Shown piece by piece: positions 1 through 64,000 of a stretch of DNA of 64,000 nt. The notes under the pieces were generated by a model, which was not told where the DNA came from, did not search any database, and worked only from the letters and a program-made list of their open reading frames with translations. The translations under genes were made by a program, and so were the position numbers. This DNA comes from a virus: IMG/VR virus record IMGVR_UViG_3300004097_000003, positions 1-64,000 of that record; one strand, written 5' to 3'. Each line of letters starts with the position of its first letter. Within the stretch, counting starts at the first letter, position 1.

Positions 1-94
1 ATATATATATAATCACCGCACGGTATATGAGACTTAGGCCCGCCATCGTTAAGTGTTGTAGGATGGACAGTGAAACCTAGAGAAGTTAGTAAGT
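1..94. other. Left-edge intergenic/unknown
   Basis: A short AT dinucleotide run opens the window (1-11). I see no gene, terminator or promoter that I can support in this stretch; it may hold the end of a gene continuing to the left. Confidence 0.4.
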
Positions 95-421
95 CTATCG
101 CTGACATAATTCAGGGTCCAGATTCAATTTAGATATATCCACTTTATGTTCTTTCAAGTACTCACCCAACGTAACACTACCGTTGTGCTCCATACGTAAA
201 CCAAAGTTAGGCGGGGATAAAGTATTACCTAATGTTGATGCCTGGGCGTCAAGTACATTGATACGACCTGCTGCGCTTTTCTTGTAGTGCTCATGGATCC
301 ACTGCAGGTGCTGTACTTCGGTTACGAAGCCCCAACATTGATTGCTTTCCCACCAGAAGAATGGGAACTTACCTGATAATTCCGCTTTATCCTTGGCACT
401 TAATGATTGTTGTAGGCTCAT
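95..421 (-). CDS. Hypothetical protein, 108 aa
   Basis: Not recognised. The product is a soluble-looking protein with an aromatic patch near residues 20-35 (FFWWES, CWGF) and no signal or membrane segment. I prefer the ATG at 421 over the in-frame ATG at 466 because AAGGA sits 7-8 bases upstream of it. A promoter-like box (476-485) lies about 55 bases upstream, so this gene probably starts its own transcript at the end of the left minus-strand block. Confidence 0.75.
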   Translation of the reverse strand: MSLQQSLSAKDKAELSGKFPFFWWESNQCWGFVTEVQHLQWIHEHYKKSAAGRINVLDAQASTLGNTLSPPNFGLRMEHNGSVTLGEYLKEHKVDISKLNLDPELCQR

Positions 422-475
422 GGTTCGGTCCTTATGTGTAGAGAGCAGACATAAGCGCCTACTCAAGTTATCATT

Positions 476-485
476 TATTTACAGT
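476..485 (-). promoter_or_regulatory. Candidate phage promoter box ACTGTAAATA
   Basis: The minus strand reads ACTGTAAATA in the gap upstream of the gene starting at 421. The identical 10-mer occurs in three other minus-strand unit boundaries (11218, 59838, 62265). It resembles the T4 late promoter TATAAATA in its last six bases; that it acts as a promoter is inference. Confidence 0.45.
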
Positions 486-932
486 TTACTGCAAACGCTT
501 TCTAAGAGTCACGGAGCTCTGTTCGTACCCGATGGCCTCAGAAGCAATAAGCATAAGCTGATTGTTTCGCATAGTACCGTACTCAATGTAGTGGACGCCT
601 ACATCGTTAGCGATCTTTTCAACTTCTTCTATGAGTTTACGGAAGATACCCTGCTGCCTATACAGAGGATTAACGTAAACGAACCCTACCCAAATGTAAG
701 TATCATCCATTGAGTTTGCATGTATAGAGTAAGTTAAAACACCTAAGCCTTCGTTAGAGTCCCCATCTGTAATATAGATATACGGGTCACGCGCGCCTAG
801 CGAGTAACCTCCATCGACTAGCACTAGGCGATTTGCTACTAATTCACTCCAGCCTTGTGCCGCAAACACGAAACCGCCACCATTACATAGCTGTTTAGAT
901 TTCTCTATGATGTAAGGAATACTATCAAGCAT
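486..932 (-). CDS. GNAT-family acetyltransferase
   Basis: Likely transfers an acyl group from acyl-CoA to an unknown amine substrate in the cytoplasm. The diagnostic GNAT motif A is visible around residues 85-100: a beta strand (VGFVYV) followed by NPLYRQQGIFRKL, matching the Q/R-x-x-G-x-G/A acetyl-CoA binding loop, then a helix. The C-terminal part (YEQSSVTLRKRL) fits the family's last strand. Length (148 aa) is typical. I choose ATG 932, one base after the upstream gene's stop, because GAGG is 9 bases before it; longer starts at 950 or 980 would overlap that gene without a clear ribosome site. Substrate unknown; phage GNATs can modify host proteins or small molecules. Confidence 0.8.
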   Translation of the reverse strand: MLDSIPYIIEKSKQLCNGGGFVFAAQGWSELVANRLVLVDGGYSLGARDPYIYITDGDSNEGLGVLTYSIHANSMDDTYIWVGFVYVNPLYRQQGIFRKLIEEVEKIANDVGVHYIEYGTMRNNQLMLIASEAIGYEQSSVTLRKRLQ

Positions 933-933
933 A

Positions 934-1428
934 CTACAGCGCCTCGACATAGCCAAGAAACTTAGTAGCTTTAGCCACACGTGCCTTGAACATTATGTCA
1001 GTAGGTATGCCCATTTTAATTCTAGATATATGTAAGGCAAGGGCCCCTAGAACAAGCTGTACCTCATGTGAATTACGCATACCTATTAGATAATCTATTA
1101 TTACACCTATAGCCGCATTTATATGAGCTACGGTTATTAGTGTACCCTGCTCACCGATAAAGACTACATCATAGGTCTCTTTTCTATCGAGGCTTTGTAC
1201 GTCAACCGGGAACTTAAATACAATGCCCATTTGAATAAGCATAGTTTCAACGTCAGCTACTTCGCAGGCTAGGTCATATAAAGAATCGTTATGGTTACGC
1301 TTAATACTAATATGATAGGTATTTATTATCTGCGCCGATAGCTCATTAAGTTCTTCGATAGTTTTCAATGTCTGCTCACGTTGGCCTTTGTGGGCCAACA
1401 TAGTATTACACATTTTTAATAAATTCAT
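934..1428 (-). CDS. MazG-like nucleotide pyrophosphohydrolase
   Basis: Predicted to hydrolyse a nucleoside triphosphate to the monophosphate and pyrophosphate. The N-terminal half has the all-alpha NTP-PPase signature: EExxE (Glu25, Glu26, Glu29) and, one helix later, ExxD (Glu56, Asp59), the residues that bind magnesium in MazG and relatives. The C-terminal 90 residues are not recognised. Start at 1428 has GGAAG upstream and overlaps the previous gene by 23 bases; longer in-frame starts lack this. Next to a GNAT enzyme and, further along, a deaminase, it fits nucleotide-pool control or ppGpp-like nucleotide removal, which is inference. Confidence 0.72.
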   Translation of the reverse strand: MNLLKMCNTMLAHKGQREQTLKTIEELNELSAQIINTYHISIKRNHNDSLYDLACEVADVETMLIQMGIVFKFPVDVQSLDRKETYDVVFIGEQGTLITVAHINAAIGVIIDYLIGMRNSHEVQLVLGALALHISRIKMGIPTDIMFKARVAKATKFLGYVEAL

Positions 1429-1765
1429 TGCTATTCTTCCTGTGGCTAATATTATATACTTCGTCGTACATACGGCGACTGTTTGGACATAAGGCATTTA
1501 CGATACGACCAGAACACACGCTAACCCTGTTCTTAAAGCGTAGGCCTTTCTTCGCATAGTTGACTTCGTAGTCGTCGGTATGTCCTTTCTTGTGGTATTC
1601 AATTCTGTACTGGAGTAATTTCTCCAAGAGAAGTCCATCGGTGAAGATTTTAGTTTTGATGTGCCTACTGATACTGCAATCAAGCATAAGGTTTTGGCAG
1701 TCATTGGCTTTCATCAATTCGTTAATACGTGCGGCAAGTTGTCGTGCAAGGTACTCAGTAATCAT
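1406..1765 (-). CDS. Hypothetical protein, 119 aa
   Basis: Not recognised. A basic protein rich in Arg, Lys and Asn, with an HKKGHTDD segment near residue 60 and two cysteines near residues 84-93; no membrane segment. It abuts the gene upstream and overlaps the MazG-like gene downstream, so it is translated as part of that operon. Confidence 0.75.
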   Translation of the reverse strand: MITEYLARQLAARINELMKANDCQNLMLDCSISRHIKTKIFTDGLLLEKLLQYRIEYHKKGHTDDYEVNYAKKGLRFKNRVSVCSGRIVNALCPNSRRMYDEVYNISHRKNSNEFIKNV

Positions 1766-2245
1766 TTATTTATCCACGAATTGTTTGTATACGTTCTGTA
1801 TTATGAAGCTAGTCAAGGCGTTTATGTCATGTCGCCATACAGTAGAGAACACTAAGGACAAATGATTCTCTACGTATTTGAATAATTCATCGGATGTCCC
1901 ATTGAAACTTTCATATAGTTCCTTTACGGAAACATCCCATCCACCTAGACCTCCACCTTTAACACTAAGCGCCGTACTGTATGTATGCAACACGTTACCT
2001 TCGGGCTCGAAATATAATTTTAAATCGCTGTAGCTGCCTATAATACCAAAAAGACCTAATGCCTCTGACCTAGATTGATTTTCGTTGGTATTATTAATTA
2101 AGAGTTCAATACACGCTTTTGCTTCTGCGCCTAGCTCATTAGGCTTTCTGCGGATTAGTACCAAATTGAATGAAGGAAGAGAAGCTGACATGGTATTACC
2201 ATCGGCGCTATCAATTTTAAATAAATTTAATTTTACTATTTTCAT
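1766..2245 (-). CDS. Hypothetical protein, 159 aa
   Basis: Not recognised. Starts MKIVKLNLF one base after the upstream stop (TAACATG), which is the more compact choice than the in-frame ATG at 2284. A glycine-rich turn (KGGGLGGWD) occurs near residue 97. Mixed alpha/beta composition with no signal peptide. Confidence 0.75.
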   Translation of the reverse strand: MKIVKLNLFKIDSADGNTMSASLPSFNLVLIRRKPNELGAEAKACIELLINNTNENQSRSEALGLFGIIGSYSDLKLYFEPEGNVLHTYSTALSVKGGGLGGWDVSVKELYESFNGTSDELFKYVENHLSLVFSTVWRHDINALTSFIIQNVYKQFVDK

Positions 2246-2246
2246 G

Positions 2247-2606
2247 TTAATCCCATATAGGGTCCACTTGTAACCAAGCTTCACCGTTGTTTATAAAAAT
2301 ACAATCGGCTGATTGCACAAAACATGCCGTACCGGGCGATATCTCAATATTCATTAAGTTGGATATATGCTGCACATCACTTATGAAGGTAGTACCTAAT
2401 ATACTAGAATAGAATCCTAAGGATATACTAGGTTCTGACTTGATGCCTTCTCGACCGAACGCCATCATAGCCTTAGCTAGGTCATCCTCCTTTATAGGTA
2501 TGACTACTACTGCCTTAGCTAAGATCTTTAAGAAAGATATTTTGTAGGAACAGGCTGATTTGACAAAAAACCTATCTATTAAATTCTGGACTTTACTATC
2601 TTCCAT
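2247..2606 (-). CDS. Hypothetical protein, 119 aa
   Basis: Not recognised. Soluble protein with a hydrophobic strand (AVVVIPI) followed by DDLAKAMMAFG. It overlaps the DUF4326 gene upstream by 11 bases and is followed immediately by another small gene, so it belongs to the same early operon. Confidence 0.72.
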   Translation of the reverse strand: MEDSKVQNLIDRFFVKSACSYKISFLKILAKAVVVIPIKEDDLAKAMMAFGREGIKSEPSISLGFYSSILGTTFISDVQHISNLMNIEISPGTACFVQSADCIFINNGEAWLQVDPIWD

Positions 2607-2937
2607 CTCTAAGCTCCTTTACCCTATTGTCTAATACTATTTTGTAGTTGTTACCGTGGCAGTCATCAGGACTGCACCAGCACACCAGTGCTATCTTCTC
2701 ACCCTTTAATACCCTAAGAGCAAGTAGATTTAACTGTTTACGTAAATAACACTTACGTTTCATCTTTCTATTTACATAATCACGATGGGCAGCTATTGAG
2801 CGTCCTCGAGTATCTCGGTGCTCATTGTTACCAAACATCGTTGTCCTATCTATAAGAATGTGTGTGTATCCTTCAGGTATAGGTGCAGCACCTGCTCTCT
2901 TACTTACAACAATAATATCATCAGGTTCGAATAGCAT
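2596..2937 (-). CDS. DUF4326 domain protein
   Basis: The function of the DUF4326 family is unknown. The product shows the family layout: an N-terminal strand (DIIVVSKRAGAAP), an ID/FGN segment near residues 28-37, an R-rich middle (HRDYVNRKM) and the hallmark CWC-x-P-x-x-CHG near residues 86-96, a likely metal- or nucleotide-binding site. Length 113 aa is normal. It lies directly after the P-loop/helicase pair. DUF4326 proteins are common in phages and are thought to be small enzymes, but no activity should be assigned. Confidence 0.8.
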   Translation of the reverse strand: MLFEPDDIIVVSKRAGAAPIPEGYTHILIDRTTMFGNNEHRDTRGRSIAAHRDYVNRKMKRKCYLRKQLNLLALRVLKGEKIALVCWCSPDDCHGNNYKIVLDNRVKELRDGR

Positions 2938-2956
2938 TATTAACCTCCGTTAATCA

Positions 2957-3520
2957 TTACTGACAGGCAAAGTCCCTAGAAGCTTTCGCTTCATGTAAAC
3001 AGAAGGCATTAGCAATCATTTCTTTAGTTATATTAGGATTAACTTCCCACGTTGCTTTTTTAACACAAGCACCTTCAGTGCCGAACAAGTCTTCGGTTAT
3101 GCTAGGCTTATTATATCTAGTTAGCATAAGTATCGTAGGAATTTTCTCTTCCGTGCACACTTCACGTAGGGCTGTCATAACCCAAGTTACTTCACGGCCG
3201 TTTAGACCACACCAGTCGAAGTCTTCAAGTACTATTAATTCAGGTACCTTAGAGAACCTCGCGAGGTGCTTTATGTGATTAGTTATATCGCCAGGTGACA
3301 TGGAGTATTCGAATACGTCACTGTTTGGGTATTCTTTTCTGTCACGTGCGGCTGAGGTAGAAAATACCATCATATTACATTTAGTATCTAATTCTTTTAT
3401 TACCTGTGACTTACCCGAGTGGCGACCCCATATAACTTTAAGCTCCTCGGTAGCAGACTTGTCCTCAATGCTACTAAGGACGTCATTGATTAAATTGATT
3501 TGCTCAGGAAATAGATTCAT
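2957..3520 (-). CDS. P-loop NTPase, helicase-coupled
   Basis: A 187-residue ATPase-like protein. Walker A is GRHSGKS at residues 32-38 and a Walker B candidate is LIVLED at 95-100, followed by a FDWCGLNGRE segment and then a strand (TILMLTRYN) that could carry a sensor residue. Start overlaps the helicase stop (TAATG), which implies translational coupling. It may load or assist the helicase or act in DNA repair or replication; the family is not identified. The arginine in the Walker A loop (GRHSGKS) is unusual but acceptable. Confidence 0.7.
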   Translation of the reverse strand: MNLFPEQINLINDVLSSIEDKSATEELKVIWGRHSGKSQVIKELDTKCNMMVFSTSAARDRKEYPNSDVFEYSMSPGDITNHIKHLARFSKVPELIVLEDFDWCGLNGREVTWVMTALREVCTEEKIPTILMLTRYNKPSITEDLFGTEGACVKKATWEVNPNITKEMIANAFCLHEAKASRDFACQ

Positions 3521-5466
3521 TAGTATATATCCTTAAGTCCATCTAAACCGTATCCTCTCTCAGGGGCAAGCTCCTCAGAAGTAGGACCCTTAGAAGTGTC
3601 ATACTCCACTAGGTCGACGGGGACTGTATCAAAGAAATAAACTGAATCCTCACTATCGTGTTTCTCATAATAGAAGTTACCTGTGGCATTAGGGACTCTG
3701 GTTATGAAAAGCTCATTCATGGCCCTCGTCAAGCACACGTATAGGATTCGTCTCTCTTCTTCGATCTGCTTATCACTACCTTGACTTCGGGCGTGTGGAT
3801 AGGAACCCGAACTTACATTAAGTGCAAAGCAGATTTTAGATTCAGCGCCTTTGGCGGAATGAACTGTTATTATAGTTACTAAGTCATCTTCGTCCGTTCT
3901 ATCGGCTTCGGTCGAAGACATAGGTTCCAAAGTAAACGCATCAACAAAACGCTTAACCTTCTTATATCGCTTAGTGATCTTTTGGATAAGATCAAAATCT
4001 TTTTTCCTCTTATCCCAGTCCTTATATCTATTTTTCAGTAGATTAGACATAAGTTCGATAGACGCAGCGATACATTTTTGTGTATCTTCCTTGAGGGCTC
4101 GAATACGTTTAAATTCATCTATGGCCGCTATCCCATGGCGCTCCATACCTTCGTCACTGATGGTACCTTTATCTCTAAAGCTACTTACTATGGTATCTGC
4201 CGTCTTCTGTCCGACTTTAGGCCATAGCTGTAGGTATCTTGACCAGGCAAGGTCGTCACGCCTGTTTACGACTAGGCGTAACAGTGAAACTAAATCTTTA
4301 ACATGAGCTGCTTTGTTGATAGCAGTTCCGCCTACGAATAAGTAGGGAATACCTCGTTTAAGGAATTCCGCTTCCACATAGCGAGCATCGTTGGCTGTTC
4401 TAACTAAGACCATCATATCGTTATAGGCTATATCTTTACTATATCTCTGTTCGATCTGATCTGCGACGTACCAAGCTTCTGTATAGTTGTTTTTAAAATC
4501 CAAAAATTGAGGCTTGTATTCAGCTAGGCCCTTAGCCGCCTTTAAGTTGGCGCTGTAATCTAAGTTAGACTGACCTAACAGCCAGTTCGATACATCTAGA
4601 ATTTCTTGATTACTACGGTAGTTAACATTTAAAGGAATGACTTCGCTACTTTTGAAGTTCTTCGTAAACTCGTATATATGCTTGAACTCAGCGCCCCTAA
4701 AGCCGTATATGGATTGCGCAGGATCTCCTACACAAAACAAACGGACTTTTTCTTTCGCAAATAGTCGCAGGAATCTAAACTGAATAGGATTTGTATCTTG
4801 GACTTCATCTACGCTCATTTCGTGAAATCTTGAACATAAATCTTTTCTGAGTTTCGGTTTTGCTTTGAGTGTTTTGACTACCATATCTAAAAGATCATCG
4901 AAGTCCAGGTAACCTCGTTTCTTCTTTGCTTTCTTATATGCAGAAATAATCGACTGACTCTTTTGGATTTCTTCGTCACATAGGTCTGTGTTTTCTTCAA
5001 GGTAGCTCTCTATGTCAATACAAGTGTTTCGACTATATGAGAAATATTTAAGTAGCTGGGTAGAGGTTACATCTAACTTATTCTTCTTATTTTCAAATTC
5101 TTTCCGCGTAAGATCCAGTAGAATCTTCTGGTCCTCAGAATCTAAAATAGTGCTACCTTTAAGCCCGAAACTTTTAGGCATTCGTTTTATCATACGTAAA
5201 CATATAGAATGGAAAGTACCTGTGACTATTTTACGAGCATCAGGGCCAATAGCCTGCGTAAGCCTGTCTTTAATTACTTTGGCTGCTCTGTTTGAGAACG
5301 TTATTATGATAAGTGCTTTTGGGTCTACGCCTATGCTTATTAGGTACTCGGCCCGTGATATAATCACTTTAGTTTTGCCCGTACCTGCCCCAGCCATTAC
5401 TAATAAATTATTAGATGGACCTTCATAGTAAGCGGCTTTAGCTTGTTGTGTATTTAATTTAGACAT
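3520..5466 (-). CDS. UvrD/Rep-type superfamily 1A DNA helicase
   Basis: ATP-driven 3'-5' DNA helicase (polarity from the family). All key motifs are visible: Q-motif LNTQQAKA at the N-terminus, Walker A AGAGTGKT at 25-32, motif Ia TFSNRAA, Walker B VDEVQD at 219-224, motif III VGDPAQSIYGFRGA from 247, motif IV with NYRSNQEIL, motif V VHSAKGAE and motif VI EEERRILYVCLTRA near the C-terminus. At 648 residues it is slightly shorter than E. coli UvrD/Rep. Coupled by overlapping stop/start to the deaminase upstream and the P-loop protein downstream. Likely supports phage replication, recombination or repair. Confidence 0.93.
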   Translation of the reverse strand: MSKLNTQQAKAAYYEGPSNNLLVMAGAGTGKTKVIISRAEYLISIGVDPKALIIITFSNRAAKVIKDRLTQAIGPDARKIVTGTFHSICLRMIKRMPKSFGLKGSTILDSEDQKILLDLTRKEFENKKNKLDVTSTQLLKYFSYSRNTCIDIESYLEENTDLCDEEIQKSQSIISAYKKAKKKRGYLDFDDLLDMVVKTLKAKPKLRKDLCSRFHEMSVDEVQDTNPIQFRFLRLFAKEKVRLFCVGDPAQSIYGFRGAEFKHIYEFTKNFKSSEVIPLNVNYRSNQEILDVSNWLLGQSNLDYSANLKAAKGLAEYKPQFLDFKNNYTEAWYVADQIEQRYSKDIAYNDMMVLVRTANDARYVEAEFLKRGIPYLFVGGTAINKAAHVKDLVSLLRLVVNRRDDLAWSRYLQLWPKVGQKTADTIVSSFRDKGTISDEGMERHGIAAIDEFKRIRALKEDTQKCIAASIELMSNLLKNRYKDWDKRKKDFDLIQKITKRYKKVKRFVDAFTLEPMSSTEADRTDEDDLVTIITVHSAKGAESKICFALNVSSGSYPHARSQGSDKQIEEERRILYVCLTRAMNELFITRVPNATGNFYYEKHDSEDSVYFFDTVPVDLVEYDTSKGPTSEELAPERGYGLDGLKDIY

Positions 5467-6149
5467 TAGCAGAATCTATCCTTCTGTAATCTATAGTAAG
5501 TAGAAGCTATATGTTCAATAACCTCATGTTTGGGTATGCAGACAACCTTAACACCTTTGGCCTGCAGATCAAGTAGTGGTTGTACGAGCCTATGCTGTTC
5601 GGTGAAATAAACTTCTTTGATGCCTGCCTTTAATATCCGTATACAGCATAACTCACAAGGACTACGAGTGGCCACTATAGATAAACCTTTTGTGTCTATA
5701 GATAGGTCTCCAAGTTTGTCTAAAGCATTACGCTCTGCATGTATTACGATGTCTTGACCTAGGCTTTCGCCTTCATCATCTTCACATCTATTATCAGTGC
5801 CTGACTTCGTTCCATTGTAGCCGTCGCTTAGTATATTTGGAACGTCATGTCTATTATCGACTACTAACGCTCCTACCTTTAAATCAACAGCGTGTGATAA
5901 TTCGGCATTAGTGTAGGCTTTCGCTAACCAGCTAATAACATGCTTACGTTTAAGGAGACTGTACTTTGTAGCATCGTAGGCGATATATCCGTCTGCGCCC
6001 GTGTAAGAACCCGCAGAGTCAAGTCCTTGTAGGGTAGTAGGTCCCCCTGACATAAATTCTGTAGGAACAGCGAATGCCTTGGCAATCTTACTTAGTACAC
6101 GGCTGTGGTCGATATCAGGCTCAGGTTGAGGTTTATTAAGATCGGTCAT
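5466..6149 (-). CDS. Deoxycytidylate deaminase-like enzyme
   Basis: Predicted zinc enzyme converting dCMP to dUMP for thymidylate synthesis. Zinc and catalytic motifs are HAE at residues 137-139 and PCELC at 164-168, within a typical deaminase fold (VGALVVDN at 92-99, VYF, then a KVVCIPKHE strand near the C-terminus). A 60-70 residue N-terminal extension (Gly/Ser/Thr-rich near 34-58) precedes the catalytic core; length 227 aa is longer than usual phage dCMP deaminases. Stop overlaps the helicase start. An alternative is a ComE/RibD-like or other CDA-family deaminase, because the extension and the KDRFC tail are unusual. Confidence 0.82.
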   Translation of the reverse strand: MTDLNKPQPEPDIDHSRVLSKIAKAFAVPTEFMSGGPTTLQGLDSAGSYTGADGYIAYDATKYSLLKRKHVISWLAKAYTNAELSHAVDLKVGALVVDNRHDVPNILSDGYNGTKSGTDNRCEDDEGESLGQDIVIHAERNALDKLGDLSIDTKGLSIVATRSPCELCCIRILKAGIKEVYFTEQHRLVQPLLDLQAKGVKVVCIPKHEVIEHIASTYYRLQKDRFC

Positions 6150-6487
6150 TACTTCTTCCTCATTCTTCCAATAGGATTGCGACTGGCTGCATCGTATAGG
6201 TCCCAGACGATAGGTACACTCTCAATACCTAAAGGTAGTTTCGTATATAGGATGCCTCCATGGACAGGAGTAGCAAACTCAAACTGTGAACTTTCTCTAG
6301 CTCCTAACTTAGACTCTATCCAATTACGTAGAGTGTAAATGACTCGACCTGAGGTAAAGCATCTATGTAATCTTCGTATGTCTTTAAATGATATGAATAC
6401 TCCGAAGGTAGATCGTATTGAAGAGGATTCGTACTGTATCTCCCGGCTGTGACTCATAGGTTCTTTTAACGTCCACCATCTATTCAT
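6149..6487 (-). CDS. Hypothetical protein, 112 aa
   Basis: Not recognised. Arg- and Trp-containing soluble protein ending in a basic tail (GRMRKK). The start has GAGGT 7 bases upstream. It lies just after a terminator-like hairpin at 6508-6525, so it should begin a new transcript with the deaminase and helicase genes, with which its ends overlap. Confidence 0.72.
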   Translation of the reverse strand: MNRWWTLKEPMSHSREIQYESSSIRSTFGVFISFKDIRRLHRCFTSGRVIYTLRNWIESKLGARESSQFEFATPVHGGILYTKLPLGIESVPIVWDLYDAASRNPIGRMRKK

Positions 6488-6507
6488 AAATTTTACCTCA
6501 ATATAAA

Positions 6508-6525
6508 GAAAGGGACCTAAGTCCC
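6508..6525 (-). terminator. Rho-independent terminator
   Basis: On the minus strand GGGAC-TTAG-GTCCC forms a 5-bp stem with a TTAG loop, followed by TTTCTTT. It lies 17 bases after the stop of the gene at 6542 and separates the SPFH-like membrane cluster from the deaminase/helicase genes. Confidence 0.7.
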
Positions 6526-6541
6526 AATCAAATAAGTTAGT

Positions 6542-7021
6542 TTACTGTTCTCGACTCAGTCTACGGAGTCTAGCCTCTTCTAACAATAGTTCAAATTTAA
6601 CTTCATCGGCCTTTATATCTTCAACAGTTTCGATAACTTCAATCTGTTCAATGTTTTCGGCTTTGGTGATAGTAACTCGGTCGGTACTATCAACTACGTT
6701 TGTATTAAACGGAGATCGCTCTTCTGGATTGGATGAAATTGACAGGTTTGCTTTACGCCTTTCTTCGTTGTAGTTTTGCCTAATCTCATGAGTGCCTTTA
6801 GTCCAAGCACTATGGATTAATCCTACTCCGTAGAAGAGTGACCAGTACCCAAACAACGCTGCAAATATAGCATATAAGATAGTACGAAATTCCTCTATAA
6901 AGAAGTCTCTGTCTACTGCCCAGTACTTAATGCGCAGCGCGTGGTACTGTCTCATTCGAGGGTGCAGGATATAGACAAAAGGATATATGATAATTAAAAA
7001 TATTTTAGCAATAATCCCCAT
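6542..7021 (-). CDS. Membrane protein with charged C-terminal tail
   Basis: A 159-residue protein with an N-terminal hydrophobic segment (about residues 4-19) and a second near 44-66, then about 90 highly charged residues rich in Glu that could form a helix or coiled coil. The start overlaps the stop of the SPFH-like lipoprotein gene upstream, so the two are probably co-translated and may form one membrane complex. Specific function unknown; ends at a terminator. Confidence 0.75.
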   Translation of the reverse strand: MGIIAKIFLIIIYPFVYILHPRMRQYHALRIKYWAVDRDFFIEEFRTILYAIFAALFGYWSLFYGVGLIHSAWTKGTHEIRQNYNEERRKANLSISSNPEERSPFNTNVVDSTDRVTITKAENIEQIEVIETVEDIKADEVKFELLLEEARLRRLSREQ

Positions 7022-8061
7022 TACTTATCACCATCTTCGCAAGAACCATCTTCCGAATTAGCATCACACTCAGAGGCAGCAGACACTTGAGCTTCAACCG
7101 ATGCAATACGTTCCTTGAATGCTTTAAGCGCAGAAGCATTATTTACACTTACATTTGTTGTTTTCTCTAGTGCGGGTAATAGCATAGAAGGGTCAACCGC
7201 AAAAGGAATACCCGCATCGGCAAAGCGATTCGCAGTTTGCTGCCAGCCGTACGCTAATGTTCTAGGTGACATAAAATCCCGCTGAACCCCAAGCAACTCA
7301 AGTTCGTTTAAAGTTTCTTTCATACGGATAAGTTGCATACGAGCCATGCGGCGTTCTTTCATATCCAGTTCTTGTTTCTGTATAAGGTCATCGGAGATTA
7401 AACCTTCTTTACGTTTTTTCTTATCGATTAACTCACTAGGCTGGGCTATTCTACGTACCTGTACTTCAAGTACAATTAAAGGGCTGTTAATTTCTTCTAA
7501 ATGGTCTTCAACGGCTTTACGCATTTTATCAAAGATATTACCGTTCTTTGCTATATTATAGTAAGCTACGCTTAACGTAAGAGGTTCAAGTATAGGTCGG
7601 ATTTTAGATTTTATGGCAGCAGGGTTTAAATCAACCGAAGTTATGTCATACATGTTTGTTCTGAAAATTTGGTTATCCCGGGTATTACCTGTAACGCTGT
7701 ATTTATATTGCTTGGCCGTTAACATAGCGCGTTCTCGTATTTTAGCAGAACCACCTAGTTTACTAAAAGCTACCTTAATATCAAGCTCCAGTGTTAAGTC
7801 CATATCATTAGACATAGGCATTGCGTACTCGCCTTTGATGTTTACTATTTCCTGGTGGGCTGGGAATATGTGGGCATCGTCACAGTGCTTTTCACAAAAA
7901 TCATTAAGCATGATGTTTTCACCGCTATACATACGTGTGTCCCACTCACCGCTAGATAGTAATTCGAAGGCAATTTCGTTTTGTTTAACAGGCACAACTT
8001 TAGTACATGCAGTTATACACAGGACTACCATTAATACGGTAATGGTTTTATATATACTCAT
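7021..8061 (-). CDS. SPFH/prohibitin-like lipoprotein
   Basis: Predicted membrane-anchored scaffold. The N-terminus is a lipoprotein signal ending in the lipobox ITAC, so Cys19 would be acylated. Residues about 25-210 resemble the SPFH (stomatin/prohibitin/flotillin/HflK) domain: start after PVKQNEIAF, a long strand-rich region, then YDITSVDLN and an amphipathic segment ending VRRIAQPSELIDKKK. A charged helix (about 215-255) follows, then a Ser/Glu/Asp-rich acidic end. Neighbours on both sides encode membrane proteins with overlapping ends. Being a lipoprotein rather than carrying a normal transmembrane anchor is unusual. Phage SPFH proteins might stabilise membrane complexes or block host proteases such as FtsH; this is inference. 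Confidence 0.62.
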   Translation of the reverse strand: MSIYKTITVLMVVLCITACTKVVPVKQNEIAFELLSSGEWDTRMYSGENIMLNDFCEKHCDDAHIFPAHQEIVNIKGEYAMPMSNDMDLTLELDIKVAFSKLGGSAKIRERAMLTAKQYKYSVTGNTRDNQIFRTNMYDITSVDLNPAAIKSKIRPILEPLTLSVAYYNIAKNGNIFDKMRKAVEDHLEEINSPLIVLEVQVRRIAQPSELIDKKKRKEGLISDDLIQKQELDMKERRMARMQLIRMKETLNELELLGVQRDFMSPRTLAYGWQQTANRFADAGIPFAVDPSMLLPALEKTTNVSVNNASALKAFKERIASVEAQVSAASECDANSEDGSCEDGDK

Positions 8062-8306
8062 TTTATTTCCTTTATTTTATCAACAGGCCAACTGACCCAA
8101 ATGTTATGGCTACCACTAGTGTAACCTCTACAGCCTTGACTGCTAGTATCGAACTGCGTCCAGGGCATATTAGTTTCTTTACAGATACCGTTGTTCCACG
8201 CTTGCTTCTCAGCCTGCCTTGCGTATACAGCTACCAATGAGATGGCGATGATGAAAAGTAAAGCAGGCCAATACTCTAATGTGAATGAGGTAATAATTAA
8301 ATTCAT
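8058..8306 (-). CDS. Small membrane protein, 82 aa
   Basis: One transmembrane helix (about residues 11-29, YWPALLFIIAISLVAVYA) then about 50 polar residues with two cysteines. It overlaps the SPFH-like lipoprotein gene by 4 bases. The tail would lie either in the periplasm or in the cytoplasm; orientation and function are unknown. Confidence 0.72.
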   Translation of the reverse strand: MNLIITSFTLEYWPALLFIIAISLVAVYARQAEKQAWNNGICKETNMPWTQFDTSSQGCRGYTSGSHNIWVSWPVDKIKEIK

Positions 8307-8314
8307 AGTAACCT

Positions 8315-9016
8315 CTACAAGAATCGTTCAGGTATAGCACCCTTGACTATATGAAGGCAATCCTCGTATGAGTACGTACAGCTATACATACAATAATACA
8401 TGTTAGCCACAATAGTTACGACTTCTGTATCTTTGTTTATGCTGCCCCACATCCCGAGACCTGGCCACAATACAGCCTGGGTATTACGTTTAACAAAAAC
8501 ATTATCTTTCTTATATCTTAGGATTTCAGAAAATACTGTTCTTATGTCACAATTAGATACCATCTCGCCAATGTGTCCCGACACGTCTACTCTATAAACA
8601 TTACGCACAAGCTTCCCGAAACTTAGGACAAGTTTCGTTCCTTCCGTAACAGTAGTAACCGAGTGAGGAATTATATCAGGCCTAAAGGTAATAGAATCGA
8701 AGCCTAATAGTTTTCGTCGCTTGATATATGCGGCCTTATTCTTCTTATGTCCCCATAGTTGAAGGACACCTCCACGTAAGGCATTACGTAAGGTGACGTC
8801 CGTTCTAAGATAATCATATCCTGCCCACCAGTGAGAATTATCTACGTGTTGGCATATCTTAGTGCCTTCTTGATACTTAATTAATTTAAGGTCACGCCTG
8901 ATTAACTTGCTTAGCCATTGAGGTATGAGCCACATGACTAAGTATGGAGTTAAGAAGCTTGCGTTTTGCTTGTGTTCAATCCACTTTAAGAACTTTCTAT
9001 TTTTCCAGAGGTACAT
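8315..9016 (-). CDS. 2-oxoglutarate/Fe(II) dioxygenase-like protein
   Basis: Predicted oxygenase of the prolyl-4-hydroxylase-like fold. The pattern YxxGTKICQHVD (His57, Asp59 for iron), then LRTDVTLRN, a GG turn, and RPDIIPHSV (His118) followed ten residues later by Lys128 in GTKLVLSFG matches the HxD...H...K/R layout of this superfamily. The other ~90 C-terminal residues are not recognised. Start at 9016 has AAGG 9 bases upstream; ATG 9025 is possible. Known substrates of this superfamily include proline in proteins, nucleic acid bases and small molecules. A link to the collagen-like tail proteins is inference. Confidence 0.66.
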   Translation of the reverse strand: MYLWKNRKFLKWIEHKQNASFLTPYLVMWLIPQWLSKLIRRDLKLIKYQEGTKICQHVDNSHWWAGYDYLRTDVTLRNALRGGVLQLWGHKKNKAAYIKRRKLLGFDSITFRPDIIPHSVTTVTEGTKLVLSFGKLVRNVYRVDVSGHIGEMVSNCDIRTVFSEILRYKKDNVFVKRNTQAVLWPGLGMWGSINKDTEVVTIVANMYYCMYSCTYSYEDCLHIVKGAIPERFL

Positions 9017-9821
9017 TACCTTCATCCTTACTAATATTGAAGTTTACATTAACAGATTTAACAGTTGCATTAGGCATTATATGCAAATCAACTATCGTTT
9101 TAGGTGTTTGTATAGTAGCAGTGAAGCTCGCGTTTGTTCGGGCGTTATCTGTCCACATCTCCTCGTCAATCTCATACAAGAAACGACTCTTACCTTCTTC
9201 ACCTGTAGGGTTATAGTCTACTACACTAGGCTCCAAGTTAATGAAGCTACGTGCCTGAAGCTTATATCCAAATAACAAGTGATACCATTTAACATCTTTA
9301 ATGGTACTGCCTAGTACTCTACAAAGATATCTATTCCACATACCGCGTGCAGCACTAACGCCTTTCATTGTAGTCCATGTTTCTTGGTGTGCTGCTACTT
9401 TACTGTCAGTTAAAGATTTACATTGCACCATGGACTTCATCTGTTCTTCGAGGCTAGCGGACATGTCCTCTATCATATCGTCGTTAGTTGGCTTGTTGAT
9501 GTAAGCCGCAGTGACTTCCTCTACACTCTTTTGTACCATAGAGTTAAGGCGTCTTATAGCAGCGGCCTCTAGGTCATTATGATCGTTCTCGACTGATGTG
9601 GGACCCCAAATAGAAGGTTCTTCTTCTAAATCAATTTCATCGAGATTCCCCACTTTAGGATCATGATCAGTGGTCCATACTTTCCAAGTATCTCCTTCGA
9701 CGTGTATATAATCTAAGACCTTTTTAGGGCAATGTACGAAGCGGCCTAAGCCTTCAATGGTTAACTCCCTGCTAGGCTGGCAACCAACGATATCGCAAGG
9801 ACATTCCATATCCACACTCAT
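8997..9821 (-). CDS. Hypothetical protein, 274 aa
   Basis: Not recognised. Starts with a Cys-rich N-terminus (CPCDIVGC at residues 7-14, another Cys near 31) that could bind metal, followed by an acidic stretch (LDEIDLEEEPS) and a helical middle (EEVTAAYINK, ASLEEQMKSM). The last part is a beta-rich segment with many Val, Asn and Thr. Overlaps the dioxygenase-like gene downstream by about 20 bases. Confidence 0.75.
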   Translation of the reverse strand: MSVDMECPCDIVGCQPSRELTIEGLGRFVHCPKKVLDYIHVEGDTWKVWTTDHDPKVGNLDEIDLEEEPSIWGPTSVENDHNDLEAAAIRRLNSMVQKSVEEVTAAYINKPTNDDMIEDMSASLEEQMKSMVQCKSLTDSKVAAHQETWTTMKGVSAARGMWNRYLCRVLGSTIKDVKWYHLLFGYKLQARSFINLEPSVVDYNPTGEEGKSRFLYEIDEEMWTDNARTNASFTATIQTPKTIVDLHIMPNATVKSVNVNFNISKDEGNVPLEK

Positions 9822-10327
9822 TAGTAGATACCTTTACTAGCCAGGACTTGGTTCATTTCCATTTTCATTTTCTCAACAGCCATTGCCATCATGTCTCCGA
9901 ACATATTAGTAGCCATGGTATTTGCGTGCTTTTCAAACTTGGCCTGCATAGCATCACTAGTGGCTATTTCAAGTTCTTCTTTATTATCAACCCATAGACG
10001 TTGAATACTACACTTCCAGTCGTCGCCTTCCAGAAGCTTGGTCATCATAGGCTGTATTTCTTCAATCATGGCAGACCACACCATGTTTCTGAAAGGAGAG
10101 ACCGAGGTCTGTACGTCATATAAAGTATCATTGCCGTGGAATCTACCATTGTATCTGCTAATGGTAACCTTTTTAGTAGGTTCTTCAAAGAATGCTTTCC
10201 ACTCTTTCTCCACAAGAGCTTGGAACTGTTCGTCAGGTAATAAGTCAATCATTGTACCTTTGACCATGTTGCCTACTTTTTCTTGTATAGCTTTTGGGTC
10301 AAAATTTGTCATAGCATTAGTGCTCAT
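9821..10327 (-). CDS. Hypothetical Met-rich helical protein
   Basis: Not recognised. A 168-residue protein whose C-terminal third is a Met-rich helix (MATNMFGDMMAMAVEKMKMEMN), suggesting a coiled coil or hydrophobic partner surface. Start at 10327 with AGAGGA about 7 bases upstream, one base after the upstream stop. It abuts the Cys-rich 274-residue gene, so the two may act together. Confidence 0.75.
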   Translation of the reverse strand: MSTNAMTNFDPKAIQEKVGNMVKGTMIDLLPDEQFQALVEKEWKAFFEEPTKKVTISRYNGRFHGNDTLYDVQTSVSPFRNMVWSAMIEEIQPMMTKLLEGDDWKCSIQRLWVDNKEELEIATSDAMQAKFEKHANTMATNMFGDMMAMAVEKMKMEMNQVLASKGIY

Positions 10328-10328
10328 G

Positions 10329-10790
10329 TTATATCCTCTCTGATGGGTGGTGGTCTTCAAAAATATGAGGGAACATAATATTTGCTTCCTCTTCTGTGAT
10401 TTGTTTTACAGTATGGCAATTACCTCTGTATATCAAGCATACTAAGTCCCCGTCTACCTCCATATTGGTCAAATGTGCTTTAACATGGAAGAAACCAATC
10501 TCGTCATTGTGGAATAAGTAAAACATTTGCTTAATAGGAGTCCTGACGCCATCATTAGGCATAAGTATTTCATCGTGTTTGAAAACAAGGAACTCACCTA
10601 GTACTTCTGTTAATTGACTAGGCTCACTATGGATATCAAATTTACCCATCTTACTTATATCCTGAGCATCACCCACGAACTGAGCACGGCGTCCCTTAGC
10701 ATACCTAACTACTCCATCCTCCACATAGCGCCTAAGTGAAGTTAGGCTAACTGACCTAGGTAGTTTGGACGCATCAAGAGTCGTAGCCAT
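10329..10790 (-). CDS. Hypothetical protein, 153 aa
   Basis: Not recognised. Start ATG 10790 overlaps the upstream stop (TAATG) and follows GGAG by 10 bases; the longer in-frame start at 10814 is less compact. The first 35 residues resemble a small helix-turn-helix-like segment (VSLTSLRRYVEDGVVRY), then a beta-rich part with HDE and HVKAHL. A DNA-binding role is only a possibility. Confidence 0.72.
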   Translation of the reverse strand: MATTLDASKLPRSVSLTSLRRYVEDGVVRYAKGRRAQFVGDAQDISKMGKFDIHSEPSQLTEVLGEFLVFKHDEILMPNDGVRTPIKQMFYLFHNDEIGFFHVKAHLTNMEVDGDLVCLIYRGNCHTVKQITEEEANIMFPHIFEDHHPSERI

Positions 10791-11179
10791 TATATACATA
10801 CTCCAGCTTTCCATGAGGAAATGTGACTAATAGCACTGTAAGGGTGAATCTTACTCCGCTTAAAACTGTTTGCTTCACGTACAGTGGATGCCACATAGAT
10901 CTTGAAAGCCTCGTTCGTCTCAGCATGTTTAATGCAGGCACCAGGAGAGCCTATTACTATACTAGCCTTCGGACTCTCCATAAACAATTGTAGTATAAGT
11001 GACATCATACTCTCCCACTTAGTACCCTTTAACTTCTTGGAATCCACTATACTGTTTATGTACTGTGTCTCTAAATGCCTGAACGTTGAAACGTAAATGG
11101 TAGTACCCGCATCTGACGGTACTGGGTTATCTGCCCCTAAGACTGATCGTTTAGGTAAGATAGTATGGATAGGTGTCAT
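10790..11179 (-). CDS. Hypothetical protein, 129 aa
   Basis: Not recognised. Central hydrophobic strand ASIVIGSPGACIKHAE near residues 72-87 in an otherwise polar protein. It is the first gene of a unit: a terminator (11247-11271) and a promoter-like box (11218-11227) lie immediately upstream, and AAGGAA precedes the ATG. Confidence 0.75.
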   Translation of the reverse strand: MTPIHTILPKRSVLGADNPVPSDAGTTIYVSTFRHLETQYINSIVDSKKLKGTKWESMMSLILQLFMESPKASIVIGSPGACIKHAETNEAFKIYVASTVREANSFKRSKIHPYSAISHISSWKAGVCI

Positions 11180-11217
11180 GTTAATTCCTTGCGCGTAGAA
11201 TGGTAGTACATGTTGGG

Positions 11218-11227
11218 TATTTACAGT
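11218..11227 (-). promoter_or_regulatory. Candidate phage promoter box ACTGTAAATA
   Basis: Minus strand ACTGTAAATA, 38 bases upstream of the ATG at 11179 and just downstream of a terminator, exactly where a new promoter is expected. Identical to the boxes at 476, 59838 and 62265. Confidence 0.5.
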
Positions 11228-11246
11228 TTGAGCATTCCTCAGACGT

Positions 11247-11271
11247 AAAAAAGGGCGACCGAAGTCACCCT
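11247..11271 (-). terminator. Rho-independent terminator, UUCG loop
   Basis: On the minus strand AGGGTGAC-TTCG-GTCGCCCT forms an 8-bp stem (one G-T pair) closed by a C(UUCG)G tetraloop and followed by TTTTTT. It lies a few bases after the gene ending at 11277, separating two operons. Confidence 0.9.
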
Positions 11272-11276
11272 AAGAA

Positions 11277-11606
11277 TTACCTGTAGTTTGCAGGAACAAT
11301 CCATACGTCATACATGGATGTTGTCTTATCTATAACGGCATATGAATGGTTCATTATCTTATATCCACTAAGTACCAATTTCCTACTCCCCAGATTAAGG
11401 GTTATGTTCAATGCGTTTCTAGAGAGCCCTTCAATTATTGATTTTAGCTCGACCTCGATTAATCTAAATCGCAGGCGATACATACCTTTTATTCTCCCAT
11501 CAGGTTGATATTCCAGACTACTAAACAGGTCGTTAATGTTAGTGTTCTTGGAAGTCATTATAGGCCTATTGTTGCCCATTCTAATATTCACACTAGCCGT
11601 ATTCAT
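11277..11606 (-). CDS. Hypothetical protein, 109 aa
   Basis: Not recognised. A beta-rich small protein (LRFRLIEVELKS, ITLNLGSRKLVLSGYKI) with a basic charge. It overlaps the stop of the 418-residue gene upstream and ends just before a strong terminator. Confidence 0.75.
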   Translation of the reverse strand: MNTASVNIRMGNNRPIMTSKNTNINDLFSSLEYQPDGRIKGMYRLRFRLIEVELKSIIEGLSRNALNITLNLGSRKLVLSGYKIMNHSYAVIDKTTSMYDVWIVPANYR

Positions 11607-12862
11607 TAAAACTCCTCTAATAAGGCTAGTGCCGTATTCTCCTCCAATCTTGATCTGCTACTAATTAAAGAAGTAACAGGTATCATTGTGAATATATTGA
11701 AGTGATTACTTAACATGCCTGCGGTTTCCATATCCAAAGTCTTATCATCAAAGAACATATACTCCATGTGGGGACAATCAGGACTTCGGTATGGGTACTT
11801 ACCATAAAACAGAGAGCGTGTGTCGGTCTCTCCATACAAGCTGTAGACAAAAGGCTTAATGTTATCTGAGTCATTCACAAACCAGAACGTTAGCAGAGGT
11901 ACACACGTAGCCATCATATCTATCAACATCTGTTTTAAATTATCAGGAATCATGTGATGAATCCTTTTCCAGTCAGATTTATTTCGAACTATTTGCGTTT
12001 TGATTTTAGGGTCTGTACCAGGCAATACAAAGAACAGAGGTATCTCAGGCATTACACGTTGCTTAATGGCAACTGATTTACTTTTGCTAAATGCCATTAA
12101 TTCCCGAGTAGCTTTAGCCCTAGCAGTATCTTCAGGCAGTTCATAATCGTCGGCGACTTGTTCGCAGTTAAGGTTAGCGTAGACAAAGTATGCGTCTATA
12201 GTACTCGATGCACGTTCAATGTCCTCGGCTTCGATAAGGGCAATTACTATGGCATTCTCTTTCTCGGCAAAAGGATTCCAATGATCATCATCATCTTCCG
12301 CTTTACTGCTATAGTCTTCGTTTTCCTCATAACCAACTACTTGCCAATTGAAGCTAACGTCACCTCGTTGACTAAACAATACATCTTGGAAGCTAAGACA
12401 GGTGAATCTAAATAGAAACTTCGACACAGTATTATTCTTTATGATTAAGTTACCCTTAAGTCTTTCGAAATCAATACCAGCATGTGACAATTGGTCTGAT
12501 ATCTCACATATCCTAGTCATTAGGCATTCGGAGAACGTTGATTGCTTCGATAGAACCTTATTGTGTTGGTGGTTTTCTATGTAGGCTTTAATGGCATCAA
12601 GTGTCTCTTGGTCCATAAGTTCACACATAAACGCATCACGAATCTCCAGAAGTAAACTACTTGAGTACACCGACATTACCCTATCATAGCAACCTTGCAG
12701 CAAAAGTTGTATTTCAAGCGAGTGTATCTGGCCAAGCAACGTAGTAAACTTGTCACTAACACCAAATTCTACGGTGTTATTTGGCACATCGTATAAAGGT
12801 TTAGGGAAGTCGCCCTTAACTGTTACGCGTAGTTCGTCTAACCATAAGTTTATATTTTTCAT
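11606..12862 (-). CDS. Hypothetical protein, 418 aa
   Basis: Not recognised, one of the largest unassigned genes in this block. N-terminal helices (about 40-130), a beta segment around 150-185, an acidic linker (SSKAEDDDDHW near 186-196), and a C-terminal part with a possible DDK/DMET segment. No signal peptide or membrane helix. Start at 12862 has GGAG 8 bases upstream and overlaps the preceding gene by 47 bases, so it is coupled to it. Confidence 0.78.
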   Translation of the reverse strand: MKNINLWLDELRVTVKGDFPKPLYDVPNNTVEFGVSDKFTTLLGQIHSLEIQLLLQGCYDRVMSVYSSSLLLEIRDAFMCELMDQETLDAIKAYIENHQHNKVLSKQSTFSECLMTRICEISDQLSHAGIDFERLKGNLIIKNNTVSKFLFRFTCLSFQDVLFSQRGDVSFNWQVVGYEENEDYSSKAEDDDDHWNPFAEKENAIVIALIEAEDIERASSTIDAYFVYANLNCEQVADDYELPEDTARAKATRELMAFSKSKSVAIKQRVMPEIPLFFVLPGTDPKIKTQIVRNKSDWKRIHHMIPDNLKQMLIDMMATCVPLLTFWFVNDSDNIKPFVYSLYGETDTRSLFYGKYPYRSPDCPHMEYMFFDDKTLDMETAGMLSNHFNIFTMIPVTSLISSRSRLEENTALALLEEF

Positions 12863-13340
12863 TACTCAATCTCCGTAGGGGCGGTCCTTGTCGTTTAAGA
12901 CTAGGTACTGTTGGTCTTCTATCTAAAGTTGCGATTACTGCTTTAGCTCTAGCTAGATACTGCTTACTGTGGTAGTCAGGGAAATACTTCTTAACCGTAT
13001 TTGATAACTTACCTAATACCTTACCTGTCTCCACTTCAAATGGAAATACCATAACAACTGCATGACCACCATAGTCTAGGTAACTGTGTACTTTGGTTAG
13101 CTTTACCATCCTAACCTTCTGACTCTTATCAGAAAGTAGGATAAATAAATTAGACAAAGATTGAGGAGCACCATCGTACCCAGCCTGTAATTTAAAATCG
13201 TGTACAACGGAGTCAGGAGACATTTGCATAATGTCTCGATCCGCCAACCTAATCTTTATACTTTTCTTATCGTCTGATAATACCAAATCACGTAAAGGGA
13301 ACATTAAATTAGTTCCTAGCATCATTATACTATCTGTCAT
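12816..13340 (-). CDS. Hypothetical protein, 174 aa
   Basis: Not recognised. N-terminal beta-rich half and a highly basic C-terminal 50 residues (LDRRPTVPSLKRQGPPLRRL, VRRTTRN), suggesting nucleic-acid or acidic-partner contact. It overlaps the 418-residue gene in another frame by 47 bases. Confidence 0.75.
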   Translation of the reverse strand: MTDSIMMLGTNLMFPLRDLVLSDDKKSIKIRLADRDIMQMSPDSVVHDFKLQAGYDGAPQSLSNLFILLSDKSQKVRMVKLTKVHSYLDYGGHAVVMVFPFEVETGKVLGKLSNTVKKYFPDYHSKQYLARAKAVIATLDRRPTVPSLKRQGPPLRRLSNEKYKLMVRRTTRNS

Positions 13341-13351
13341 AGTACGAGACC

Positions 13352-13849
13352 TTACTTAAATGCGATTGCACGAGGCACGTAGACCCAACCGTCTATTTCG
13401 GATTCACGTTTATGCTCAATTTTATTACCTATCTGTACCGCATACATACGAGTAGTATCTGAGTAGGTGGCTTTATGGTAGTCGCCATTAATCCAAACGG
13501 CTATAGGTATGTGCATACATTCATCAGGAGGACTTCCTTTAGAGCATCGGTTAAGTACTACGGAAAATTGATAAGGAAGTACGTCTTCACCTTCTGATAT
13601 CTTAACCTCAGCTCTCCACAGGTATGGGCGAAGAAGTCTATTAAGTGCTTCTATATCTATACCTGTAAACAGATTCAAATGGTTAACATTAGAATGGAAT
13701 ACTATATGTAAGGAATCACCATCCTTAACCGCTTTGTGGTTGCGTCGTTCCTCTCCTTCCCAATCCATACCGTTAATAGCTCGTTCAATTAGATCGTACG
13801 CTGCTCCTACTAGATGTGGCCCACCTATAATTCTATCAAATGGCCTCAT
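13352..13849 (-). CDS. Hypothetical protein, 165 aa
   Basis: Not recognised. Contains DIEALNRLLRPYLWRAEVK, a beta-strand pattern in the second half, and two cysteines near residues 104-113. It overlaps the upstream gene by 4 bases (ATGA type). Confidence 0.75.
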   Translation of the reverse strand: MRPFDRIIGGPHLVGAAYDLIERAINGMDWEGEERRNHKAVKDGDSLHIVFHSNVNHLNLFTGIDIEALNRLLRPYLWRAEVKISEGEDVLPYQFSVVLNRCSKGSPPDECMHIPIAVWINGDYHKATYSDTTRMYAVQIGNKIEHKRESEIDGWVYVPRAIAFK

Positions 13850-14550
13850 ACCAATTCCTTATTATCCGGTTTAGTTTTGTCAATATCTTTCTGACGGCAT
13901 TCTTCACGGTTTTCATGGTCTACCTGGTAAGCGAATAATTCAGGCAGGATGAGATTATCTTTACGGTCGTACACGTTACAGCCTAAGTCTCTCATGTCAA
14001 GACGGATTCTAAAGTTCACGTACTTTTGGTTAAAACCCGGGCTACCTGTCCACTGCCACTGACTTAAGCAACTAGCAGCAAGCGTAGGCAGTACATCTTT
14101 AAAGAAGGAACTCCATCTATTGTTTTCTTCGCTGTCCTTAATTTTAGCCAAGTACTCGTTATTAGGTACTTTCCGACTACAATCAATACGTCCTACCGCA
14201 GCTTGGATAATTAGTGCTTGGCGTTTAACGACCTCGCTATGTCCGAGCTTTGATAAAGCGTTATCTGGATCATGGGAATACTCTTTAACCTGCGCTTTAG
14301 TTTTAGTAGGACAAGTGCCTTCCATATCAACTTTAGCTACAGGGTGGTATTGTTCGTCATGTACTACCCATTCTTCAATGTCGTCACACCACGCAGGCTC
14401 AGTACGATACTGATTAATAGTACCATCAGAGTCGGTAGCTAACCACCAACCGTCTAAGGCAAGTAGTGTCATACCGAAATACATTGTGCCTACGATTTTA
14501 GTTATGTTCTCAGGTTGTTCCTTTAATAGTTTCAAGTCTTTGTTCTCCAT
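13846..14550 (-). CDS. Hypothetical protein with GWW...D..G domain
   Basis: Not recognised. Residues about 34-75 (GWWLATDSDGTINQ, then W..D..EWVV, then a VAKVD strand) match a segment of the gene at 15321 (GWYAALDKSGDIHMF...RW...), so the two share a small domain of unknown function. The last 60 residues carry a LILPELFAYQVDH segment and a charged end. Ends overlap both neighbours. Confidence 0.75.
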   Translation of the reverse strand: MENKDLKLLKEQPENITKIVGTMYFGMTLLALDGWWLATDSDGTINQYRTEPAWCDDIEEWVVHDEQYHPVAKVDMEGTCPTKTKAQVKEYSHDPDNALSKLGHSEVVKRQALIIQAAVGRIDCSRKVPNNEYLAKIKDSEENNRWSSFFKDVLPTLAASCLSQWQWTGSPGFNQKYVNFRIRLDMRDLGCNVYDRKDNLILPELFAYQVDHENREECRQKDIDKTKPDNKELV

Positions 14551-14729
14551 TATCCATGTGTCTTTTGATTCAAGTATATAGCGCGAGCATGTGCTCTATC
14601 CCAAATTCCTCTGTACCGATTATAAGGCCTAGGTACAGGACTGACACGCCAGTAGCGGTCAATGAAAACGATATGAGGTTTAGTGGCCTTAATGGCTCTG
14701 ATACTTTGATTACCTTGATACTTTTTCAT
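14550..14729 (-). CDS. Small basic protein, 59 aa
   Basis: Not recognised. Very basic and aromatic (YRGIWDRAHARAIYL, PRPYNRY). The ATG at 14729 has AAAGGA 7 bases upstream, so I prefer it to the in-frame start at 14759, which would overlap the upstream gene. Confidence 0.68.
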   Translation of the reverse strand: MKKYQGNQSIRAIKATKPHIVFIDRYWRVSPVPRPYNRYRGIWDRAHARAIYLNQKTHG

Positions 14730-14731
14730 AT

Positions 14732-15223
14732 TTAATCCTTTAAGGCTTCTACAATCCACAGACCTACCATAGGTTCTTTCAGCTTAACTCTAATGCAGTT
14801 CTCACTGCTAATATTAACATGGCTAGTTTGAACTTCCCTTCTATAATCATCTAAGAGTCTAAGTTTTACTTGGCGGGTTCTAAGTACGTGGTGTATCTTG
14901 ATATGTGTCTTACCTTCAGGTATTCTACCACTATCGTAGCCAGAACGTTCTTTAAAACTAGAAAGTTCTTTACGTTCTTTTTCGAACTCCGAGTCAAGCA
15001 GGTCGATTGCCTCTTGACTGATTTGGTATTTAGACGCTTCAACCGCAAGGCCTTTCCACTTTTCCACCTGTTGACTCAAGTACATAATACGGTCGCGCGT
15101 GGCTGTACAAACAGCTTCGTGGTTTAAATCATTGCGCATAAGCATACGAGCCATGTCCGCTATCTCGATGTCGCTCTTGTACCCGTAAGCTATTGTTTCT
15201 CTTGTTTCTTTGTCGCCTGTCAT
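14732..15223 (-). CDS. Hypothetical helical protein, 163 aa
   Basis: Not recognised. Residues about 45-95 form a charged helical region (SQQVEKWKGLAVEA, FEKERKELSSFKERS), then a beta-like C-terminal part. No membrane segment. Confidence 0.74.
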   Translation of the reverse strand: MTGDKETRETIAYGYKSDIEIADMARMLMRNDLNHEAVCTATRDRIMYLSQQVEKWKGLAVEASKYQISQEAIDLLDSEFEKERKELSSFKERSGYDSGRIPEGKTHIKIHHVLRTRQVKLRLLDDYRREVQTSHVNISSENCIRVKLKEPMVGLWIVEALKD

Positions 15224-15320
15224 GATACTTCCTAAATATTGTATTCGTTAAATTACTTTGCTTTTATACAGGTGAGTTCAATCACACCCTGTACTACACC
15301 AGAACCAAAAATCAGTTCCC

Positions 15321-15827
15321 TTAATAAAAGACATACACATGGGAATATAGAGTATTACTTTTAACTTTACGGTAATCACAGTCTCTAACCTCGGCTTCTT
15401 GCTTAACAGCTTTAGTGGCAGCGTATTCTGTAATACTATCGAGAGTGAAGTGTTGGTTGTCCGAGGCATCTTTAAGAATGAGGTATCTAATCTCCCTATC
15501 GGTTAAAGTGTGGCACGAACTCTCAAGCTTATCGGCCTTGACTATAACGGATTTATATGTATCGGGGTCCACGTAGGTATTATCTATAAGTACGGCAACA
15601 CATGTCGCTCTCTTGGGTAACCATCTACTTAATCTCGTATCGAATCGTGGGTGCTGGGAAAACATGTGGATGTCACCTGACTTGTCAAGCGCAGCGTACC
15701 ACCCAGGTATTACATTAACCATAATGCCGTCAAGAGTCAGACTCTTTGAGTCTACTACAGTGTTGAACTTAAAGCCATCTTCAATTGCCTTAGTTGCATC
15801 ATACTGTTTCGGTTTCTTAGTAACCAT
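15321..15827 (-). CDS. Hypothetical protein, GWY...D..G domain
   Basis: Not recognised. It has the same GWxxAxDxxGxI...P...D...W arrangement (residues about 42-80) as the gene at 13846, followed by a different C-terminal part (DREIRYLILKDASD). A paralogous domain with unknown role. Confidence 0.74.
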   Translation of the reverse strand: MVTKKPKQYDATKAIEDGFKFNTVVDSKSLTLDGIMVNVIPGWYAALDKSGDIHMFSQHPRFDTRLSRWLPKRATCVAVLIDNTYVDPDTYKSVIVKADKLESSCHTLTDREIRYLILKDASDNQHFTLDSITEYAATKAVKQEAEVRDCDYRKVKSNTLYSHVYVFY

Positions 15828-15879
15828 TATAGCTCCTTAATTTCGTAACATAAGTTACAGTGTATTGTCTTAGTCTAGT

Positions 15880-16452
15880 TTACATTTTAGGTAACTGCAT
15901 CTTGTTCTGTATGATATGCCAGTTATCACATACATTGGTATAACCTAGCCAGTAGTCAGGAGCATACGTGAAATACCTATTGCCTTCATACCTAACATAG
16001 ACAATCTGCGTATTAAAGCAAACGTAGTAATCGGTGAAGTTTCTAACTTGACCTGTATAAAGGACGTCATCGAACATACTAGGCATTCTGTATTCAATAA
16101 CAATCTCAGGCTCTACTGTTAGGACTTGGTGTAACTTAGTTACTGTGTTCTCAAGCTTTAACGGTAAATTGGTTACATATAGTAGCCAAGTCACTAAACT
16201 TACTGACAGTGTACCCAGCAGGCAACGAGAAAAGAATATCCTTCGCTCATACTCGGTATAGGCGTCCCACCAAGCAATAATCTTAGCGCGTTTGTCGTAA
16301 GCCAGATGACTAATAAGACCGAACATGAAGAAGCCAGATCCTAATAGCAGCTTATATAATTTCTCCCAATCAGGTAGTAATAAATCGGCCGCTCCTATTA
16401 CTGCTACGGTGACTGCGACTAAGGCTAAATATACCTTATTCAATTTATTCAT
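15880..16452 (-). CDS. Multi-pass membrane protein, 190 aa
   Basis: Three hydrophobic segments are visible: about residues 7-25 (VYLALVAVTVAVIGAADLLL), 31-51 (KLLLGSGFFMFGLISHLAY) and 70-92 (FFSRCLLGTLSVSLVTWLLYV). The C-terminal 95 residues are polar with two cysteines and several Tyr, probably periplasmic. Function unknown; it overlaps the next upstream gene by 8 bases. Confidence 0.75.
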   Translation of the reverse strand: MNKLNKVYLALVAVTVAVIGAADLLLPDWEKLYKLLLGSGFFMFGLISHLAYDKRAKIIAWWDAYTEYERRIFFSRCLLGTLSVSLVTWLLYVTNLPLKLENTVTKLHQVLTVEPEIVIEYRMPSMFDDVLYTGQVRNFTDYYVCFNTQIVYVRYEGNRYFTYAPDYWLGYTNVCDNWHIIQNKMQLPKM

Positions 16453-16891
16453 GAGTTACTCCAGGTGAACCCATCAATGCAACAGGTCTAATCAATGTAG
16501 GGTCGGCGTTACATACTGCCCCTACTGTTTTCAATGAATAGGCATAAGAAGTACGAGCTTCATCTGATAGTTCTCTATGGAATACACCCATACGTGATCT
16601 GCCGCGTATGTGATTTAATTTAGGCTCGGACATATTACCTGTTACAAGAAGACCACATTCCAACTTACACCAGAAATCTCTACGACAACCTATCAAGGCT
16701 ATCTGAATCGGAGAATTCTTATGCAAGCCATAGTAGTCGCCGATTGTTTTCTTTTCAGGCTTCATGGCGTTATTAACAAACAGTGCATAAAAGATACCTG
16801 CTGCAATGTGGGAGTTACTATGTGTTGCTTCATCCAATAGCTCTTGCGTGGATAACTTAAGTGAGTTCTGCGGATCATCTGCGATAACCAT
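16445..16891 (-). CDS. Hypothetical protein, 148 aa
   Basis: Not recognised. Has a hydrophobic helix near residues 27-42 (NSHIAAGIFYALFVNN), a CRRDFWCKLECG segment and an RGRSRMG loop. Overlaps the membrane-protein gene downstream. Confidence 0.72.
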   Translation of the reverse strand: MVIADDPQNSLKLSTQELLDEATHSNSHIAAGIFYALFVNNAMKPEKKTIGDYYGLHKNSPIQIALIGCRRDFWCKLECGLLVTGNMSEPKLNHIRGRSRMGVFHRELSDEARTSYAYSLKTVGAVCNADPTLIRPVALMGSPGVTHE

Positions 16892-17322
16892 TAACAGTGT
16901 TCCTCAAAGTCATCGCCTGGTGTAGGTCCAGGTGGTATTACGTAATCACAAAGCTTACCTTCGTAATGAGTAGTCTCGCCAGCAGAACTCATTACTTTAA
17001 TATCGTACAGTTGATTGAGAGGAGTACCATTTGGACAAGAATCGTGATAAGGAGTGCAGGTTAGTTCTACGTCATAGATGTAGCTGCTATCAGGAGTGTG
17101 ATCGATAGACACAATCTTCATTCTGCTTGTACCTTCGTACAGGTGGTGCATAAGCAACGGAGCCACTTTACAAGGACTCGGTGCCATGTCCACAGGACGT
17201 TTAAGTATTTCCTGCAACTTAGGTAAAAGGGCTTCAAGATGGCAGTTGCTGTGCATGTAGAATTTACACGCTACTGTTTTGCCACCGATGTATTTAACTG
17301 TTATTATTGCGTTTGTGGACAT
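16891..17322 (-). CDS. Hypothetical protein, 143 aa
   Basis: Not recognised. Beta-rich N-terminus (NAIITVKYIGGKTVACKFYMH), then several histidines and cysteines scattered through the middle, and a Pro-rich tail (VIPPGPTPGDDFEEHC). A metal-binding role is possible but not shown. Confidence 0.72.
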   Translation of the reverse strand: MSTNAIITVKYIGGKTVACKFYMHSNCHLEALLPKLQEILKRPVDMAPSPCKVAPLLMHHLYEGTSRMKIVSIDHTPDSSYIYDVELTCTPYHDSCPNGTPLNQLYDIKVMSSAGETTHYEGKLCDYVIPPGPTPGDDFEEHC

Positions 17323-17810
17323 TTTTTAATTCCTTGGTTTGGGTCAATAGGTTTAAGTGCGGTATTCATTATACCTTGAAAGTCATAATCTACACCTTCC
17401 TTTTTACGTACTTGGAAATCCTCAAGGGATTCTAGTTTGTTAAGTTTGAATATAGAACCACTAGGCATTACCCGTCGTATGTAGGTCTTTTCAAATACAT
17501 TAACTGATTTGAAGTTTAGGGGCTGCCTAGGTTCATTGGCCTTAATATAGTCTAGTGCAAAAGTAAATAGCTCATGGCCGTAGTCGTCTTCTCTAAGTTC
17601 ACGCCCTACAATCATACAGCCCTTTATAGGACCTATGTCGAATTTACATTCATGTATATTAGAGGAACTGAGCTTGTCAAATATTTCTTGTAGCCGTACC
17701 TGCAATGAGCTAAATAGAGTTACTTTAAGTAAAAATTCGGTGTCGTTATCAGTATTAACAAAGGATTCTTCAAGTATAGTACTTATCTGCTTAGGAGTTA
17801 ATAAGGCCAT
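17304..17810 (-). CDS. Hypothetical protein, 168 aa
   Basis: Not recognised. N-terminal helix ALLTPKQISTILEES and a mixed remainder. It overlaps the neighbouring genes on both ends, so translation is coupled along this part of the operon. Confidence 0.73.
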   Translation of the reverse strand: MALLTPKQISTILEESFVNTDNDTEFLLKVTLFSSLQVRLQEIFDKLSSSNIHECKFDIGPIKGCMIVGRELREDDYGHELFTFALDYIKANEPRQPLNFKSVNVFEKTYIRRVMPSGSIFKLNKLESLEDFQVRKKEGVDYDFQGIMNTALKPIDPNQGIKKCPQTQ

Positions 17811-18073
17811 TATAAGTCCAATATAGTTAGTACGAATTCTTTAGATGCCATAGGCTTAGGCTTATCTATAGGGCCTGCGAACTGTACGCCCTCACCTGTT
17901 ACCTCCTCAATCCAGTCCGACACCTTTAATGTATCGACACCGCCTCCACCCTGACGTGTACAATAAATGCCATCGTGACCCTCCTGGGCAAAGAAGTATT
18001 CTATACGTTGAGCTACCTCGGATTTGACCCAATAGTAACCTGGTACTTTTGGGCGCTGTTCAGTATATTGCAT
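17810..18073 (-). CDS. Small protein, 87 aa, first gene of left minus-strand block
   Basis: Not recognised in full. The N-terminus (PKVPGYYWVKSE...) and the D...G(I/V)Y pattern resemble small phage proteins of unknown role with a GxYWVxxx start. It is the first gene of the left operon; the divergent PAAR gene begins 66 bases away. Confidence 0.72.
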   Translation of the reverse strand: MQYTEQRPKVPGYYWVKSEVAQRIEYFFAQEGHDGIYCTRQGGGGVDTLKVSDWIEEVTGEGVQFAGPIDKPKPMASKEFVLTILDL

Positions 18074-18138
18074 AACTTAACCTTGCGTTATTGCTAATTT
18101 AGTACTATCTTTACACTTCACAGTATGCGAGTATTTAT
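18074..18138. promoter_or_regulatory. Divergent intergenic region
   Basis: Only 65 bases separate the left minus-strand operon from the plus-strand structural block, so it must hold start signals for one or both. On the minus strand the sequence ATATAAATA (around 18132-18139) has the same TAAATA end as the ACTGTAAATA boxes and sits about 60 bases from the minus-strand ATG. I see no clear sigma70 -35/-10 pair for the plus strand. Transcription start mapping would decide. Confidence 0.45.
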
Positions 18139-18426
18139 ATGGGACAGCCTATAATAAGATTAGGTGATAAGTCTATAGGACATCCTCCTTGGGGCCCAAA
18201 TGCACCTATAGTTTCAAGCACCGACGTATTTGTCAACTCCATAGGTGTTGTTAGACTAGGGGATGACTACGCTGTCCACTCTAACGGTCCGTCACCTCAT
18301 CCTGAGAAAGCATTATCTAATAGCTCTACAGTGTATGTCAACGGAAAACTTGTACAGAGGACAGGCGACCCCTGCTCTTGCGGTGATACAGCAGGACCGG
18401 GCAGCCAGAATGTTTTTGCAGGATAA
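18139..18426 (+). CDS. PAAR-domain baseplate spike tip
   Basis: Small protein that caps the cell-puncturing spike of contractile tails (T4 gp5.4 and type VI secretion PAAR). The PAAR pattern repeats: PIIRLGD near the start, VFVNSIGVVRLGD in the middle, then VYVNGKLVQRTGD, with histidines (GH, AVH, SPHP) and a CSCG cysteine pair that fit a metal-binding conical tip. 95 residues is normal. It opens the structural operon and is followed at once by the gp25-like wedge gene. Confidence 0.88.
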   Translation: MGQPIIRLGDKSIGHPPWGPNAPIVSSTDVFVNSIGVVRLGDDYAVHSNGPSPHPEKALSNSSTVYVNGKLVQRTGDPCSCGDTAGPGSQNVFAG

Positions 18427-18429
18427 CTT

Positions 18430-18828
18430 ATGAATACAGAAATTTCAACGAGTATTATTTACTCCGACTTAAACGCCCAAGCTTACATTACGCCTTATGA
18501 CATTGTAACTAATGTCGACGAGGCAGTACAGCGCCTACTTCTAGTACTAGCTACTCCGAAACGTACTAGGTGGAAGCGACCAGGCTTCGGTTCCCTTGTA
18601 GGTAACTTCCTATTCGATCCGATGGATTTAATAACAACGGAGCGTATACGAAACGAAATTCAGGATAGCGTTACTGATCCTGAGAACGACTTAACGGACA
18701 TAACACTAGGTGAACTCGAAGTCGTACCCGATTACAATACAAGTAGTTACTACGTGAGAATTAAACTATCAATACCGAATCTACAAGACGATAAAGTCGT
18801 TGAGTTCGGATTAAGAGCAGGAGCCTAA
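18430..18828 (+). CDS. gp25/W-like baseplate wedge protein
   Basis: Baseplate wedge subunit of the T4 gp25 / P2 W lysozyme-like family that joins the sheath to the baseplate; it has no demonstrated enzymatic role in the tail. The family signature is present: DIVTNVDEAVQRLLLVLATPK, the conserved RPGFGS(x)VGNFLFDPMD segment, ITTERIRNEIQDSV and a C-terminal beta hairpin. 132 residues is typical. It is followed two bases later by the gp6-like gene, a standard baseplate order. Confidence 0.92.
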   Translation: MNTEISTSIIYSDLNAQAYITPYDIVTNVDEAVQRLLLVLATPKRTRWKRPGFGSLVGNFLFDPMDLITTERIRNEIQDSVTDPENDLTDITLGELEVVPDYNTSSYYVRIKLSIPNLQDDKVVEFGLRAGA

Positions 18829-18830
18829 TA

Positions 18831-20291
18831 ATGGCAAACAAACCTTTAAGTAAAGTAACTGTTAATTTTGAGGAATCTGTAGCCGAGCTTCTGTCAAAGT
18901 TTTCAGATAGCCTACCTTGGGCGAACAAACTAAAGTCTAACGTAGGTACCGTTCTAACAGATATGATTGCAGGTACTGCTACTAATAACCAATTCTATAT
19001 AGAGTTTGCCGCGCGTGAGGCCTTCCTTAAGACAGCAAAGCGGTATAGCTCAGTGTATGCGTTAACACGTAGCCTAGGTGTACGTATAGTAAGACGTACT
19101 AGTGCAAAGACTACCGTTTCTGTTCAGAACACAAGTACATCCCAAATATTCATTCCAGCCTATGATAGCTTTGAGCTTGAGGGCCGTCCGTTCTACAATA
19201 GAGAAGGTTTAATGTTTGAGCCTGCTGAGGTAAAACAGTTTGTTTTATTTGAAGGTATCATACAACGCAAAGAACTGAAATTATCGGAACTAGCTACCAA
19301 CTCTTTAGAAATAATAGTAGGGGAGCCTGGTTTTGTTATTAGTGATGACGATGTTAGGGTATTTACCACGGACCCTACAGGAACTATGACTGAATGGACT
19401 AGACACGATGGCTCCCTTTTTGAACTTAATTCGGAAGATACTAAATTCTTCGATGCCACAACCGGAGACGGCGACGTTTCTTTACTTTTTGGTGATGGTA
19501 CTTTTGGCTCTGTTCCTGGATCAGATAGTACACTTACTATCGTATATGCCATAACTAGTGGGACTGATGGCAACCAAGGCCTATCAGGACTTAAAGTTAA
19601 CTACGCTAAGAACGATTTAATAACAGGTCAAAACATTGAGTCTATATTTGGAGGCACTGGTATTAAAGATAAGGTTTACTATAAAAAGTATGCGCCTTTC
19701 ATGTACAATAGTAAGAAACGTATGGTTAGCCCCAGTGACTGGCATGGTAATATAGGCCTATATCCAGGAGTGGGTGATTTAAGTATCCTCAGCCAACGAG
19801 ACATTGCACCTAATGACCCATCATGGCAGAACGTGGTTCGCGTATGTATATTGCCCGAAAACGGAAGCTCGTGGGGTGGTCAGAATCCAAGTCCTGAATC
19901 GGCAGTGTGGACTGAATTCCTCAAGTGGGCTAAGAAACGCGTACGACCTAACACTACTATTCAGCCGTGGAATCCAAGTAAAATTCTTACAGACATAGTA
20001 GTCGAAGTAGCGGTATTCGAGGAGGTAGACACACAGTTGATGAAGGATTTATTAACCACAGTTATCAGCGGAATGTTCACGCATACTCCGGGCACTTTAG
20101 GTAAAGCTTTTACCCGTAGTGACTTAGATGAAGCCATAAAATACGACGATGATCAGCGTAGAGACGGCATAGATTACGTTAAGATAGTCAGTCCTATTGA
20201 AGATATTGAACCTAGTACAAGGCTAGAGTTTGTTAGTCCTAAAAGCATAACCGTTCTGGTACGTTATACAGAACGTGAATCATTCCTATAA
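18831..20291 (+). CDS. gp6/J-like baseplate wedge protein
   Basis: Baseplate wedge protein of the T4 gp6 / P2 J / Mu gp47 family, which forms the ring around the hub. The N-terminal helical part (KLKSNVGTVLTDMIAG), the central Ig/beta region with FGDGTFG (residues about 220-228) and DGNQG, and the C-terminal VNPWNPS-like segment (RPNTTIQPWNPSK) match the family. Length 486 aa is as expected. Sits between gp25-like and a large tail-tip protein. Confidence 0.9.
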   Translation: MANKPLSKVTVNFEESVAELLSKFSDSLPWANKLKSNVGTVLTDMIAGTATNNQFYIEFAAREAFLKTAKRYSSVYALTRSLGVRIVRRTSAKTTVSVQNTSTSQIFIPAYDSFELEGRPFYNREGLMFEPAEVKQFVLFEGIIQRKELKLSELATNSLEIIVGEPGFVISDDDVRVFTTDPTGTMTEWTRHDGSLFELNSEDTKFFDATTGDGDVSLLFGDGTFGSVPGSDSTLTIVYAITSGTDGNQGLSGLKVNYAKNDLITGQNIESIFGGTGIKDKVYYKKYAPFMYNSKKRMVSPSDWHGNIGLYPGVGDLSILSQRDIAPNDPSWQNVVRVCILPENGSSWGGQNPSPESAVWTEFLKWAKKRVRPNTTIQPWNPSKILTDIVVEVAVFEEVDTQLMKDLLTTVISGMFTHTPGTLGKAFTRSDLDEAIKYDDDQRRDGIDYVKIVSPIEDIEPSTRLEFVSPKSITVLVRYTERESFL

Positions 20292-20301
20292 GTGAGTCAG
20301 C

Positions 20302-23300
20302 ATGGAAAAGAACTTATTAGACGTATTTCTTGAGTACACTAGAGGTAATCCCCTTTGGGATGACTTTATAAATGCTCTTGATGAATTCAACCAAGAACAG
20401 ATACTATCTCCTATTAAAGAGCTTGAAAGTATACGTAACATTAATAGTAACACGGACCCTGTATTTATAGATAAAACCATTAGACAGCTAGGCTTAACTA
20501 TTAATAACCAACTGCTTAGTGCCAACCGTGAAAATATACATAAACTGTTCCACATGCTACCTCTGTATCATGAACTTTCTGGTACACCTAAGTTTCCTAG
20601 GTTTATAGAATTCTTACTAGGCAGGGGTTTTCGGGCAACACCTATGTATACGGTTGACTACCAAGATTTCTACGCAAAACCTAAAGGTAAGCTAGTTACA
20701 GAAGGAGGCCTATGGTACAGTACTTCTCATATTGAGCTTTCTGTTGATGCTCAAGGCATAGAAGACTCTTTCAGTTTACGTATTGAACGCCGCGATCTAG
20801 TCGGCTTACTTGAAGCAGGCTTTACTCAAGAACAAATAAATGAACTTCGAGGTGTGGCCTTAGATTCGAATATACATGATAGATTTATAGTTGAGCATAT
20901 CATCCATAATAGAATAATTGAACTCTATTATGAGTTTGCTCCTATAGAAGACGTAGTAAAGCATATAGCCTTAGCACTTCCTGTAAGTGGTCAGGTGTTT
21001 ATCGCAGGGTCAGTTACGATAAAGCCTAAAGAATATATAAAGTTAGACGAAAATGGAATTAAACGCCTAGAACTCATAGCGCCTTCAATAGTATATGGCC
21101 TTGAGGTATACAGCTTCAACATGAAGGTAGTATTGTCGGACGACAGCGAGGTAACACAGCCATGCCATTTGCTAAGCACTCTTCCTGAAGGCCTAGCATC
21201 GAACAACGGGTCTAATATAGTGTTCAATGACGTTATGACTCAGACCGAGGTTCAGGTTACTGTCCTTTATCAAGGTACTTCTTTCCATAAGACAGTCCAG
21301 TTAATTCCGTTAGGTGTTCCTGCGGTACCTGATTCAGTATTCATTAGCGGTAAACGTAGAGTACTTGAAGGATTGACTGCTCAATTCAAATTGTACGGTG
21401 ACTTCGGTTTTGAGCGTAAGCCTGTATTAGACCAAGATAACGTTGAGTGGTTAATAGATACAGATGATGCCTATTTCGAAGGAAGTATATTACACATTAG
21501 CGAAATATATGCAGAACAAAGTGCCGTAGTTACTGCCAATTACTTTGATTCTGATAATGTCCTACAGACGAATAGCATTAGCATAGATATAATTAACTCA
21601 GTTAAAGAAGTTAAGCCTATAGATTTAACTATTAATGTACCTACAGAAATGTTACAAGGTCAGAACTATACGATTACCGTTGACGCCAAGTACTCCGACG
21701 GAAGCGTTAAAGAAGTTAGTGCTCACTTAAAGGCAGTTAGTAACAAAGCCAAGTTTAATTTTGATGGTGTTGTATATTCACCTGTAGTATCGCGGGATTA
21801 TGATACCACATTCATTGCTGAATTCCAAGACAAAGGAGTGGCCCTGACGAAAGAGCAAAAAGTTACTTTCGTCTACCCTAAACTAGAAGTGTTTAAGCTT
21901 ACTGCCTTAGTTCCAGATTCAATCGAAGAAGGTACGCGACTGCCTCTAAGTTGTATAGCCCATTGGTGCAAAGCCAGTGATTTACCTTTAGTGCAATCTA
22001 AGATCAAAACAGAGCAACAAGTACAACTGTTTACTTCCGAAACGCAAGCTGCATGGAAACCTATAGGTATACATACCTTTGCAGCAGGAGCTGAGGGTTT
22101 TACATCTGACACAGAGATAGTAGCAGTAGAGGACGTAACAATTGATGGAAATCTATTAATAGTTCCTCAAGTAGACCAGACAAGCGACTTGATTATTGAA
22201 GCGCGTATAACTACTGAATCAGGTTTGAATGTTACAACCACAAAGTACATTCAAATTAAACCTATCGAGAATCGTATTGAAAGCGTGAAGATCTCAATTA
22301 GACAGAAACTATTTGAGGGTGAGAGCAACACCATGGCCATTGTAGCTAGCTGGTCGGACGACACTCAAACAGAACTTAAAATAGGTACGGAAGGTTCTTC
22401 GGTAGTCTCCGCTCAAGTATTGCATGAGGACGGGCTTGCACATCCTGAGCTTTATTTCGAGGATAACATTTTAAGATATACAGGTACGATTAGCGGTATT
22501 AGCACTGTAACTGTCTATGTTCAATATACTCACATTAATTTGGATGGGGAGGAAGAGATACAATCTATACAAGAAACCGCATTGGTGTCAGTTGTACCTA
22601 AGATTGTACTTACGGATAGCATTAGAGTATTTGCCCCTGAGTCTAGGACTCTGGAGGACGGAACTTGGGCTATACCTAATAGAAGTCGCATGTTTATAAG
22701 AACAGAAGCCGAGTTTGAAGATGGTACTGTAGAAGATATAAAACCTGTTATTACTCCTTCGATGTTTATACCTTATAAAGAACAAGACGTACCTATAAAT
22801 GTAGTTACGGGTGATTTTGCTCTCAGAGATATGGTTAACATTCTTACTAATAAGACCCCAGAGGAGATCTACGCAGAATTAGCCAAGAAGTATTTTGGGT
22901 ATTTCGACGTACAGTGGGTTCCAGAAGATAGAACTTTAATCTATATTGAAAATGATAAAGGTGAAGGGGTCAGTACAAGCATAGATAACATCACTGACTT
23001 TGGTCTCATTAGAAATCACCCAGACCTAATGTCCTACGTCGAATTCGAAGCCGTTAAAGAGATTACAGATTTTGACAGGCAGGTTACTAGGACATTAGTC
23101 CAAGCATCCAAAGTCAATGAAGAAACTGAAATAGAGTTGGCCTTTAGGTATTTCAAAGAGGAAATGGAACAAACAATCTTTATCCTAGAGCGAGAAACAC
23201 AGGCACATAACTTAATACTAAGTAAACGTATCACAGGTCCTATGGAATTCTATGGCAACGTACCTGCGGTAAGCTATGCCTTATACGTAAACTTCGATGA

Positions 23301-24990
23301 CAGAGGTGAAGAGTACGGAGTGTCGAATGACTGGGAACTTACCATACTTAATAAGCGTGAGGTTATGATTGCGCTAGGTATGCACTTTGAGATAGAGGAC
23401 TTTGAAGACAAGACCGACGAAACTCTTAATCAAATAATGCCTGATAGAAAGATTGTGGATATTGATGAAAATGGTTATGTATATCCTAAAGAAAACGTCG
23501 ATGCCTTACTTAATATTAAAGCTTTGTATGATGACGGTAAAACTTCTTTCGAGCGTGACCTAGATGTTCAAATGCGTAGAGCCAATACCTACTTAGAACG
23601 TCTATCTATAGTAGGCCCAAGTACTATAGAGGATATAGATGATGTTAATCTTGTCCTGGACGGAGCCATGAGTCACGTACCTTACAAATTACTCCTGTGG
23701 CGCGTAGGTGCCACAACGCCTGAGGAAGTAGTAGGCTTCTGGACTCTAGAGCAAAGTACCTCAAGTAGCGAGCAGGACTTACTAGGCATAAACGTGGGAG
23801 AGGGTGACGGTAAACTTTACATTAAAACTCAAGTAGAAAACCAGGATATATTCTTAGTAGCTTATTACGAAGAACAGTTTGATGATAGGCGCGAGTGGTT
23901 AGGTAAACGTAAGCGGATATTTATAAATGCTAATAGAGCAGTGAATAAGGTAAAGATAGATCCTGTTGGAGGCATAATTAACGATAATGGTATAATGCAG
24001 CTAAACGCTACTGTAACTCTAGAGGATGGGTCGCAAGTCCCATTGAGTCCTAACCAGGAGCAGACGTGGATAATAGTAGATAGTCCTGAGGGTCTTGAGA
24101 TTTCGGACAGCGGCCTTCTTACTATACCTAAACTTCACACCAATGCGGATGTTACTGTATCGGTAAATGTATTCAGTGGCAGTATATCAGTAGAGCACTC
24201 AATTACCTTTCTTGTTACGGCACGTAATGCCTTACAAGGTTTACGTATAGCAGGATATAAAGATATACGTGACGATTCAGTTATTCAAACTCAGGCCGTT
24301 TTGTTTAGGTCCAGCGATACGATAATGGACTATACAGCCGGTGAATTGGAAGGTACTAATTTCTGTAATACTAAGGAGTGCGTAACTAACGATTGCCAAT
24401 GGTCCATTAAAAGAGTCGATGGACTTAACACAGATAAAGTTAGCATTAACGAAGCTACAGGCTTACTGACTGTAGGAGCCTTTGATAAAGATTTCGGTCT
24501 CGAAATTACTGCTGAATATGCAGAGCCTGGGCAACCTACTGTTACACATAGTATAGTCATGGTAGTACATAGTTCCTTGCCTCGTTTCGGTATAGGTGAT
24601 TACGGAATTATCAATGAAGTTGAGATGAATACCCTTAGTAATAGAGTTAACAACCTTGATAAGGGAGGTAGCTTTAATATTAACGCGGAAGGTCCTACTG
24701 GAAGTACTAAGTATGGTTACTTTGCGCATAGAAAAGAGTTCGGTCGAGCAGTAGTTAAATCCATTAGTGAGTCTACAGACCATGGCTCTTGGGATGGGGC
24801 TAATTGGTCGATTGATGCGGCTGACTATGAGACGGAGACGGAACGACAGAATGCAATTACCAACTTTGGTACTGACCCTATAGAGATTGAAGTGTCTTAT
24901 GATAACTCGACTGATATTTGGTATCTATATCGTACTGAAAAGAATAATTTTGGTTTTGGTGAATTTGCCTACTACTATACAGTAGAATAG
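20302..24990 (+). CDS. Large baseplate/tail protein with Ig-like repeats
   Basis: 1562-residue structural protein. The first ~230 residues are helical (IKELESIRNINS, KTIRQLGLTINN, KLFHMLPLYHELSGTPKF) and occupy the position of tail protein I / gp6 partner proteins, with a repeat of beta-sandwich domains afterwards. From about residue 330 on, segments of 80-95 residues look like bacterial Ig-like (Big) domains: VFISGKRRVLEGLTAQF, INVPTEMLQGQNYTIT..YSDGS, VPDSIEEGTRLPLSC, ISIRQKLFEGESNTMAI..WSDDT, VDPVGGIINDNGIMQLNATV.. and others. Probably a long rod or whisker attached to the baseplate, contributing host binding. SD-like AGTGAG precedes the ATG. Confidence 0.82.
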   Translation: MEKNLLDVFLEYTRGNPLWDDFINALDEFNQEQILSPIKELESIRNINSNTDPVFIDKTIRQLGLTINNQLLSANRENIHKLFHMLPLYHELSGTPKFPRFIEFLLGRGFRATPMYTVDYQDFYAKPKGKLVTEGGLWYSTSHIELSVDAQGIEDSFSLRIERRDLVGLLEAGFTQEQINELRGVALDSNIHDRFIVEHIIHNRIIELYYEFAPIEDVVKHIALALPVSGQVFIAGSVTIKPKEYIKLDENGIKRLELIAPSIVYGLEVYSFNMKVVLSDDSEVTQPCHLLSTLPEGLASNNGSNIVFNDVMTQTEVQVTVLYQGTSFHKTVQLIPLGVPAVPDSVFISGKRRVLEGLTAQFKLYGDFGFERKPVLDQDNVEWLIDTDDAYFEGSILHISEIYAEQSAVVTANYFDSDNVLQTNSISIDIINSVKEVKPIDLTINVPTEMLQGQNYTITVDAKYSDGSVKEVSAHLKAVSNKAKFNFDGVVYSPVVSRDYDTTFIAEFQDKGVALTKEQKVTFVYPKLEVFKLTALVPDSIEEGTRLPLSCIAHWCKASDLPLVQSKIKTEQQVQLFTSETQAAWKPIGIHTFAAGAEGFTSDTEIVAVEDVTIDGNLLIVPQVDQTSDLIIEARITTESGLNVTTTKYIQIKPIENRIESVKISIRQKLFEGESNTMAIVASWSDDTQTELKIGTEGSSVVSAQVLHEDGLAHPELYFEDNILRYTGTISGISTVTVYVQYTHINLDGEEEIQSIQETALVSVVPKIVLTDSIRVFAPESRTLEDGTWAIPNRSRMFIRTEAEFEDGTVEDIKPVITPSMFIPYKEQDVPINVVTGDFALRDMVNILTNKTPEEIYAELAKKYFGYFDVQWVPEDRTLIYIENDKGEGVSTSIDNITDFGLIRNHPDLMSYVEFEAVKEITDFDRQVTRTLVQASKVNEETEIELAFRYFKEEMEQTIFILERETQAHNLILSKRITGPMEFYGNVPAVSYALYVNFDDRGEEYGVSNDWELTILNKREVMIALGMHFEIEDFEDKTDETLNQIMPDRKIVDIDENGYVYPKENVDALLNIKALYDDGKTSFERDLDVQMRRANTYLERLSIVGPSTIEDIDDVNLVLDGAMSHVPYKLLLWRVGATTPEEVVGFWTLEQSTSSSEQDLLGINVGEGDGKLYIKTQVENQDIFLVAYYEEQFDDRREWLGKRKRIFINANRAVNKVKIDPVGGIINDNGIMQLNATVTLEDGSQVPLSPNQEQTWIIVDSPEGLEISDSGLLTIPKLHTNADVTVSVNVFSGSISVEHSITFLVTARNALQGLRIAGYKDIRDDSVIQTQAVLFRSSDTIMDYTAGELEGTNFCNTKECVTNDCQWSIKRVDGLNTDKVSINEATGLLTVGAFDKDFGLEITAEYAEPGQPTVTHSIVMVVHSSLPRFGIGDYGIINEVEMNTLSNRVNNLDKGGSFNINAEGPTGSTKYGYFAHRKEFGRAVVKSISESTDHGSWDGANWSIDAADYETETERQNAITNFGTDPIEIEVSYDNSTDIWYLYRTEKNNFGFGEFAYYYTVE

Positions 24991-25030
24991 CAGTAATTTA
25001 AACTAAAGAAACAATTAAGGAAACTTTGAT

Positions 25031-27385
25031 ATGCCTGATATTATTAGCCTCGCAGATAAGCTGCGAATGACTACAGCAGGTAAGCAGTCTGCACTTAACG
25101 CTGACCAAGGTGGAGTTTGGGTAGTACCTAAGTCTTTCGCTGTTGGTACCTTTACTGGAAGTGTTCCAAGTACCGTGCCTGATGATCTGCTTACAAGTCC
25201 CCTATATGGGGGCAATATACATTACGCTGAGGTAGTCAGTGAGCAATCCGTCCGTTTCACATTTGATATACCTACATCTGTAGGCACGGAAGCAGGGATA
25301 CCAATCGGTGAGGTAGTTATATATCTAGATGATGGCACAGCATTCGCACACGCAGTACTAGCGGAACCTTACGTAAAGCGTAAGGGAATAGGTGTTCGCA
25401 TAGAAGCTATGCTGCATATATTAGAAGCACCTGCCGCAGTTATTAATGTTACATTAAGCGAATTAGGAAGTATTCCTAGCGTTGCCAATGTGGAAGCATT
25501 ACCTAGCCCTGTAACATCACTATCAAATGCTATTAGCGTCCTAGACTTAGTACAGAATGTAGATGGTTCTACTAGCCCGGGCGTTGTATGTAAGTATGGT
25601 AACGGAGGCCAACATTGGGGCTTCTATGGATATAGCCGTATATTCAGTGAGGCTTTAGGTATAGGTAATGCAGTATCTCCTGCTGAACTTAATCAGTCAA
25701 CTGCTATAACTGAATTTGAATTACAAAATGGTGACGAGTTTATTATCCAAGTAATATCGGGTAATGGTGCAGGCGAAACCCGACTATTCAAACTGAATGG
25801 AAGTGACGAAAACGCCAGCTTCGTAGCAGTAGGTTCCGCATTTACGGCCTTGAGTGATAATTCAGTTGTTAGTATATGGGCTCCAATTGGAGCTAGTGGT
25901 TCATCAGGATGTGCTTGGCCCCCACAAGCCGACGGAGTACCTACAGACTGGGTACTTACTAAGGGTGAAGATAGTTGTCCTGTATGGTCGCCTCCTTATA
26001 AAAACAAAGCACAATCAATTACCCTGTACCGGGAGCCTAGCAAGTTAGAGCTAAAGCCTTTTAATACCATGGCTACTTCTGACCGTATGACTTATGATAT
26101 AGGAGATGTGTTCCCCGAGAACAATAACTTTGCCTTAGTTAATACTCAGGGTATAAATCAACATCGTAATGCTTTTGATGTAGTTGAAAACCGTATTGAG
26201 TTTAGTCAACGCCTAGTTAACCAGATCATTCTTGACATACGTACGTTCACAAGAGCACCAAGCTCAGGTACTAAGTTAATATGGCATACTGGTGAGCATA
26301 CTGGTAATGGTAGTACTCAAGAGTTTGATATGCCTAGCTATATCGACAGTCCTGAGTTAGCAATTATTACCGTCGACCATGCGCAGCAAGCCCTTACCTC
26401 CTATACTTTAGATAAAGATAGAAGTAAGATTATCTTTACCGAAGCGCCACCTGCAGGTTCTGTTATTCAGATTAGAACAGTTGAGTATATACAGGAGGAA
26501 GGCTTTAGTACTGATATCGTTAGTGTGTCTATGAAGACTTCTGATCTTACAAACGTAATACTTCTTCCTATATCACCTGAGTCTAAAGACCAAGTATTCG
26601 TCAGTGAGCAGGGCTTCTGGGTACACGCCTCTAGTTATGAAGTAGTAGACAATCGTGTTATCTTCAATGGTTCAATTGAGCCAGAGACAAGCATGGAAGT
26701 TTTAGTATTCCAGAATATACGTGCCGAAGGTGTTGCTAGTGCTGACGTTAAAGGAATGGTAGTAGGTGCTGTAGCTACGGCTAAAGGTATTGAATTAATA
26801 CGACATAATGCACCTAGTATAAAGTTACCTGCACCTGAATTCACTATCAAATCAGGCAGTGGTACCCGTGTGACAGGTCAGTACCCTGAATTCCTTATTG
26901 AAAGTACATTGGCTGAACAGATAGCAAAAGATAGCTTCAATAGTTTTAACGTCCAAGCTAAAGAAGAAGATGCCGAGCAAATTCTTATTACACAACGTAT
27001 TGAATTTAAAGGGGATATAATAGTACAAGCTAACGCGGACTTAATGGCTGAGCTTGGACCTGGTTTCATATCAGAAAGCGGATATGAGCGTGGTCAATTC
27101 GTACTAGGTGTAAGAACTACAGGTACAGTAGAGCCTGAGTATGGCCGCGGTATTAAAGGTACTGGTGAGTTTGGCATTAAAGCTGTTAGTGAGACACAAG
27201 CACAAGCATCAGGCTATGGTAATGCCAGTGTTACGCAATCGTGGAACATAATTAAAGCCAATCATCCTGCAGGCTATATAGACATTGTTGCTAAGATGCG
27301 TATATCTGACGCAAACATCAGTAAGTACGGAAGTAAACTTACAGCACTTTTAAACATAGTAGTGCTTCCTCAATTAGGTTCTTAG
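25031..27385 (+). CDS. Tail fibre protein, 784 aa
   Basis: Predicted tail fibre. The N-terminal 130 residues resemble phage tail-collar fibre N-termini (GIPIGEVVIYLDDGTAFA...), a family that attaches the fibre to the baseplate. Residues 290-330 hold a CAWPPQADG..W..CPVWSPPYKN segment. The rest is beta-rich, with regions that could be trimeric fibre repeats, and a C-terminal segment (YGRGIKGTGEFGI) rich in Gly. Starts after a good GGAA site. Receptor not predictable. Confidence 0.72.
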   Translation: MPDIISLADKLRMTTAGKQSALNADQGGVWVVPKSFAVGTFTGSVPSTVPDDLLTSPLYGGNIHYAEVVSEQSVRFTFDIPTSVGTEAGIPIGEVVIYLDDGTAFAHAVLAEPYVKRKGIGVRIEAMLHILEAPAAVINVTLSELGSIPSVANVEALPSPVTSLSNAISVLDLVQNVDGSTSPGVVCKYGNGGQHWGFYGYSRIFSEALGIGNAVSPAELNQSTAITEFELQNGDEFIIQVISGNGAGETRLFKLNGSDENASFVAVGSAFTALSDNSVVSIWAPIGASGSSGCAWPPQADGVPTDWVLTKGEDSCPVWSPPYKNKAQSITLYREPSKLELKPFNTMATSDRMTYDIGDVFPENNNFALVNTQGINQHRNAFDVVENRIEFSQRLVNQIILDIRTFTRAPSSGTKLIWHTGEHTGNGSTQEFDMPSYIDSPELAIITVDHAQQALTSYTLDKDRSKIIFTEAPPAGSVIQIRTVEYIQEEGFSTDIVSVSMKTSDLTNVILLPISPESKDQVFVSEQGFWVHASSYEVVDNRVIFNGSIEPETSMEVLVFQNIRAEGVASADVKGMVVGAVATAKGIELIRHNAPSIKLPAPEFTIKSGSGTRVTGQYPEFLIESTLAEQIAKDSFNSFNVQAKEEDAEQILITQRIEFKGDIIVQANADLMAELGPGFISESGYERGQFVLGVRTTGTVEPEYGRGIKGTGEFGIKAVSETQAQASGYGNASVTQSWNIIKANHPAGYIDIVAKMRISDANISKYGSKLTALLNIVVLPQLGS

Positions 27386-27386
27386 T

Positions 27387-29555
27387 ATGATTAATGAAAT
27401 TCGTTTAAGGACGTTTACTTCGCAGGTTGGAGAGGATAATGAAGTTCTCTCCAGAGACCCGAAGCAGAACGCTATAGAATACGAAGGAGATACAGGTCCC
27501 AATACTAGATTAGTTGAGGATGTCGCCTTCAATAAAAAACTAGGTGTACTAACATTCATTAGAAACAACGGTGAAGTCATTGAAGCAAGCGGGTTCTTAA
27601 CAGAGGATCAGATAGGGCACGGCCCTAAAGGTAAGGTAGGTAGAATAGGTAAAGCAGGTCGTGATGGTGAAGAAGGCCGACTAGGTAAAGAAGGACCTGC
27701 TGGATGTGAAGGTGCGCAAGGTAATGCGGGCGATAAAGGGATGTCAGGTAGAGATGGTGAGGATGGTCCTGTAGGTATAGCAGGTACTTCTGGATGTGAA
27801 GGAGATGTAGGCCCTGAGGGTGACGAAGGGGATAAAGGTCCTAAAGGATTCCAAGGATCGATGGGTAAAGACGGGTTAGACTGTATCATAGGCTGTCCTG
27901 GACCTAAAGGGGAACAAGGTTTAGGTACTTTTGTAGTACAAAAGGAAACACCTACTGAGGAGCACGTATACTTATGGGGCGTTCCTTTTGAGAGCGTTTT
28001 ACCTGAGTTACCCAAAAAGCCTGATGATATGTCAGCTTCAATCAATTCTATAGTAGTTACTATGACTAAGGATAGAGGTACTACTTATACTGCTTCAGGC
28101 TCTTTAATAGTGAGCGACTTTAAAGGTGGTGTAGGACCTTTCTCTATCATTTGGACAGGTGACTATAAAGCTAAGTTAGGTATAACTAAGGATAGTATAA
28201 GTAACGACAGCCTAAGATTATCACTTGATGCCTCCGCTGAAATAGAACCAGGTGAGGTTGCTGAGATTGCTGGCGATGCCGTTGTTACCATAACGGATAC
28301 GTCAAATGGTAAACAGCTAGTTTTACCTACTACGTATGAATTTAAAGGGAGCAACAGTACGGTAGTTGCTCCTCCCATATACGGTAACGTACGTGATGCA
28401 GCCGTTGTTGAAGGTGATGACTTAAAGTTCTTAGTAACTACTACGAGTCCTTTACTCTCATCAGTACGAATCACATATACGCTAAAGTCAGGAACAGCAG
28501 GAACCTCCGACTACAAGGATTTGGGTCAAGGTTACATGGACTTAAGCATAGGCGTGGACCAGTTCTACGTTAATGTAGAAGCAATACGCGATTCTATACC
28601 TAACGAAGATGTGGAAACAATGTCGGTTACTGTTAGTATTCCTGGCGTATCTGAATTAAATGCAGGTGATATGACAGCAATAGGTACTATTACTGAGGCT
28701 GATAGCCATATAGTACCTATTGTCCTAGGGCCTGCAGTGGTGACGGAGGGAAGTACTGCAAAAATAACCATCAGGCTAGGTGGTTCTTACATAGAAGGTG
28801 TCACCGGCGGCTACGCAGTTAAGTATAGAACATTATCGGATACAGCGGGTACGTCGGACTACGTAGCTCGGTCTGGGACTCTAACTTTCACCTATAGTTG
28901 GGAAGAGAAAGTCATTGAAATAGCAACAATAGATGATTCTATTGTTGAAGCCACTGAGCAGTTTTATTTTGAGTTGTACGATGCAGGTGCACATCTTGAC
29001 TTAGGTGGAGATACTAAAAAAGTTACGGTTACAGTTAATGACAATGACGAAACTTATAGGGGTTCTACCGGCGGTGGGTGTATAGGATGGGGTGCGAAAG
29101 TTGAAACGCCTGAAGGTACTACATCTATAGAGACTGTATTGATAGGTGATACTATCCTAGGATACGCTGAGCCTAGTATGTCAACAAGTGCTAATTCAAA
29201 CGATCCAGAAGTATTAAACTGGCACGCCCTTGAGTTAAGAGGCAAACGTGCTTGGGTTATGGTTACAAATGCTAGGCATGATACATACCCTCAATACAAA
29301 GTTATCAACGATCTTAACTTAACTTTCGATCATCCTGTCATGACTAAGCGTGATGGCGTATGGCAGTGGCTACCTGCCCTGCAAGTTATAGTTAGTGATA
29401 TTGTCCTAGGCACTGATAGTCAAGAAGTCCCAGTTACAATAGCTACAGAAGTATACAAAGAACTTAAAGTAGTAGAGCTTGACGTTGAGCCTCACGATGT
29501 CTATTATGTTAACGACATACTAGTCCACAATGTGAATAAAATTGTACATAAGTAA
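27387..29555 (+). CDS. Collagen-like adhesin with Calx-beta and Hint domains
   Basis: 722-residue protein. Residues 1-75 are an N-terminal module shared with four paralogs (GVLTFIRNNGEVIEASGFLT..IGHGPKG). About 29 Gly-X-Y triplets follow, with Cys in GCE/GCP positions that could staple a trimer. Then beta domains: two Calx-beta-like segments (EGDDLKFLVTT..., TEGSTAKITIRLGG..TFTYSWEEKVIEI..DDSIVEATEQFYF) end at about residue 560. The last 158 residues are a Hint domain: Cys565 (CIGWGAKVETPEG), LTFDHPVM (block B-like His), and VHN (Asn715) then a 7-residue tail. See findings: the residue after Asn is Val, so cleavage rather than splicing is likely. Confidence 0.78.
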   Translation: MINEIRLRTFTSQVGEDNEVLSRDPKQNAIEYEGDTGPNTRLVEDVAFNKKLGVLTFIRNNGEVIEASGFLTEDQIGHGPKGKVGRIGKAGRDGEEGRLGKEGPAGCEGAQGNAGDKGMSGRDGEDGPVGIAGTSGCEGDVGPEGDEGDKGPKGFQGSMGKDGLDCIIGCPGPKGEQGLGTFVVQKETPTEEHVYLWGVPFESVLPELPKKPDDMSASINSIVVTMTKDRGTTYTASGSLIVSDFKGGVGPFSIIWTGDYKAKLGITKDSISNDSLRLSLDASAEIEPGEVAEIAGDAVVTITDTSNGKQLVLPTTYEFKGSNSTVVAPPIYGNVRDAAVVEGDDLKFLVTTTSPLLSSVRITYTLKSGTAGTSDYKDLGQGYMDLSIGVDQFYVNVEAIRDSIPNEDVETMSVTVSIPGVSELNAGDMTAIGTITEADSHIVPIVLGPAVVTEGSTAKITIRLGGSYIEGVTGGYAVKYRTLSDTAGTSDYVARSGTLTFTYSWEEKVIEIATIDDSIVEATEQFYFELYDAGAHLDLGGDTKKVTVTVNDNDETYRGSTGGGCIGWGAKVETPEGTTSIETVLIGDTILGYAEPSMSTSANSNDPEVLNWHALELRGKRAWVMVTNARHDTYPQYKVINDLNLTFDHPVMTKRDGVWQWLPALQVIVSDIVLGTDSQEVPVTIATEVYKELKVVELDVEPHDVYYVNDILVHNVNKIVHK

Positions 29556-29565
29556 GGAGAATTAA

Positions 29566-30198
29566 ATGTTAACTAGACCTCCTATGGAATCAGTTAATGC
29601 TAACGGTACTGCCAGTCAGACTGACGTTATAGTTAAAGACGGGAAGTTAGCTGCGGGTAACAAAGAAGATAGTCAAACCGCTGAGGTACAAGATATATTC
29701 TTCGATTCTACTGTCGGTATTCTCGTCATAGAGTTTACTAATGGTGAGACTAAGCGTGTATCTGGGTTCCCTACGTTCGGAACTATACCGGATGGTCCTG
29801 CAGGTCCTACAGGCGACCCTGGTGAAGACGGAAAAGAGGGACGTGACGGACGTGACGGTGAAACAGGAGCACCTGGATGCTTCGGGCCTATTGGACCTAA
29901 AGGAGTAGAGGGTGATCCCGGACGCAATGGCGAAGATGGAGCACCCGGAGCACCTGGACCTAAAGGCTGTCCTGGTCCAGCAGGTAATAAGGGACCTAAA
30001 GGGGAACCTGGAGATGTGGGGGAACCTGGAGTACAAGGACCTCCAGGTGATACAGGTCCTCAAGGCCCTGAGGGTGAGCGTGGTCCAGCAGGTAAAATCA
30101 ACTATATCATAAGTACATCAGACCCAGGAACTAGCGCAGGTGCTGGCAGTATATGGATTAATCCTAACATTACAGAAACCAGCCCGGCTTGGCCGTAG
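29566..30198 (+). CDS. Collagen-like tail fibre protein
   Basis: Paralog of the other collagen-like genes. Starts MLTRPP; a 75-residue N-terminal beta module ([17 protein letters not shown]) precedes about 33 uninterrupted Gly-X-Y triplets (residues about 78-177), including GCF and GCP. The end ([21 protein letters not shown]) matches the C-terminal module of the neighbours. Probably a homotrimeric triple-helical stalk on the virion. AGGAG precedes the ATG. Confidence 0.82.
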
Positions 30199-30206
30199 GA
30201 GTTAGT

Positions 30207-31274
30207 ATGAGTGACGTTAAAACCAATATGCTAGATATCGGACATATTAGCGGTGACTTACGAGTCCAAGATGGAACGCTTAAAATTGTCCCTGATTCTA
30301 TGACGCCTAATGGCAATGTTACAGGATATATTGATAAAACAGGAGTCTTGACTATTGACATACCTGGCCACGGTACTATACAAGCAAACGGATTCCTAAC
30401 GCGTGCTGATATCGGTCAGGGGCATGAAGGCAATAGGGGAAATGAAGGCAGTAATGGAACTGACGGATCGATAGGATTAGATGGCTCCAAAGGTGTTATA
30501 GGTGATAGGGGAGAAGTAGGTAGTAGAGGCGTACCTGGAGTAAGAGGACCCAGAGGCATGCAAGGCAGTTTTGGCCAAAATGGCAATAGTGGTGCGGAGG
30601 GAGTTAAAGGAGATGACGCCTTTGTTAATATGTTTATACAGGAGTCAGACCCAGGGGCTCCAGGCGCAGGCGCAGTATGGGTTAAACCTATATACACCCA
30701 CCTGCAAGAAGCCATTGCTGATATACAAGCCAATTGTAGTAGTGATGAAGATGAAGATACAGAGGAATTACCAGTCATTGAAGGTGATTCGGAATCACAT
30801 CCTTATACAAGTGATGGACATGCTACAGGTAGCTTAGTCGTTTACTTCGATACAAGTACGTACACCACTTTAGAAGACAGCGGTAAGGAATTCATACGTG
30901 TAGAAGAAGAAGAAAGATTCATACTAATACTTAGACTACTTTCGCCGTTACCTATTGATGCTGTATTCCAAGTGAAACTTAGAGAGGACCCTACTAATAT
31001 TGCATGGGCGGGATTCAAATGGGATTCAGATGACGCTAAGGGTACTGTAGAAAGAACACTTACAATACCAGCAGGTAAGTTAGTCTCTGATGAACTTACC
31101 GCTTACGTTCCTGAGGATTGGGTAATCGCAAGCGATAGCGGTTATGGCGAACTTGCAATTTCGTCCGATTCAGGTAACAATCAAATAATGATTGACGAAA
31201 GTACGTACCAATTTGTCAGTGATTCCCCCAAATTGAACTATATTAAGATGCGAGTCTATCCTAAGATTTCGTAG
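30207..31274 (+). CDS. Collagen-like protein with Calx-beta-like C-terminus
   Basis: Paralog with the shared N-terminal module (VLTIDIPGHGTIQANGFLTRADIG) and about 22 Gly-X-Y triplets lacking Cys, followed by the DPGAPGAGAVWVKP module. Then an acidic linker (SSDEDEDTEELP) and a C-terminal beta domain of roughly 130 residues with a Calx-beta-like pattern (RVEEEERFILILRLLSPLP, TLTIPAGKLVSDELT). Start at 30207 because TAGGAG lies just before it, rather than the upstream in-frame start that overlaps the previous gene. Confidence 0.78.
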   Translation: MSDVKTNMLDIGHISGDLRVQDGTLKIVPDSMTPNGNVTGYIDKTGVLTIDIPGHGTIQANGFLTRADIGQGHEGNRGNEGSNGTDGSIGLDGSKGVIGDRGEVGSRGVPGVRGPRGMQGSFGQNGNSGAEGVKGDDAFVNMFIQESDPGAPGAGAVWVKPIYTHLQEAIADIQANCSSDEDEDTEELPVIEGDSESHPYTSDGHATGSLVVYFDTSTYTTLEDSGKEFIRVEEEERFILILRLLSPLPIDAVFQVKLREDPTNIAWAGFKWDSDDAKGTVERTLTIPAGKLVSDELTAYVPEDWVIASDSGYGELAISSDSGNNQIMIDESTYQFVSDSPKLNYIKMRVYPKIS

Positions 31275-31307
31275 TATTACATAATTTTCTAAACACGTGA
31301 GGTGCTT

Positions 31308-31799
31308 ATGTTAACAAGACCACCACTAAATGCAATTGATGCTGGAGCCGAAAGCGGTGACGTAACTTCAAATGCACTTAATCTACAAGTAGAATCTATT
31401 GACGATAGTATAGCGACTGAGCTTGGTGCTAAATACGATTCAGTCAATGGCTCTCTAGTTATATCATTCCCAGGATACCCACACCTTAGGATAAACGGCT
31501 TCATGACGCCTATTCATATTAAAGAAGGCAGACAAGGTAAACCTGGGTATGAAGGCAGAGAAGGAATCGAAGGCACTATAGGATCTGACGGAGAGCAAGG
31601 CCAGCAAGGATGTTTAGGCCCAGAGGGTCCTCAGGGACGTCCAGGTCAACGTGGACCTAGAGGTCAGATGGGTTCTCAAGGTGAGATTGGTCCTACGGGT
31701 CCTGATGGGGCTAAAGGAGAGCCTGGAGAATTTCTAGTCTATATACAGAACGACGAACCCGTAGGGGTGGAGCACGGTGCGCTGTGGGTGAAACAATAA
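31308..31799 (+). CDS. Collagen-like tail fibre protein
   Basis: Shortest of the collagen set (163 aa). Starts MLTRPPLN, the same opening as the gene at 29566; N-terminal module (LVISFPGYPHLRINGFMT) then about 22 Gly-X-Y triplets with one GCL, and a short end (VYIQNDEPVGVEHGALWVKQ) matching the family. ATG 31308 follows GAGG by 5 bases and is preferred to the GTG at 31302. Confidence 0.8.
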   Translation: MLTRPPLNAIDAGAESGDVTSNALNLQVESIDDSIATELGAKYDSVNGSLVISFPGYPHLRINGFMTPIHIKEGRQGKPGYEGREGIEGTIGSDGEQGQQGCLGPEGPQGRPGQRGPRGQMGSQGEIGPTGPDGAKGEPGEFLVYIQNDEPVGVEHGALWVKQ

Positions 31800-31811
31800 T
31801 TAGGAACTAAT

Positions 31812-34469
31812 ATGGCACTTAACTTAGAACTATCAAGTTCGAATGAAAAGTCAGTACTATACGATGGTGAGTACGGAGATTTAGACTACATAGAAAGCTC
31901 CTTAACTTTATATTTTAGTGTAGAAGGAACTAGCTCGTATTCTGTTACGATTATCGATGCGGATACAGGAAACGACCAGACGTCTATCGTACAAGTCGGT
32001 CAGGGAACACTAACCATAGACCTTCGTATTCTAAAAAGTTATTTCACAATAGGTACTACCGTATTCGGTGGTACTGTTGTGTTACAGATAGACGATAATG
32101 ATAGTACTGATACTGGTCAGTTTAACATCGACTTCCATTTCGCCGTTACAAATAACGCAGTATACGTGGCTCCAGTGACATTCGGCCTCAGTACAAACGG
32201 TATTGCCATTAGTACTGAGTTACAGCGCAGTAGTGGTATTGATTTCGTTGAGCGCGCCGCGTATCCTACGGTAGAAGTACTTGGAGGCTCAGGTCCTTTC
32301 GAGTACACTTGGGTTCCTGCAAACTTTGAACACTTCTTAATAGAATCAGTAGAAGGTCTTGATACAGACAAACCTACCGTAAACTATAAACTCGATGTTG
32401 CGTCGGACCTACCTGAAGAACTATTTAATTCCGATGGAGGCAAGTGGACTCAGACAGGTATATTTAACGTAAGCGTTCGAGATACCAGTAACGGTGATAT
32501 CTCGTTAGGAGAAGTATCCTGGAGCTTCACTGTTAGTGTACAGGAGGAGGAAAGAGGCGACTCGGTAGTTAAAGAAAGCAGAATCATACCAGGACGATTT
32601 AGAGTACGAAACCCTCTCAATAGCTTCTGGTATGACTTATGTTATTATGAAATGTACGTCTTTGATAAAGATTACCTACAGTGGATTAGACTATTCCCTA
32701 ATAAGGTGTTTGTGCGCGATGGAGGCAGCAGTGATTGGATTGAAATAGGTTGCATTACTGATACTTCCTATGACGACCCTTGTGCAGGCTTCGGGTCAGG
32801 TACCGATTGTTCAGGTGAACCTCAAGATCCTCTTGCGGGATCTGGTGATGGATTTGGTTCTAATGGTCCTTCATACGATGTCGATACAGGATATCCTGCA
32901 GGCTTTGATATGCCTGACAGCTCACTCGGTGGCTACGGTATTAAGATTGCACCTAAAGCCACTGGTTACGATACTCCGGTAGGTTACATAATGCAGCGTC
33001 CCGGACTACAGTCGGAAGAATCTTATGATCCTACAGGTCTATCTGCCGATGAAGGCGCTCACGGTAAGTATAATAGTCCTAACTTAAATGGAGCCAGCAC
33101 TTGGGGTAGAGGTGCAGCGGTTACTGAGACTATATATGAATTACCTGCACAGAATGGTTATTACGAACTTCTCTATGCTGCTTACGATTCCGTTAGTATC
33201 GATGTTTACTACGTAGGTCAGCGAGTAGCTACAACATGTGGACCTGTGCCTAAGTTGACGCGAGGTCTATTGACGTTTAATGTTAACATAGCGACAGGTC
33301 TAGGTGAAAGACGTATCATGATTAGGGTACGTGGTGCCGAGGATGTTAGATGGGCTTACCAAGTAGTAGGTCCTAAAGCTTCACCTGTGCTACAAGATTT
33401 CGATAACCAAGACGATGATGATTACGCAAATATCAATGAGTTTCTTTACGAAGAATCTGAAATGATGCAAACCCAGTACATAGGTACGCCTATGTTTCCT
33501 GCACCCTGTCACGGCACTGTAGGTAATGTAGATCAGACGTTTCCTTGGGCATTATCTGATAGAATTGAGACGCAAAACTGGTTTGAGTACTATCACTATG
33601 TCGGCGAAAACGGGGGTCCAATGGTGCTCGATTTTAGCTCATGGGCAGCCGCTGACTACGTTGAAATCTGGCAAAATGGGGTTCGGATAGCTACATCTCA
33701 AGATTATAACCAAACTCCAGGCTATGTTGATTTTATATATGAAGCCCGTGAAGGCGTTCAAGATATAATGGTTAGAGTGCATACAGAATCAAAAGGTATG
33801 GGTCAAGATTTAAGTACTTGGTACTATACACTATTCTGCCCTAACGCAATTGGCCACAGAAGACAACCATGGCCTTGTGGGCCTGACGTTATATACAGCA
33901 TGGGACATCCTGCCACAGAGGATAACTTTGATATAGATAACGGCGTCGAGCGTGGTGCCTTTAAAGTATACATGCGAGAGTGTACGGCTACTACATTAGT
34001 TAGAGTATTCAATAGAGACGGAGACTTGATAACGTCGATGACGGGCGAAGGTGACTTCGATGTAGAGGCTTTCAATTTCGATGTGGTTACAGGAGAAGTA
34101 CATAAGGATATATATGTACGTGTTGAGACTTCTATAGGGCATGGTTGGCAATACACCGTAAGTTGTCCAGTACCTTTACTTGATATAATACTAAAACCTG
34201 TAGACCCAAGTGTAGAGTGGTCTATAACCGATGAAATTATACAGGACGATTCTGAGTATGTCGAACTTATCGTAAGCATAAACAAAGCCCAATTGGTTGA
34301 TAGGTCTATTGATTGGGCTACTAGCAACGACACTGCGTATGACCTAACGGACTACTGTGCTGCTAACGGAACTGTGACAATACCTGCTGGACAGACTAGT
34401 ATTAAGATTCAAATTAATTTAGCTCCTTGTGATGCTGAGGATGAGGATGAGGATGCACCTAGCACCTGA
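31812..34469 (+). CDS. Large structural protein with repeated beta-sandwich domains
   Basis: 885-residue protein, not matched to a named family. It contains at least three domains of about 85 residues with the shared pattern ...V.I(Y/W)..G.RI..S...G...F......(I/V)M.RV......W.Y.V.(C)P, seen around residues 445-520, 580-675 and 700-790; a Calx-beta-like segment ends the protein (SIDWATSNDTAYD...GTVTIPAGQTSIKI). Tail is acidic (DAEDEDEDAPST). Likely a tail-fibre or whisker protein. Cys pairs (CGP, CPN, SCP) recur at domain ends. Confidence 0.75.
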   Translation: MALNLELSSSNEKSVLYDGEYGDLDYIESSLTLYFSVEGTSSYSVTIIDADTGNDQTSIVQVGQGTLTIDLRILKSYFTIGTTVFGGTVVLQIDDNDSTDTGQFNIDFHFAVTNNAVYVAPVTFGLSTNGIAISTELQRSSGIDFVERAAYPTVEVLGGSGPFEYTWVPANFEHFLIESVEGLDTDKPTVNYKLDVASDLPEELFNSDGGKWTQTGIFNVSVRDTSNGDISLGEVSWSFTVSVQEEERGDSVVKESRIIPGRFRVRNPLNSFWYDLCYYEMYVFDKDYLQWIRLFPNKVFVRDGGSSDWIEIGCITDTSYDDPCAGFGSGTDCSGEPQDPLAGSGDGFGSNGPSYDVDTGYPAGFDMPDSSLGGYGIKIAPKATGYDTPVGYIMQRPGLQSEESYDPTGLSADEGAHGKYNSPNLNGASTWGRGAAVTETIYELPAQNGYYELLYAAYDSVSIDVYYVGQRVATTCGPVPKLTRGLLTFNVNIATGLGERRIMIRVRGAEDVRWAYQVVGPKASPVLQDFDNQDDDDYANINEFLYEESEMMQTQYIGTPMFPAPCHGTVGNVDQTFPWALSDRIETQNWFEYYHYVGENGGPMVLDFSSWAAADYVEIWQNGVRIATSQDYNQTPGYVDFIYEAREGVQDIMVRVHTESKGMGQDLSTWYYTLFCPNAIGHRRQPWPCGPDVIYSMGHPATEDNFDIDNGVERGAFKVYMRECTATTLVRVFNRDGDLITSMTGEGDFDVEAFNFDVVTGEVHKDIYVRVETSIGHGWQYTVSCPVPLLDIILKPVDPSVEWSITDEIIQDDSEYVELIVSINKAQLVDRSIDWATSNDTAYDLTDYCAANGTVTIPAGQTSIKIQINLAPCDAEDEDEDAPST

Positions 34470-34625
34470 TACTTTCCTAGCTACTATACGTAAAGCTTTT
34501 GAATCTGTAATACCATTTATGTGATTTGATAACCATACAGTCATAAAGTATTAGGGAGTAAGGAGTTAGTAGACCTTGCAGGTAAGTCAGGTAAATGGTG
34601 GCAAGTACTTAATTAAGGAATTATA
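34470..34625. other. Longest intergenic gap
   Basis: A 156-base gap between two structural genes, the longest in the window. It has a purine-rich stretch (GGGAGTAAGGAGT) about 60 bases before the next start and AAGGAA just before the ATG at 34626. I see no convincing open frame, hairpin terminator or promoter; it may hold a processing site or weak promoter. Confidence 0.4.
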
Positions 34626-36419
34626 ATGGCAAAACGATTTCATGTTGACTTAGCGAATCCTAGTTTCGGAGTCATAGAAAAAGGTAAAGGAATTGTAACG
34701 ATTCTGGAGGTAGCTGAACCTTTACCTCCAGAGCGGCCTGAACCCGAACTAGTAAATGAATACATCTGGGAATGTATATTTGAAAACTTAGATGGTGATG
34801 AGGTGAAGTCTGTACCTCATAATAGCGAAGAAGGCTACGAGTATATGATAGCCCATATAGATCTAGAAGGTGATAACGAGATTACTTGGAGCCACGTAGC
34901 TAGATTTATAGGGGACAATCCCACAGGTACACCTATGGCGCAGAATATAGATAGTGGTGTAGGCGTGAGTGACAATTTTGGTATATTTATAGATACGTCC
35001 AACGGTAGTTCTATAATAATTAAAATTATGCGTAGACCTCTACCTGTAGCTGCCGACGAAGACAGCAGAGTAACAGGAAATGAGTTCGTCCGTGTTAGCG
35101 GAAATGACTTAAGCTACCAGTGGGATTTAAACTACGAATACTACATAACCTGTACTTATGGCACACTATCTAACTATACAGGAACTATAATTACCGATGA
35201 AGTATCCTACGGCTATTCGAGCATAGATAAATCAACTGCTTGGATAGCAAACATCGATCAGGATAGGAAGAAGTGGGTAGGGTTTGGACATAAATCATCA
35301 GAGCCTGGTAATAAATCTTATCGTACAGTAGTTACAAAGAGATGTGACTTACACAGCGTATGGCGCAGGCCTTGGTCGGCATCTAGCCTTCCAGCTAGTG
35401 AGTTTGCCAATGAGCATAAACGTGTTAAGAATAACATGGATAGTCCTTCTACTACTTTAACGTTCGACTGGAAAGATAACAAAGAATACCTCGTCATGAT
35501 GGCGGATACTTCTTCTGACAACGAGGTAGCTTGCGCTAAAGTGTATACTACTCCTGGTCTGTTAGAAGTACCAGGCGTAACTAGACATAAATCAGGTATT
35601 GCTGCACCTGGTGGTAACCCATCATGGATAGAATTCCTACAGACCAGCGTAGGCGGTAGTAAAAAGATAGAGGCGCACCACGGATATATATTAAATATAC
35701 TCGAAAGAGATATGTTCTATGACCCTGGGACGTGCGGCGCTGAAGGTTTCGTAGGTCCTGTTAGCTCTATTTCATCTTTAGCTAGTATTAACACAATAGG
35801 TAAAATCGCGTTTATGTCTGACACCCCAGGTATTACAAAATACGGGGCTTCGGCTACAGACGGTTCAGCTTTGGAAGTTGAGGCTTATATAGGGGACTGG
35901 ACAGGCAATGTACCCGATGTATACAATGATAAGTATACTAGCGATATTCAAGGTATAGCGATACCTTATAGTTACGGTGGGGGTATCGCTAGTAACATGA
36001 CGCCTTCCGATCCGTATCTAGCCGAGTCAAAATCTACGGCTTGGAGAGGCTGGTACCTATCCGTCATAGACGAAACTGAACACACTTCTGGTATTAAGTA
36101 CAGTAAGATAACGAGTATCGATATTAACAAGTACGTAGATGGCCACACTTTAGTAATAAGGTGTGAGGACTCTGCTGATGGTGATTATACGCTTGAGAGT
36201 AATTCCTCGATAGTGGACAACAACACAGGACGCTCCGTTAGCCTTAGTGATATCTACGGAATCAGAACTAAAGCATTACACATAGGATTTCAAGATACCT
36301 TAGCAAGAAATCAGTCAGGAATGGATGCTGAGGTTACTATTGCTATTGAATTTGAATTTCATGATGGTACGATGTTTTCACATACATTGACTCTTGCCGC
36401 TAATAGTGAAATATATTAA
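34626..36419 (+). CDS. Structural protein, 597 aa
   Basis: Not recognised as a named family. Large beta-rich protein with Gly- and Tyr-rich strands, a Pro-rich linker (EPLPPERPEPE at residues about 30-40), and no signal peptide. Position between collagen-like and adhesin genes suggests a virion surface protein. AAGGAA precedes the ATG. Confidence 0.74.
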   Translation: MAKRFHVDLANPSFGVIEKGKGIVTILEVAEPLPPERPEPELVNEYIWECIFENLDGDEVKSVPHNSEEGYEYMIAHIDLEGDNEITWSHVARFIGDNPTGTPMAQNIDSGVGVSDNFGIFIDTSNGSSIIIKIMRRPLPVAADEDSRVTGNEFVRVSGNDLSYQWDLNYEYYITCTYGTLSNYTGTIITDEVSYGYSSIDKSTAWIANIDQDRKKWVGFGHKSSEPGNKSYRTVVTKRCDLHSVWRRPWSASSLPASEFANEHKRVKNNMDSPSTTLTFDWKDNKEYLVMMADTSSDNEVACAKVYTTPGLLEVPGVTRHKSGIAAPGGNPSWIEFLQTSVGGSKKIEAHHGYILNILERDMFYDPGTCGAEGFVGPVSSISSLASINTIGKIAFMSDTPGITKYGASATDGSALEVEAYIGDWTGNVPDVYNDKYTSDIQGIAIPYSYGGGIASNMTPSDPYLAESKSTAWRGWYLSVIDETEHTSGIKYSKITSIDINKYVDGHTLVIRCEDSADGDYTLESNSSIVDNNTGRSVSLSDIYGIRTKALHIGFQDTLARNQSGMDAEVTIAIEFEFHDGTMFSHTLTLAANSEIY

Positions 36420-36429
36420 GGAGATTACT

Positions 36430-36984
36430 TTGCCTACTGTTCAAAAACATTGGCTAGTTAACGAATTGGACATTAATACTTATGACGGAAGTTATCAAGT
36501 AGAAGGTGTCCCTTACGTTAAGAACCAAAGCTGTGGCTTTATCATTAAACCTAATTGGGGACTTAGTGTTGACGTAGTTAGCGGTAAGACTATCTTGGGT
36601 CCTAAAAAAGGTAACTTAATGTTAGCTATAATACCGGATAGTACATTACATAAGTCCGAGTGGCTAGAAGGCCAGACGTCAGGTGTTATCGACATAGGGC
36701 GTTTTCATTACGAAGATAGCCAAAGCTACGACTTCACTATTGTATCCAAAAGGGAATCAGGTAAAGGAATAGTCGTACCTCCAGTAGGGACGCATAGCTT
36801 TAAGCAAGATGTATATTCATGGCTTAAATCCCCAGATGCTGCGGTATTTTCTTTCGAAATACATTTGGTAATTGATGACACAACGGATTATATACAAGAG
36901 TTCACTCCGTTATTAGTTAATTTAATAAAAACTCAGAAGTCCAGCAATATAGGCTTCCACGCCGAAGACAAAATAGAGGTATAG
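36430..36984 (+). CDS. Structural protein with TTG start, 184 aa
   Basis: Not recognised. I choose the TTG at 36430 because AAGGAG lies 6 bases before it; the in-frame ATG at 36394 would overlap the previous gene and lacks a ribosome site. A beta-rich protein; together with its neighbours it may form part of a fibre complex. Confidence 0.68.
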   Translation: MPTVQKHWLVNELDINTYDGSYQVEGVPYVKNQSCGFIIKPNWGLSVDVVSGKTILGPKKGNLMLAIIPDSTLHKSEWLEGQTSGVIDIGRFHYEDSQSYDFTIVSKRESGKGIVVPPVGTHSFKQDVYSWLKSPDAAVFSFEIHLVIDDTTDYIQEFTPLLVNLIKTQKSSNIGFHAEDKIEV

Positions 36985-36986
36985 TA

Positions 36987-39374
36987 ATGGCTACTACCAA
37001 CTTTGCACCTCTGCTTACAGTGGGTGATGAATACGACTTGTCACCTTTTAGTGGCAGAAACATGGTAATACATGCCCAACGCAATAACACAGGATATACG
37101 TATACATTCAGCATTGACATACTGACTGGTTTTGATCAAGATCGTTACTACGGTCTTATTGTACCTTCGGGACATGGAGAGATACCTCAATCCAATCCTA
37201 ATCAGTTGTTTAAAATCACAGCCGATGCTAAGCTTGTACCTCTTAACTATAGTGATGGTCTTGCAGCACAGATTAGCTACCTTACAGGTGATGATGCAGG
37301 AACTCCAGATATCAATGTACATTGGGGATCAGTAGCCCAGCTTACGGTTATCTCAAGTACTGCAAATGAGGGAACTGAGGCGCTACTTAGAATATACAGG
37401 GATGGTGATACTTCGGGTGCGGTTGATATTAATATTGGTTTTATTCCGGGGACCGCGGACTTAGATGATGTACAGTCTATACCTCCATCTGTTACTATGC
37501 AGTCGGGCTTCTCGTTTGTGGATGTACCTATTACTATTAAGACTGACCTTGATTACGAAGGGGACCAGTCATTTTTATTAAGTGCCCAAATAGCAAATGC
37601 GCCTAATGGGGAGGAATGGACAGGTAGTAACTACAGGCAGTTGGTTATTGTAGATACAACTCCTGAATTTCCTGTAGATGTACCCGGTTGTATGGACGTT
37701 ACCGCTAACAACTATAACGATGAGGCTACGATCGACAATGGCAGTTGTACCTATGACCCTGTAGTTGTACCAGGCTGTACTGACCCTCTAGCCAACAACT
37801 ATGATCCACTGGCTACTTCGAACAACGGCAGCTGTACATACGACCCAGTGGTGGTATACGGATGTACTGACCCTTCGGCAAGCAACTATAACCCACTAGC
37901 TACAGATAATGACAATTCCTGTGTCTATCCGCCTCCTGTAGTGGACTGTCTAGTCGTAGGAGACTTACTGGAAGTAGAACATTGGTTTAAAGTTTGGTTT
38001 ATAGAGCCTGTTGACGGAGAACAGCTACACGACCAAGATTTAATTCAGTATAAGTGGAGCGGTGACTGGGTAACTGACCCTCGTATAGACCTATTCGATT
38101 ACTCGGAGAAAAATCGTGTAGCGATGTTCAAATTCACCAACACTATGTCTTCATCTGATAGTGACGTAGATGTAGACTACGAGGTAACAGCTTGGGCTAA
38201 AGATTTAAGGTTCATTACGTTAGATGTTACTGACGAAGATAGTGCCAATGTAAGCTTCTCTATGCCTTGTGTTATTGCAGGTAATACCCCAAGCTTTAGC
38301 GTAGGCGACATTACAGTTACGGAACCTAGTAGCGGTACCCTAAAAGCATCTGTTTATATAACGGCAAGCGAAGCCGTAACGGGTGGATCTATTACAATCG
38401 ATTACTGTTCGAGTGATATAACCGCTACGTCATCTAGTGCCTCTGTAGATGGAGACAGAGATTACGAGCCTGCCTGCGGTACGGTTACTTTTGAAGTAGG
38501 TGAAAGCTCTAAACAAATAGATGTAACTATAAATACTGATAATCTGTACGAACCTTCCGAGACATTAAAGATGACCATATCTAATGTCAGTCGGGGCAGT
38601 ATATCAGACTCGGTAGGTACTATAGAGATACAAGAATGGATTGTTCCTACAGTATCAGTTACTCTGGCGTCACAGGGAGCTACGAAAGAATTGTTTGTGG
38701 GTCGCGATACTTCCGGATCGACGGATGCGGTTGAGGTGACAGTAAACGGAAATGTCGAATCAAGACGTTTCTTGATGGAACAGGTCCTCAAGGACTATGA
38801 CATAGCTATATGTGATGAACCCGTTGAGACTGGTCACGGTAATGACGGATGTTCAGACAATTCTAATCCCCTGTCCCACTATAAAGGTGTTGCGGGTGCT
38901 ACTAGTAATTTGACTGTCAACTATATAAATAGCATACAACCTCTTCTTGATTCAGGTACTCAGGAGATTAGTATCCTAGTAATGAATGATAGCTCCGATG
39001 CAATATCCCATGATAACTCTGTATGGGATAACGAGTGGGCTTGGCTAGGAGCTTTAGGTATCCCTGTTACTCTGACCTTCATACGCGTAATAGGGCAGAC
39101 TCATATAGATAACGGTACAGGTAACTATGAATTGGCTCGCATCTGGTTTGAAGAAATCGTTGCTGCTGCACCAGGTAATGTAACGGCTTACTTTAAATCC
39201 TATAGCTCCTACACAACAGGCGCAGCCAGTGACCTAAATGATATACTAAGCAGTACAGTCAATAATGACTATGCGGCAACATGTAACGCCCGACCCGATG
39301 ACGTTATAATAGTAACAGCACCGGACGAAGACTCAGCCTTATCCTTAGCACAGGGAGCCATAACATGTCCTTAG
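36987..39374 (+). CDS. Adhesin with GCTDP Cys repeats, Calx-beta and VWA-like region
   Basis: 795-residue protein with several recognisable parts. Residues about 233-315 hold three tandem repeats of the GC(T/M)D(P/V)xAxNY...NGSCxY type, which is found in extracellular proteins of marine bacteria and is probably disulfide-linked. Residues about 430-545 are a Calx-beta-like domain (TVTEPSSGTLKASVYIT, TVTFEVGESSKQIDVTI). The end (about 560-780) has a DTSGS near its start and EISILVMNDSSD strand later, which may be a von Willebrand A-like fold with a MIDAS site; this is tentative. Likely surface adhesin. Confidence 0.7.
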   Translation: MATTNFAPLLTVGDEYDLSPFSGRNMVIHAQRNNTGYTYTFSIDILTGFDQDRYYGLIVPSGHGEIPQSNPNQLFKITADAKLVPLNYSDGLAAQISYLTGDDAGTPDINVHWGSVAQLTVISSTANEGTEALLRIYRDGDTSGAVDINIGFIPGTADLDDVQSIPPSVTMQSGFSFVDVPITIKTDLDYEGDQSFLLSAQIANAPNGEEWTGSNYRQLVIVDTTPEFPVDVPGCMDVTANNYNDEATIDNGSCTYDPVVVPGCTDPLANNYDPLATSNNGSCTYDPVVVYGCTDPSASNYNPLATDNDNSCVYPPPVVDCLVVGDLLEVEHWFKVWFIEPVDGEQLHDQDLIQYKWSGDWVTDPRIDLFDYSEKNRVAMFKFTNTMSSSDSDVDVDYEVTAWAKDLRFITLDVTDEDSANVSFSMPCVIAGNTPSFSVGDITVTEPSSGTLKASVYITASEAVTGGSITIDYCSSDITATSSSASVDGDRDYEPACGTVTFEVGESSKQIDVTINTDNLYEPSETLKMTISNVSRGSISDSVGTIEIQEWIVPTVSVTLASQGATKELFVGRDTSGSTDAVEVTVNGNVESRRFLMEQVLKDYDIAICDEPVETGHGNDGCSDNSNPLSHYKGVAGATSNLTVNYINSIQPLLDSGTQEISILVMNDSSDAISHDNSVWDNEWAWLGALGIPVTLTFIRVIGQTHIDNGTGNYELARIWFEEIVAAAPGNVTAYFKSYSSYTTGAASDLNDILSSTVNNDYAATCNARPDDVIIVTAPDEDSALSLAQGAITCP

Positions 39375-40036
39375 AAGTTCCTGTATTTGTACAGAACGTA
39401 CCCATTAGGCCTTTGCAGCGTAAAGTACAGTGGTACGAGTTTACGCCGTCAAAAGTAAATGGTTTCTTCGACTTCGTACTATCACAAGGGCGTAAGCCTA
39501 TAGGCCGTATCGATATATTCCTAGGAACTAAGTTAATTCAATCGACCAGTCCTACAGATGCACCTGAATTTGATATACAGACCTGGAAGAACTTTAATGC
39601 CAGTAAGTTTGCGATGGAGCCTAGAGGCGCTATTGAGTTTAGTAATATAGATAAATTCTTTATAAATAAAGATGATGTTATTTACGTCAGGATAGAGGCA
39701 GAATTACCGGCAGCCTTTAGATTTTCACTTAATAGATGCCATATCCTGGATTTAAGTGAGTCTATCGGCCTCGTTGTAGATGTATGTAATAGTACTAGAT
39801 TAATTGTCGATCAAGGCCGCCAACCTTGTAATTTCAGAATAGACTTTGGTAAGATACTTAGTACGGATTTTACTCTATCGGAGCATACCAGTAAGATACT
39901 GTCGGTGCCTATTAGCGCAGACGCTTCGGTTGAGTGGTCTTATGTACCAGGCCGCGATATTAGAATTCGAAGTATAGAACTTTCTACCATAGTACCCTAT
40001 AAAACTAATATTCGAATAGTGAGGAGTAATGGCTAA
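39365..40036 (+). CDS. Structural protein with beta-sandwich domain, 223 aa
   Basis: Not recognised. N-terminal half (WYEFTPSKVNGFFDFVLSQGRKPIGRIDIFLGTKLIQS) resembles the beta-sandwich repeats of the 885-residue protein at 31812; the second half is also beta-rich (VDVCNSTRLIVDQGRQP). Overlaps its neighbours by about 8-10 bases, so coupled translation. Confidence 0.72.
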   Translation: MSLEVPVFVQNVPIRPLQRKVQWYEFTPSKVNGFFDFVLSQGRKPIGRIDIFLGTKLIQSTSPTDAPEFDIQTWKNFNASKFAMEPRGAIEFSNIDKFFINKDDVIYVRIEAELPAAFRFSLNRCHILDLSESIGLVVDVCNSTRLIVDQGRQPCNFRIDFGKILSTDFTLSEHTSKILSVPISADASVEWSYVPGRDIRIRSIELSTIVPYKTNIRIVRSNG

Positions 40037-40244
40037 CTCAATCTTATTAAGAGCTAGGGATTCAGATGGGAGTTGGATTGAAAACTTCCATCTAGGTGCT
40101 TGGTTGATGCGCAATGAAGATAATACCGCTTGGGTACCAATGACAACTGCAAATACTAGAATCGCTAATCCTGATTATGATCCAAATGATTTAGATTCAA
40201 TTATGTGGTTGGTTCCCGGCGACCCAAGACAAACTGGAGATTAG
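40029..40244 (+). CDS. Small protein, 71 aa
   Basis: Not recognised. Aromatic and Asn/Asp-rich (WIENFHLGAWLMRN, NPDYDPNDLD); possibly a fibre cap or attachment piece. Overlaps the upstream gene by 8 bases with a GAGGAG ribosome site, and is followed after one base by the next collagen-like gene. Confidence 0.7.
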   Translation: MANSILLRARDSDGSWIENFHLGAWLMRNEDNTAWVPMTTANTRIANPDYDPNDLDSIMWLVPGDPRQTGD

Positions 40245-40245
40245 T

Positions 40246-41007
40246 ATGTTAACTAAACCGAAGATTAGTATGATAGCTCCAAGTCAGAACTCTGCTGATA
40301 ATGATGTAGTGAAGACGGCTGGAGGTAAGTTAAAGTCGGAGCAGAATGTAGTACCTATAGGGGACGCCGCAGTTAAGAGTGGCCGATATGATACTACGAC
40401 AGGCACTTTGATGATAACGTTAGGTGATGACAGTACTTTAGTCGTGGAGGGTTTTCCTACTGACCAGAGTATAGGAACTGGCCCTAAAGGTGATAGAGGT
40501 GCTGTAGGAAAAGGAGGCCGTCCTGGCAAGAACGGCAAAGATGGATTAGATGGCCCTCAAGGATGTCCAGGGTCTAAAGGAGATAAAGGTGAAATCGGTC
40601 CTACAGGGCCAGAAGGCCCTATGGGTATAACGGGTGAGCAAGGTATTCAAGGTATTCAGGGCCAGCAAGGTGACAGGGGACCTAAAGGAGAACCTGGGCA
40701 AGAACCTATTTACGTATACAGTGAAGCAGGTAGTGAAGAACGAACAGTACAATATGGCCGTGTCATGCTGTGGGGTCACTATCAGTCGGACGGTAGCGTT
40801 AACACTGCTGATGTTAGGTATCCTCAGGCTACAACTAGACTTACACAAACTGTAGTAGCCTTCTTCGCTAATCCTCAATCCGTTCAAGCTCAAAACTATG
40901 AGATTGAAGCGCAGACGAAAGAAGGGTTTGCTCTACGCGTACCATCATCATTTGCCTTACCCCTTGATGACGATTGGGACTTCCAATGGATAGCACTAGG
41001 AGATTAA
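40246..41007 (+). CDS. Collagen-like tail fibre protein with C-terminal domain
   Basis: Fifth member of the collagen-like family, located 8 kb downstream of the others. Starts MLTKPK, shares the N-terminal module (TLMITLGDDSTLVVEGFPT..IGTGPKG) and has about 25 Gly-X-Y triplets, including GCP. The 85-residue end (IYVYSEAGSEERTVQYGRVMLWGHYQ...) is a beta domain not seen in the others. Followed directly by the fibre-assembly-like gene. Confidence 0.82.
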   Translation: MLTKPKISMIAPSQNSADNDVVKTAGGKLKSEQNVVPIGDAAVKSGRYDTTTGTLMITLGDDSTLVVEGFPTDQSIGTGPKGDRGAVGKGGRPGKNGKDGLDGPQGCPGSKGDKGEIGPTGPEGPMGITGEQGIQGIQGQQGDRGPKGEPGQEPIYVYSEAGSEERTVQYGRVMLWGHYQSDGSVNTADVRYPQATTRLTQTVVAFFANPQSVQAQNYEIEAQTKEGFALRVPSSFALPLDDDWDFQWIALGD

Positions 41008-41008
41008 T

Positions 41009-41503
41009 ATGTTTTATGCTTCGTATGACGTAAATAAAAAGGGCGATAACATAAAAGGATTCTATCCTTTAACTCACCCTGAGATACCTAAACAGTGTAT
41101 ACAAATCACAGAAGCCCAGCGTGATAAAGTAATACGGTACCCAAACCATTTTCGTGTTGAATCCGGTAGGTTAATACAGATTAAAGACACGAGGCAGGAG
41201 CTACAGAGACGGAGATTAAGTAATATCCGTAAAGAAGCTAATGCTAAGAACAAGTCGCCTATAATAGTAGGGAATCTAAAGTATTTTGTAGATTCCACGT
41301 TCTTAGGCAATCTTAATCTTAATTTAAGTGTATGCTCAAATTTAAAAGGTCATGTATGTTCTCTATGGGCTGTCAATAGTTCAGGTGATTGGGAATTTAT
41401 AGTACATGATAAACAGATGCTAATTGATGTGGCTGTTGCTTTCAACTCTAGGCGAGAATCTATATCTAGAGAATTGTACGGTCAATCACCTAGTGATACT
41501 TAA
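41009..41503 (+). CDS. Tail fibre assembly-like protein, DUF4376-like end
   Basis: The N-terminus (FYASYDVNKKGDNIKGFYPLTHPEIPKQCIQIT) matches phage fibre assembly-type proteins with the 'yDxxtGxIkGFY...IP...I.It' pattern. The rest (QRRRLSNIRKEANAK...KYFVDSTFLGNLNLN...LWAVNSSGDWEFIVHDKQMLIDVAVAF) has the DUF4376 layout seen at the end of such proteins. Likely a chaperone for the preceding collagen-like fibre; 164 aa. An AATATG-type start follows the preceding stop. Confidence 0.7.
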   Translation: MFYASYDVNKKGDNIKGFYPLTHPEIPKQCIQITEAQRDKVIRYPNHFRVESGRLIQIKDTRQELQRRRLSNIRKEANAKNKSPIIVGNLKYFVDSTFLGNLNLNLSVCSNLKGHVCSLWAVNSSGDWEFIVHDKQMLIDVAVAFNSRRESISRELYGQSPSDT

Positions 41504-41526
41504 ATCAAACTAAACGGAAATTAACG

Positions 41527-42387
41527 ATGGATGAAAAATTAGTTACATTCGTTGATCGTTGTCTAAGCATTGCTGCTGAAAGAGAATTGGCTTACGACAA
41601 GCCAATTATCATAGTAGTAAAGGCTCCAACGACAGGTGAAACTACTCGCATAGTAATAGCCCATAGTGAACCTCATGGTTTAGTGTTACCTTTAAACGTT
41701 ACATGGGTAGTATCGGATTCAGACGACCTCGCATATAAGAAAGTATTCAAGCGTTCTTCAAAATCTACTGAGGTACCTTTTGAAAATACCTGGAGTGAAC
41801 TCACTACGTACGAAGAGGTGTTTACTCCTTTTCAGTACTACGCAGATGAAGATCTTCCAGAAGTAGACTACATTGTAGGTGAAGTAGCAGACCATCTAGA
41901 TAAGACCAGTGACGACGATGTACACGGAAGTACGTCCTATACCAACGGAAGAATTTCCGTCTTACAGGGTTCTTTCGGAGCTGTTTACCAGAATCTGAAC
42001 CAACGTATCGTGTACAATGATCAAAGGATTAGAGAACTGGAGAGTGTAAGCTCTGAAGGTTTATCTGAAACCATATTAGCCCTTGAGTTAGGTGGTTTAG
42101 AAAGAGACGCAATACTAACTGACCTTACTGATCGTATAGTGGATATAGAGAATGGAAGTTCAGGAGGCGGGTCCACTGGATACAACAGCTATACGAAAAT
42201 AGTATCAGATGCGGATACGTCTTGGGTTATAGACCATAACTTTGGCACCAAAGGCCTTATATGTCAAATATATGATGAAGACTTTAATCCTGTACTGCCT
42301 TCAAGTATGCAGGCAATCAGCGATAATCGTTTGATAGTACTATTTGACGTGGACCAAGCAGGTCGGGCTGTTTTAATCAGTACATAG
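41527..42387 (+). CDS. Structural protein ending in repeated tip module
   Basis: 286-residue protein. N-terminal half is beta-rich (TLFTPFQYYADED...), a helical middle (NLNQRIVYNDQRIRELESV, LERDAILTDLTDRI) may be a coiled coil, and a Gly/Ser linker leads to a C-terminal 50-residue module (TSWVIDHNFGTKGLICQIYDEDFNPVLP...DVDQAGRAVLI) shared with three other proteins here. Likely a tail-tip or fibre distal part. Confidence 0.74.
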   Translation: MDEKLVTFVDRCLSIAAERELAYDKPIIIVVKAPTTGETTRIVIAHSEPHGLVLPLNVTWVVSDSDDLAYKKVFKRSSKSTEVPFENTWSELTTYEEVFTPFQYYADEDLPEVDYIVGEVADHLDKTSDDDVHGSTSYTNGRISVLQGSFGAVYQNLNQRIVYNDQRIRELESVSSEGLSETILALELGGLERDAILTDLTDRIVDIENGSSGGGSTGYNSYTKIVSDADTSWVIDHNFGTKGLICQIYDEDFNPVLPSSMQAISDNRLIVLFDVDQAGRAVLIST

Positions 42388-42397
42388 GTTGTACATC

Positions 42398-43336
42398 ATG
42401 ATAAGACTCAAGACCCGGATCCTCGTTGCACTTATTTTTATGCTGTTTAGTAAATCAATATGGTCGTCATATACTCTCTTCCATAAAGATGAATTTACAA
42501 TGGCCGTAGTTAGATCCCCTGTCGGTTCTTATTACGGTAATCCATATATAAGATATATTGCCGAACACCTAGATCAAGTAGGTGTCCATGTTATATATAT
42601 CAAACCTACTATCACGAAAACACGCATACCCTCTAACTATCAAATAAACTTGATTGCAGGTAAGATACTAAAAACATCTCCTAAACAAGTACTAGCTAGT
42701 GACTCCCTAATAAAAAGGTTGAAGGAAGCATTGCCCTTTAAATGGCACAGTAGACTAAGACCTTTCTCTTTTGTAGATCTAGGATCGTCATATATTGAGC
42801 AGTATTCCATGAAGTTAAGGAATTTCATAGAATCCTCAAATTTTTCGTATGACCGAATCTATATACTACATGATCAGACCCCTTTCAGCACTGAAAGGGC
42901 TTTGAGCATAAGAGGTAACCTCATAAAAGCTAAATTCCCAATCTCCAAAATAACATTAGTAACCATTAAGAACTTCCATAGTATAGGTGCGGAACTTAGG
43001 AAGATTTCACATAAGCCTCCTTCTATTATAATCAATAGCATCTTTGTTATAAATGACCTGGAGGTTAATAAGTTGAGGTATAGTGATGACGCTAAACAGT
43101 CAATATTAGATAACAACAGAAAGCATTTAGATATAGGTTTCTGGGTAGCCCGTGATAACGAGGCTTTAATCATAGAACCTAACCCGAAAGATTTCTACGA
43201 CTATTTAATTCTAGGTAAAGAGATTTCACCTGTGCGAGTTAATCTTTACGTCAATAAGAAAAGAATGAATAAACTAAAAATGCAACACATGTATATCAAT
43301 GGCATGGGTGATTTAGATGGATTACTAGACAGATGA
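42398..43336 (+). CDS. Predicted periplasmic protein with signal peptide, 312 aa
   Basis: A clear N-terminal signal: Lys/Arg start (MIRLKTR), hydrophobic ILVALIFMLFSKSIW and likely cleavage after SS. The mature part has an alpha/beta pattern with YDRIYILHDQ and ISKITLVTIKNFHSIG strands, compatible with a periplasmic-binding-type fold, but I do not recognise a family. It is an envelope protein sitting between tail-fibre genes; a function in superinfection exclusion or envelope modification is inference. Start at 42398 follows AGG; the upstream TTG is weaker. Confidence 0.7.
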   Translation: MIRLKTRILVALIFMLFSKSIWSSYTLFHKDEFTMAVVRSPVGSYYGNPYIRYIAEHLDQVGVHVIYIKPTITKTRIPSNYQINLIAGKILKTSPKQVLASDSLIKRLKEALPFKWHSRLRPFSFVDLGSSYIEQYSMKLRNFIESSNFSYDRIYILHDQTPFSTERALSIRGNLIKAKFPISKITLVTIKNFHSIGAELRKISHKPPSIIINSIFVINDLEVNKLRYSDDAKQSILDNNRKHLDIGFWVARDNEALIIEPNPKDFYDYLILGKEISPVRVNLYVNKKRMNKLKMQHMYINGMGDLDGLLDR

Positions 43337-43647
43337 CTACGAGAAAGAAATTTAAACTACTACTCATTCTAGTAATTGCAGTTGTAGGGATAACAACAAT
43401 AAGTCATTTCTCCGTATCAAGTGGAATACAAAAAGAGCGTGAGAAGATTAGAGAGGACATTGTCTGTATATCCGCTATATGCTTAGATACAGGAATAGGT
43501 AATGAATGTTTTACCTTACCTTCGACAATAAGTAAAATATCGATTGTGGAAGATTTGAACGTCTTCGGAGCAAAGAGATTAATTATAGAGCCTGGCGATA
43601 GTAGCTGCGGTGTAATAAGGAATGGTGGTACTAATGGAGTTCCTTGA
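43333..43647 (+). CDS. Small membrane-anchored protein, 104 aa
   Basis: Starts inside the previous gene's end (4-base overlap). One transmembrane segment (KLLLILVIAVVGITTI, about residues 8-23), then a short charged stretch and four cysteines in the last 70 residues, probably in the periplasm with two disulfides. Function unknown. Confidence 0.72.
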   Translation: MTTRKKFKLLLILVIAVVGITTISHFSVSSGIQKEREKIREDIVCISAICLDTGIGNECFTLPSTISKISIVEDLNVFGAKRLIIEPGDSSCGVIRNGGTNGVP

Positions 43648-44182
43648 TTTACTCCTCAACAGCCCTGTAGCCGTGATAGTACTTACAGTAATACTTTGCT
43701 GTTTTACTGCTTATGGTTATTTATCAGTACTTCCGATGATGGAACGTAATGATATGTTGAACAAGAGGAATAAAGAGCTTGAAGACAAGCTCTTAACACA
43801 AGGCGGAGTAATAACTACGTTACTTCCGCAGTTGGAATCCTTTATAGGTACAGACTTCAAGGACACCTTACGAGGAGTCAGTGATAGTCTATTGCTTCTT
43901 CAGGAGTCAGTTAACCAATTGAAGGCTTCGGCTAGAGATACTAGTAACCTATACAGTAAGTTCGATGCTTTAAAAGATAAGATTGACCGTATAGATTCCG
44001 TTATAAACAAACACCCAAATAACCTTGAGTCTGAAATGGCTGAACTTAAAAGGTCAGTAAGCGATATACATAGTGAGTGCGTCGGGCTATTGAGACGTTA
44101 CGATAGTATCGCAGGGGCGCTTATTCAAAATAACACTGGCCGAATGGACGGTCAGCCGGTGCACTTGGAAGGCCTAAGATGA
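43634..44182 (+). CDS. Membrane-anchored coiled-coil protein
   Basis: Hydrophobic N-terminal segment (about residues 9-32, NSPVAVIVLTVILCCFTAYGYLSVL) followed by about 130 residues with heptad-like patterning (KELEDKLLTQG, LKDKIDRIDSVINKH, LKRSVSDIHSE). Overlaps the previous gene by 14 bases. ATG 43634 has GGTGG 5 bases upstream; ATG 43622 is possible but crowded. Role unknown; perhaps a scaffold in the inner membrane. Confidence 0.72.
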   Translation: MEFLDLLLNSPVAVIVLTVILCCFTAYGYLSVLPMMERNDMLNKRNKELEDKLLTQGGVITTLLPQLESFIGTDFKDTLRGVSDSLLLLQESVNQLKASARDTSNLYSKFDALKDKIDRIDSVINKHPNNLESEMAELKRSVSDIHSECVGLLRRYDSIAGALIQNNTGRMDGQPVHLEGLR

Positions 44183-44937
44183 TATTCATTAAAAACAACA
44201 TAAATTTCAGGCAAGTTAGTGCATTGGCGCAATCTAACTTCCTACGAAGTAAAAGTTTCATGCTAAATGAAGTGTTGAAGTCAGAAAAACACGTATTCAG
44301 CAGTACCTCAAAAGAGATACTGCTGCAAACCTACAAGGTGTGGACGGATTTACTCATAGTGACAGAAGACTTCTTCGTAAGTAATAGTAAATCCGTCTGT
44401 GACGCAGAGGCTTTGGATTTTCTCAACTCCGAAGCTAAGAAACGTGTTGAAGTATTACGTAAACATTTCGTGTCTAAACCGGAGTGGTTTGATCAAGAGT
44501 TTATAAACGTATGGCTTGAGATACAGGATTCGCGTAAGGTACAACTTAAGCAAACTCTGTCCCACACGGCATTAAATGAATCAGCTACTTCGGCATATAA
44601 CAGTATGACGTTGCACCTTATATCATTTATGAACCACGTATTATTTACATTACATGAAATAGACTACCTCTTGTACTTCAACGATAGAGAGGATTTTCTA
44701 CCTTTTGTGTACATTGACACGGTAGATGTTAATTTTAATATAGCTACTGGTAATTGCTATTCCTCTACGAGGATTGACATATACCGAGCTTTGAATCTAC
44801 TTAATACGGAAACCATAGAAATTAAAAATGGTTTCCGTAAAGAGCAACTGGAAGATGATAGTAAATTCGCTAAAGCGTATAAAGCTATAACTTCCGAAAT
44901 TGAATCACGTGGCATAACGATAGGTTGTATTACGTAG
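44179..44937 (+). CDS. Hypothetical protein, 252 aa
   Basis: Not recognised. Helical protein with a central 'SFMNHVLFTLHEIDYLLYF' hydrophobic helix and a charged N-terminal half. Its start overlaps the previous stop by 4 bases (ATGA), so it is part of the same small envelope cluster (42398-44937). Confidence 0.72.
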   Translation: MIFIKNNINFRQVSALAQSNFLRSKSFMLNEVLKSEKHVFSSTSKEILLQTYKVWTDLLIVTEDFFVSNSKSVCDAEALDFLNSEAKKRVEVLRKHFVSKPEWFDQEFINVWLEIQDSRKVQLKQTLSHTALNESATSAYNSMTLHLISFMNHVLFTLHEIDYLLYFNDREDFLPFVYIDTVDVNFNIATGNCYSSTRIDIYRALNLLNTETIEIKNGFRKEQLEDDSKFAKAYKAITSEIESRGITIGCIT

Positions 44938-44973
44938 ATATTTAAAACTAAACCTTAATTGGAGAATTCTTTT

Positions 44974-46656
44974 ATGAATTTATTAGGTAATTTGGCATTA
45001 ACCGGTGGCGGTGTCATCAAGAAGCTTCGCCCAGAAAACTTAGCAGCAGATCCAGTATCTCCTTTAGTGAGCCAAATATGGTTTAATACAGTAGACCTGG
45101 CATTAAAATACTTTGACGGCACTGAGGTACACCAAATCGCCCAAGGTGGTGATTTAGACGAATACTTACGCCGTGACGGTTCCTTACAAATGGGTGCCGA
45201 TTTAGAATTATCAAGTGTAGATCAAACGGCTTCTACGGATTTATCGGCCGTATCTAAAGGTCATTTAAACACGGAGCTTGATAAGAAAGAATTAGTTCTT
45301 ACAGGTGCCGCTACTACTATAGCACATGACGATCTAGATGCTGACCTAGCACTTGTCTCTGATGCTGCAGGTAAAGTAAGTGCCTCGGCTACTACTTCCG
45401 CACAAGTAGGCTACTTATCTACTTTGACTTCTGACGTCCAGGTTCAGCTAGATAGTAAAGAAGACGCTCTTGGGTATACTCCGTTAGATAAAGCTGGAGA
45501 TGCAATGTCAGGCCAGTTGGCTATGAATACAAATGCTATTGTAGGCTTACCTGCAGCGGTTGACGCAACTTCACCTGTACGTCTTGCGGAATTTGACGGC
45601 TTTATAGCTGGGTTTAATTGGCAAGAAGATGTCATTGCAATTCAAACCGATGCTTTGACCGATCCAGGAGCCGCTCCTGAGGAAGGCGCTCGTTACGTAA
45701 TCTCAGATGCAGCTAACCTACATGCCAACTTCGGTACTATTGCAGATGTAGAAAACAATGACATCGTAGAGTTCGATGGTACTGACTTCGTAGTAACTTT
45801 TGACGCTAACGTTGTTACTGATCCAGATGGTGCAATGGTTTGGAACACAGGCGCTGCAAACAACTACCGCTTAATCTCAGATGTGTGGACTCCTTTCTAC
45901 GGCCTAGATAATCTAATCGCCGGTACTGGTCTTATTAAATCAGGCCAAACGTTTGATGTGAACTTAGGTGCAGGTATCGGCGAAACACCTTTTGACGAAG
46001 TAGGTATTGACTACGCACCTAATGGTGGTCTTTGGACTCAGGTAGCAGGCGTTGAGTCCACCGACTCTGCGTCTACTTTAGCAATCAAGCTTAATGGTTC
46101 TTCGTTAAAAACTACCGTACTAGGTCTTGAAATCAACGCTGACGGCATCGACGAAACAATGCTAGTTAGTTCTGCTTTAGGTAACGGATTACAAGGCGGT
46201 TCGGGTGTTACTCTTAACGTTAAAGGCGATACGGGTATTACCGTTTCAGAAACTGGTGTTGCTTTCGATGAAACTTATGGCGATGAACGTTACGCTACTC
46301 TATCCGGTGCTACATTCACTGGTATTATTAAAGGTGTTACGCCAGTCGATGATGAAGACTTATCTACTAAAGGTTATATTGACACGGCTGATGCCTTAAT
46401 CAATGAAGCCATTACGGCACTAAGTACTAAAGTAGGAGGTGGTCACTTTGTATATGAAGAAGTTACTACTCCAGCTTCTAGCCACGTTGTAGTTCACAAT
46501 TTTGCCAACAAGTATGTTGACGTTACGGTTGTGGATACTTCGGATGAAGTTATCCTACCTGATAGCATATCTTATACTGATGATAACACTGTGACTGTTG
46601 GCTTCACTAGCCCAATCCTTTGTAGAGTCATTATAACAGGTGCTAACAAGTCGTAG
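44974..46656 (+). CDS. Tail fibre protein with tip module, 560 aa
   Basis: A tail-fibre protein. Start ATG 44974 follows GGAG by 9 bases; an upstream TTG is unnecessary. N-terminus MNLLGNLALTGGGVIKKLRPENLAADP..WFNTVD resembles phage neck/tail-fibre proteins that attach via an N-terminal helix. Middle: Gln/Asp-rich segments and the AMSGQLAMNTNAIVGLPAA beta-helix-like repeat found in fibres. Last 55 residues (SSHVVVHNFANKYVDVTVVDTSDEVILPDSISY...) are the shared tip module. A terminator (46682-46704) follows. Confidence 0.8.
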   Translation: MNLLGNLALTGGGVIKKLRPENLAADPVSPLVSQIWFNTVDLALKYFDGTEVHQIAQGGDLDEYLRRDGSLQMGADLELSSVDQTASTDLSAVSKGHLNTELDKKELVLTGAATTIAHDDLDADLALVSDAAGKVSASATTSAQVGYLSTLTSDVQVQLDSKEDALGYTPLDKAGDAMSGQLAMNTNAIVGLPAAVDATSPVRLAEFDGFIAGFNWQEDVIAIQTDALTDPGAAPEEGARYVISDAANLHANFGTIADVENNDIVEFDGTDFVVTFDANVVTDPDGAMVWNTGAANNYRLISDVWTPFYGLDNLIAGTGLIKSGQTFDVNLGAGIGETPFDEVGIDYAPNGGLWTQVAGVESTDSASTLAIKLNGSSLKTTVLGLEINADGIDETMLVSSALGNGLQGGSGVTLNVKGDTGITVSETGVAFDETYGDERYATLSGATFTGIIKGVTPVDDEDLSTKGYIDTADALINEAITALSTKVGGGHFVYEEVTTPASSHVVVHNFANKYVDVTVVDTSDEVILPDSISYTDDNTVTVGFTSPILCRVIITGANKS

Positions 46657-46681
46657 TATGATACGCTTAGTTAGTTGAATT

Positions 46682-46704
46682 AAAGGGGACTTCGGTCCCC
46701 TTTT
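46682..46704 (+). terminator. Rho-independent terminator, UUCG loop
   Basis: AAAGGGGAC-TTCG-GTCCCCTTTT: an 8-9 bp stem with a C(UUCG)G loop and a T tract. Between the fibre gene and the next gene (ATG at 46732); nearly symmetric, so it might act in both directions. Confidence 0.85.
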
Positions 46705-46731
46705 AGCCTTTCAATACCATAAGGACTTTAT

Positions 46732-47331
46732 ATGAAATCTTTCGGTAATATAGATATGCAGAATAATGTACTCAAGAATGTTGTACTTGAAGATTTAGAC
46801 GCATTTCCCGCTAATCCTAAGGTAGGATCTTTTGCTTTAATCCAAAAACGACTAATGGTCTGTTTGGAGTTACAAGACACTGTACCTCTTTGGTTCCCTC
46901 TGGGTTCTGAGATAAGTACCCACACTCATACTCAAAGTGAAGACGAATCAGTGTGGGTTATAAATCATGATCTAGGTAGTTCGACGGTTTTAGTACAAGC
47001 CTATGATGTAAATAACAAAGTCATTATACCTGATGATATTGACCTAAGTCTAAAAGACACTGCGGTAATTACGTTCGCAGTTCCTATACAAGGTCGTGCC
47101 ATTATTATGTTAGGTAATATTACAGGTATGGCTAAACCTGAAGTCCGCTTCGAGCAATCATTTACTGTCAATGCTACATGGACGCTTAATCATGGACTTG
47201 GGTATAATCCTATTATCCGTTGTATAAAAGATGGCCTAGAGATACAACCTCAGTCTATCGTACATGATTCCACAACTACCGCTACTATTACTTTCAGTGA
47301 ACCTGTTTCAGGTAAAGTAGTGGCTATATAG
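46732..47331 (+). CDS. Protein with two copies of tip module, 199 aa
   Basis: N-terminal helix-rich part (MKSFGNIDMQNNVLKNVVLEDLD...) then two copies of the 50-residue module: ESVWVINHDLGSSTVLVQAYDVNNKVIIPDDI..VPIQGRAIIM and ATWTLNHGLGYNPIIRC..EPVSGKVVAI. Thr-His rich linker (THTHTQ) before the first. Shares the 'MxxFGNIxMQNN' opening idea with phage fibre proteins. Likely a small adhesin or fibre cap. Preceded by AAGGA. Confidence 0.75.
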   Translation: MKSFGNIDMQNNVLKNVVLEDLDAFPANPKVGSFALIQKRLMVCLELQDTVPLWFPLGSEISTHTHTQSEDESVWVINHDLGSSTVLVQAYDVNNKVIIPDDIDLSLKDTAVITFAVPIQGRAIIMLGNITGMAKPEVRFEQSFTVNATWTLNHGLGYNPIIRCIKDGLEIQPQSIVHDSTTTATITFSEPVSGKVVAI

Positions 47332-47341
47332 GGAGTACATT

Positions 47342-47557
47342 ATGCTTAAACGATCACAACCTGTCAATTACGTACAAGAGAACCCTTCTACTACTTGGAT
47401 TATTCCACATACGTTAGGTGAAATTGTAGCAGTAGACGTTTTTGTAGACTTAGGTGAAATTGCATTAGAGAAAATACTTGCTCCTACAAAGTTTGAGGAA
47501 AATCAAGTCACTATATCGTTCAGTCAGCCTATGAAAGGTAAAGCTCGCGTAGTGTGA
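47342..47557 (+). CDS. Single tip-module protein, 71 aa
   Basis: Essentially one copy of the module (STTWIIPHTLGEIVAVDVFVDLGEIALEKIL...EENQVTISFSQPMKGKARVV) preceded by a short tail (LKRSQPVNYVQENP). It follows the two-module gene by 10 bases and likely forms part of the same fibre complex, or serves as a module donor. Confidence 0.74.
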   Translation: MLKRSQPVNYVQENPSTTWIIPHTLGEIVAVDVFVDLGEIALEKILAPTKFEENQVTISFSQPMKGKARVV

Positions 47558-47641
47558 TATCGTTTTAAACGTGTTTACTTAATACTGTTAAACACCCGCT
47601 ACATCGAAAGGTGTAGCATTAACATACAAGAGGATAAATTT
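47558..47641 (+). promoter_or_regulatory. Structured intergenic region
   Basis: Two hairpins: GTGTTTA...TAAACAC (loop ~11 bases) and GCTACATC-GAAA-GGTGTAGC (47598-47617), an 8-bp stem (one G-T pair) capped by a GAAA tetraloop. The second is followed by A-rich sequence, not a T tract, so it is less likely to be a simple terminator. AGAGGA precedes the next gene. Confidence 0.5.
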
Positions 47642-48214
47642 ATGTTAACTGATGGCATTCAACTGGTAGGTGCATCTAAGATCCAACGCGAGATGGTAAA
47701 TTCATCTAGACGTGGTCCTATACTTCCATTAGAGCCAGTAAGCTCACAGTTATTCCAATTAACTGAAACAGAGGGCACTAACACTCCCGGTATTTATGTG
47801 TACAGCCTTACTGAGGAAGAATGGGTTCCCGTAGGTGATACAGAATCGCATCCATATGACATAGCGATGTCAGTATGGGGCCGCCCAATGAGCTACCGCT
47901 CTATAGCTAAGATTGTAAGTCCACGCACTATAATCTTCGACGAAGGCTTAATTAAGTGCAAGGCCGTATGTGATGAGGCCTCATCGGTCCGTGTCGATTT
48001 TCAAATAAAGATTAAGAATGTGTCTAATGTGGACACCACAATAGGCGTTTTAACGTTCATGCCTGGTGAATTAATTGGGTCTTTTACTAGCTCTTTAGGC
48101 CACGATGCGTTACTTCAAGAAAATGACCACTTATTCTTGATTAATGAAGCTGATCGGGATGTAAGCTTGCGCGATTTGTCAATCACCCTAACAGGGCGTC
48201 TAGCTACCTTATAA
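47642..48214 (+). CDS. Minor structural protein, 190 aa
   Basis: Not recognised. Soluble beta-rich protein without signal peptide (SQLFQLTETEGTNTPGIYVYSLTEEEWVPVGD in its first third). Starts after a good AGAGGA site. Groups by position with the following surface proteins. Confidence 0.73.
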   Translation: MLTDGIQLVGASKIQREMVNSSRRGPILPLEPVSSQLFQLTETEGTNTPGIYVYSLTEEEWVPVGDTESHPYDIAMSVWGRPMSYRSIAKIVSPRTIIFDEGLIKCKAVCDEASSVRVDFQIKIKNVSNVDTTIGVLTFMPGELIGSFTSSLGHDALLQENDHLFLINEADRDVSLRDLSITLTGRLATL

Positions 48215-48226
48215 GGAGGAATGAAT

Positions 48227-49216
48227 ATGTTTTCTTCAGGATTCGACAGATCTTTATCTGAAAGGTTTACAACTCAGCAAGATGGAAGTCACGCCATACT
48301 GCTATACGACTCAGAAAAACCTGCTTCCGTGGATGATGTGGTGTTTAAAACATTGAGTGAGGCTTTAGAGAGTGCTTCCGCTGTAGCTTATGCTAGTATA
48401 AGTAGAACTGCTCCTAACTCTTGCACATTAAGCCAAATAGGGTCTGCAGGTTTATCAAAATTTACAGAACGAACGTTCGTATCGAATGACGATAGTAATG
48501 GTACTGCGGTGTTTGTTAAAAAACCTACTTATATTACGTCTTACTTAAGACCTGAAGGTCCCACGAACGCACAGTTAATTAGTTTGCGTCTATATGGTGG
48601 TGAGTATATTCAGTCAGTCACAGGTGTGAGATCTTGGGGAGAAGGCCGTAGCTTGGAGTATGTCTATGATGATGCTATTCTATTTGATGGACTCTTTATA
48701 CATTCTAAGGATTTTAATAGCAGAAGTAGTTACCTTACAGACATATACGTATACGCCAGAGATAGTGACGACGATGTTTGGGTACTACAGCAAGTATTTC
48801 GTGACGGTCAGATTCAAGGTAAAAAGTACGCAGTGTTTACCTCACCTTTTACAGCGAAGCAGATTAAATTTAGTATCGTAGCCTACGACTTCGACAACAG
48901 ATATAATTCAAATGACCATACAGCTGACGTATATTCCATAATACCATATACGTCAGCTAGGCCTACGTCTATGGATACAGAGAGTGTCGATCCTAAATGG
49001 GGTATCATGGTATATCCCCCTAGCATCTCAGGTTCGTATAGCTCAGAGTTACGAACGGAAATAAAATCTATGCTTCTCGATGTGGGTTTAACAGGGTCTA
49101 ATGCTGCACTTAGATTTCCTAGTTTACCCCTCAGTGGTACAGATTCAGATGTATTCGAGACTAGGCAAATTGTTTTCGGAGAACTGTTCAATACATGGAA
49201 TGACCCTAGAAGTTAA
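48227..49216 (+). CDS. Minor structural protein, 329 aa
   Basis: Starts MFSSGFDRSL, chosen because AAGGAGG lies 7 bases before ATG 48227; the ATG at 48221 is too close to it. N-terminus (HAILLYDSEKPASVDD) resembles the 'FLFEG/IMFFEG/LWIFDT' opening of genes at 49320, 51638 and 52998. Middle contains a jelly-roll-like repeat (LDGLFIHSKDF...IYVYARDSDDDVWVLQQVF). Probably a virion decoration protein. Confidence 0.73.
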   Translation: MFSSGFDRSLSERFTTQQDGSHAILLYDSEKPASVDDVVFKTLSEALESASAVAYASISRTAPNSCTLSQIGSAGLSKFTERTFVSNDDSNGTAVFVKKPTYITSYLRPEGPTNAQLISLRLYGGEYIQSVTGVRSWGEGRSLEYVYDDAILFDGLFIHSKDFNSRSSYLTDIYVYARDSDDDVWVLQQVFRDGQIQGKKYAVFTSPFTAKQIKFSIVAYDFDNRYNSNDHTADVYSIIPYTSARPTSMDTESVDPKWGIMVYPPSISGSYSSELRTEIKSMLLDVGLTGSNAALRFPSLPLSGTDSDVFETRQIVFGELFNTWNDPRS

Positions 49217-49262
49217 GATGGCGTCATTGGACGGCGTATAGTATTGAGTGTGATCAGTCTAG

Positions 49263-49308
49263 CGCCTTGTAAAATTAACTTAAGTAAGTCTTGTACTTAA
49301 AAGGCTTT
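49263..49308 (+). terminator. Candidate terminator
   Basis: GCCTT...AAGGC outer stem (49263-49267 and 49300-49304) encloses a TTAAGTA/TACTTAA inner stem, then TTTTA. Between genes at 48227 and 49320. The outer arms are short and the internal loop is large, so moderate support. Confidence 0.5.
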
Positions 49309-49319
49309 TAGGAGATATA

Positions 49320-50597
49320 ATGAGTGTGATAAATGTTCCTGCACTCCAGGATTTACTGCACGTATACCACTCCAATTCAGGTAAATTTCAGATATTCCTT
49401 TTTGAGGGAACTATGCCACAACCATCTGAGATTAAAGCCTGTTTGGATTATGACGATGACTTAGCTGAGGTGTTCAACTTAGCTCCGACAATAGATGCAA
49501 TAGAGAACTTAGGCCCTAAACTCCTATACTATATGAACACTCCATTTACGTCTAATGGGGCAGAAGGTACTGCTAAAGTAGAAAAGTTGCATAACAAGTT
49601 AAAGTTCTCTATGGGTGAAGCTAGCACAGACCAAGCATTTGCGGTAGTGGACGGCACTGCGACCTTTGCTGTTATGGCGTGGACTAGTAGTGACGCACTT
49701 CCCCTAAAAACTACAAGCTATGGAATGTTAGTAGGATCGTTTGGCTTGGAAGGCTCAGGCTGTGACTTCGAAGGCTCGTCTGACGTTATTATAGGCTCCG
49801 CGACTATAATATTTTCCGATTTGGAGTTAAGATTACGTGAAGGGTCAGACCCTTTAGCTTTTGTAGATTTTACAGGGCTGGGCCAAGAAACAAGGCAATG
49901 GATTGGGATGACCCAGCACGGCTCTGACGTATTCGCTTGCGATAAGTCTTTCGTATATAAGCAGACAGGAGGTACAGGCGACTTCGTAGTAACTGCTTTT
50001 GCGGAGATGGATTGGACAGATCTAACATCTCTAAATGGCCAATTGTATGGCTGTGTAGGTGGTGCTGGAGGTTCGGGTGCTATATATAAGATGAATACTA
50101 TTACTAATGCTATAGTGGTACAAGGAGGTCCCATAGACGCACAATGGGTTTGCCTTACGTCAGATGGTACCGACGTATATGCTGCTGCTTTCCAAGGATT
50201 AGTATATAAGCAGACAGGAGGTACGGGCGACTTCACATCAATTAATACAGAAATCCAAGATTGGGGAGGTTTAGCAATACATGAAGGTAGTTTGTATGGA
50301 GCTACCTTAGCCTCTATTATGGTATACAATGAAGATTCCGTAAACTTCGAAGCTATGACAGGCTTTCCTGAGCTAGCCTACTACGATGACCTAGAGAGCA
50401 CACCTTCGGGTCTTTATGTCGCATGTAAGCAGTCTACTTATGCAGGTATATGGAGACTTCAATTAGATTCAGATACCTCAGGTCTTGCGATCCATAGACC
50501 TTATACAAGTGCTTGTAGATCTTTGTCTCTTACGGAGTACGGATTGTACATCGGAACGGATAATGATATCCATGTATCAATAGGTGAACCTATTTAA
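49320..50597 (+). CDS. Beta-propeller-like structural protein, 425 aa
   Basis: N-terminal ~165 residues resemble the minor structural family (KFQIFLFEGTMPQPSE opening). From about residue 180 there are several repeats of about 43 residues that look like beta-propeller blades: (I)W.GMTQHGSDVFA...VYKQTGGTGDF, W..LTSLNGQLYG...IYKM, WVCLTSDGTDVYAA..VYKQTGGTGDF, WGGLAIHEGSLYG, ..LESTPSGLYVA. The VYKQTGGTGDF element appears twice, almost identical at DNA level. Likely a propeller-shaped receptor-binding domain. Good AGGAG site. Confidence 0.76.
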   Translation: MSVINVPALQDLLHVYHSNSGKFQIFLFEGTMPQPSEIKACLDYDDDLAEVFNLAPTIDAIENLGPKLLYYMNTPFTSNGAEGTAKVEKLHNKLKFSMGEASTDQAFAVVDGTATFAVMAWTSSDALPLKTTSYGMLVGSFGLEGSGCDFEGSSDVIIGSATIIFSDLELRLREGSDPLAFVDFTGLGQETRQWIGMTQHGSDVFACDKSFVYKQTGGTGDFVVTAFAEMDWTDLTSLNGQLYGCVGGAGGSGAIYKMNTITNAIVVQGGPIDAQWVCLTSDGTDVYAAAFQGLVYKQTGGTGDFTSINTEIQDWGGLAIHEGSLYGATLASIMVYNEDSVNFEAMTGFPELAYYDDLESTPSGLYVACKQSTYAGIWRLQLDSDTSGLAIHRPYTSACRSLSLTEYGLYIGTDNDIHVSIGEPI

Positions 50598-50650
50598 CAA
50601 TAAGATAATTTAATATAGTGATACGTTCTTGTAGCACTTGTAAAAACATG

Positions 50651-50678
50651 GGGGTTGTTCGCATAGACCCCAAATTTT
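50651..50678 (+). terminator. Candidate terminator
   Basis: GGGGTT...GACCCC 6-bp stem with a 9-base loop, followed by AAATTTT. Between the propeller gene and the next gene. The A/T run after the stem is modest. Confidence 0.55.
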
Positions 50679-50699
50679 AAACTATAATGGAATCACATT

Positions 50700-51638
50700 A
50701 TGTATTTAGATAATGCTTATCAATTTTCGTACGGACTTGCTTCAAGTCCTTTTAGATCTTCATGGGGCTTGGCTCTATTCGCTGGCGCCGTTCCAGAGAA
50801 CATCGAGGGCGTATCATTTGATATGTCTAAGGCAGACGAGGTATTTAAGAATGCCGAGTGTCAGATGAATATAGATGCTTCAATAATTAACGGAGACAGC
50901 GTTCGTTTCTTACGTGGCAATACCTTAGGTGATACGTTACTACAAAACAAGATCCACTTCTTCGATGAAGTACTTGCTACGTGGTACTTCATCCCACAGG
51001 AAGCGAACGTGTTATCTACACTTAAAGATACGTTCCTTATACAAGATAAACTTACATTCATGTCTGGGTACGGCTCTATATTTAACCCAGAAACTACTAC
51101 GGCCATCGATTTTGACGCCGCTTTAGATGATCCTAAGAACTTAGAGATAGAGTATGTCTTCAATGAAGAAGTTACAGTTTCAGCCATTCATGCTAAAGCA
51201 GCTAATGCGGCAGCCTTAGGTACTACTCTACATGTGTTCGTTCGTGACGCGGGTGATACTACGTGGACTGAAATCGGCACAGGCCTTACTAATGCTTTCT
51301 CGGGATTACTTGAGTTAGGCGATAGTGCTACAGGTACTAAATTTAAAGTTGTTTCGACTTGTACTAATAAACACAGTATTGCTACCTTACTTCTATGTGG
51401 TGACACAGATCCTACTCAATCTGCGCGACCTCCTGTAACATGGGCAATGATATACCCTCTAGTAAATCCATCATCAGTATATGAAGTGTCTAAAGAGCTT
51501 CCTGTTATTATTATGGATGCAGGTGGACCTGAAGTACAACTACCGTTAACGTTGAATAGCGCTACAGCTATAGCGGAAATCCCATTCAACGTAATTAACC
51601 TTAAAATCAGTTCACCTTACCTAGAGGAGACAGTATAA
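50700..51638 (+). CDS. Minor structural protein, 312 aa
   Basis: Not recognised. N-terminal LALFAGAVPENIEG resembles the family opening; a jelly-roll-like segment (TVSAIHAKAANAAALGTTLHVFVRDAGDTTWTEIG) lies in the middle and is similar to the one in the gene at 48227. Its stop overlaps the following start by one base. Probable virion surface component. Confidence 0.74.
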   Translation: MYLDNAYQFSYGLASSPFRSSWGLALFAGAVPENIEGVSFDMSKADEVFKNAECQMNIDASIINGDSVRFLRGNTLGDTLLQNKIHFFDEVLATWYFIPQEANVLSTLKDTFLIQDKLTFMSGYGSIFNPETTTAIDFDAALDDPKNLEIEYVFNEEVTVSAIHAKAANAAALGTTLHVFVRDAGDTTWTEIGTGLTNAFSGLLELGDSATGTKFKVVSTCTNKHSIATLLLCGDTDPTQSARPPVTWAMIYPLVNPSSVYEVSKELPVIIMDAGGPEVQLPLTLNSATAIAEIPFNVINLKISSPYLEETV

Positions 51639-52153
51639 TGATAAAGATATCTGAATCAATTAAGGTAGGATACACCCATAGCGTCCTAACCTCGGATAGT
51701 CAGAGCCATAACATAATGTTCTTTGAAGGCGTTATGCCTACTCGTGCTGAGTACCTGGCCCTAGTCTCTCCGTTCAGATCCTTAGGCCTGTTAAGCATGT
51801 CGGATCTACTTAATGCAATCGTATCACATGATGCGAGTAACGCTATTTTAGGATATGTATATACGGCGGCTACCGTTAAACCTAAACGTCTTAGTCCAGA
51901 CCGTACGTCGTTCCCTTTCTCTAATAGTCAAGCGGATTTGACGTGGAGAAAAGATGGAACCTTAGGTTTCTTCGTTTTAGCTCTAGGTCCTACGGTAAAT
52001 ACAGACCTGACAACTTCGAAAGGAGTTAAATCTGTTATTATAGGCACGGCTGGTGATGTAGGTAGTGGGGCGGATATCGAACTTCTTGGTGGTAATATTG
52101 AGCAAAACCAAGAATACAGAATTAACGATATCGTAGTACAGTTAAACACTTAA
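51638..52153 (+). CDS. Minor structural protein, FFEG family, 171 aa
   Basis: Opens KISESIKVGYTHSVLTSDSQSHNIMFFEGVMPTRAEYLA, matching the gene at 49320 (FLFEGTMPQPSE). Remaining part is beta-rich and ends SVIIGTAGDVGSGADIEL, which matches the SDVIIGSATI region of the 49320 gene. It is a stand-alone version of that protein's first domain. Overlaps the previous stop. Confidence 0.76.
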   Translation: MIKISESIKVGYTHSVLTSDSQSHNIMFFEGVMPTRAEYLALVSPFRSLGLLSMSDLLNAIVSHDASNAILGYVYTAATVKPKRLSPDRTSFPFSNSQADLTWRKDGTLGFFVLALGPTVNTDLTTSKGVKSVIIGTAGDVGSGADIELLGGNIEQNQEYRINDIVVQLNT

Positions 52154-52165
52154 CGGGGATTATGT

Positions 52166-52948
52166 ATGGGACTTCTAGCAGTCATCAATGACGTATTTGG
52201 TTTGAATGAGCCCGGTGTGTTCTCCATGAATATGGTACCACTGAATACCGTGTTAGAGTCAGATAACATAACTTCATTTAGTCTTAACAGTGCTTTGCGT
52301 CCTATGGATATCGGGTTTGAGATTGATTATGGAGTACCTACATTCTCCCTAATCAACGAAACGGTTGTTGGTGATGAAAATCGCTATACGACCGTTTCGG
52401 CATTTACTCTCTTGCAGGGTGAGTTTGACCCGCATACAGATTATGATTACTCAAACTTCCGGATAAGTACACCACTAAGCCGGAGCGTGTTCATTGGGGC
52501 GAAGGCGACTACCTTAGAAGGATATTCAATAACGGATATACTTTATAAGGATATAAACCTGGACGTTAACGTTACTCTCATTAGTCTTACGAGAATAGCT
52601 TATGCTACTTTCTCAGGACTACCTTTAATCCCAGAACTTATATTGTCCTTTTTAGCTTTAGATGAACTAGTTTCAGACCAACAGTCACCTGACCCAGATA
52701 CATCAGTCAGACCTACTATTAGTAGTAGCTGTACGTTAGACCTAGTCGATCCTAAAGAGGATGTATCTATAAGAGTTTTAGGTGCGAACGAAGTAGGGAT
52801 TAGCACGCAAAGTGTAGCGAGCGAAAATACCAACATTCTCTCTAGCAGGGATGTTGAATTAGAGTCAGCTAAACTTGCTGCAGGTACACTCTCCCTATTA
52901 GGGGACGTTGTAGTTATGTATGATGATGGACTTGTTACTTACGTATAA
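52166..52948 (+). CDS. Structural protein, 260 aa
   Basis: Not recognised. Beta-rich protein with no clear repeats; ATG 52166 has GGGG 7 bases upstream. A terminator-like hairpin follows its stop. Confidence 0.72.
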   Translation: MGLLAVINDVFGLNEPGVFSMNMVPLNTVLESDNITSFSLNSALRPMDIGFEIDYGVPTFSLINETVVGDENRYTTVSAFTLLQGEFDPHTDYDYSNFRISTPLSRSVFIGAKATTLEGYSITDILYKDINLDVNVTLISLTRIAYATFSGLPLIPELILSFLALDELVSDQQSPDPDTSVRPTISSSCTLDLVDPKEDVSIRVLGANEVGISTQSVASENTNILSSRDVELESAKLAAGTLSLLGDVVVMYDDGLVTYV

Positions 52949-52952
52949 CAGC

Positions 52953-52980
52953 GATTGGGTTTCTTAGGAAGCCCAATCTT
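52953..52980 (+). terminator. Terminator-like hairpin
   Basis: GATTGGGTTTC-TTAG-GAAGCCCAATC: an 11-bp stem with one G-T pair and a TTAG loop, followed by TTATTATCTT. Just after the gene at 52166. Confidence 0.65.
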
Positions 52981-52997
52981 ATTATCTTGGAGTAAAT

Positions 52998-53474
52998 ATG
53001 AGCGGGTTAGCGAGCACAAGCCTGCCTATCAAAGGCGGCATAAGTCTTTGGATATTCGATACCATAGATGTATTTAGTGAATACCAGTTTGATAAGGTAA
53101 TGCAGAATGTCCTTGAAGGTTCAGTAGATTTAGTGGTAAGATTTGAACCTGGGAGTATTGCCTTATCCAACTTAGGAGACATGAATTGGATAGACCCTGA
53201 TCATCAAGTATCAACATTTCATGTTACAGTAGATAGATTAAAACCATTAGAGTCTAACGATAGTTATATCTCTAATTATGACGTTATTGGCACTAGATAT
53301 CCGACTGGTGACTTATACTTTAATGTAAACGTAGGTAATGAATTTACCCATGACATTATCACAATAGAGTCCGAAGACGTAATCTTTAACGCGGAATACG
53401 TAGGCGGCAGTATAATACTGCAGGTTACAATTCCCGAAACACCAGTAACAGACGAAATAATAACCTTTGAATAG
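52998..53474 (+). CDS. Minor structural protein, 158 aa
   Basis: Not recognised beyond family resemblance: SLPIKGGISLWIFDTIDVFSEYQF resembles the FEG/FDT openings of neighbours. The remainder is acidic and beta-rich. The ribosome site is TTGGAG. Confidence 0.7.
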   Translation: MSGLASTSLPIKGGISLWIFDTIDVFSEYQFDKVMQNVLEGSVDLVVRFEPGSIALSNLGDMNWIDPDHQVSTFHVTVDRLKPLESNDSYISNYDVIGTRYPTGDLYFNVNVGNEFTHDIITIESEDVIFNAEYVGGSIILQVTIPETPVTDEIITFE

Positions 53475-53484
53475 GACTGACGAA

Positions 53485-54027
53485 ATGATTAAAGTGTCAA
53501 AAAGTATAGCTGCTGCCAATATAGTAAGATTAATAGACCAGGCTTTTTATACAGGGGTCTATGTGTTTGAAACCCCTGAAGGTGGTATTACCGATGCCCA
53601 AAAAGATGCAGCCTTAGATGCAGCACGTAGCACAAAAGGTTTAATAACACCTTCCGCCCTAAAACAGTCTTTAAATGATCTAGGATGTAAGGTGTTAGCA
53701 GGTAATGGTTACTATAAAAATGATTGTCCTTGGTACCAACCTGCACATAATAAATTAATCATAGGTTTCTCAGGAGCGGTAGCAGCAGATCCCTTAAAAT
53801 TCATAGAAGAAGGTAAGATGTCAATGGCAGTCGTATTAGCTGCTTCTAATTCTGGGGTAGGTTCCAATTACCCTGGGATGACATACGGCGGAGATACGGT
53901 AGGTACAGCTTTCTTTTTTGACGTAGGTGAAATAGATAGCGAATCTGATTTGGAATTCCTAGAACTTGACGTGACCTCTGAATCAGCAATAGCCGTTAAT
54001 GACATATCGTTGACGCTCGGAGTATAG
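53485..54027 (+). CDS. Minor structural protein, 180 aa
   Basis: Starts MIKVSKSIAAANIVRLIDQAFYTGVYVFETPEGGITDAQ, similar to the KISESIKV...FFEG opening of the gene at 51638. ATG 53485 follows AGGA by 8 bases; the upstream in-frame TTG is not needed. The end contains SMAVVLAAS and a beta-rich tail. Confidence 0.73.
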   Translation: MIKVSKSIAAANIVRLIDQAFYTGVYVFETPEGGITDAQKDAALDAARSTKGLITPSALKQSLNDLGCKVLAGNGYYKNDCPWYQPAHNKLIIGFSGAVAADPLKFIEEGKMSMAVVLAASNSGVGSNYPGMTYGGDTVGTAFFFDVGEIDSESDLEFLELDVTSESAIAVNDISLTLGV

Positions 54028-54066
54028 GGCATTACGCGAGCGTGGTATTAAGTCTCGCTCGCTTTA
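54012..54066 (+). promoter_or_regulatory. Two alternative hairpins after structural block
   Basis: CGAGCG near 54037-54042 can pair with upstream CGCTCG (54013-54018) or with downstream CGCTCG (54056-54061), so the two hairpins exclude each other. The downstream one is followed by TTTATATA and could act as a terminator. Whether this works as an attenuator before the lysis genes is inference. Confidence 0.45.
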
Positions 54067-54110
54067 TATAATTTATATGTAAGTTAAATCAAAAAGCAAT
54101 AGGATACTAT

Positions 54111-54362
54111 ATGTTAATGCAAAATTTCGGTGGTCTCAGAGCAGTAGGTGAGAAGGCCTCAATAATGATCCGTTTGACGTCTGAGAGTAAGGGACTTAGT
54201 GAGATGCAAGAGGCTTACCAAGCTGTCTTACAAGGGCTTTTGACCGAAAAGGGTATAGAGTCTCCTTTTGACTCTCAAGATGCCACACAGATAAAGGCGT
54301 TCTTTGACGAAGCATCTAGACGATGGAAGAACTATATAGCTGATAATAGTATAGCGGTGTAA
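54111..54362 (+). CDS. Hypothetical protein, 83 aa
   Basis: Not recognised. Helical protein (SEMQEAYQAVLQGLL, FFDEASRRWKNYIA) with no signal. First gene of the lysis-proximal operon; AGGA precedes ATG. Confidence 0.7.
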   Translation: MLMQNFGGLRAVGEKASIMIRLTSESKGLSEMQEAYQAVLQGLLTEKGIESPFDSQDATQIKAFFDEASRRWKNYIADNSIAV

Positions 54363-54379
54363 TCCGGGAGTTAATACCT

Positions 54380-54691
54380 ATGGAAGAAATTGAAGTAGGA
54401 GCCTTACTAGGTTACATTACGGATTATTCATGGGGTTACATCGTCCTAGCCTTCATGTCATGGGCCAGCGGCGTGATAGTACACTATATAAAAAAGTGTA
54501 AGCGGGACGATATCTCTTTCATCGAGTACTGGACCAGTCATATTGATGCAAGTATATCAAGCATAGCGCTAGGCTTAGTTGCCTTCATCACAACATTAAC
54601 GAATGAGCCTAATGCCAGTATTCTTACTTATTTTGGAATAGGCTACGCCATAGATAGCATGATAAACAAAGCTAAAGGCAAGAATCATTAA
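54380..54691 (+). CDS. Holin candidate, three transmembrane helices
   Basis: 103-residue membrane protein with hydrophobic segments at about 17-37 (YIVLAFMSWASGVIVHYI), 54-73 (SSIALGLVAFITTL) and 78-95, separated by charged loops (KKCKRDD), the typical class I holin size and layout. Placed two genes before the spanin-like and endolysin genes. Function as a holin is inference; other phage membrane proteins have similar topology. Confidence 0.62.
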   Translation: MEEIEVGALLGYITDYSWGYIVLAFMSWASGVIVHYIKKCKRDDISFIEYWTSHIDASISSIALGLVAFITTLTNEPNASILTYFGIGYAIDSMINKAKGKNH

Positions 54692-54770
54692 GATCGAAAA
54701 AGCATAATAACCTCTCTGGCTTAGGTCAGACAAATTCGTATTCAATAATACATATTAAAGGAGTATACTC

Positions 54771-55130
54771 ATGACTGAATTAAAAACACCAGTTACCCAA
54801 AAGAAAGCTATTCTAGATAAACTGGATGATACAAAAAGTAGAAGTTGGTTAAAATGGGTTCTAATCATCTTAGTTGCTGTAGGTAGTGCCTTATTTCTGA
54901 TGATGGGAGATAGACGTAGTAGTCAAATGTTAAATCAACGGAAGAAAGAAATCCATACCAGACAAAAAGATGCTAAGATAGACATGGTAGTTAATAGTCG
55001 TGAGGCTATAGATAACCAGGAAGAGAAGATAGAGCAAGTCCGCCAGGAGTATGCAACTAAGACAGAGAAGATTAAAGGTCTTAGTACAGAAAATGAAGTA
55101 TTTACTTCTTGGGAAGATGGAGCCACGTAA
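54771..55130 (+). CDS. Inner-membrane coiled-coil protein, i-spanin candidate
   Basis: Residues 1-27 are cytoplasmic, a transmembrane helix spans about 28-46 (WVLIILVAVGSALFLMM), and the rest is a charged coiled coil (RKKEIHTRQKDAK, DNQEEKIEQVRQEY) with a short end. This is the topology of an inner-membrane spanin subunit. The next gene overlaps its stop (TAATG) and encodes a lipoprotein. AAGGAG precedes ATG. Confidence 0.6.
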   Translation: MTELKTPVTQKKAILDKLDDTKSRSWLKWVLIILVAVGSALFLMMGDRRSSQMLNQRKKEIHTRQKDAKIDMVVNSREAIDNQEEKIEQVRQEYATKTEKIKGLSTENEVFTSWEDGAT

Positions 55131-55612
55131 TGAAGAAATTATTTTTTACTGCCTTAATCTTGTCAGTCCTTACCGGCTGCATGTCCCCTCCTGAGTTCCC
55201 TGTATCGGACTTACGTATTAGCAATATGCCGAACTTAGAAGGTCAGGTAATAGACGCTATAGCTGTTCCAGATAAACCTAAAGGTGCGCTTGAGAGTATC
55301 GTATCAGATGATGGGACTCAAGGTAAAGTACTAACATTCAATAGTGCAGAAGTTAAAAGATTATTGGCTATACACAATGCGGCGGAAGGTAATGCCAAAC
55401 TCGTTAAAGAAATGAATAAGCTCCTTTCTATGTATGTGCAGCAAGCTAATATGATTAAAGATTTAGCAGAATTAGAGGAAGCCCGTTCAGCTCGCCTTGA
55501 GTCGGATTTAGCTTACTCTGATTATAAACTTAAAGAGCAGCAGTTGGAAAGCAAAATTGAAACATGGAGCTGGAAGATAGTTGCATTCATAGCACTGGCC
55601 GTAGGATTGTAA
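55130..55612 (+). CDS. Lipoprotein, o-spanin-like candidate
   Basis: Starts at the ATG overlapping the previous stop. A lipoprotein signal (LFFTALILSVLTGC) ends at Cys17. A charged helical part (KLVKEMNKLLSMYVQQANMIKDLAELEEARSARLESDL) could pair with the preceding protein's coiled coil. Unlike a classic o-spanin it ends in a hydrophobic segment (WKIVAFIALAVGL), so a different topology or a protein fixed in both membranes is possible. Spanin role is inference. Confidence 0.55.
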   Translation: MKKLFFTALILSVLTGCMSPPEFPVSDLRISNMPNLEGQVIDAIAVPDKPKGALESIVSDDGTQGKVLTFNSAEVKRLLAIHNAAEGNAKLVKEMNKLLSMYVQQANMIKDLAELEEARSARLESDLAYSDYKLKEQQLESKIETWSWKIVAFIALAVGL

Positions 55613-55614
55613 TA

Positions 55615-55953
55615 ATGATTAGAAATTTAAACCGAGAGAACCTGTACGCACGATGTTTCCGTTTTGTTTTTGTTCTAATAGCATTAGGGCTAGTCTACTT
55701 TATATTTAGTACAAGCCCTAATGTGAAGTTCCCGTTAATGTTACATAAGTTGAGTATGGTGACAGTAGCTGCCATCATAGGTTACTTCTTAGATTACATA
55801 CTTTTCCCGAACTTTAGACCAGGAGATTTGGCTAAAGTCATTGAGGATGAAAAATATCCTACTAGGGGTCTGTATCAGCTTGTAGGTATGTGCAACATAC
55901 GTAGAGCGATTATCATCGTAGGTATGATAATTGGAGTTAGTCAAGGAGTATAG
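55615..55953 (+). CDS. Two-helix membrane protein, holin-like
   Basis: 112-residue protein. Hydrophobic segments near 15-32 (FRFVFVLIALGLVYFIF), 46-62 (SMVTVAAIIGYFLDYI) and possibly 96-110, with a positively charged N-terminus (MIRNLNRENLYARC). Placed between the spanin-like lipoprotein and the endolysin. May be a second holin or antiholin; start at 55615 three bases after the previous stop. Confidence 0.6.
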   Translation: MIRNLNRENLYARCFRFVFVLIALGLVYFIFSTSPNVKFPLMLHKLSMVTVAAIIGYFLDYILFPNFRPGDLAKVIEDEKYPTRGLYQLVGMCNIRRAIIIVGMIIGVSQGV

Positions 55954-55959
55954 ATTATT

Positions 55960-56634
55960 ATGATAAAGCCAGCCCTTGTTCTGGCTTTTTCTGTTTTTGT
56001 GGTAGGATGTACTACTGAGAAGCAGAAGAGCCCGACACCCGTAGAAGAAAAGCCTTATACTTTAGTTTGGGTCGAGAGCACCCAGTCTATACCTAGCAAT
56101 GCTAACCAGTATAAGGCTGATATAATTAGACATGCCCAAGCGACTTTTGGGATCAATGCACCTATAAGTATACTGGCCGCACAGATTCATAAAGAGAGTA
56201 CATGGAGAGAGGACGCCAAGAGTCCTTACGCCGAAGGCTTAGCTCAATTTACACCACAGACGGAAGAGCACGTTAAGAACAAATATCCTGTGTTATCGTA
56301 TGGTGATGCACTAAATCCTATATGGTCTATACAGGCTCAGATGCTATACGACAATGAGCTTAAAACTAAAGTAGATGCCATAGACGAGTGTAACGACTGG
56401 GCCTTAACATTTGCAATGTATAACGGAGGTAGTGGTTGGATATGGAAAGAGAAAAATCTAGCAGAAGCTTCCGGGGTAGACAGGAATCAATATTTTGATG
56501 GAGTTGAGAATTTTAATGGAGGACGTAGATTAAGTGCTAAGAAAGAAAACAGAGACTATCCTAGAAAGATAATACTAGAATTACAGATGATGTACCAAGA
56601 GGGAGGTTGGTCTGGAGTCATAATCTGTGATTAG
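55960..56634 (+). CDS. Lipoprotein lytic transglycosylase (endolysin)
   Basis: Predicted SLT-type lytic transglycosylase that cleaves peptidoglycan. The lipoprotein signal ends in VVGC (Cys17), which would anchor it in a membrane. The catalytic region has ILAAQIHKESTW with Glu79 as likely catalytic acid, then SPYAEGLAQFTPQT (family GLxQxxP motif) and AMYNGGSGWI (AYNAG-type motif). Length 224 aa. Ends in DRNQYFDGVE...ELQMMYQ. A lipid anchor on a phage endolysin is unusual. Confidence 0.82.
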   Translation: MIKPALVLAFSVFVVGCTTEKQKSPTPVEEKPYTLVWVESTQSIPSNANQYKADIIRHAQATFGINAPISILAAQIHKESTWREDAKSPYAEGLAQFTPQTEEHVKNKYPVLSYGDALNPIWSIQAQMLYDNELKTKVDAIDECNDWALTFAMYNGGSGWIWKEKNLAEASGVDRNQYFDGVENFNGGRRLSAKKENRDYPRKIILELQMMYQEGGWSGVIICD

Positions 56635-56655
56635 GGGGATTGGTTTTAAATCCCC
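56635..56655. terminator. Convergent hairpin between operons
   Basis: GGGGATT-GGTTTTA-AATCCCC: 7-bp stem with a T-rich loop, between the end of the endolysin gene and the convergently transcribed gene at 56661. No long T tract on either side, so termination strength is uncertain. Confidence 0.55.
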
Positions 56656-56660
56656 TCCAT

Positions 56661-57182
56661 CTAGTAACTTGATGTATCACTACTGCCTACCATTGCAGGC
56701 AGGCGGTTGATAAGTTCTTTGACTTTCAATGCGGCCTTAGGGGGATTGTCTGATAGTATATCCTCAAGTTTACACATAGTAGTTTTCTCCAAGTCCTCTT
56801 TAGAATACAAACGGTTATGATAACTCCATAGTTCTATATTGAAGTCTATAAGCAACTTTCTCACATTAGAACCGTGAGTCTCGTACCGGGCTAGTAAGCA
56901 AACGGGGTCAACGTCGAATTTCTCGGCAATACCCATCAAGGTCAGTGTTGTATCTCCATAGTTAATGTTAATGGATCTAGATCTCTCCTCTAACCCGTAT
57001 AGCACGAATATAGATTGAAGGTCACTCTCATCAAGATCCATACCACGTATGATCTCTAAAGGGTTAGTACTATTTGAGGCGACAGCAATAAGTTTAGCGT
57101 ATATTGGATTACTCATTGATTGCATCTCAAGATGCGCACAGGTTAGAGAACGTTTTATTTTCTTAGTAACAGTGGTTTGCAT
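56661..57182 (-). CDS. Hypothetical protein, 173 aa
   Basis: Not recognised. N-terminal basic helix, then LIAVASNSTNPLEIIRGMDLDESDLQSIFVLYGLEERS, which has an alternating helical pattern, and a segment ITLMGIAEKFDVDPVCLLARYETHG that could be a helix-turn-helix. DNA binding is a guess. Last gene of the right minus-strand block. Confidence 0.72.
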   Translation of the reverse strand: MQTTVTKKIKRSLTCAHLEMQSMSNPIYAKLIAVASNSTNPLEIIRGMDLDESDLQSIFVLYGLEERSRSININYGDTTLTLMGIAEKFDVDPVCLLARYETHGSNVRKLLIDFNIELWSYHNRLYSKEDLEKTTMCKLEDILSDNPPKAALKVKELINRLPAMVGSSDTSSY

Positions 57183-57213
57183 GGTCTATTCCTTTTTAAA
57201 GCAGGCCAGATAC

Positions 57214-57954
57214 TTAAATTTTAGTTCTGACCTCAGAAGAATCAACGCCTAAAGAATCCAATATATCGCACATATCTAGTAATCTCTGTCGGAGTCGCCA
57301 GCTCTCCAAGGTATCAGAAGTAGTGTTTAATTTGGTCAATAATCGAGCAGTTCGACTTTTGTATGTGTCTATACTAGATGAAAAAACAGCCCCGTCAGAG
57401 TAGCTTTGGAGGCGTGTTAAAGCGCTTTGGGCGGTGTCCGTAGGGACTTCATCTAGCCACACTAGGCTTTTAGGGTTAACTTGCACATAGTCACTATGTA
57501 GCATAATATAAGGTTCTTTCTCTCCCCATACGGCCATAATCAAAAGATCATAGTCAGGCTTAACTAGTAATATGGGTTGGCACTCAAAACGCAGTTTGCC
57601 GTCAGGATTACCGAACGTAGTGTTGTGTACTAAGTCGGTCTTAGTGATATATGAGGCACTATCTATATCACTAAGTAATTGACGGCCAGCTAAGGTCCTA
57701 GTATCTGGAAAGTGTGCGTACAAATTATCATACCCACTTTCCACAACGAGACGTTTATGTCGAAACATAGGGTTATCTACCAAGTATGAATATGCAAGGT
57801 AAGGGTTTTGTTTTGAGTCAGCACCTATATCTTCCGCATCATACTTAGCAAGAACGTCCAATCTCGCTAGTCGTTCATCGGCCTTTAAAATTTGCAGATT
57901 GCGAAGGCGAGAACTAAGCTCACCTCCAACCACTACGTAATAGTATAGGTTCAT
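57214..57954 (-). CDS. Hypothetical protein, 246 aa
   Basis: Not recognised. N-terminus MNLYYYVVVGGELSSRLRNLQILKADERLARLDVLAKYDAED, then mixed strands (ILLVKPDYDLLIMAVWG), and a helical basic C-terminal third (RLQSYSD, ARLLTKLNTTS, SWRLRQRLLDMC). Stop and start nearly touch the upstream neighbour. Confidence 0.73.
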   Translation of the reverse strand: MNLYYYVVVGGELSSRLRNLQILKADERLARLDVLAKYDAEDIGADSKQNPYLAYSYLVDNPMFRHKRLVVESGYDNLYAHFPDTRTLAGRQLLSDIDSASYITKTDLVHNTTFGNPDGKLRFECQPILLVKPDYDLLIMAVWGEKEPYIMLHSDYVQVNPKSLVWLDEVPTDTAQSALTRLQSYSDGAVFSSSIDTYKSRTARLLTKLNTTSDTLESWRLRQRLLDMCDILDSLGVDSSEVRTKI

Positions 57955-58632
57955 TTACTTTCTTCTCTTGTGGGACCTTTTAGTCTTACCGATAGCGTGT
58001 TTTATTGTAGTCTTTAAGTACATCTGTCCTCTGATTTTCTTGGAGGCGTTGATGGCGTCAGCGGATGCACATATAGGACTTATAAATCTCTCGTCGTCGT
58101 CAATCTCCACTGCCCCTACTTTGTATATACCTGCGCCTGCATCGTCTATAAAAACATCGTTAAAGTCCGACATAGTAAAAGCTATTTGATAATCAGCAGA
58201 GGGTACTAATGGGTCTAGGCCACATCCTTCGGTAAAGTGTACTGCTTTAAGTCCGCAGTACTCACGGTAGTTGTATCTACTATCAGTACCCGTCAGTAGC
58301 ACCACTAGCGTTACGTTACTTCTTTCGGCTACATCAATGAAATACTCCGGAGTGGTAATAGATCCATCTAAACAGTCAGGGTCAATAGACGCGAAGTGTT
58401 GTAATAACTTAGACTCATTATTATGTTGGGATTCTTTTATAGATACTATAAAATGACTATTGCTTTCATCTAACGTGATGGCTTCTACGAAAGGAGACAT
58501 CAATGCTGTGCATTGTATAAGTTCAAATAGCTGCTTCAATTCAGGACTGTCTGACTTGACATTTTTCTTCAAAGAACCAAAAGCCCAGTTCCATGTTTCG
58601 ACATAGAAGTCGGATTTGTTTAATACGCCCAT
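57955..58632 (-). CDS. Hypothetical protein, 225 aa
   Basis: Not recognised. Contains VTLVVLLTGTDSRYNYREYCG and AFTMSDFNDVFIDDAGAG segments, and ends in a very basic tail (GKTKRSHKRRK), which suggests contact with nucleic acid or acidic surfaces. No signal peptide. Confidence 0.73.
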   Translation of the reverse strand: MGVLNKSDFYVETWNWAFGSLKKNVKSDSPELKQLFELIQCTALMSPFVEAITLDESNSHFIVSIKESQHNNESKLLQHFASIDPDCLDGSITTPEYFIDVAERSNVTLVVLLTGTDSRYNYREYCGLKAVHFTEGCGLDPLVPSADYQIAFTMSDFNDVFIDDAGAGIYKVGAVEIDDDERFISPICASADAINASKKIRGQMYLKTTIKHAIGKTKRSHKRRK

Positions 58633-58642
58633 GGTAATTCTC

Positions 58643-59182
58643 CTACAAAGTTATCTCAATGTGTTCGTCTATATAGTTCAATCTACTTATGTTATCTACG
58701 TCAATAGATAGATTCTCAAGTGAATTTACTATGTCGCCAGGCATTACTGAAATCAAGTTGCCTTCAGGCAAGCCTATCTGTTTGGCTATTACATCGTATT
58801 GAGATAAACATTCGGTGGATTTTATATCTATGAATGCCTGACTTAAGCTCAGTAGTACGTCATTCATCCAATGACCCGGATTGAATATCCTACCATTACA
58901 CAGCAGTAGTACGTCAATATCATCTTCGCTAGTCATACCTCTTTTAGTCATAACTATGAAGGAAGTAGTTTGGGCATTACCAGTCGAATGAGGGTCGGAT
59001 TCATTAGATGTAGAATCAACACAGAAGATTTTATAATCTACATCTAATAAAATTTGAGACTCTACCTGCAGACTGTACATGAGATTAAGGCTGCCATCTA
59101 CATCTACTGTTTTTGGTATAGGCGCAATAGCCTTGATGACTTCAGGTAGCACATTAGGTTGAAATAGTTGTGAGTTCATCAT
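58643..59182 (-). CDS. Hypothetical protein, 179 aa
   Basis: Not recognised. Contains FIVMTKRGMTSEDDIDVLLLCNGRIFNPG, beta-rich in the middle. Follows the macro-domain gene by 6 bases, so co-transcribed. Confidence 0.73.
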   Translation of the reverse strand: MMNSQLFQPNVLPEVIKAIAPIPKTVDVDGSLNLMYSLQVESQILLDVDYKIFCVDSTSNESDPHSTGNAQTTSFIVMTKRGMTSEDDIDVLLLCNGRIFNPGHWMNDVLLSLSQAFIDIKSTECLSQYDVIAKQIGLPEGNLISVMPGDIVNSLENLSIDVDNISRLNYIDEHIEITL

Positions 59183-59188
59183 ATTACC

Positions 59189-59761
59189 TTATCGTCTTGC
59201 TTTGAATTTATAAAGAATCAAAGTTCGATCAGGGTACTCTTCAAGTACTTCGTTTATAACAGGCACAATCAACTTTAAAGGAGTACCGTTGTTACCTACA
59301 CCAGGCTGAGCCAATGCGATTCGCCCATGAGGGTAAAGGTTAAATAGCTGTCGCAGTGAATCTGCAAAATGTTTAAGGTTAATATGACCAGTGTGATCGC
59401 TATAGTGCTTCTTGGTCTTAAAGTTACCATAGCCGAACTGTATGTATAAGTTTACCAGGTCCGTACCTTTATCCGTAGTGCAAGCTTTAATTGTACCTAA
59501 TTTAGATTCGTTACCTTTACCGCTTTCTTTATCCACTTGGGAGAACTGTGGATATTTTTCAGAAAGAGTACGTAGTACGCCTACGCCCATGGCATTGAAG
59601 CAGTTCATGCCAACAGCAAGGACATCAAAGTCTTTACTGTTTAAATCTCGAAAGACGTTAGACTCACGCTCAACTATGCGAGAGGTACCCGTCTGAATTG
59701 TAGCTTTGGAGCCTATGCCCCCTGCCAGAAGTTCTTCTAATTTTTTGTTACTGACTTTCAT
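59189..59761 (-). CDS. Macro-domain protein (ADP-ribose binding)
   Basis: Predicted to bind or hydrolyse ADP-ribose derivatives. The macro-domain fold is visible from about residue 44: FDVLAVGMNCFNAMGVGVLRTLSEKYPQ (NCFNAMGVG binding loop at 53-61), then GTIKAC..DKGTDLVNLYIQFGYGN near 90-115, KHADSLRQL-type helix, and a strand RIALAQPGVGNNG which fits the second ADP-ribose loop (GxGxGG-like). 190 aa. Similar proteins occur in T4-like phages. Possible roles: removal of ADP-ribose marks or processing of NAD-derived signals during defence; inference. Confidence 0.84.
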   Translation of the reverse strand: MKVSNKKLEELLAGGIGSKATIQTGTSRIVERESNVFRDLNSKDFDVLAVGMNCFNAMGVGVLRTLSEKYPQFSQVDKESGKGNESKLGTIKACTTDKGTDLVNLYIQFGYGNFKTKKHYSDHTGHINLKHFADSLRQLFNLYPHGRIALAQPGVGNNGTPLKLIVPVINEVLEEYPDRTLILYKFKARR

Positions 59762-59836
59762 TTTTCTCTGTCTCCTAGAGGATAATTAAGTTAACTCAAG
59801 TTGAGTATTCCTTTATATTGATTATTGGTCTAATAT

Positions 59837-60277
59837 CTATTTACAGTTTTGTGATTCTTTAACCGTAGGATAAATAGATTCGTGTAAACTAGATACTTCT
59901 TTGCCGTAGTGTAGGTCAGCGTCTAAAGCGGTTATTTCATTTGCTTCATCAGGGAAGATAGCAGAGTCGTCATATACGAAGACCTTACCGTGACGTGATA
60001 TTAGGTTGTACGCGAATGAGGCCATCTGGTCTAAAGTCTTACTGCCATACCGAATAGTTAAATCTACCCAGAACGTTCCGTTATCGAGCTTAGCAAGCAT
60101 GACCGCGTGTGGGTCATCCCCGGTAAAGAAACCTACAGGCTCAAACAGGTCTTGCTTAACGTCAAGCCAAGTACAACCAGTGAACATCTTATCCCGCTTA
60201 ACAGCTTTGTTTGAGAAAAACTTCTCAAATGCCTCTGCATCATCAGGCTCTATAATAAATACGTAGTCTAAACTCAT
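59837..60277 (-). CDS. Hypothetical protein, 146 aa
   Basis: Not recognised. Begins SLDYVFIIEPDDAEAFEKFFSNKAVKRDKMFTGCTWLDV and carries DDPHAVMLAKLDNGTFWVDLTIRYGSKTLDQMASFAY, an alpha/beta pattern. Its stop codon overlaps the promoter-like box. It starts two bases after the SspB-like gene. Confidence 0.73.
   Translation of the reverse strand: MSLDYVFIIEPDDAEAFEKFFSNKAVKRDKMFTGCTWLDVKQDLFEPVGFFTGDDPHAVMLAKLDNGTFWVDLTIRYGSKTLDQMASFAYNLISRHGKVFVYDDSAIFPDEANEITALDADLHYGKEVSSLHESIYPTVKESQNCK
59838..59847 (-). promoter_or_regulatory. Candidate phage promoter box ACTGTAAATA
   Basis: Minus strand ACTGTAAATA, overlapping the end of the gene at 59837 and 77 bases upstream of the macro-domain gene's ATG. 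Identical to the boxes at 476, 11218 and 62265. Confidence 0.45.
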
Positions 60278-60278
60278 G

Positions 60279-60728
60279 CTATTTCACCAACGATAAATGG
60301 GATTTCTTTTTAACGGGCGCTACTACTTCCGCAGGAGCCATTTGATTAATATAAGGGTTGAGCACTTCTTGGTACAACGTTTCGTTAGTAGGAGATATAG
60401 CAGTTAGGTTAATCATACTACCTACTGGTATAAACAAGTCAGTTGCCTTTCCTTCAAATCGAACTAACGTGTGAATAAATCCACCATCTATATTAAACAT
60501 ACTGATAGCGTCAGGCGATACGTCAAGAGTAACACATAGGTTGTTAATCTTGTCTTCAGGTATTCCTTCAAATATACGCTTATTAGTTTCAGGATTAACG
60601 ACTAATATACGGCCGTATATCTTATTTACGTTATCGTCATTAGCCATCACGTCAATGATTGCAGTAATAAGGGCCGTGCGGACCTCATCGGCTAAAGGAT
60701 TATACCCACCTGTCTGTAACATTATCAT
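60279..60728 (-). CDS. SspB-like ClpXP adaptor candidate
   Basis: The product resembles SspB, the bacterial adaptor that delivers substrates to the ClpXP protease. Seen here: an N-terminal helix (VRTALITAIIDVMAND, residues 16-31), a strand/loop with LDVSPDAISMFNIDGGF (68-84, SspB has a similar LNIS..A..F element), RFEGKATDLFIPVGSM (90-105, matching the ARF.G....I.VP...V core), a flexible Pro-rich linker (MAPAEVVAPVKKK) and a final LSLVK that resembles the C-terminal LRVVK ClpX-binding motif. 149 aa. ATG 60728 has AAGGA upstream. Sequence similarity is moderate, so a structural search is decisive. Confidence 0.66.
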   Translation of the reverse strand: MIMLQTGGYNPLADEVRTALITAIIDVMANDDNVNKIYGRILVVNPETNKRIFEGIPEDKINNLCVTLDVSPDAISMFNIDGGFIHTLVRFEGKATDLFIPVGSMINLTAISPTNETLYQEVLNPYINQMAPAEVVAPVKKKSHLSLVK

Positions 60729-60737
60729 AGTGTTTCC

Positions 60738-61748
60738 TTATGTGAACATCAGCGATGTCATCTTGAATTTCTTTTTAAGTTTACGTATCTTGTCACCATC
60801 GATCTCACCCATACGCATATCATCCATACTAGGTAAATCTTCGATGTCTATTTTAATACGTGCTAGTTTACGTGTTAGTGAGAAAGGAGGCAGTATGCCT
60901 TTCGTTCCTTTATCACCTCGCATTGCTCTCTTCCAAACGGCTGTACCCTTTATATCTTTACGTACTGCCTTTAGTTTACTTAACTTACCGTACTCGTTAA
61001 GTAACCCAACTGCCGTCTTAGATCCGATACCGTCGACGCCCGTAATGTTATCCACCTTATCACCGCATAGCATTAAGTACTCAATGATTTGGTTGACTTT
61101 AACTCCGAAATGTTTAATACATTCTTCGTCATTGCCTATCCTAACTTCAGGTAGCTTACCTTGAGCAGGCATAACATGCGTAACCTTACCTTCGACAGCA
61201 ACCTGAGCAAAATCTTTATCACGACTTTGAAGTTCAATGATTGCATTGTCTTGGTTCTGGTAAGCTATACTTCCTAAGTAATCGTCGGCCTCATAAGGCG
61301 CGCCTATAACAACGCATATACCACTTGCCTTAAGGTATCGTTGAATCCATTTGATTTGCTCACGCATAGAGTCGGCAACCTCAGGGTCTTTACTACGATT
61401 GCCTTTGTATGAATGAGAATGCTCTTTATCGTCGGGCTTTACCATGCCACAAGTTATAGCGCGTTTAGGATTCGATTCAACCCACTCTTCAATCAAGTCA
61501 TGGCGGAATGTTTTGAACGAAGGTACATCGAACGCAACACAGATACGATGGTCTTTAATGCCTTCGCGCTTACGTCTGTTTATCAAAGACATAATCATTG
61601 TGTTGAACCCTTTAATAGCATTGGTATTAAAGCCTTTACCATTATCGAGTTTACCAAAGCCTACTGCATAGAACGCACGGTTGGCCCAGTTGTTACCATC
61701 AATTAGATCTAAGTGAGGTAATTGCTTCTTCTGTTTCTTCTTTGCCAT
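60738..61748 (-). CDS. 5'-3' exonuclease / flap endonuclease (T5 D15 type)
   Basis: Removes RNA primers and flaps during phage DNA replication. Metal-binding and family motifs: LIDGNNWANRAFYA (Asp17), VAFDVP (Asp74), YKGNR (114-118), EADD (153-156), SRDKDF (175-180) and CGDKVDNI (228-235), followed by a helix-hairpin-helix GVDGIGSKTA (237-246). 336 aa is close to T5 D15 and T4 RNase H. Start overlaps the stop of the upstream gene (TAATG-type). Confidence 0.92.
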   Translation of the reverse strand: MAKKKQKKQLPHLDLIDGNNWANRAFYAVGFGKLDNGKGFNTNAIKGFNTMIMSLINRRKREGIKDHRICVAFDVPSFKTFRHDLIEEWVESNPKRAITCGMVKPDDKEHSHSYKGNRSKDPEVADSMREQIKWIQRYLKASGICVVIGAPYEADDYLGSIAYQNQDNAIIELQSRDKDFAQVAVEGKVTHVMPAQGKLPEVRIGNDEECIKHFGVKVNQIIEYLMLCGDKVDNITGVDGIGSKTAVGLLNEYGKLSKLKAVRKDIKGTAVWKRAMRGDKGTKGILPPFSLTRKLARIKIDIEDLPSMDDMRMGEIDGDKIRKLKKKFKMTSLMFT

Positions 61749-62233
61749 TAGTAGATTATCTCGGATTTATGTTCGATGACGATAGTTGGATTGTTATCGG
61801 TCAGACGAATCTCATTAGTGTAGTGTGCCATACCGTTGTCTTCAAGGTTTGTGAAGATAGGTGACAAGAATGATTTCTTAAATTTATAATCTTCGCTGGA
61901 AGGTTCCAACTCATAGCCTAAGTGGATGATGCTGTCGTATCTACCTAACGTGTTGAGGACTGAACTACCTGCTGTCCTGAACTGAAAGATTACATTGTGT
62001 ACAGGAGGAAGACAGGCATCTATATACATGTCGGCTAAGTACGGAATAGGTTTACCTAAATCTATATCACCCATCACTTTAGTATGAAGTTCCGATAACG
62101 ATTCTTCTGTGTTGAACTTAGAGGCGAGTGCTAGAACTAAAGACGACATACGTTCGCCACCTTCAGGTAGATGTATTTTAACGGCAGTAAAACCATTACA
62201 TGTGATTGCTATTAAGCCTGAGTACTTAGTCAT
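61748..62233 (-). CDS. Hypothetical protein, 161 aa
   Basis: Not recognised. Begins TKYSGLIAITCNGFTAVKIHLPEGGERMSSLVLALASK; beta-rich C-terminal half. First gene of a unit: a terminator and a promoter-like box lie upstream, and it overlaps the exonuclease gene by one base. Confidence 0.74.
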   Translation of the reverse strand: MTKYSGLIAITCNGFTAVKIHLPEGGERMSSLVLALASKFNTEESLSELHTKVMGDIDLGKPIPYLADMYIDACLPPVHNVIFQFRTAGSSVLNTLGRYDSIIHLGYELEPSSEDYKFKKSFLSPIFTNLEDNGMAHYTNEIRLTDNNPTIVIEHKSEIIY

Positions 62234-62264
62234 GCTATATTCCTAGTTATCTTCTATTACTCTC

Positions 62265-62274
62265 TATTTACAGT
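62265..62274 (-). promoter_or_regulatory. Candidate phage promoter box ACTGTAAATA
   Basis: Minus strand ACTGTAAATA, 31 bases upstream of the ATG at 62233 and just after a terminator. Same 10-mer as at 476, 11218 and 59838. Confidence 0.5.
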
Positions 62275-62288
62275 ATAGTGGAGACCTG

Positions 62289-62312
62289 AAAAAGGGCAGC
62301 CTGAGCCACCCT
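62289..62312 (-). terminator. Rho-independent terminator
   Basis: Minus strand AGGGTGGC-TCAG-GCTGCCCT forms an 8-bp stem (two G-T pairs) followed by TTTTTC. Four bases beyond the stop of the gene at 62316. Confidence 0.85.
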
Positions 62313-62315
62313 CTT

Positions 62316-62594
62316 TTAGTCTTGCTCTTTAATTGAGCCCTTGGCAATTCTACCCGTATAGTCCTTGTAGACTTCTTTTAATGTATGCCTACCCATGTTC
62401 ATTACTGACTCTACGAATAGGTAGTTAGGCGATGAATTAGGAAACGTTAAATCGTACAAGTTACGAAGCTCGGACTTAATATCTTCTGGGTCTTTACCAA
62501 GAGTGACGACCACAGAAACTCTGTTTGAAGCTTCATTCATGCTTATTAAAAGAGGTGTCACACAATGATGACACATTACCTGAGTCTTTAGCAT
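62316..62594 (-). CDS. Small protein with CHHC motif, 92 aa
   Basis: Not recognised. N-terminal MCHHC (residues 7-11) could bind zinc. Then a VSVVVTLGKDPEDI strand/helix and a charged C-terminal end (GRIAKGSIKEQD). Cotranscribed with the upstream acidic gene. Confidence 0.7.
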   Translation of the reverse strand: MLKTQVMCHHCVTPLLISMNEASNRVSVVVTLGKDPEDIKSELRNLYDLTFPNSSPNYLFVESVMNMGRHTLKEVYKDYTGRIAKGSIKEQD

Positions 62595-62606
62595 AATGAG
62601 TTAGAT

Positions 62607-62996
62607 CTAGTTCCAGGTCTCTTCCGCTTCATCGTCGTCCTCCTCCTCTTCATCGTCGTCATCTACACCAACGTACATTGTTACCAGTACTAAGACTGAT
62701 GGACATGGACCAGTCAATCGAATTACCTGAGTAACAAGGACCCCGCCTAGCTCTGAAATCTCCTCAGCTAAATCTCCTCCTAAATCAGCCAAGTAAGACG
62801 CAAAAGCTGGTACCAAAAGCTCAGCAGTAGTGTAATCTATAATATCAGAGGCAGGTAGATACTCCTCCGCTACGTCTCCAAACCCTGATATAAGCTCTGC
62901 ATGTTCTTGGTAATCGTCTAGACCCTCAGGTATGATAATTACTTTAGGTTCCGTTGTAAGTTCTATTTTAGCATATCCGAATAGTTGGTCGTTCAT
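62607..62996 (-). CDS. Acidic hypothetical protein, 129 aa
   Basis: Not recognised. N-terminal half of mixed sequence and a C-terminal run of Asp and Glu (about 20 acidic residues, DDDDEEEEDDDEAEE). Such tails occur in DNA mimics and chaperones; function not assigned. The start overlaps the upstream stop (ATGA). Confidence 0.73.
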   Translation of the reverse strand: MNDQLFGYAKIELTTEPKVIIIPEGLDDYQEHAELISGFGDVAEEYLPASDIIDYTTAELLVPAFASYLADLGGDLAEEISELGGVLVTQVIRLTGPCPSVLVLVTMYVGVDDDDEEEEDDDEAEETWN

Positions 62997-63316
62997 TTTG
63001 ATGTCCTTAATGTATGTGCTTTATGTAACGCACGGAGTTTCGTTTCGTTTGTAGACTCAACCATAGCGTAATAGTACTCGTAGGTTAAATCGGGGTTATC
63101 TGAGATCTGCATAGGAGTATACTTAGAGTAAAAATCAGCGCTGACAATTGATGTCAACTCCTTAATGTAGTCCATTTGATCTTGCTTACTCAGTAGGTTA
63201 TCTATATCTAGATCAAATGAATTCCAGCTTCCCTCTCCTACTAAAGAAGAGGTATAGCCTCCCATATACTGGTCTGCATACCACTTAGTGAGTTCTTCTA
63301 ATGTAGTTTCTTCCAT
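62993..63316 (-). CDS. Hypothetical protein, 107 aa
   Basis: Not recognised. Helical, Tyr- and Asp-rich (WYADQYMGGYTSSL, SKYTPMQISDNPDLTYEYYYA). Ribosome site AGGAGGT lies before the ATG. Confidence 0.73.
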   Translation of the reverse strand: MEETTLEELTKWYADQYMGGYTSSLVGEGSWNSFDLDIDNLLSKQDQMDYIKELTSIVSADFYSKYTPMQISDNPDLTYEYYYAMVESTNETKLRALHKAHTLRTSK

Positions 63317-63325
63317 GTCACCTCC

Positions 63326-63688
63326 TTAAATATCAAATAAGAAACCATTCACAGTAGCGTTAGACTTAGATAGAAGGCTTACATCTGAAACTGTGCCGTC
63401 TAGAAAGTAATTAACTTTCTGGATGACTAGGCCCATAGCCACAATAAAGGGTTCTGGAAATTCACTGATGTTGGTTAGCACTTTTATATCACTACTGAGA
63501 GTAAGGTCGGTAATATTGTCACCACTAGCTGTACTAAGGTAAACGTATTCAGGAACAACTCTATCTTTAAAGCTGAACCTAACGCCTATCCCGTATTGAG
63601 GAGATTTAACACATTGGAATATAAGTCTCAAACCAATAGAATCGGGCTTCTTCTTTTTAAGTCTATCTGCAAAAGTTACTATATCCAT
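63326..63688 (-). CDS. Hypothetical protein, 120 aa
   Basis: Not recognised. Beta-rich protein with a basic start (ADRLKKKKPDSIGLRLIFQ) and hydrophobic strands (VIPEYVYLSTAS, FIVAMGLVIQKV). Starts right at the stop of the gene at 63688 (shared base). Confidence 0.73.
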   Translation of the reverse strand: MDIVTFADRLKKKKPDSIGLRLIFQCVKSPQYGIGVRFSFKDRVVPEYVYLSTASGDNITDLTLSSDIKVLTNISEFPEPFIVAMGLVIQKVNYFLDGTVSDVSLLSKSNATVNGFLFDI

Positions 63689-64000
63689 TATCTTAAACTC
63701 GCTTGTCGTGCTGTCTCAATAGGTGATATATAATCACCTTGGTTCATCTTCTTAACTTTCAGTAGGACCGAACTCATACGCTTTGATATACGCTCAGGCA
63801 GTACGTTCCTTAAATGCGTATACGTAGCGACATTAAGTGGGTAGAAACCTACCTGGGATCTAAAAAATAGTTCATTCTCAAGTTCCTCTCGCAAGTGTTC
63901 TTTTATATGGCCCGGAGAAGTAAGGCGCTCCATGGCAATCAATTTAAACAAAGCTCTGTAAAAATGATCAAGAAAGAATGTAATATCAGGCTGATCAAAG
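63688..64000 (-). CDS. Partial gene running off the right edge
   Basis: Not recognised. The frame is open from the stop at 63688 to the window edge at 64000, so the true start lies outside. Charged, helical protein (KEHLREELENELFFRS, RNVLPERISKRMSSVLLKVKK). No function assigned. Confidence 0.6.
   Translation of the reverse strand, partial: FDQPDITFFLDHFYRALFKLIAMERLTSPGHIKEHLREELENELFFRSQVGFYPLNVATYTHLRNVLPERISKRMSSVLLKVKKMNQGDYISPIETARQASLR

Follow-up and report, generated by a model that had tools for sequence, protein, structure and literature searches.

The window analysed here is a stretch of 64,000 nucleotides, positions 1 to 64,000 of the virus record IMGVR_UViG_3300004097_000003, which comprises 82,973 bases; over the 11,501 bases compared, its sequence does not differ from that of a sister record, G001, with 261,788 bases. 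An open reading frame of 722 residues is present at 27387..29555 on the plus strand, as an earlier note on this DNA had stated, and according to the reading frame, Pfam and its orthologs it encodes a Hint-bearing, collagen-like tail-fibre protein, hereafter chain A. It is preceded on the same strand by a conserved gene (25031..27385, PHROGs family phrog_21488) that served as the phage marker for tree building, and further upstream by a baseplate-wedge gene (18831-20291). Three more collagen-like genes, recognised by Pfam and triplet counts, follow on the plus strand: chain B (29566..30198, 34 triplets), an extra paralog (30189..31274, 22 triplets) and chain C (31302..31799, 23 triplets). The fifth collagen-like gene of the record is located at 40246-41007. 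The sequence GGAG that follows the stop codon of chain A (29556..29559, plus strand) was identified by eye as the likely ribosome-binding site of the next gene. With 29 Gly-X-Y triplets and a baseplate gene upstream, chain A corresponds to a collagen-like phage tail fibre, understood as a Gly-X-Y run within a tail-gene cluster; the adhesin role that the earlier note assigned to it is putative. The order A - B - C is kept in 9/9 regions of Hint-bearing phages that were opened; NCTB has an extra open reading frame between chains A and B, and in Afa-NA1 the large gene upstream of chain A carries no annotation.

Chain A contains the parts that the earlier note had described, i.e. an N-terminal module, about 29 triplets and two Calx-beta-like domains, and all of them are encoded on the plus strand. 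The N-terminal module (residues 1-78, 27387..27620) matches phrog_38766 and phrog_8745, and from about residue 37 it also matches other collagen-like proteins of the record. The collagen run begins at residue 79 and has exactly 29 uninterrupted triplets (residues 79-165, 27621..27881; Pfam Collagen above cut-off, E 3.4e-14). Next come a domain of about 120 residues that alignment shows to be common to the phage orthologs (28011..28391), whose model is poor (pLDDT 46.8), and two Calx-beta domains (28395..29048), detected by Pfam above cut-off in two stretches (E 1.7e-13); the start of the first was placed by eye, the second covers residues 472-554, and both are absent from the nine orthologs aligned. 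According to the alignment, Gly564, which immediately precedes the predicted cut, is the last residue of a linker (29049..29078). The Hint domain, assigned as type A BIL-like by profile, model and fold searches, covers residues 565-715 (29079..29531) and includes Cys565 (29079..29081), which from alignments and superposition is the predicted nucleophile of an N-S acyl shift, the block B motif TFDH, located by alignment (residues 646-649, 29322..29333), and His714-Asn715 (29526..29531), the predicted site of Asn cyclisation. The protein ends in a tail of seven residues, VNKIVHK (29532..29552); these residues lie where the earlier note had placed them.

At the loci compared, the collagen runs have unequal but invariant lengths: chain A has 29 triplets and chain B 34 in 34/34 loci, and chain C has 23 in 33/34, including the window, locus L001 not reaching the gene; several of these loci are copies of one phage. 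Such constancy suggests a molecular ruler and perhaps also a heterotrimer. A cysteine is found at offset 28 of the run in each chain, except in chain A of the Hint-less loci L017, L020, L101 and L102. Chains A and B of the window have a second collagen cysteine at offset 58, which is absent in the other 33 loci, as if both chains were in register and disulfide-linked. A link between the collagen cysteine and the Hint domain is not claimed because the Hint-less protein of HRDY3 has a cysteine in its tenth triplet (counted by eye).

Two other regions of the window were noted. The open reading frame 41527-42387 matches an HNH endonuclease family (phrog_24148, E 6.6e-30) and has stretches in common with families of tail and virion structural proteins. 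In addition, a Calx-beta domain appears by eye to be split between the reading frames 31812-34469 and 34626-36419, separated by 156 bases. The sister record is identical in this gap (34470-34625), the fold z-score of 0.26 indicates no unusual RNA fold there, and in the window no Rfam family reaches the gathering score, with three sub-threshold matches near the gap. Gene fission, an intron or bypass may account for this arrangement.

Identification of the Hint domain

Searches against Pfam with the whole of chain A gave no Hint match at E up to 1. When the Hint domain of the window was used alone, Pfam returned only Hint_2 at E 0.073, which is below the calling level, and NCBIfam only an unrelated enzyme model (E 0.086); in PHROGs it matched the unnamed-domain family phrog_38766 (E 5e-24). 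A single-sequence search of solved structures recovered partial intein matches only (best E 0.00098). A profile of 12 family members ranked 2lwy, which we take to be a type A BIL, as the best of 29 PDB sequences (E 2.1e-12), over almost its whole length. The domain of the window obtained 125.4 bits with a profile of 11 relatives that excluded it, and 2000 shuffles of its own residues obtained at most 11.3; with a profile built from six other phage proteins the values were 78.4 bits and at most 14.6. A chance match is excluded, given that the family profile scores the domain far above the 2000 shuffles.

Structure prediction, which the earlier note had named as a check, resulted in a confident Hint fold: the AlphaFold2 model of 168 residues has a pLDDT of 82.6 and a pTM of 0.78, with residues 1-7, 43-56 and 164-168 below 50, and it adopts the horseshoe, all-beta fold of the superfamily. 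The best PDB match of this model in Foldseek was again 2lwy (E 2.1e-8). In VIA-align, BIL2 (6y75) came first with Z 18.2, followed by 2lwy and the Npu DnaB intein at 17.6; given that rows within Z 1 of the top were regarded as ties, BIL2, 2lwy and several inteins are not separated by this comparison. Hedgehog gave Z 17.2 and 17.1. A total of 82 chains had Z of at least 8, and each of the 50 entries listed belongs to an intein, a BIL or Hedgehog.

Model residues 11 and 161, that is, C565 and N715, superpose on residues 1 and 440 of the splicing domain of the Mtu RecA intein, the latter being presumably its terminal Asn, and residue 11 also falls on Hedgehog residue 258. The Cys at position 1 and the TxxH of block B (T646-F-D-H649) that characterise the superfamily are present. 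The proposal of the earlier note that the C-terminal part is homologous to Hint domains was thus borne out by the family profile, Foldseek and VIA-align, and the placement of Cys565 and Asn715 at active-site positions agrees with their register with the ends of the Mtu RecA intein. These results confirm that chain A ends in a real Hint domain that is catalytically complete as judged by its residues.

The phage Hint family and its Hint-less relatives

Using the Hint domain as a tblastn query, 57 of 50,697 phage records were matched (counts include duplicate GenBank/RefSeq entries), in 54 cases with a query coverage of 80% or more: 48 from Erwinia phages, two from Dickeya phages, and one each from NCTB, Yersinia phage fHe-Yen9-02, Afa-NA1 and Sen-NF. 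The other three, two in Vibrio and one in Campylobacter records, are weak matches (E 0.01-0.09) to regions annotated as helicase, NTPase or polymerase. A second query, the Hint of locus L058, matched 55 of the 50,697 records, in the same named groups and one uncultured record, and a search of the plasmid collection gave one match, to Calx-beta. We observed that Alcaligenes phage Afa-NA1 (PV550095) and Salmonella phage Sen-NF (PV359490) show identical match figures at this locus, which is odd for such different hosts. NCTB carries three Hint domains, in BN7874_136, in BN7874_135 and in the 1304-residue BN7874_132. BN7874_135 (L007 10521-10982) is a free-standing Hint of 153 residues without TxxH that adjoins the Hint-bearing fibre gene. 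The annotation of an intein domain in phages is not new, since GenBank notes state that gp110 of phage Y3 'contains intein domain' and use 'intein domain' also in NCTB. The PaBG paper, in the part consulted, places these phages in a 'Lupandier group' and reports inteins in their terminases (PMC7412058).

Scans of viral contigs revealed further proteins with a Hint as their last domain; in many of these proteins it is preceded by low-complexity repeats, and some of them have PASTA, fn3, Flg_new or tail-tip matches. The viral fold library also includes other phage proteins with Hint-like folds, for instance A0A6J5QMR4, annotated 'Collagen triple helix repeat' (E 1.1e-4). The Hint domain is a member of a conserved phage family that ends the chain A orthologs and other phage proteins. 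In one contig (L094), the open reading frame 2-2011, two genes upstream of a Hint-bearing repeat protein, has no Hint and a poly-Gly end that resembles the predicted cleaved end of that protein. In fHe-Yen9-02, positions 199791-200108 (L048) encode an intein-like Hint with a long middle part; it is internal, the surrounding protein being by eye similar to a DNA cytosine methyltransferase, and differs in this respect from the terminal Hint.

Residue conservation was evaluated in 53 distinct copies with a profile E of at most 1e-8, including the window; they are not independent, given that 18 form a single clade of fHe-Yen9-02 and Erwinia-type phages. His-Asn, which was absent from every search pattern used to fetch the copies, is present in 53/53. 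Position 1 was assigned as Cys in 52/53, the remaining copy (L044) being cut off by the contig end, and this assignment is uncertain in NCTB 135, L095 and L098; TxxH occurs in 52/53, counting TYEH of L044, and is missing from NCTB 135. A glycine precedes Cys1 in 48/52 copies, a count inflated because one search pattern contains GGC, and in 27/29 of those that have an N side and were fetched without this pattern. The +1 residue is Thr in 18/53 (17 of them close Erwinia-type relatives), Ser in 3/53 and Cys in 0/53, and 3-21 residues follow the Asn in all 53 copies. Computation establishes the fold, the catalytic residues and the conservation of the latter. A shared fold does not by itself show function, so the domain could be folded but devoid of chemistry, acting as a structural cap or a receptor-binding tip, and the free-standing NCTB copy without TxxH is still kept as an open reading frame; nevertheless, copies with 22-35% identity to the window keep Cys1, TxxH and His-Asn together while +1 drifts, and we consider this explanation improbable.

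Selection was estimated from 18 related sequences (153 pairs), using pairs with dS 0.05-1.5. The median dN/dS of the Hint domain was 0.10 (36/153 pairs usable), and that of the two parts before it was 0.13 (88 pairs) and 0.09 (95 pairs); hence, the Hint is under purifying selection, like the parts that precede it. For the linker the median was 0.53 (97 pairs), although its nine codons are too short for precision, and for the tail 0.22 (123 pairs). Gly-1, Cys1, the His and the Asn are invariant in 18/18 related sequences, Gly-1 being the sole invariant residue between positions -7 and -1.

A search with the domain located before the Hint in Erwinia-type phages yielded 24 loci, leaving out row L123, which shows the upstream gene. 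Twenty of them end in a Hint and four (L099-L102) lack it; these four proteins end in ARNPK, and their identity to the query row, from Dickeya phage JA29, is 99-100% for L099/L100 and 80-81% for L101/L102. The Dickeya phages JA29 and JA13 have the same ending, and at E 0.01 the Hint profile matched nothing in the JA29 record. ARNP is common to most Hint-bearing orthologs, in which the G|C junction comes after six or seven more residues; the C terminus of the Hint-less protein thus lies five or six residues before the predicted cut. Judging from sequence, the ARNPK ending would be a natural near-copy of the predicted cleaved product, and these orthologs give an idea of the mature C terminus, in a natural experiment with n = 1, given that the Hint-less loci form one lineage. 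The neighbouring genes are the same in this lineage; it also lacks the collagen cysteine of chain A, and more than the Hint may have been lost.

In the tree of the upstream gene, which has several long branches and a midpoint root, the JA pair falls among Hint-bearing phages, with an order relative to fHe-Yen9-02 that is not settled; the window and NCTB, joined together (97/96), are the sister group, and Lu11 and HRDY3, which were not among the tblastn Hint matches in the 50,697 phage records, lie outside. The simplest reading of this topology would be one loss of the Hint in the JA lineage. The Hint tree, from an alignment of 164 columns and with long branches, groups the window with the Erwinia clade (96/79) and places NCTB elsewhere. 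This conflict makes an exchange of Hint domains, or a long-branch error, possible. Some exchange would be expected if the Hint were a stranded selfish mini-intein that lost its C-extein, and fHe-Yen9-02 does carry an intein-like insertion in another gene; both trees, however, contain long branches. This explanation seems very improbable: the Hint stays at the very end though the preceding domains change, it is likewise terminal in proteins that have PASTA, fn3, Flg_new or tail-tip matches, it is under purifying selection, its 151 residues leave no room for an endonuclease, and 0/53 copies have more than 21 residues after the Asn, that is, none has a long C-extein.

Predicted self-removal and comparison with known Hint systems

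In the Erwinia clade the tail, TDIVAKAEK, has Thr at +1 in 17/18 sequences and Asp at +2 in 18/18, and chain B starts overlapping or closely following the stop codon of chain A; the tail of the window is different. A peptide function for the AEK part was discarded: it is probably the ribosome-binding site of chain B because its codons are GCG-GAG-AAA/G in 18/18 rows, just before the next start codon. This argument leaves the conservation of Thr+1 and Asp+2 unaccounted for. It speaks for a Hint that splices, as does the presence of Thr at +1 in 18/53 copies; once the Asn has cyclised, the thioester would pass to the freed amine of the tail, or to Thr+1 in the Erwinia clade, and the short tail would become joined to the fibre. 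The portions consulted of the literature on type A BILs diverge on this point. One report describes a thioester at the first residue, cleavage of the C end by Asn cyclisation, and ligation through the freed amine with a dispensable +1 nucleophile, with mostly cleavage products (PMC4031507); another describes splicing as possible and cleavage as frequent (PMC5874633), and a review states that these domains cannot ligate their flanks (PMC7765530). Outside the Erwinia clade +1 varies and the tails of 3-21 residues differ, the AEK part is probably a ribosome-binding site, and the Hint-less orthologs have no such tail. Splicing followed by joining of the tail thus appears quite improbable, and the earlier view that it is unlikely is strengthened by the finding that +1 is Ser or Thr in 21/53 copies and never Cys.

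Given the Val at +1, the variable tail and the naturally Hint-less relative, simple self-removal is the best reading: the domain is probably a type A BIL-like Hint, cutting the chain at G564|C565 and so freeing itself from the fibre. In the proposed mechanism, Cys565 would attack the carbonyl of Gly564 to form a thioester, Asn715 would cyclise and shed the tail of seven residues, and the thioester would be resolved by water or a small thiol; the Hint would then be released, and the mature fibre chain would consist of residues 1-564. We infer that cleavage occurs, that hydrolysis is its outcome and that it is timed during assembly. If the Hint were only shed, its persistence across genera would need some reason, which counts against self-removal; aid in folding, delay of assembly or anchoring may be such reasons. 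The conserved Thr+1 and Asp+2 of the Erwinia clade count against it as well.

In the main rival reading the Hint is a ligase, with the Gly564 thioester attacked by an amine to give a covalently cross-linked or anchored fibre. We regard this as rather unlikely; the amine could be, for example, that of a Lys in a different fibre chain or in the tail. BIL2 of Tetrahymena, which heads the VIA-align ranking at Z 18.2 with several inteins and 2lwy so close (within Z 1) that they count as ties, joins a ubiquitin-like domain to Lys through an isopeptide bond (PMC8616854). The Gly-Cys junction known from Hedgehog, present in 27 of the 29 copies fetched without the GGC pattern, also suits a ligase, but it is equally expected for plain cleavage. 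The acceptor residue and the partner are both hypothetical, and the Hint-less lineage keeps the same neighbouring genes. Sequence evidence favours neither hydrolysis nor aminolysis, while the Hint-less orthologs would tilt the balance between the two outcomes of the earlier note, release and cross-link, to release. It is doubtful, though conceivable, that phages turned an intein-type domain into an ATP-free ligase that, during assembly, covalently welds or anchors collagen-like fibres and, likewise, many other appendages.

Self-processing of phage fibres is known chiefly from C-terminal domains of another kind, namely intramolecular chaperones, e.g. peptidase S74. A conserved and catalytically complete Hint at the end of collagen-like and other appendage proteins would add a second chemistry by which virion fibres are matured, timed or anchored, and a self-cutting Hint is probably a little-noticed way of virus fibre maturation. 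Transfer of the thioester to an amine would, if it occurs, provide a natural tool for ligation that depends on neither ATP nor a +1 nucleophile. In the open-licence PMC literature, searched by titles and abstract starts, we found no paper describing Hint domains on phage fibres, nor did we find there the family, the Hint-less natural control or the recurrence on other phage appendages.

Among known systems, the Hints of Y3 gp110 and of NCTB BN7874_136, BN7874_135 and BN7874_132 belong to the same family, and Y3 gp110 and NCTB 136 are the same fibre gene; they exist as annotation alone, and neither mechanism nor family analysis was found in the papers searched. The mini-inteins gp41-1, Mtu RecA and Npu DnaB superpose in fold and active-site ends (Z 17.0-17.6); in contrast to them, chain A has no C-extein beyond seven residues, and a +1 Cys, Ser or Thr is not conserved. 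A class 1 splicing intein was discarded, as +1 is Val and the tail of seven residues provides no C-extein beginning with Cys, Ser or Thr, and so was insertion at a fixed site in a conserved host motif, because the Hint is terminal and comes after differing domains. With E allowed up to 10, the pretoxin model PT-HINT matches 10/12 family members (best 1.4e-5), the window not being among them, and a pretoxin Hint was also rejected, given that only seven residues and no toxin domain follow. The Hog-Hint of Hedgehog (1at0/6tyy) has in common the position C-terminal to the processed part, the Gly-Cys junction and the fold (Z 17.1-17.2); nonetheless, chain A ends seven residues after N715 and has no sterol-recognition region, and it keeps the His-Asn, which the Hog domain is not known to carry. 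Chain A therefore falls outside the definitions of class 1 inteins, Hedgehog and pretoxins because its architecture differs. BIL2 of Tetrahymena BUBL1 (6y75, 6tmm), which shares the top of the VIA-align ranking with several inteins, lies between two ubiquitin-like domains (PMC8616854), whereas the phage Hint is terminal and its acceptor hypothetical. The closest system is the type A BIL, e.g. 2lwy of C. thermocellum, an experimentally known BIL that is also the best profile match. The two have in common the fold, Cys1, TxxH, His-Asn at the C-terminal end and a dispensable +1 nucleophile, often absent in BILs and replaced by Val in the window. The sequence and fold features tested are those of a type A BIL-like Hint, for which self-cleavage is predicted, and it differs from these BILs in that it is encoded by phages and closes collagen-like and other fibre-like proteins, with no more than 3-21 residues after it.
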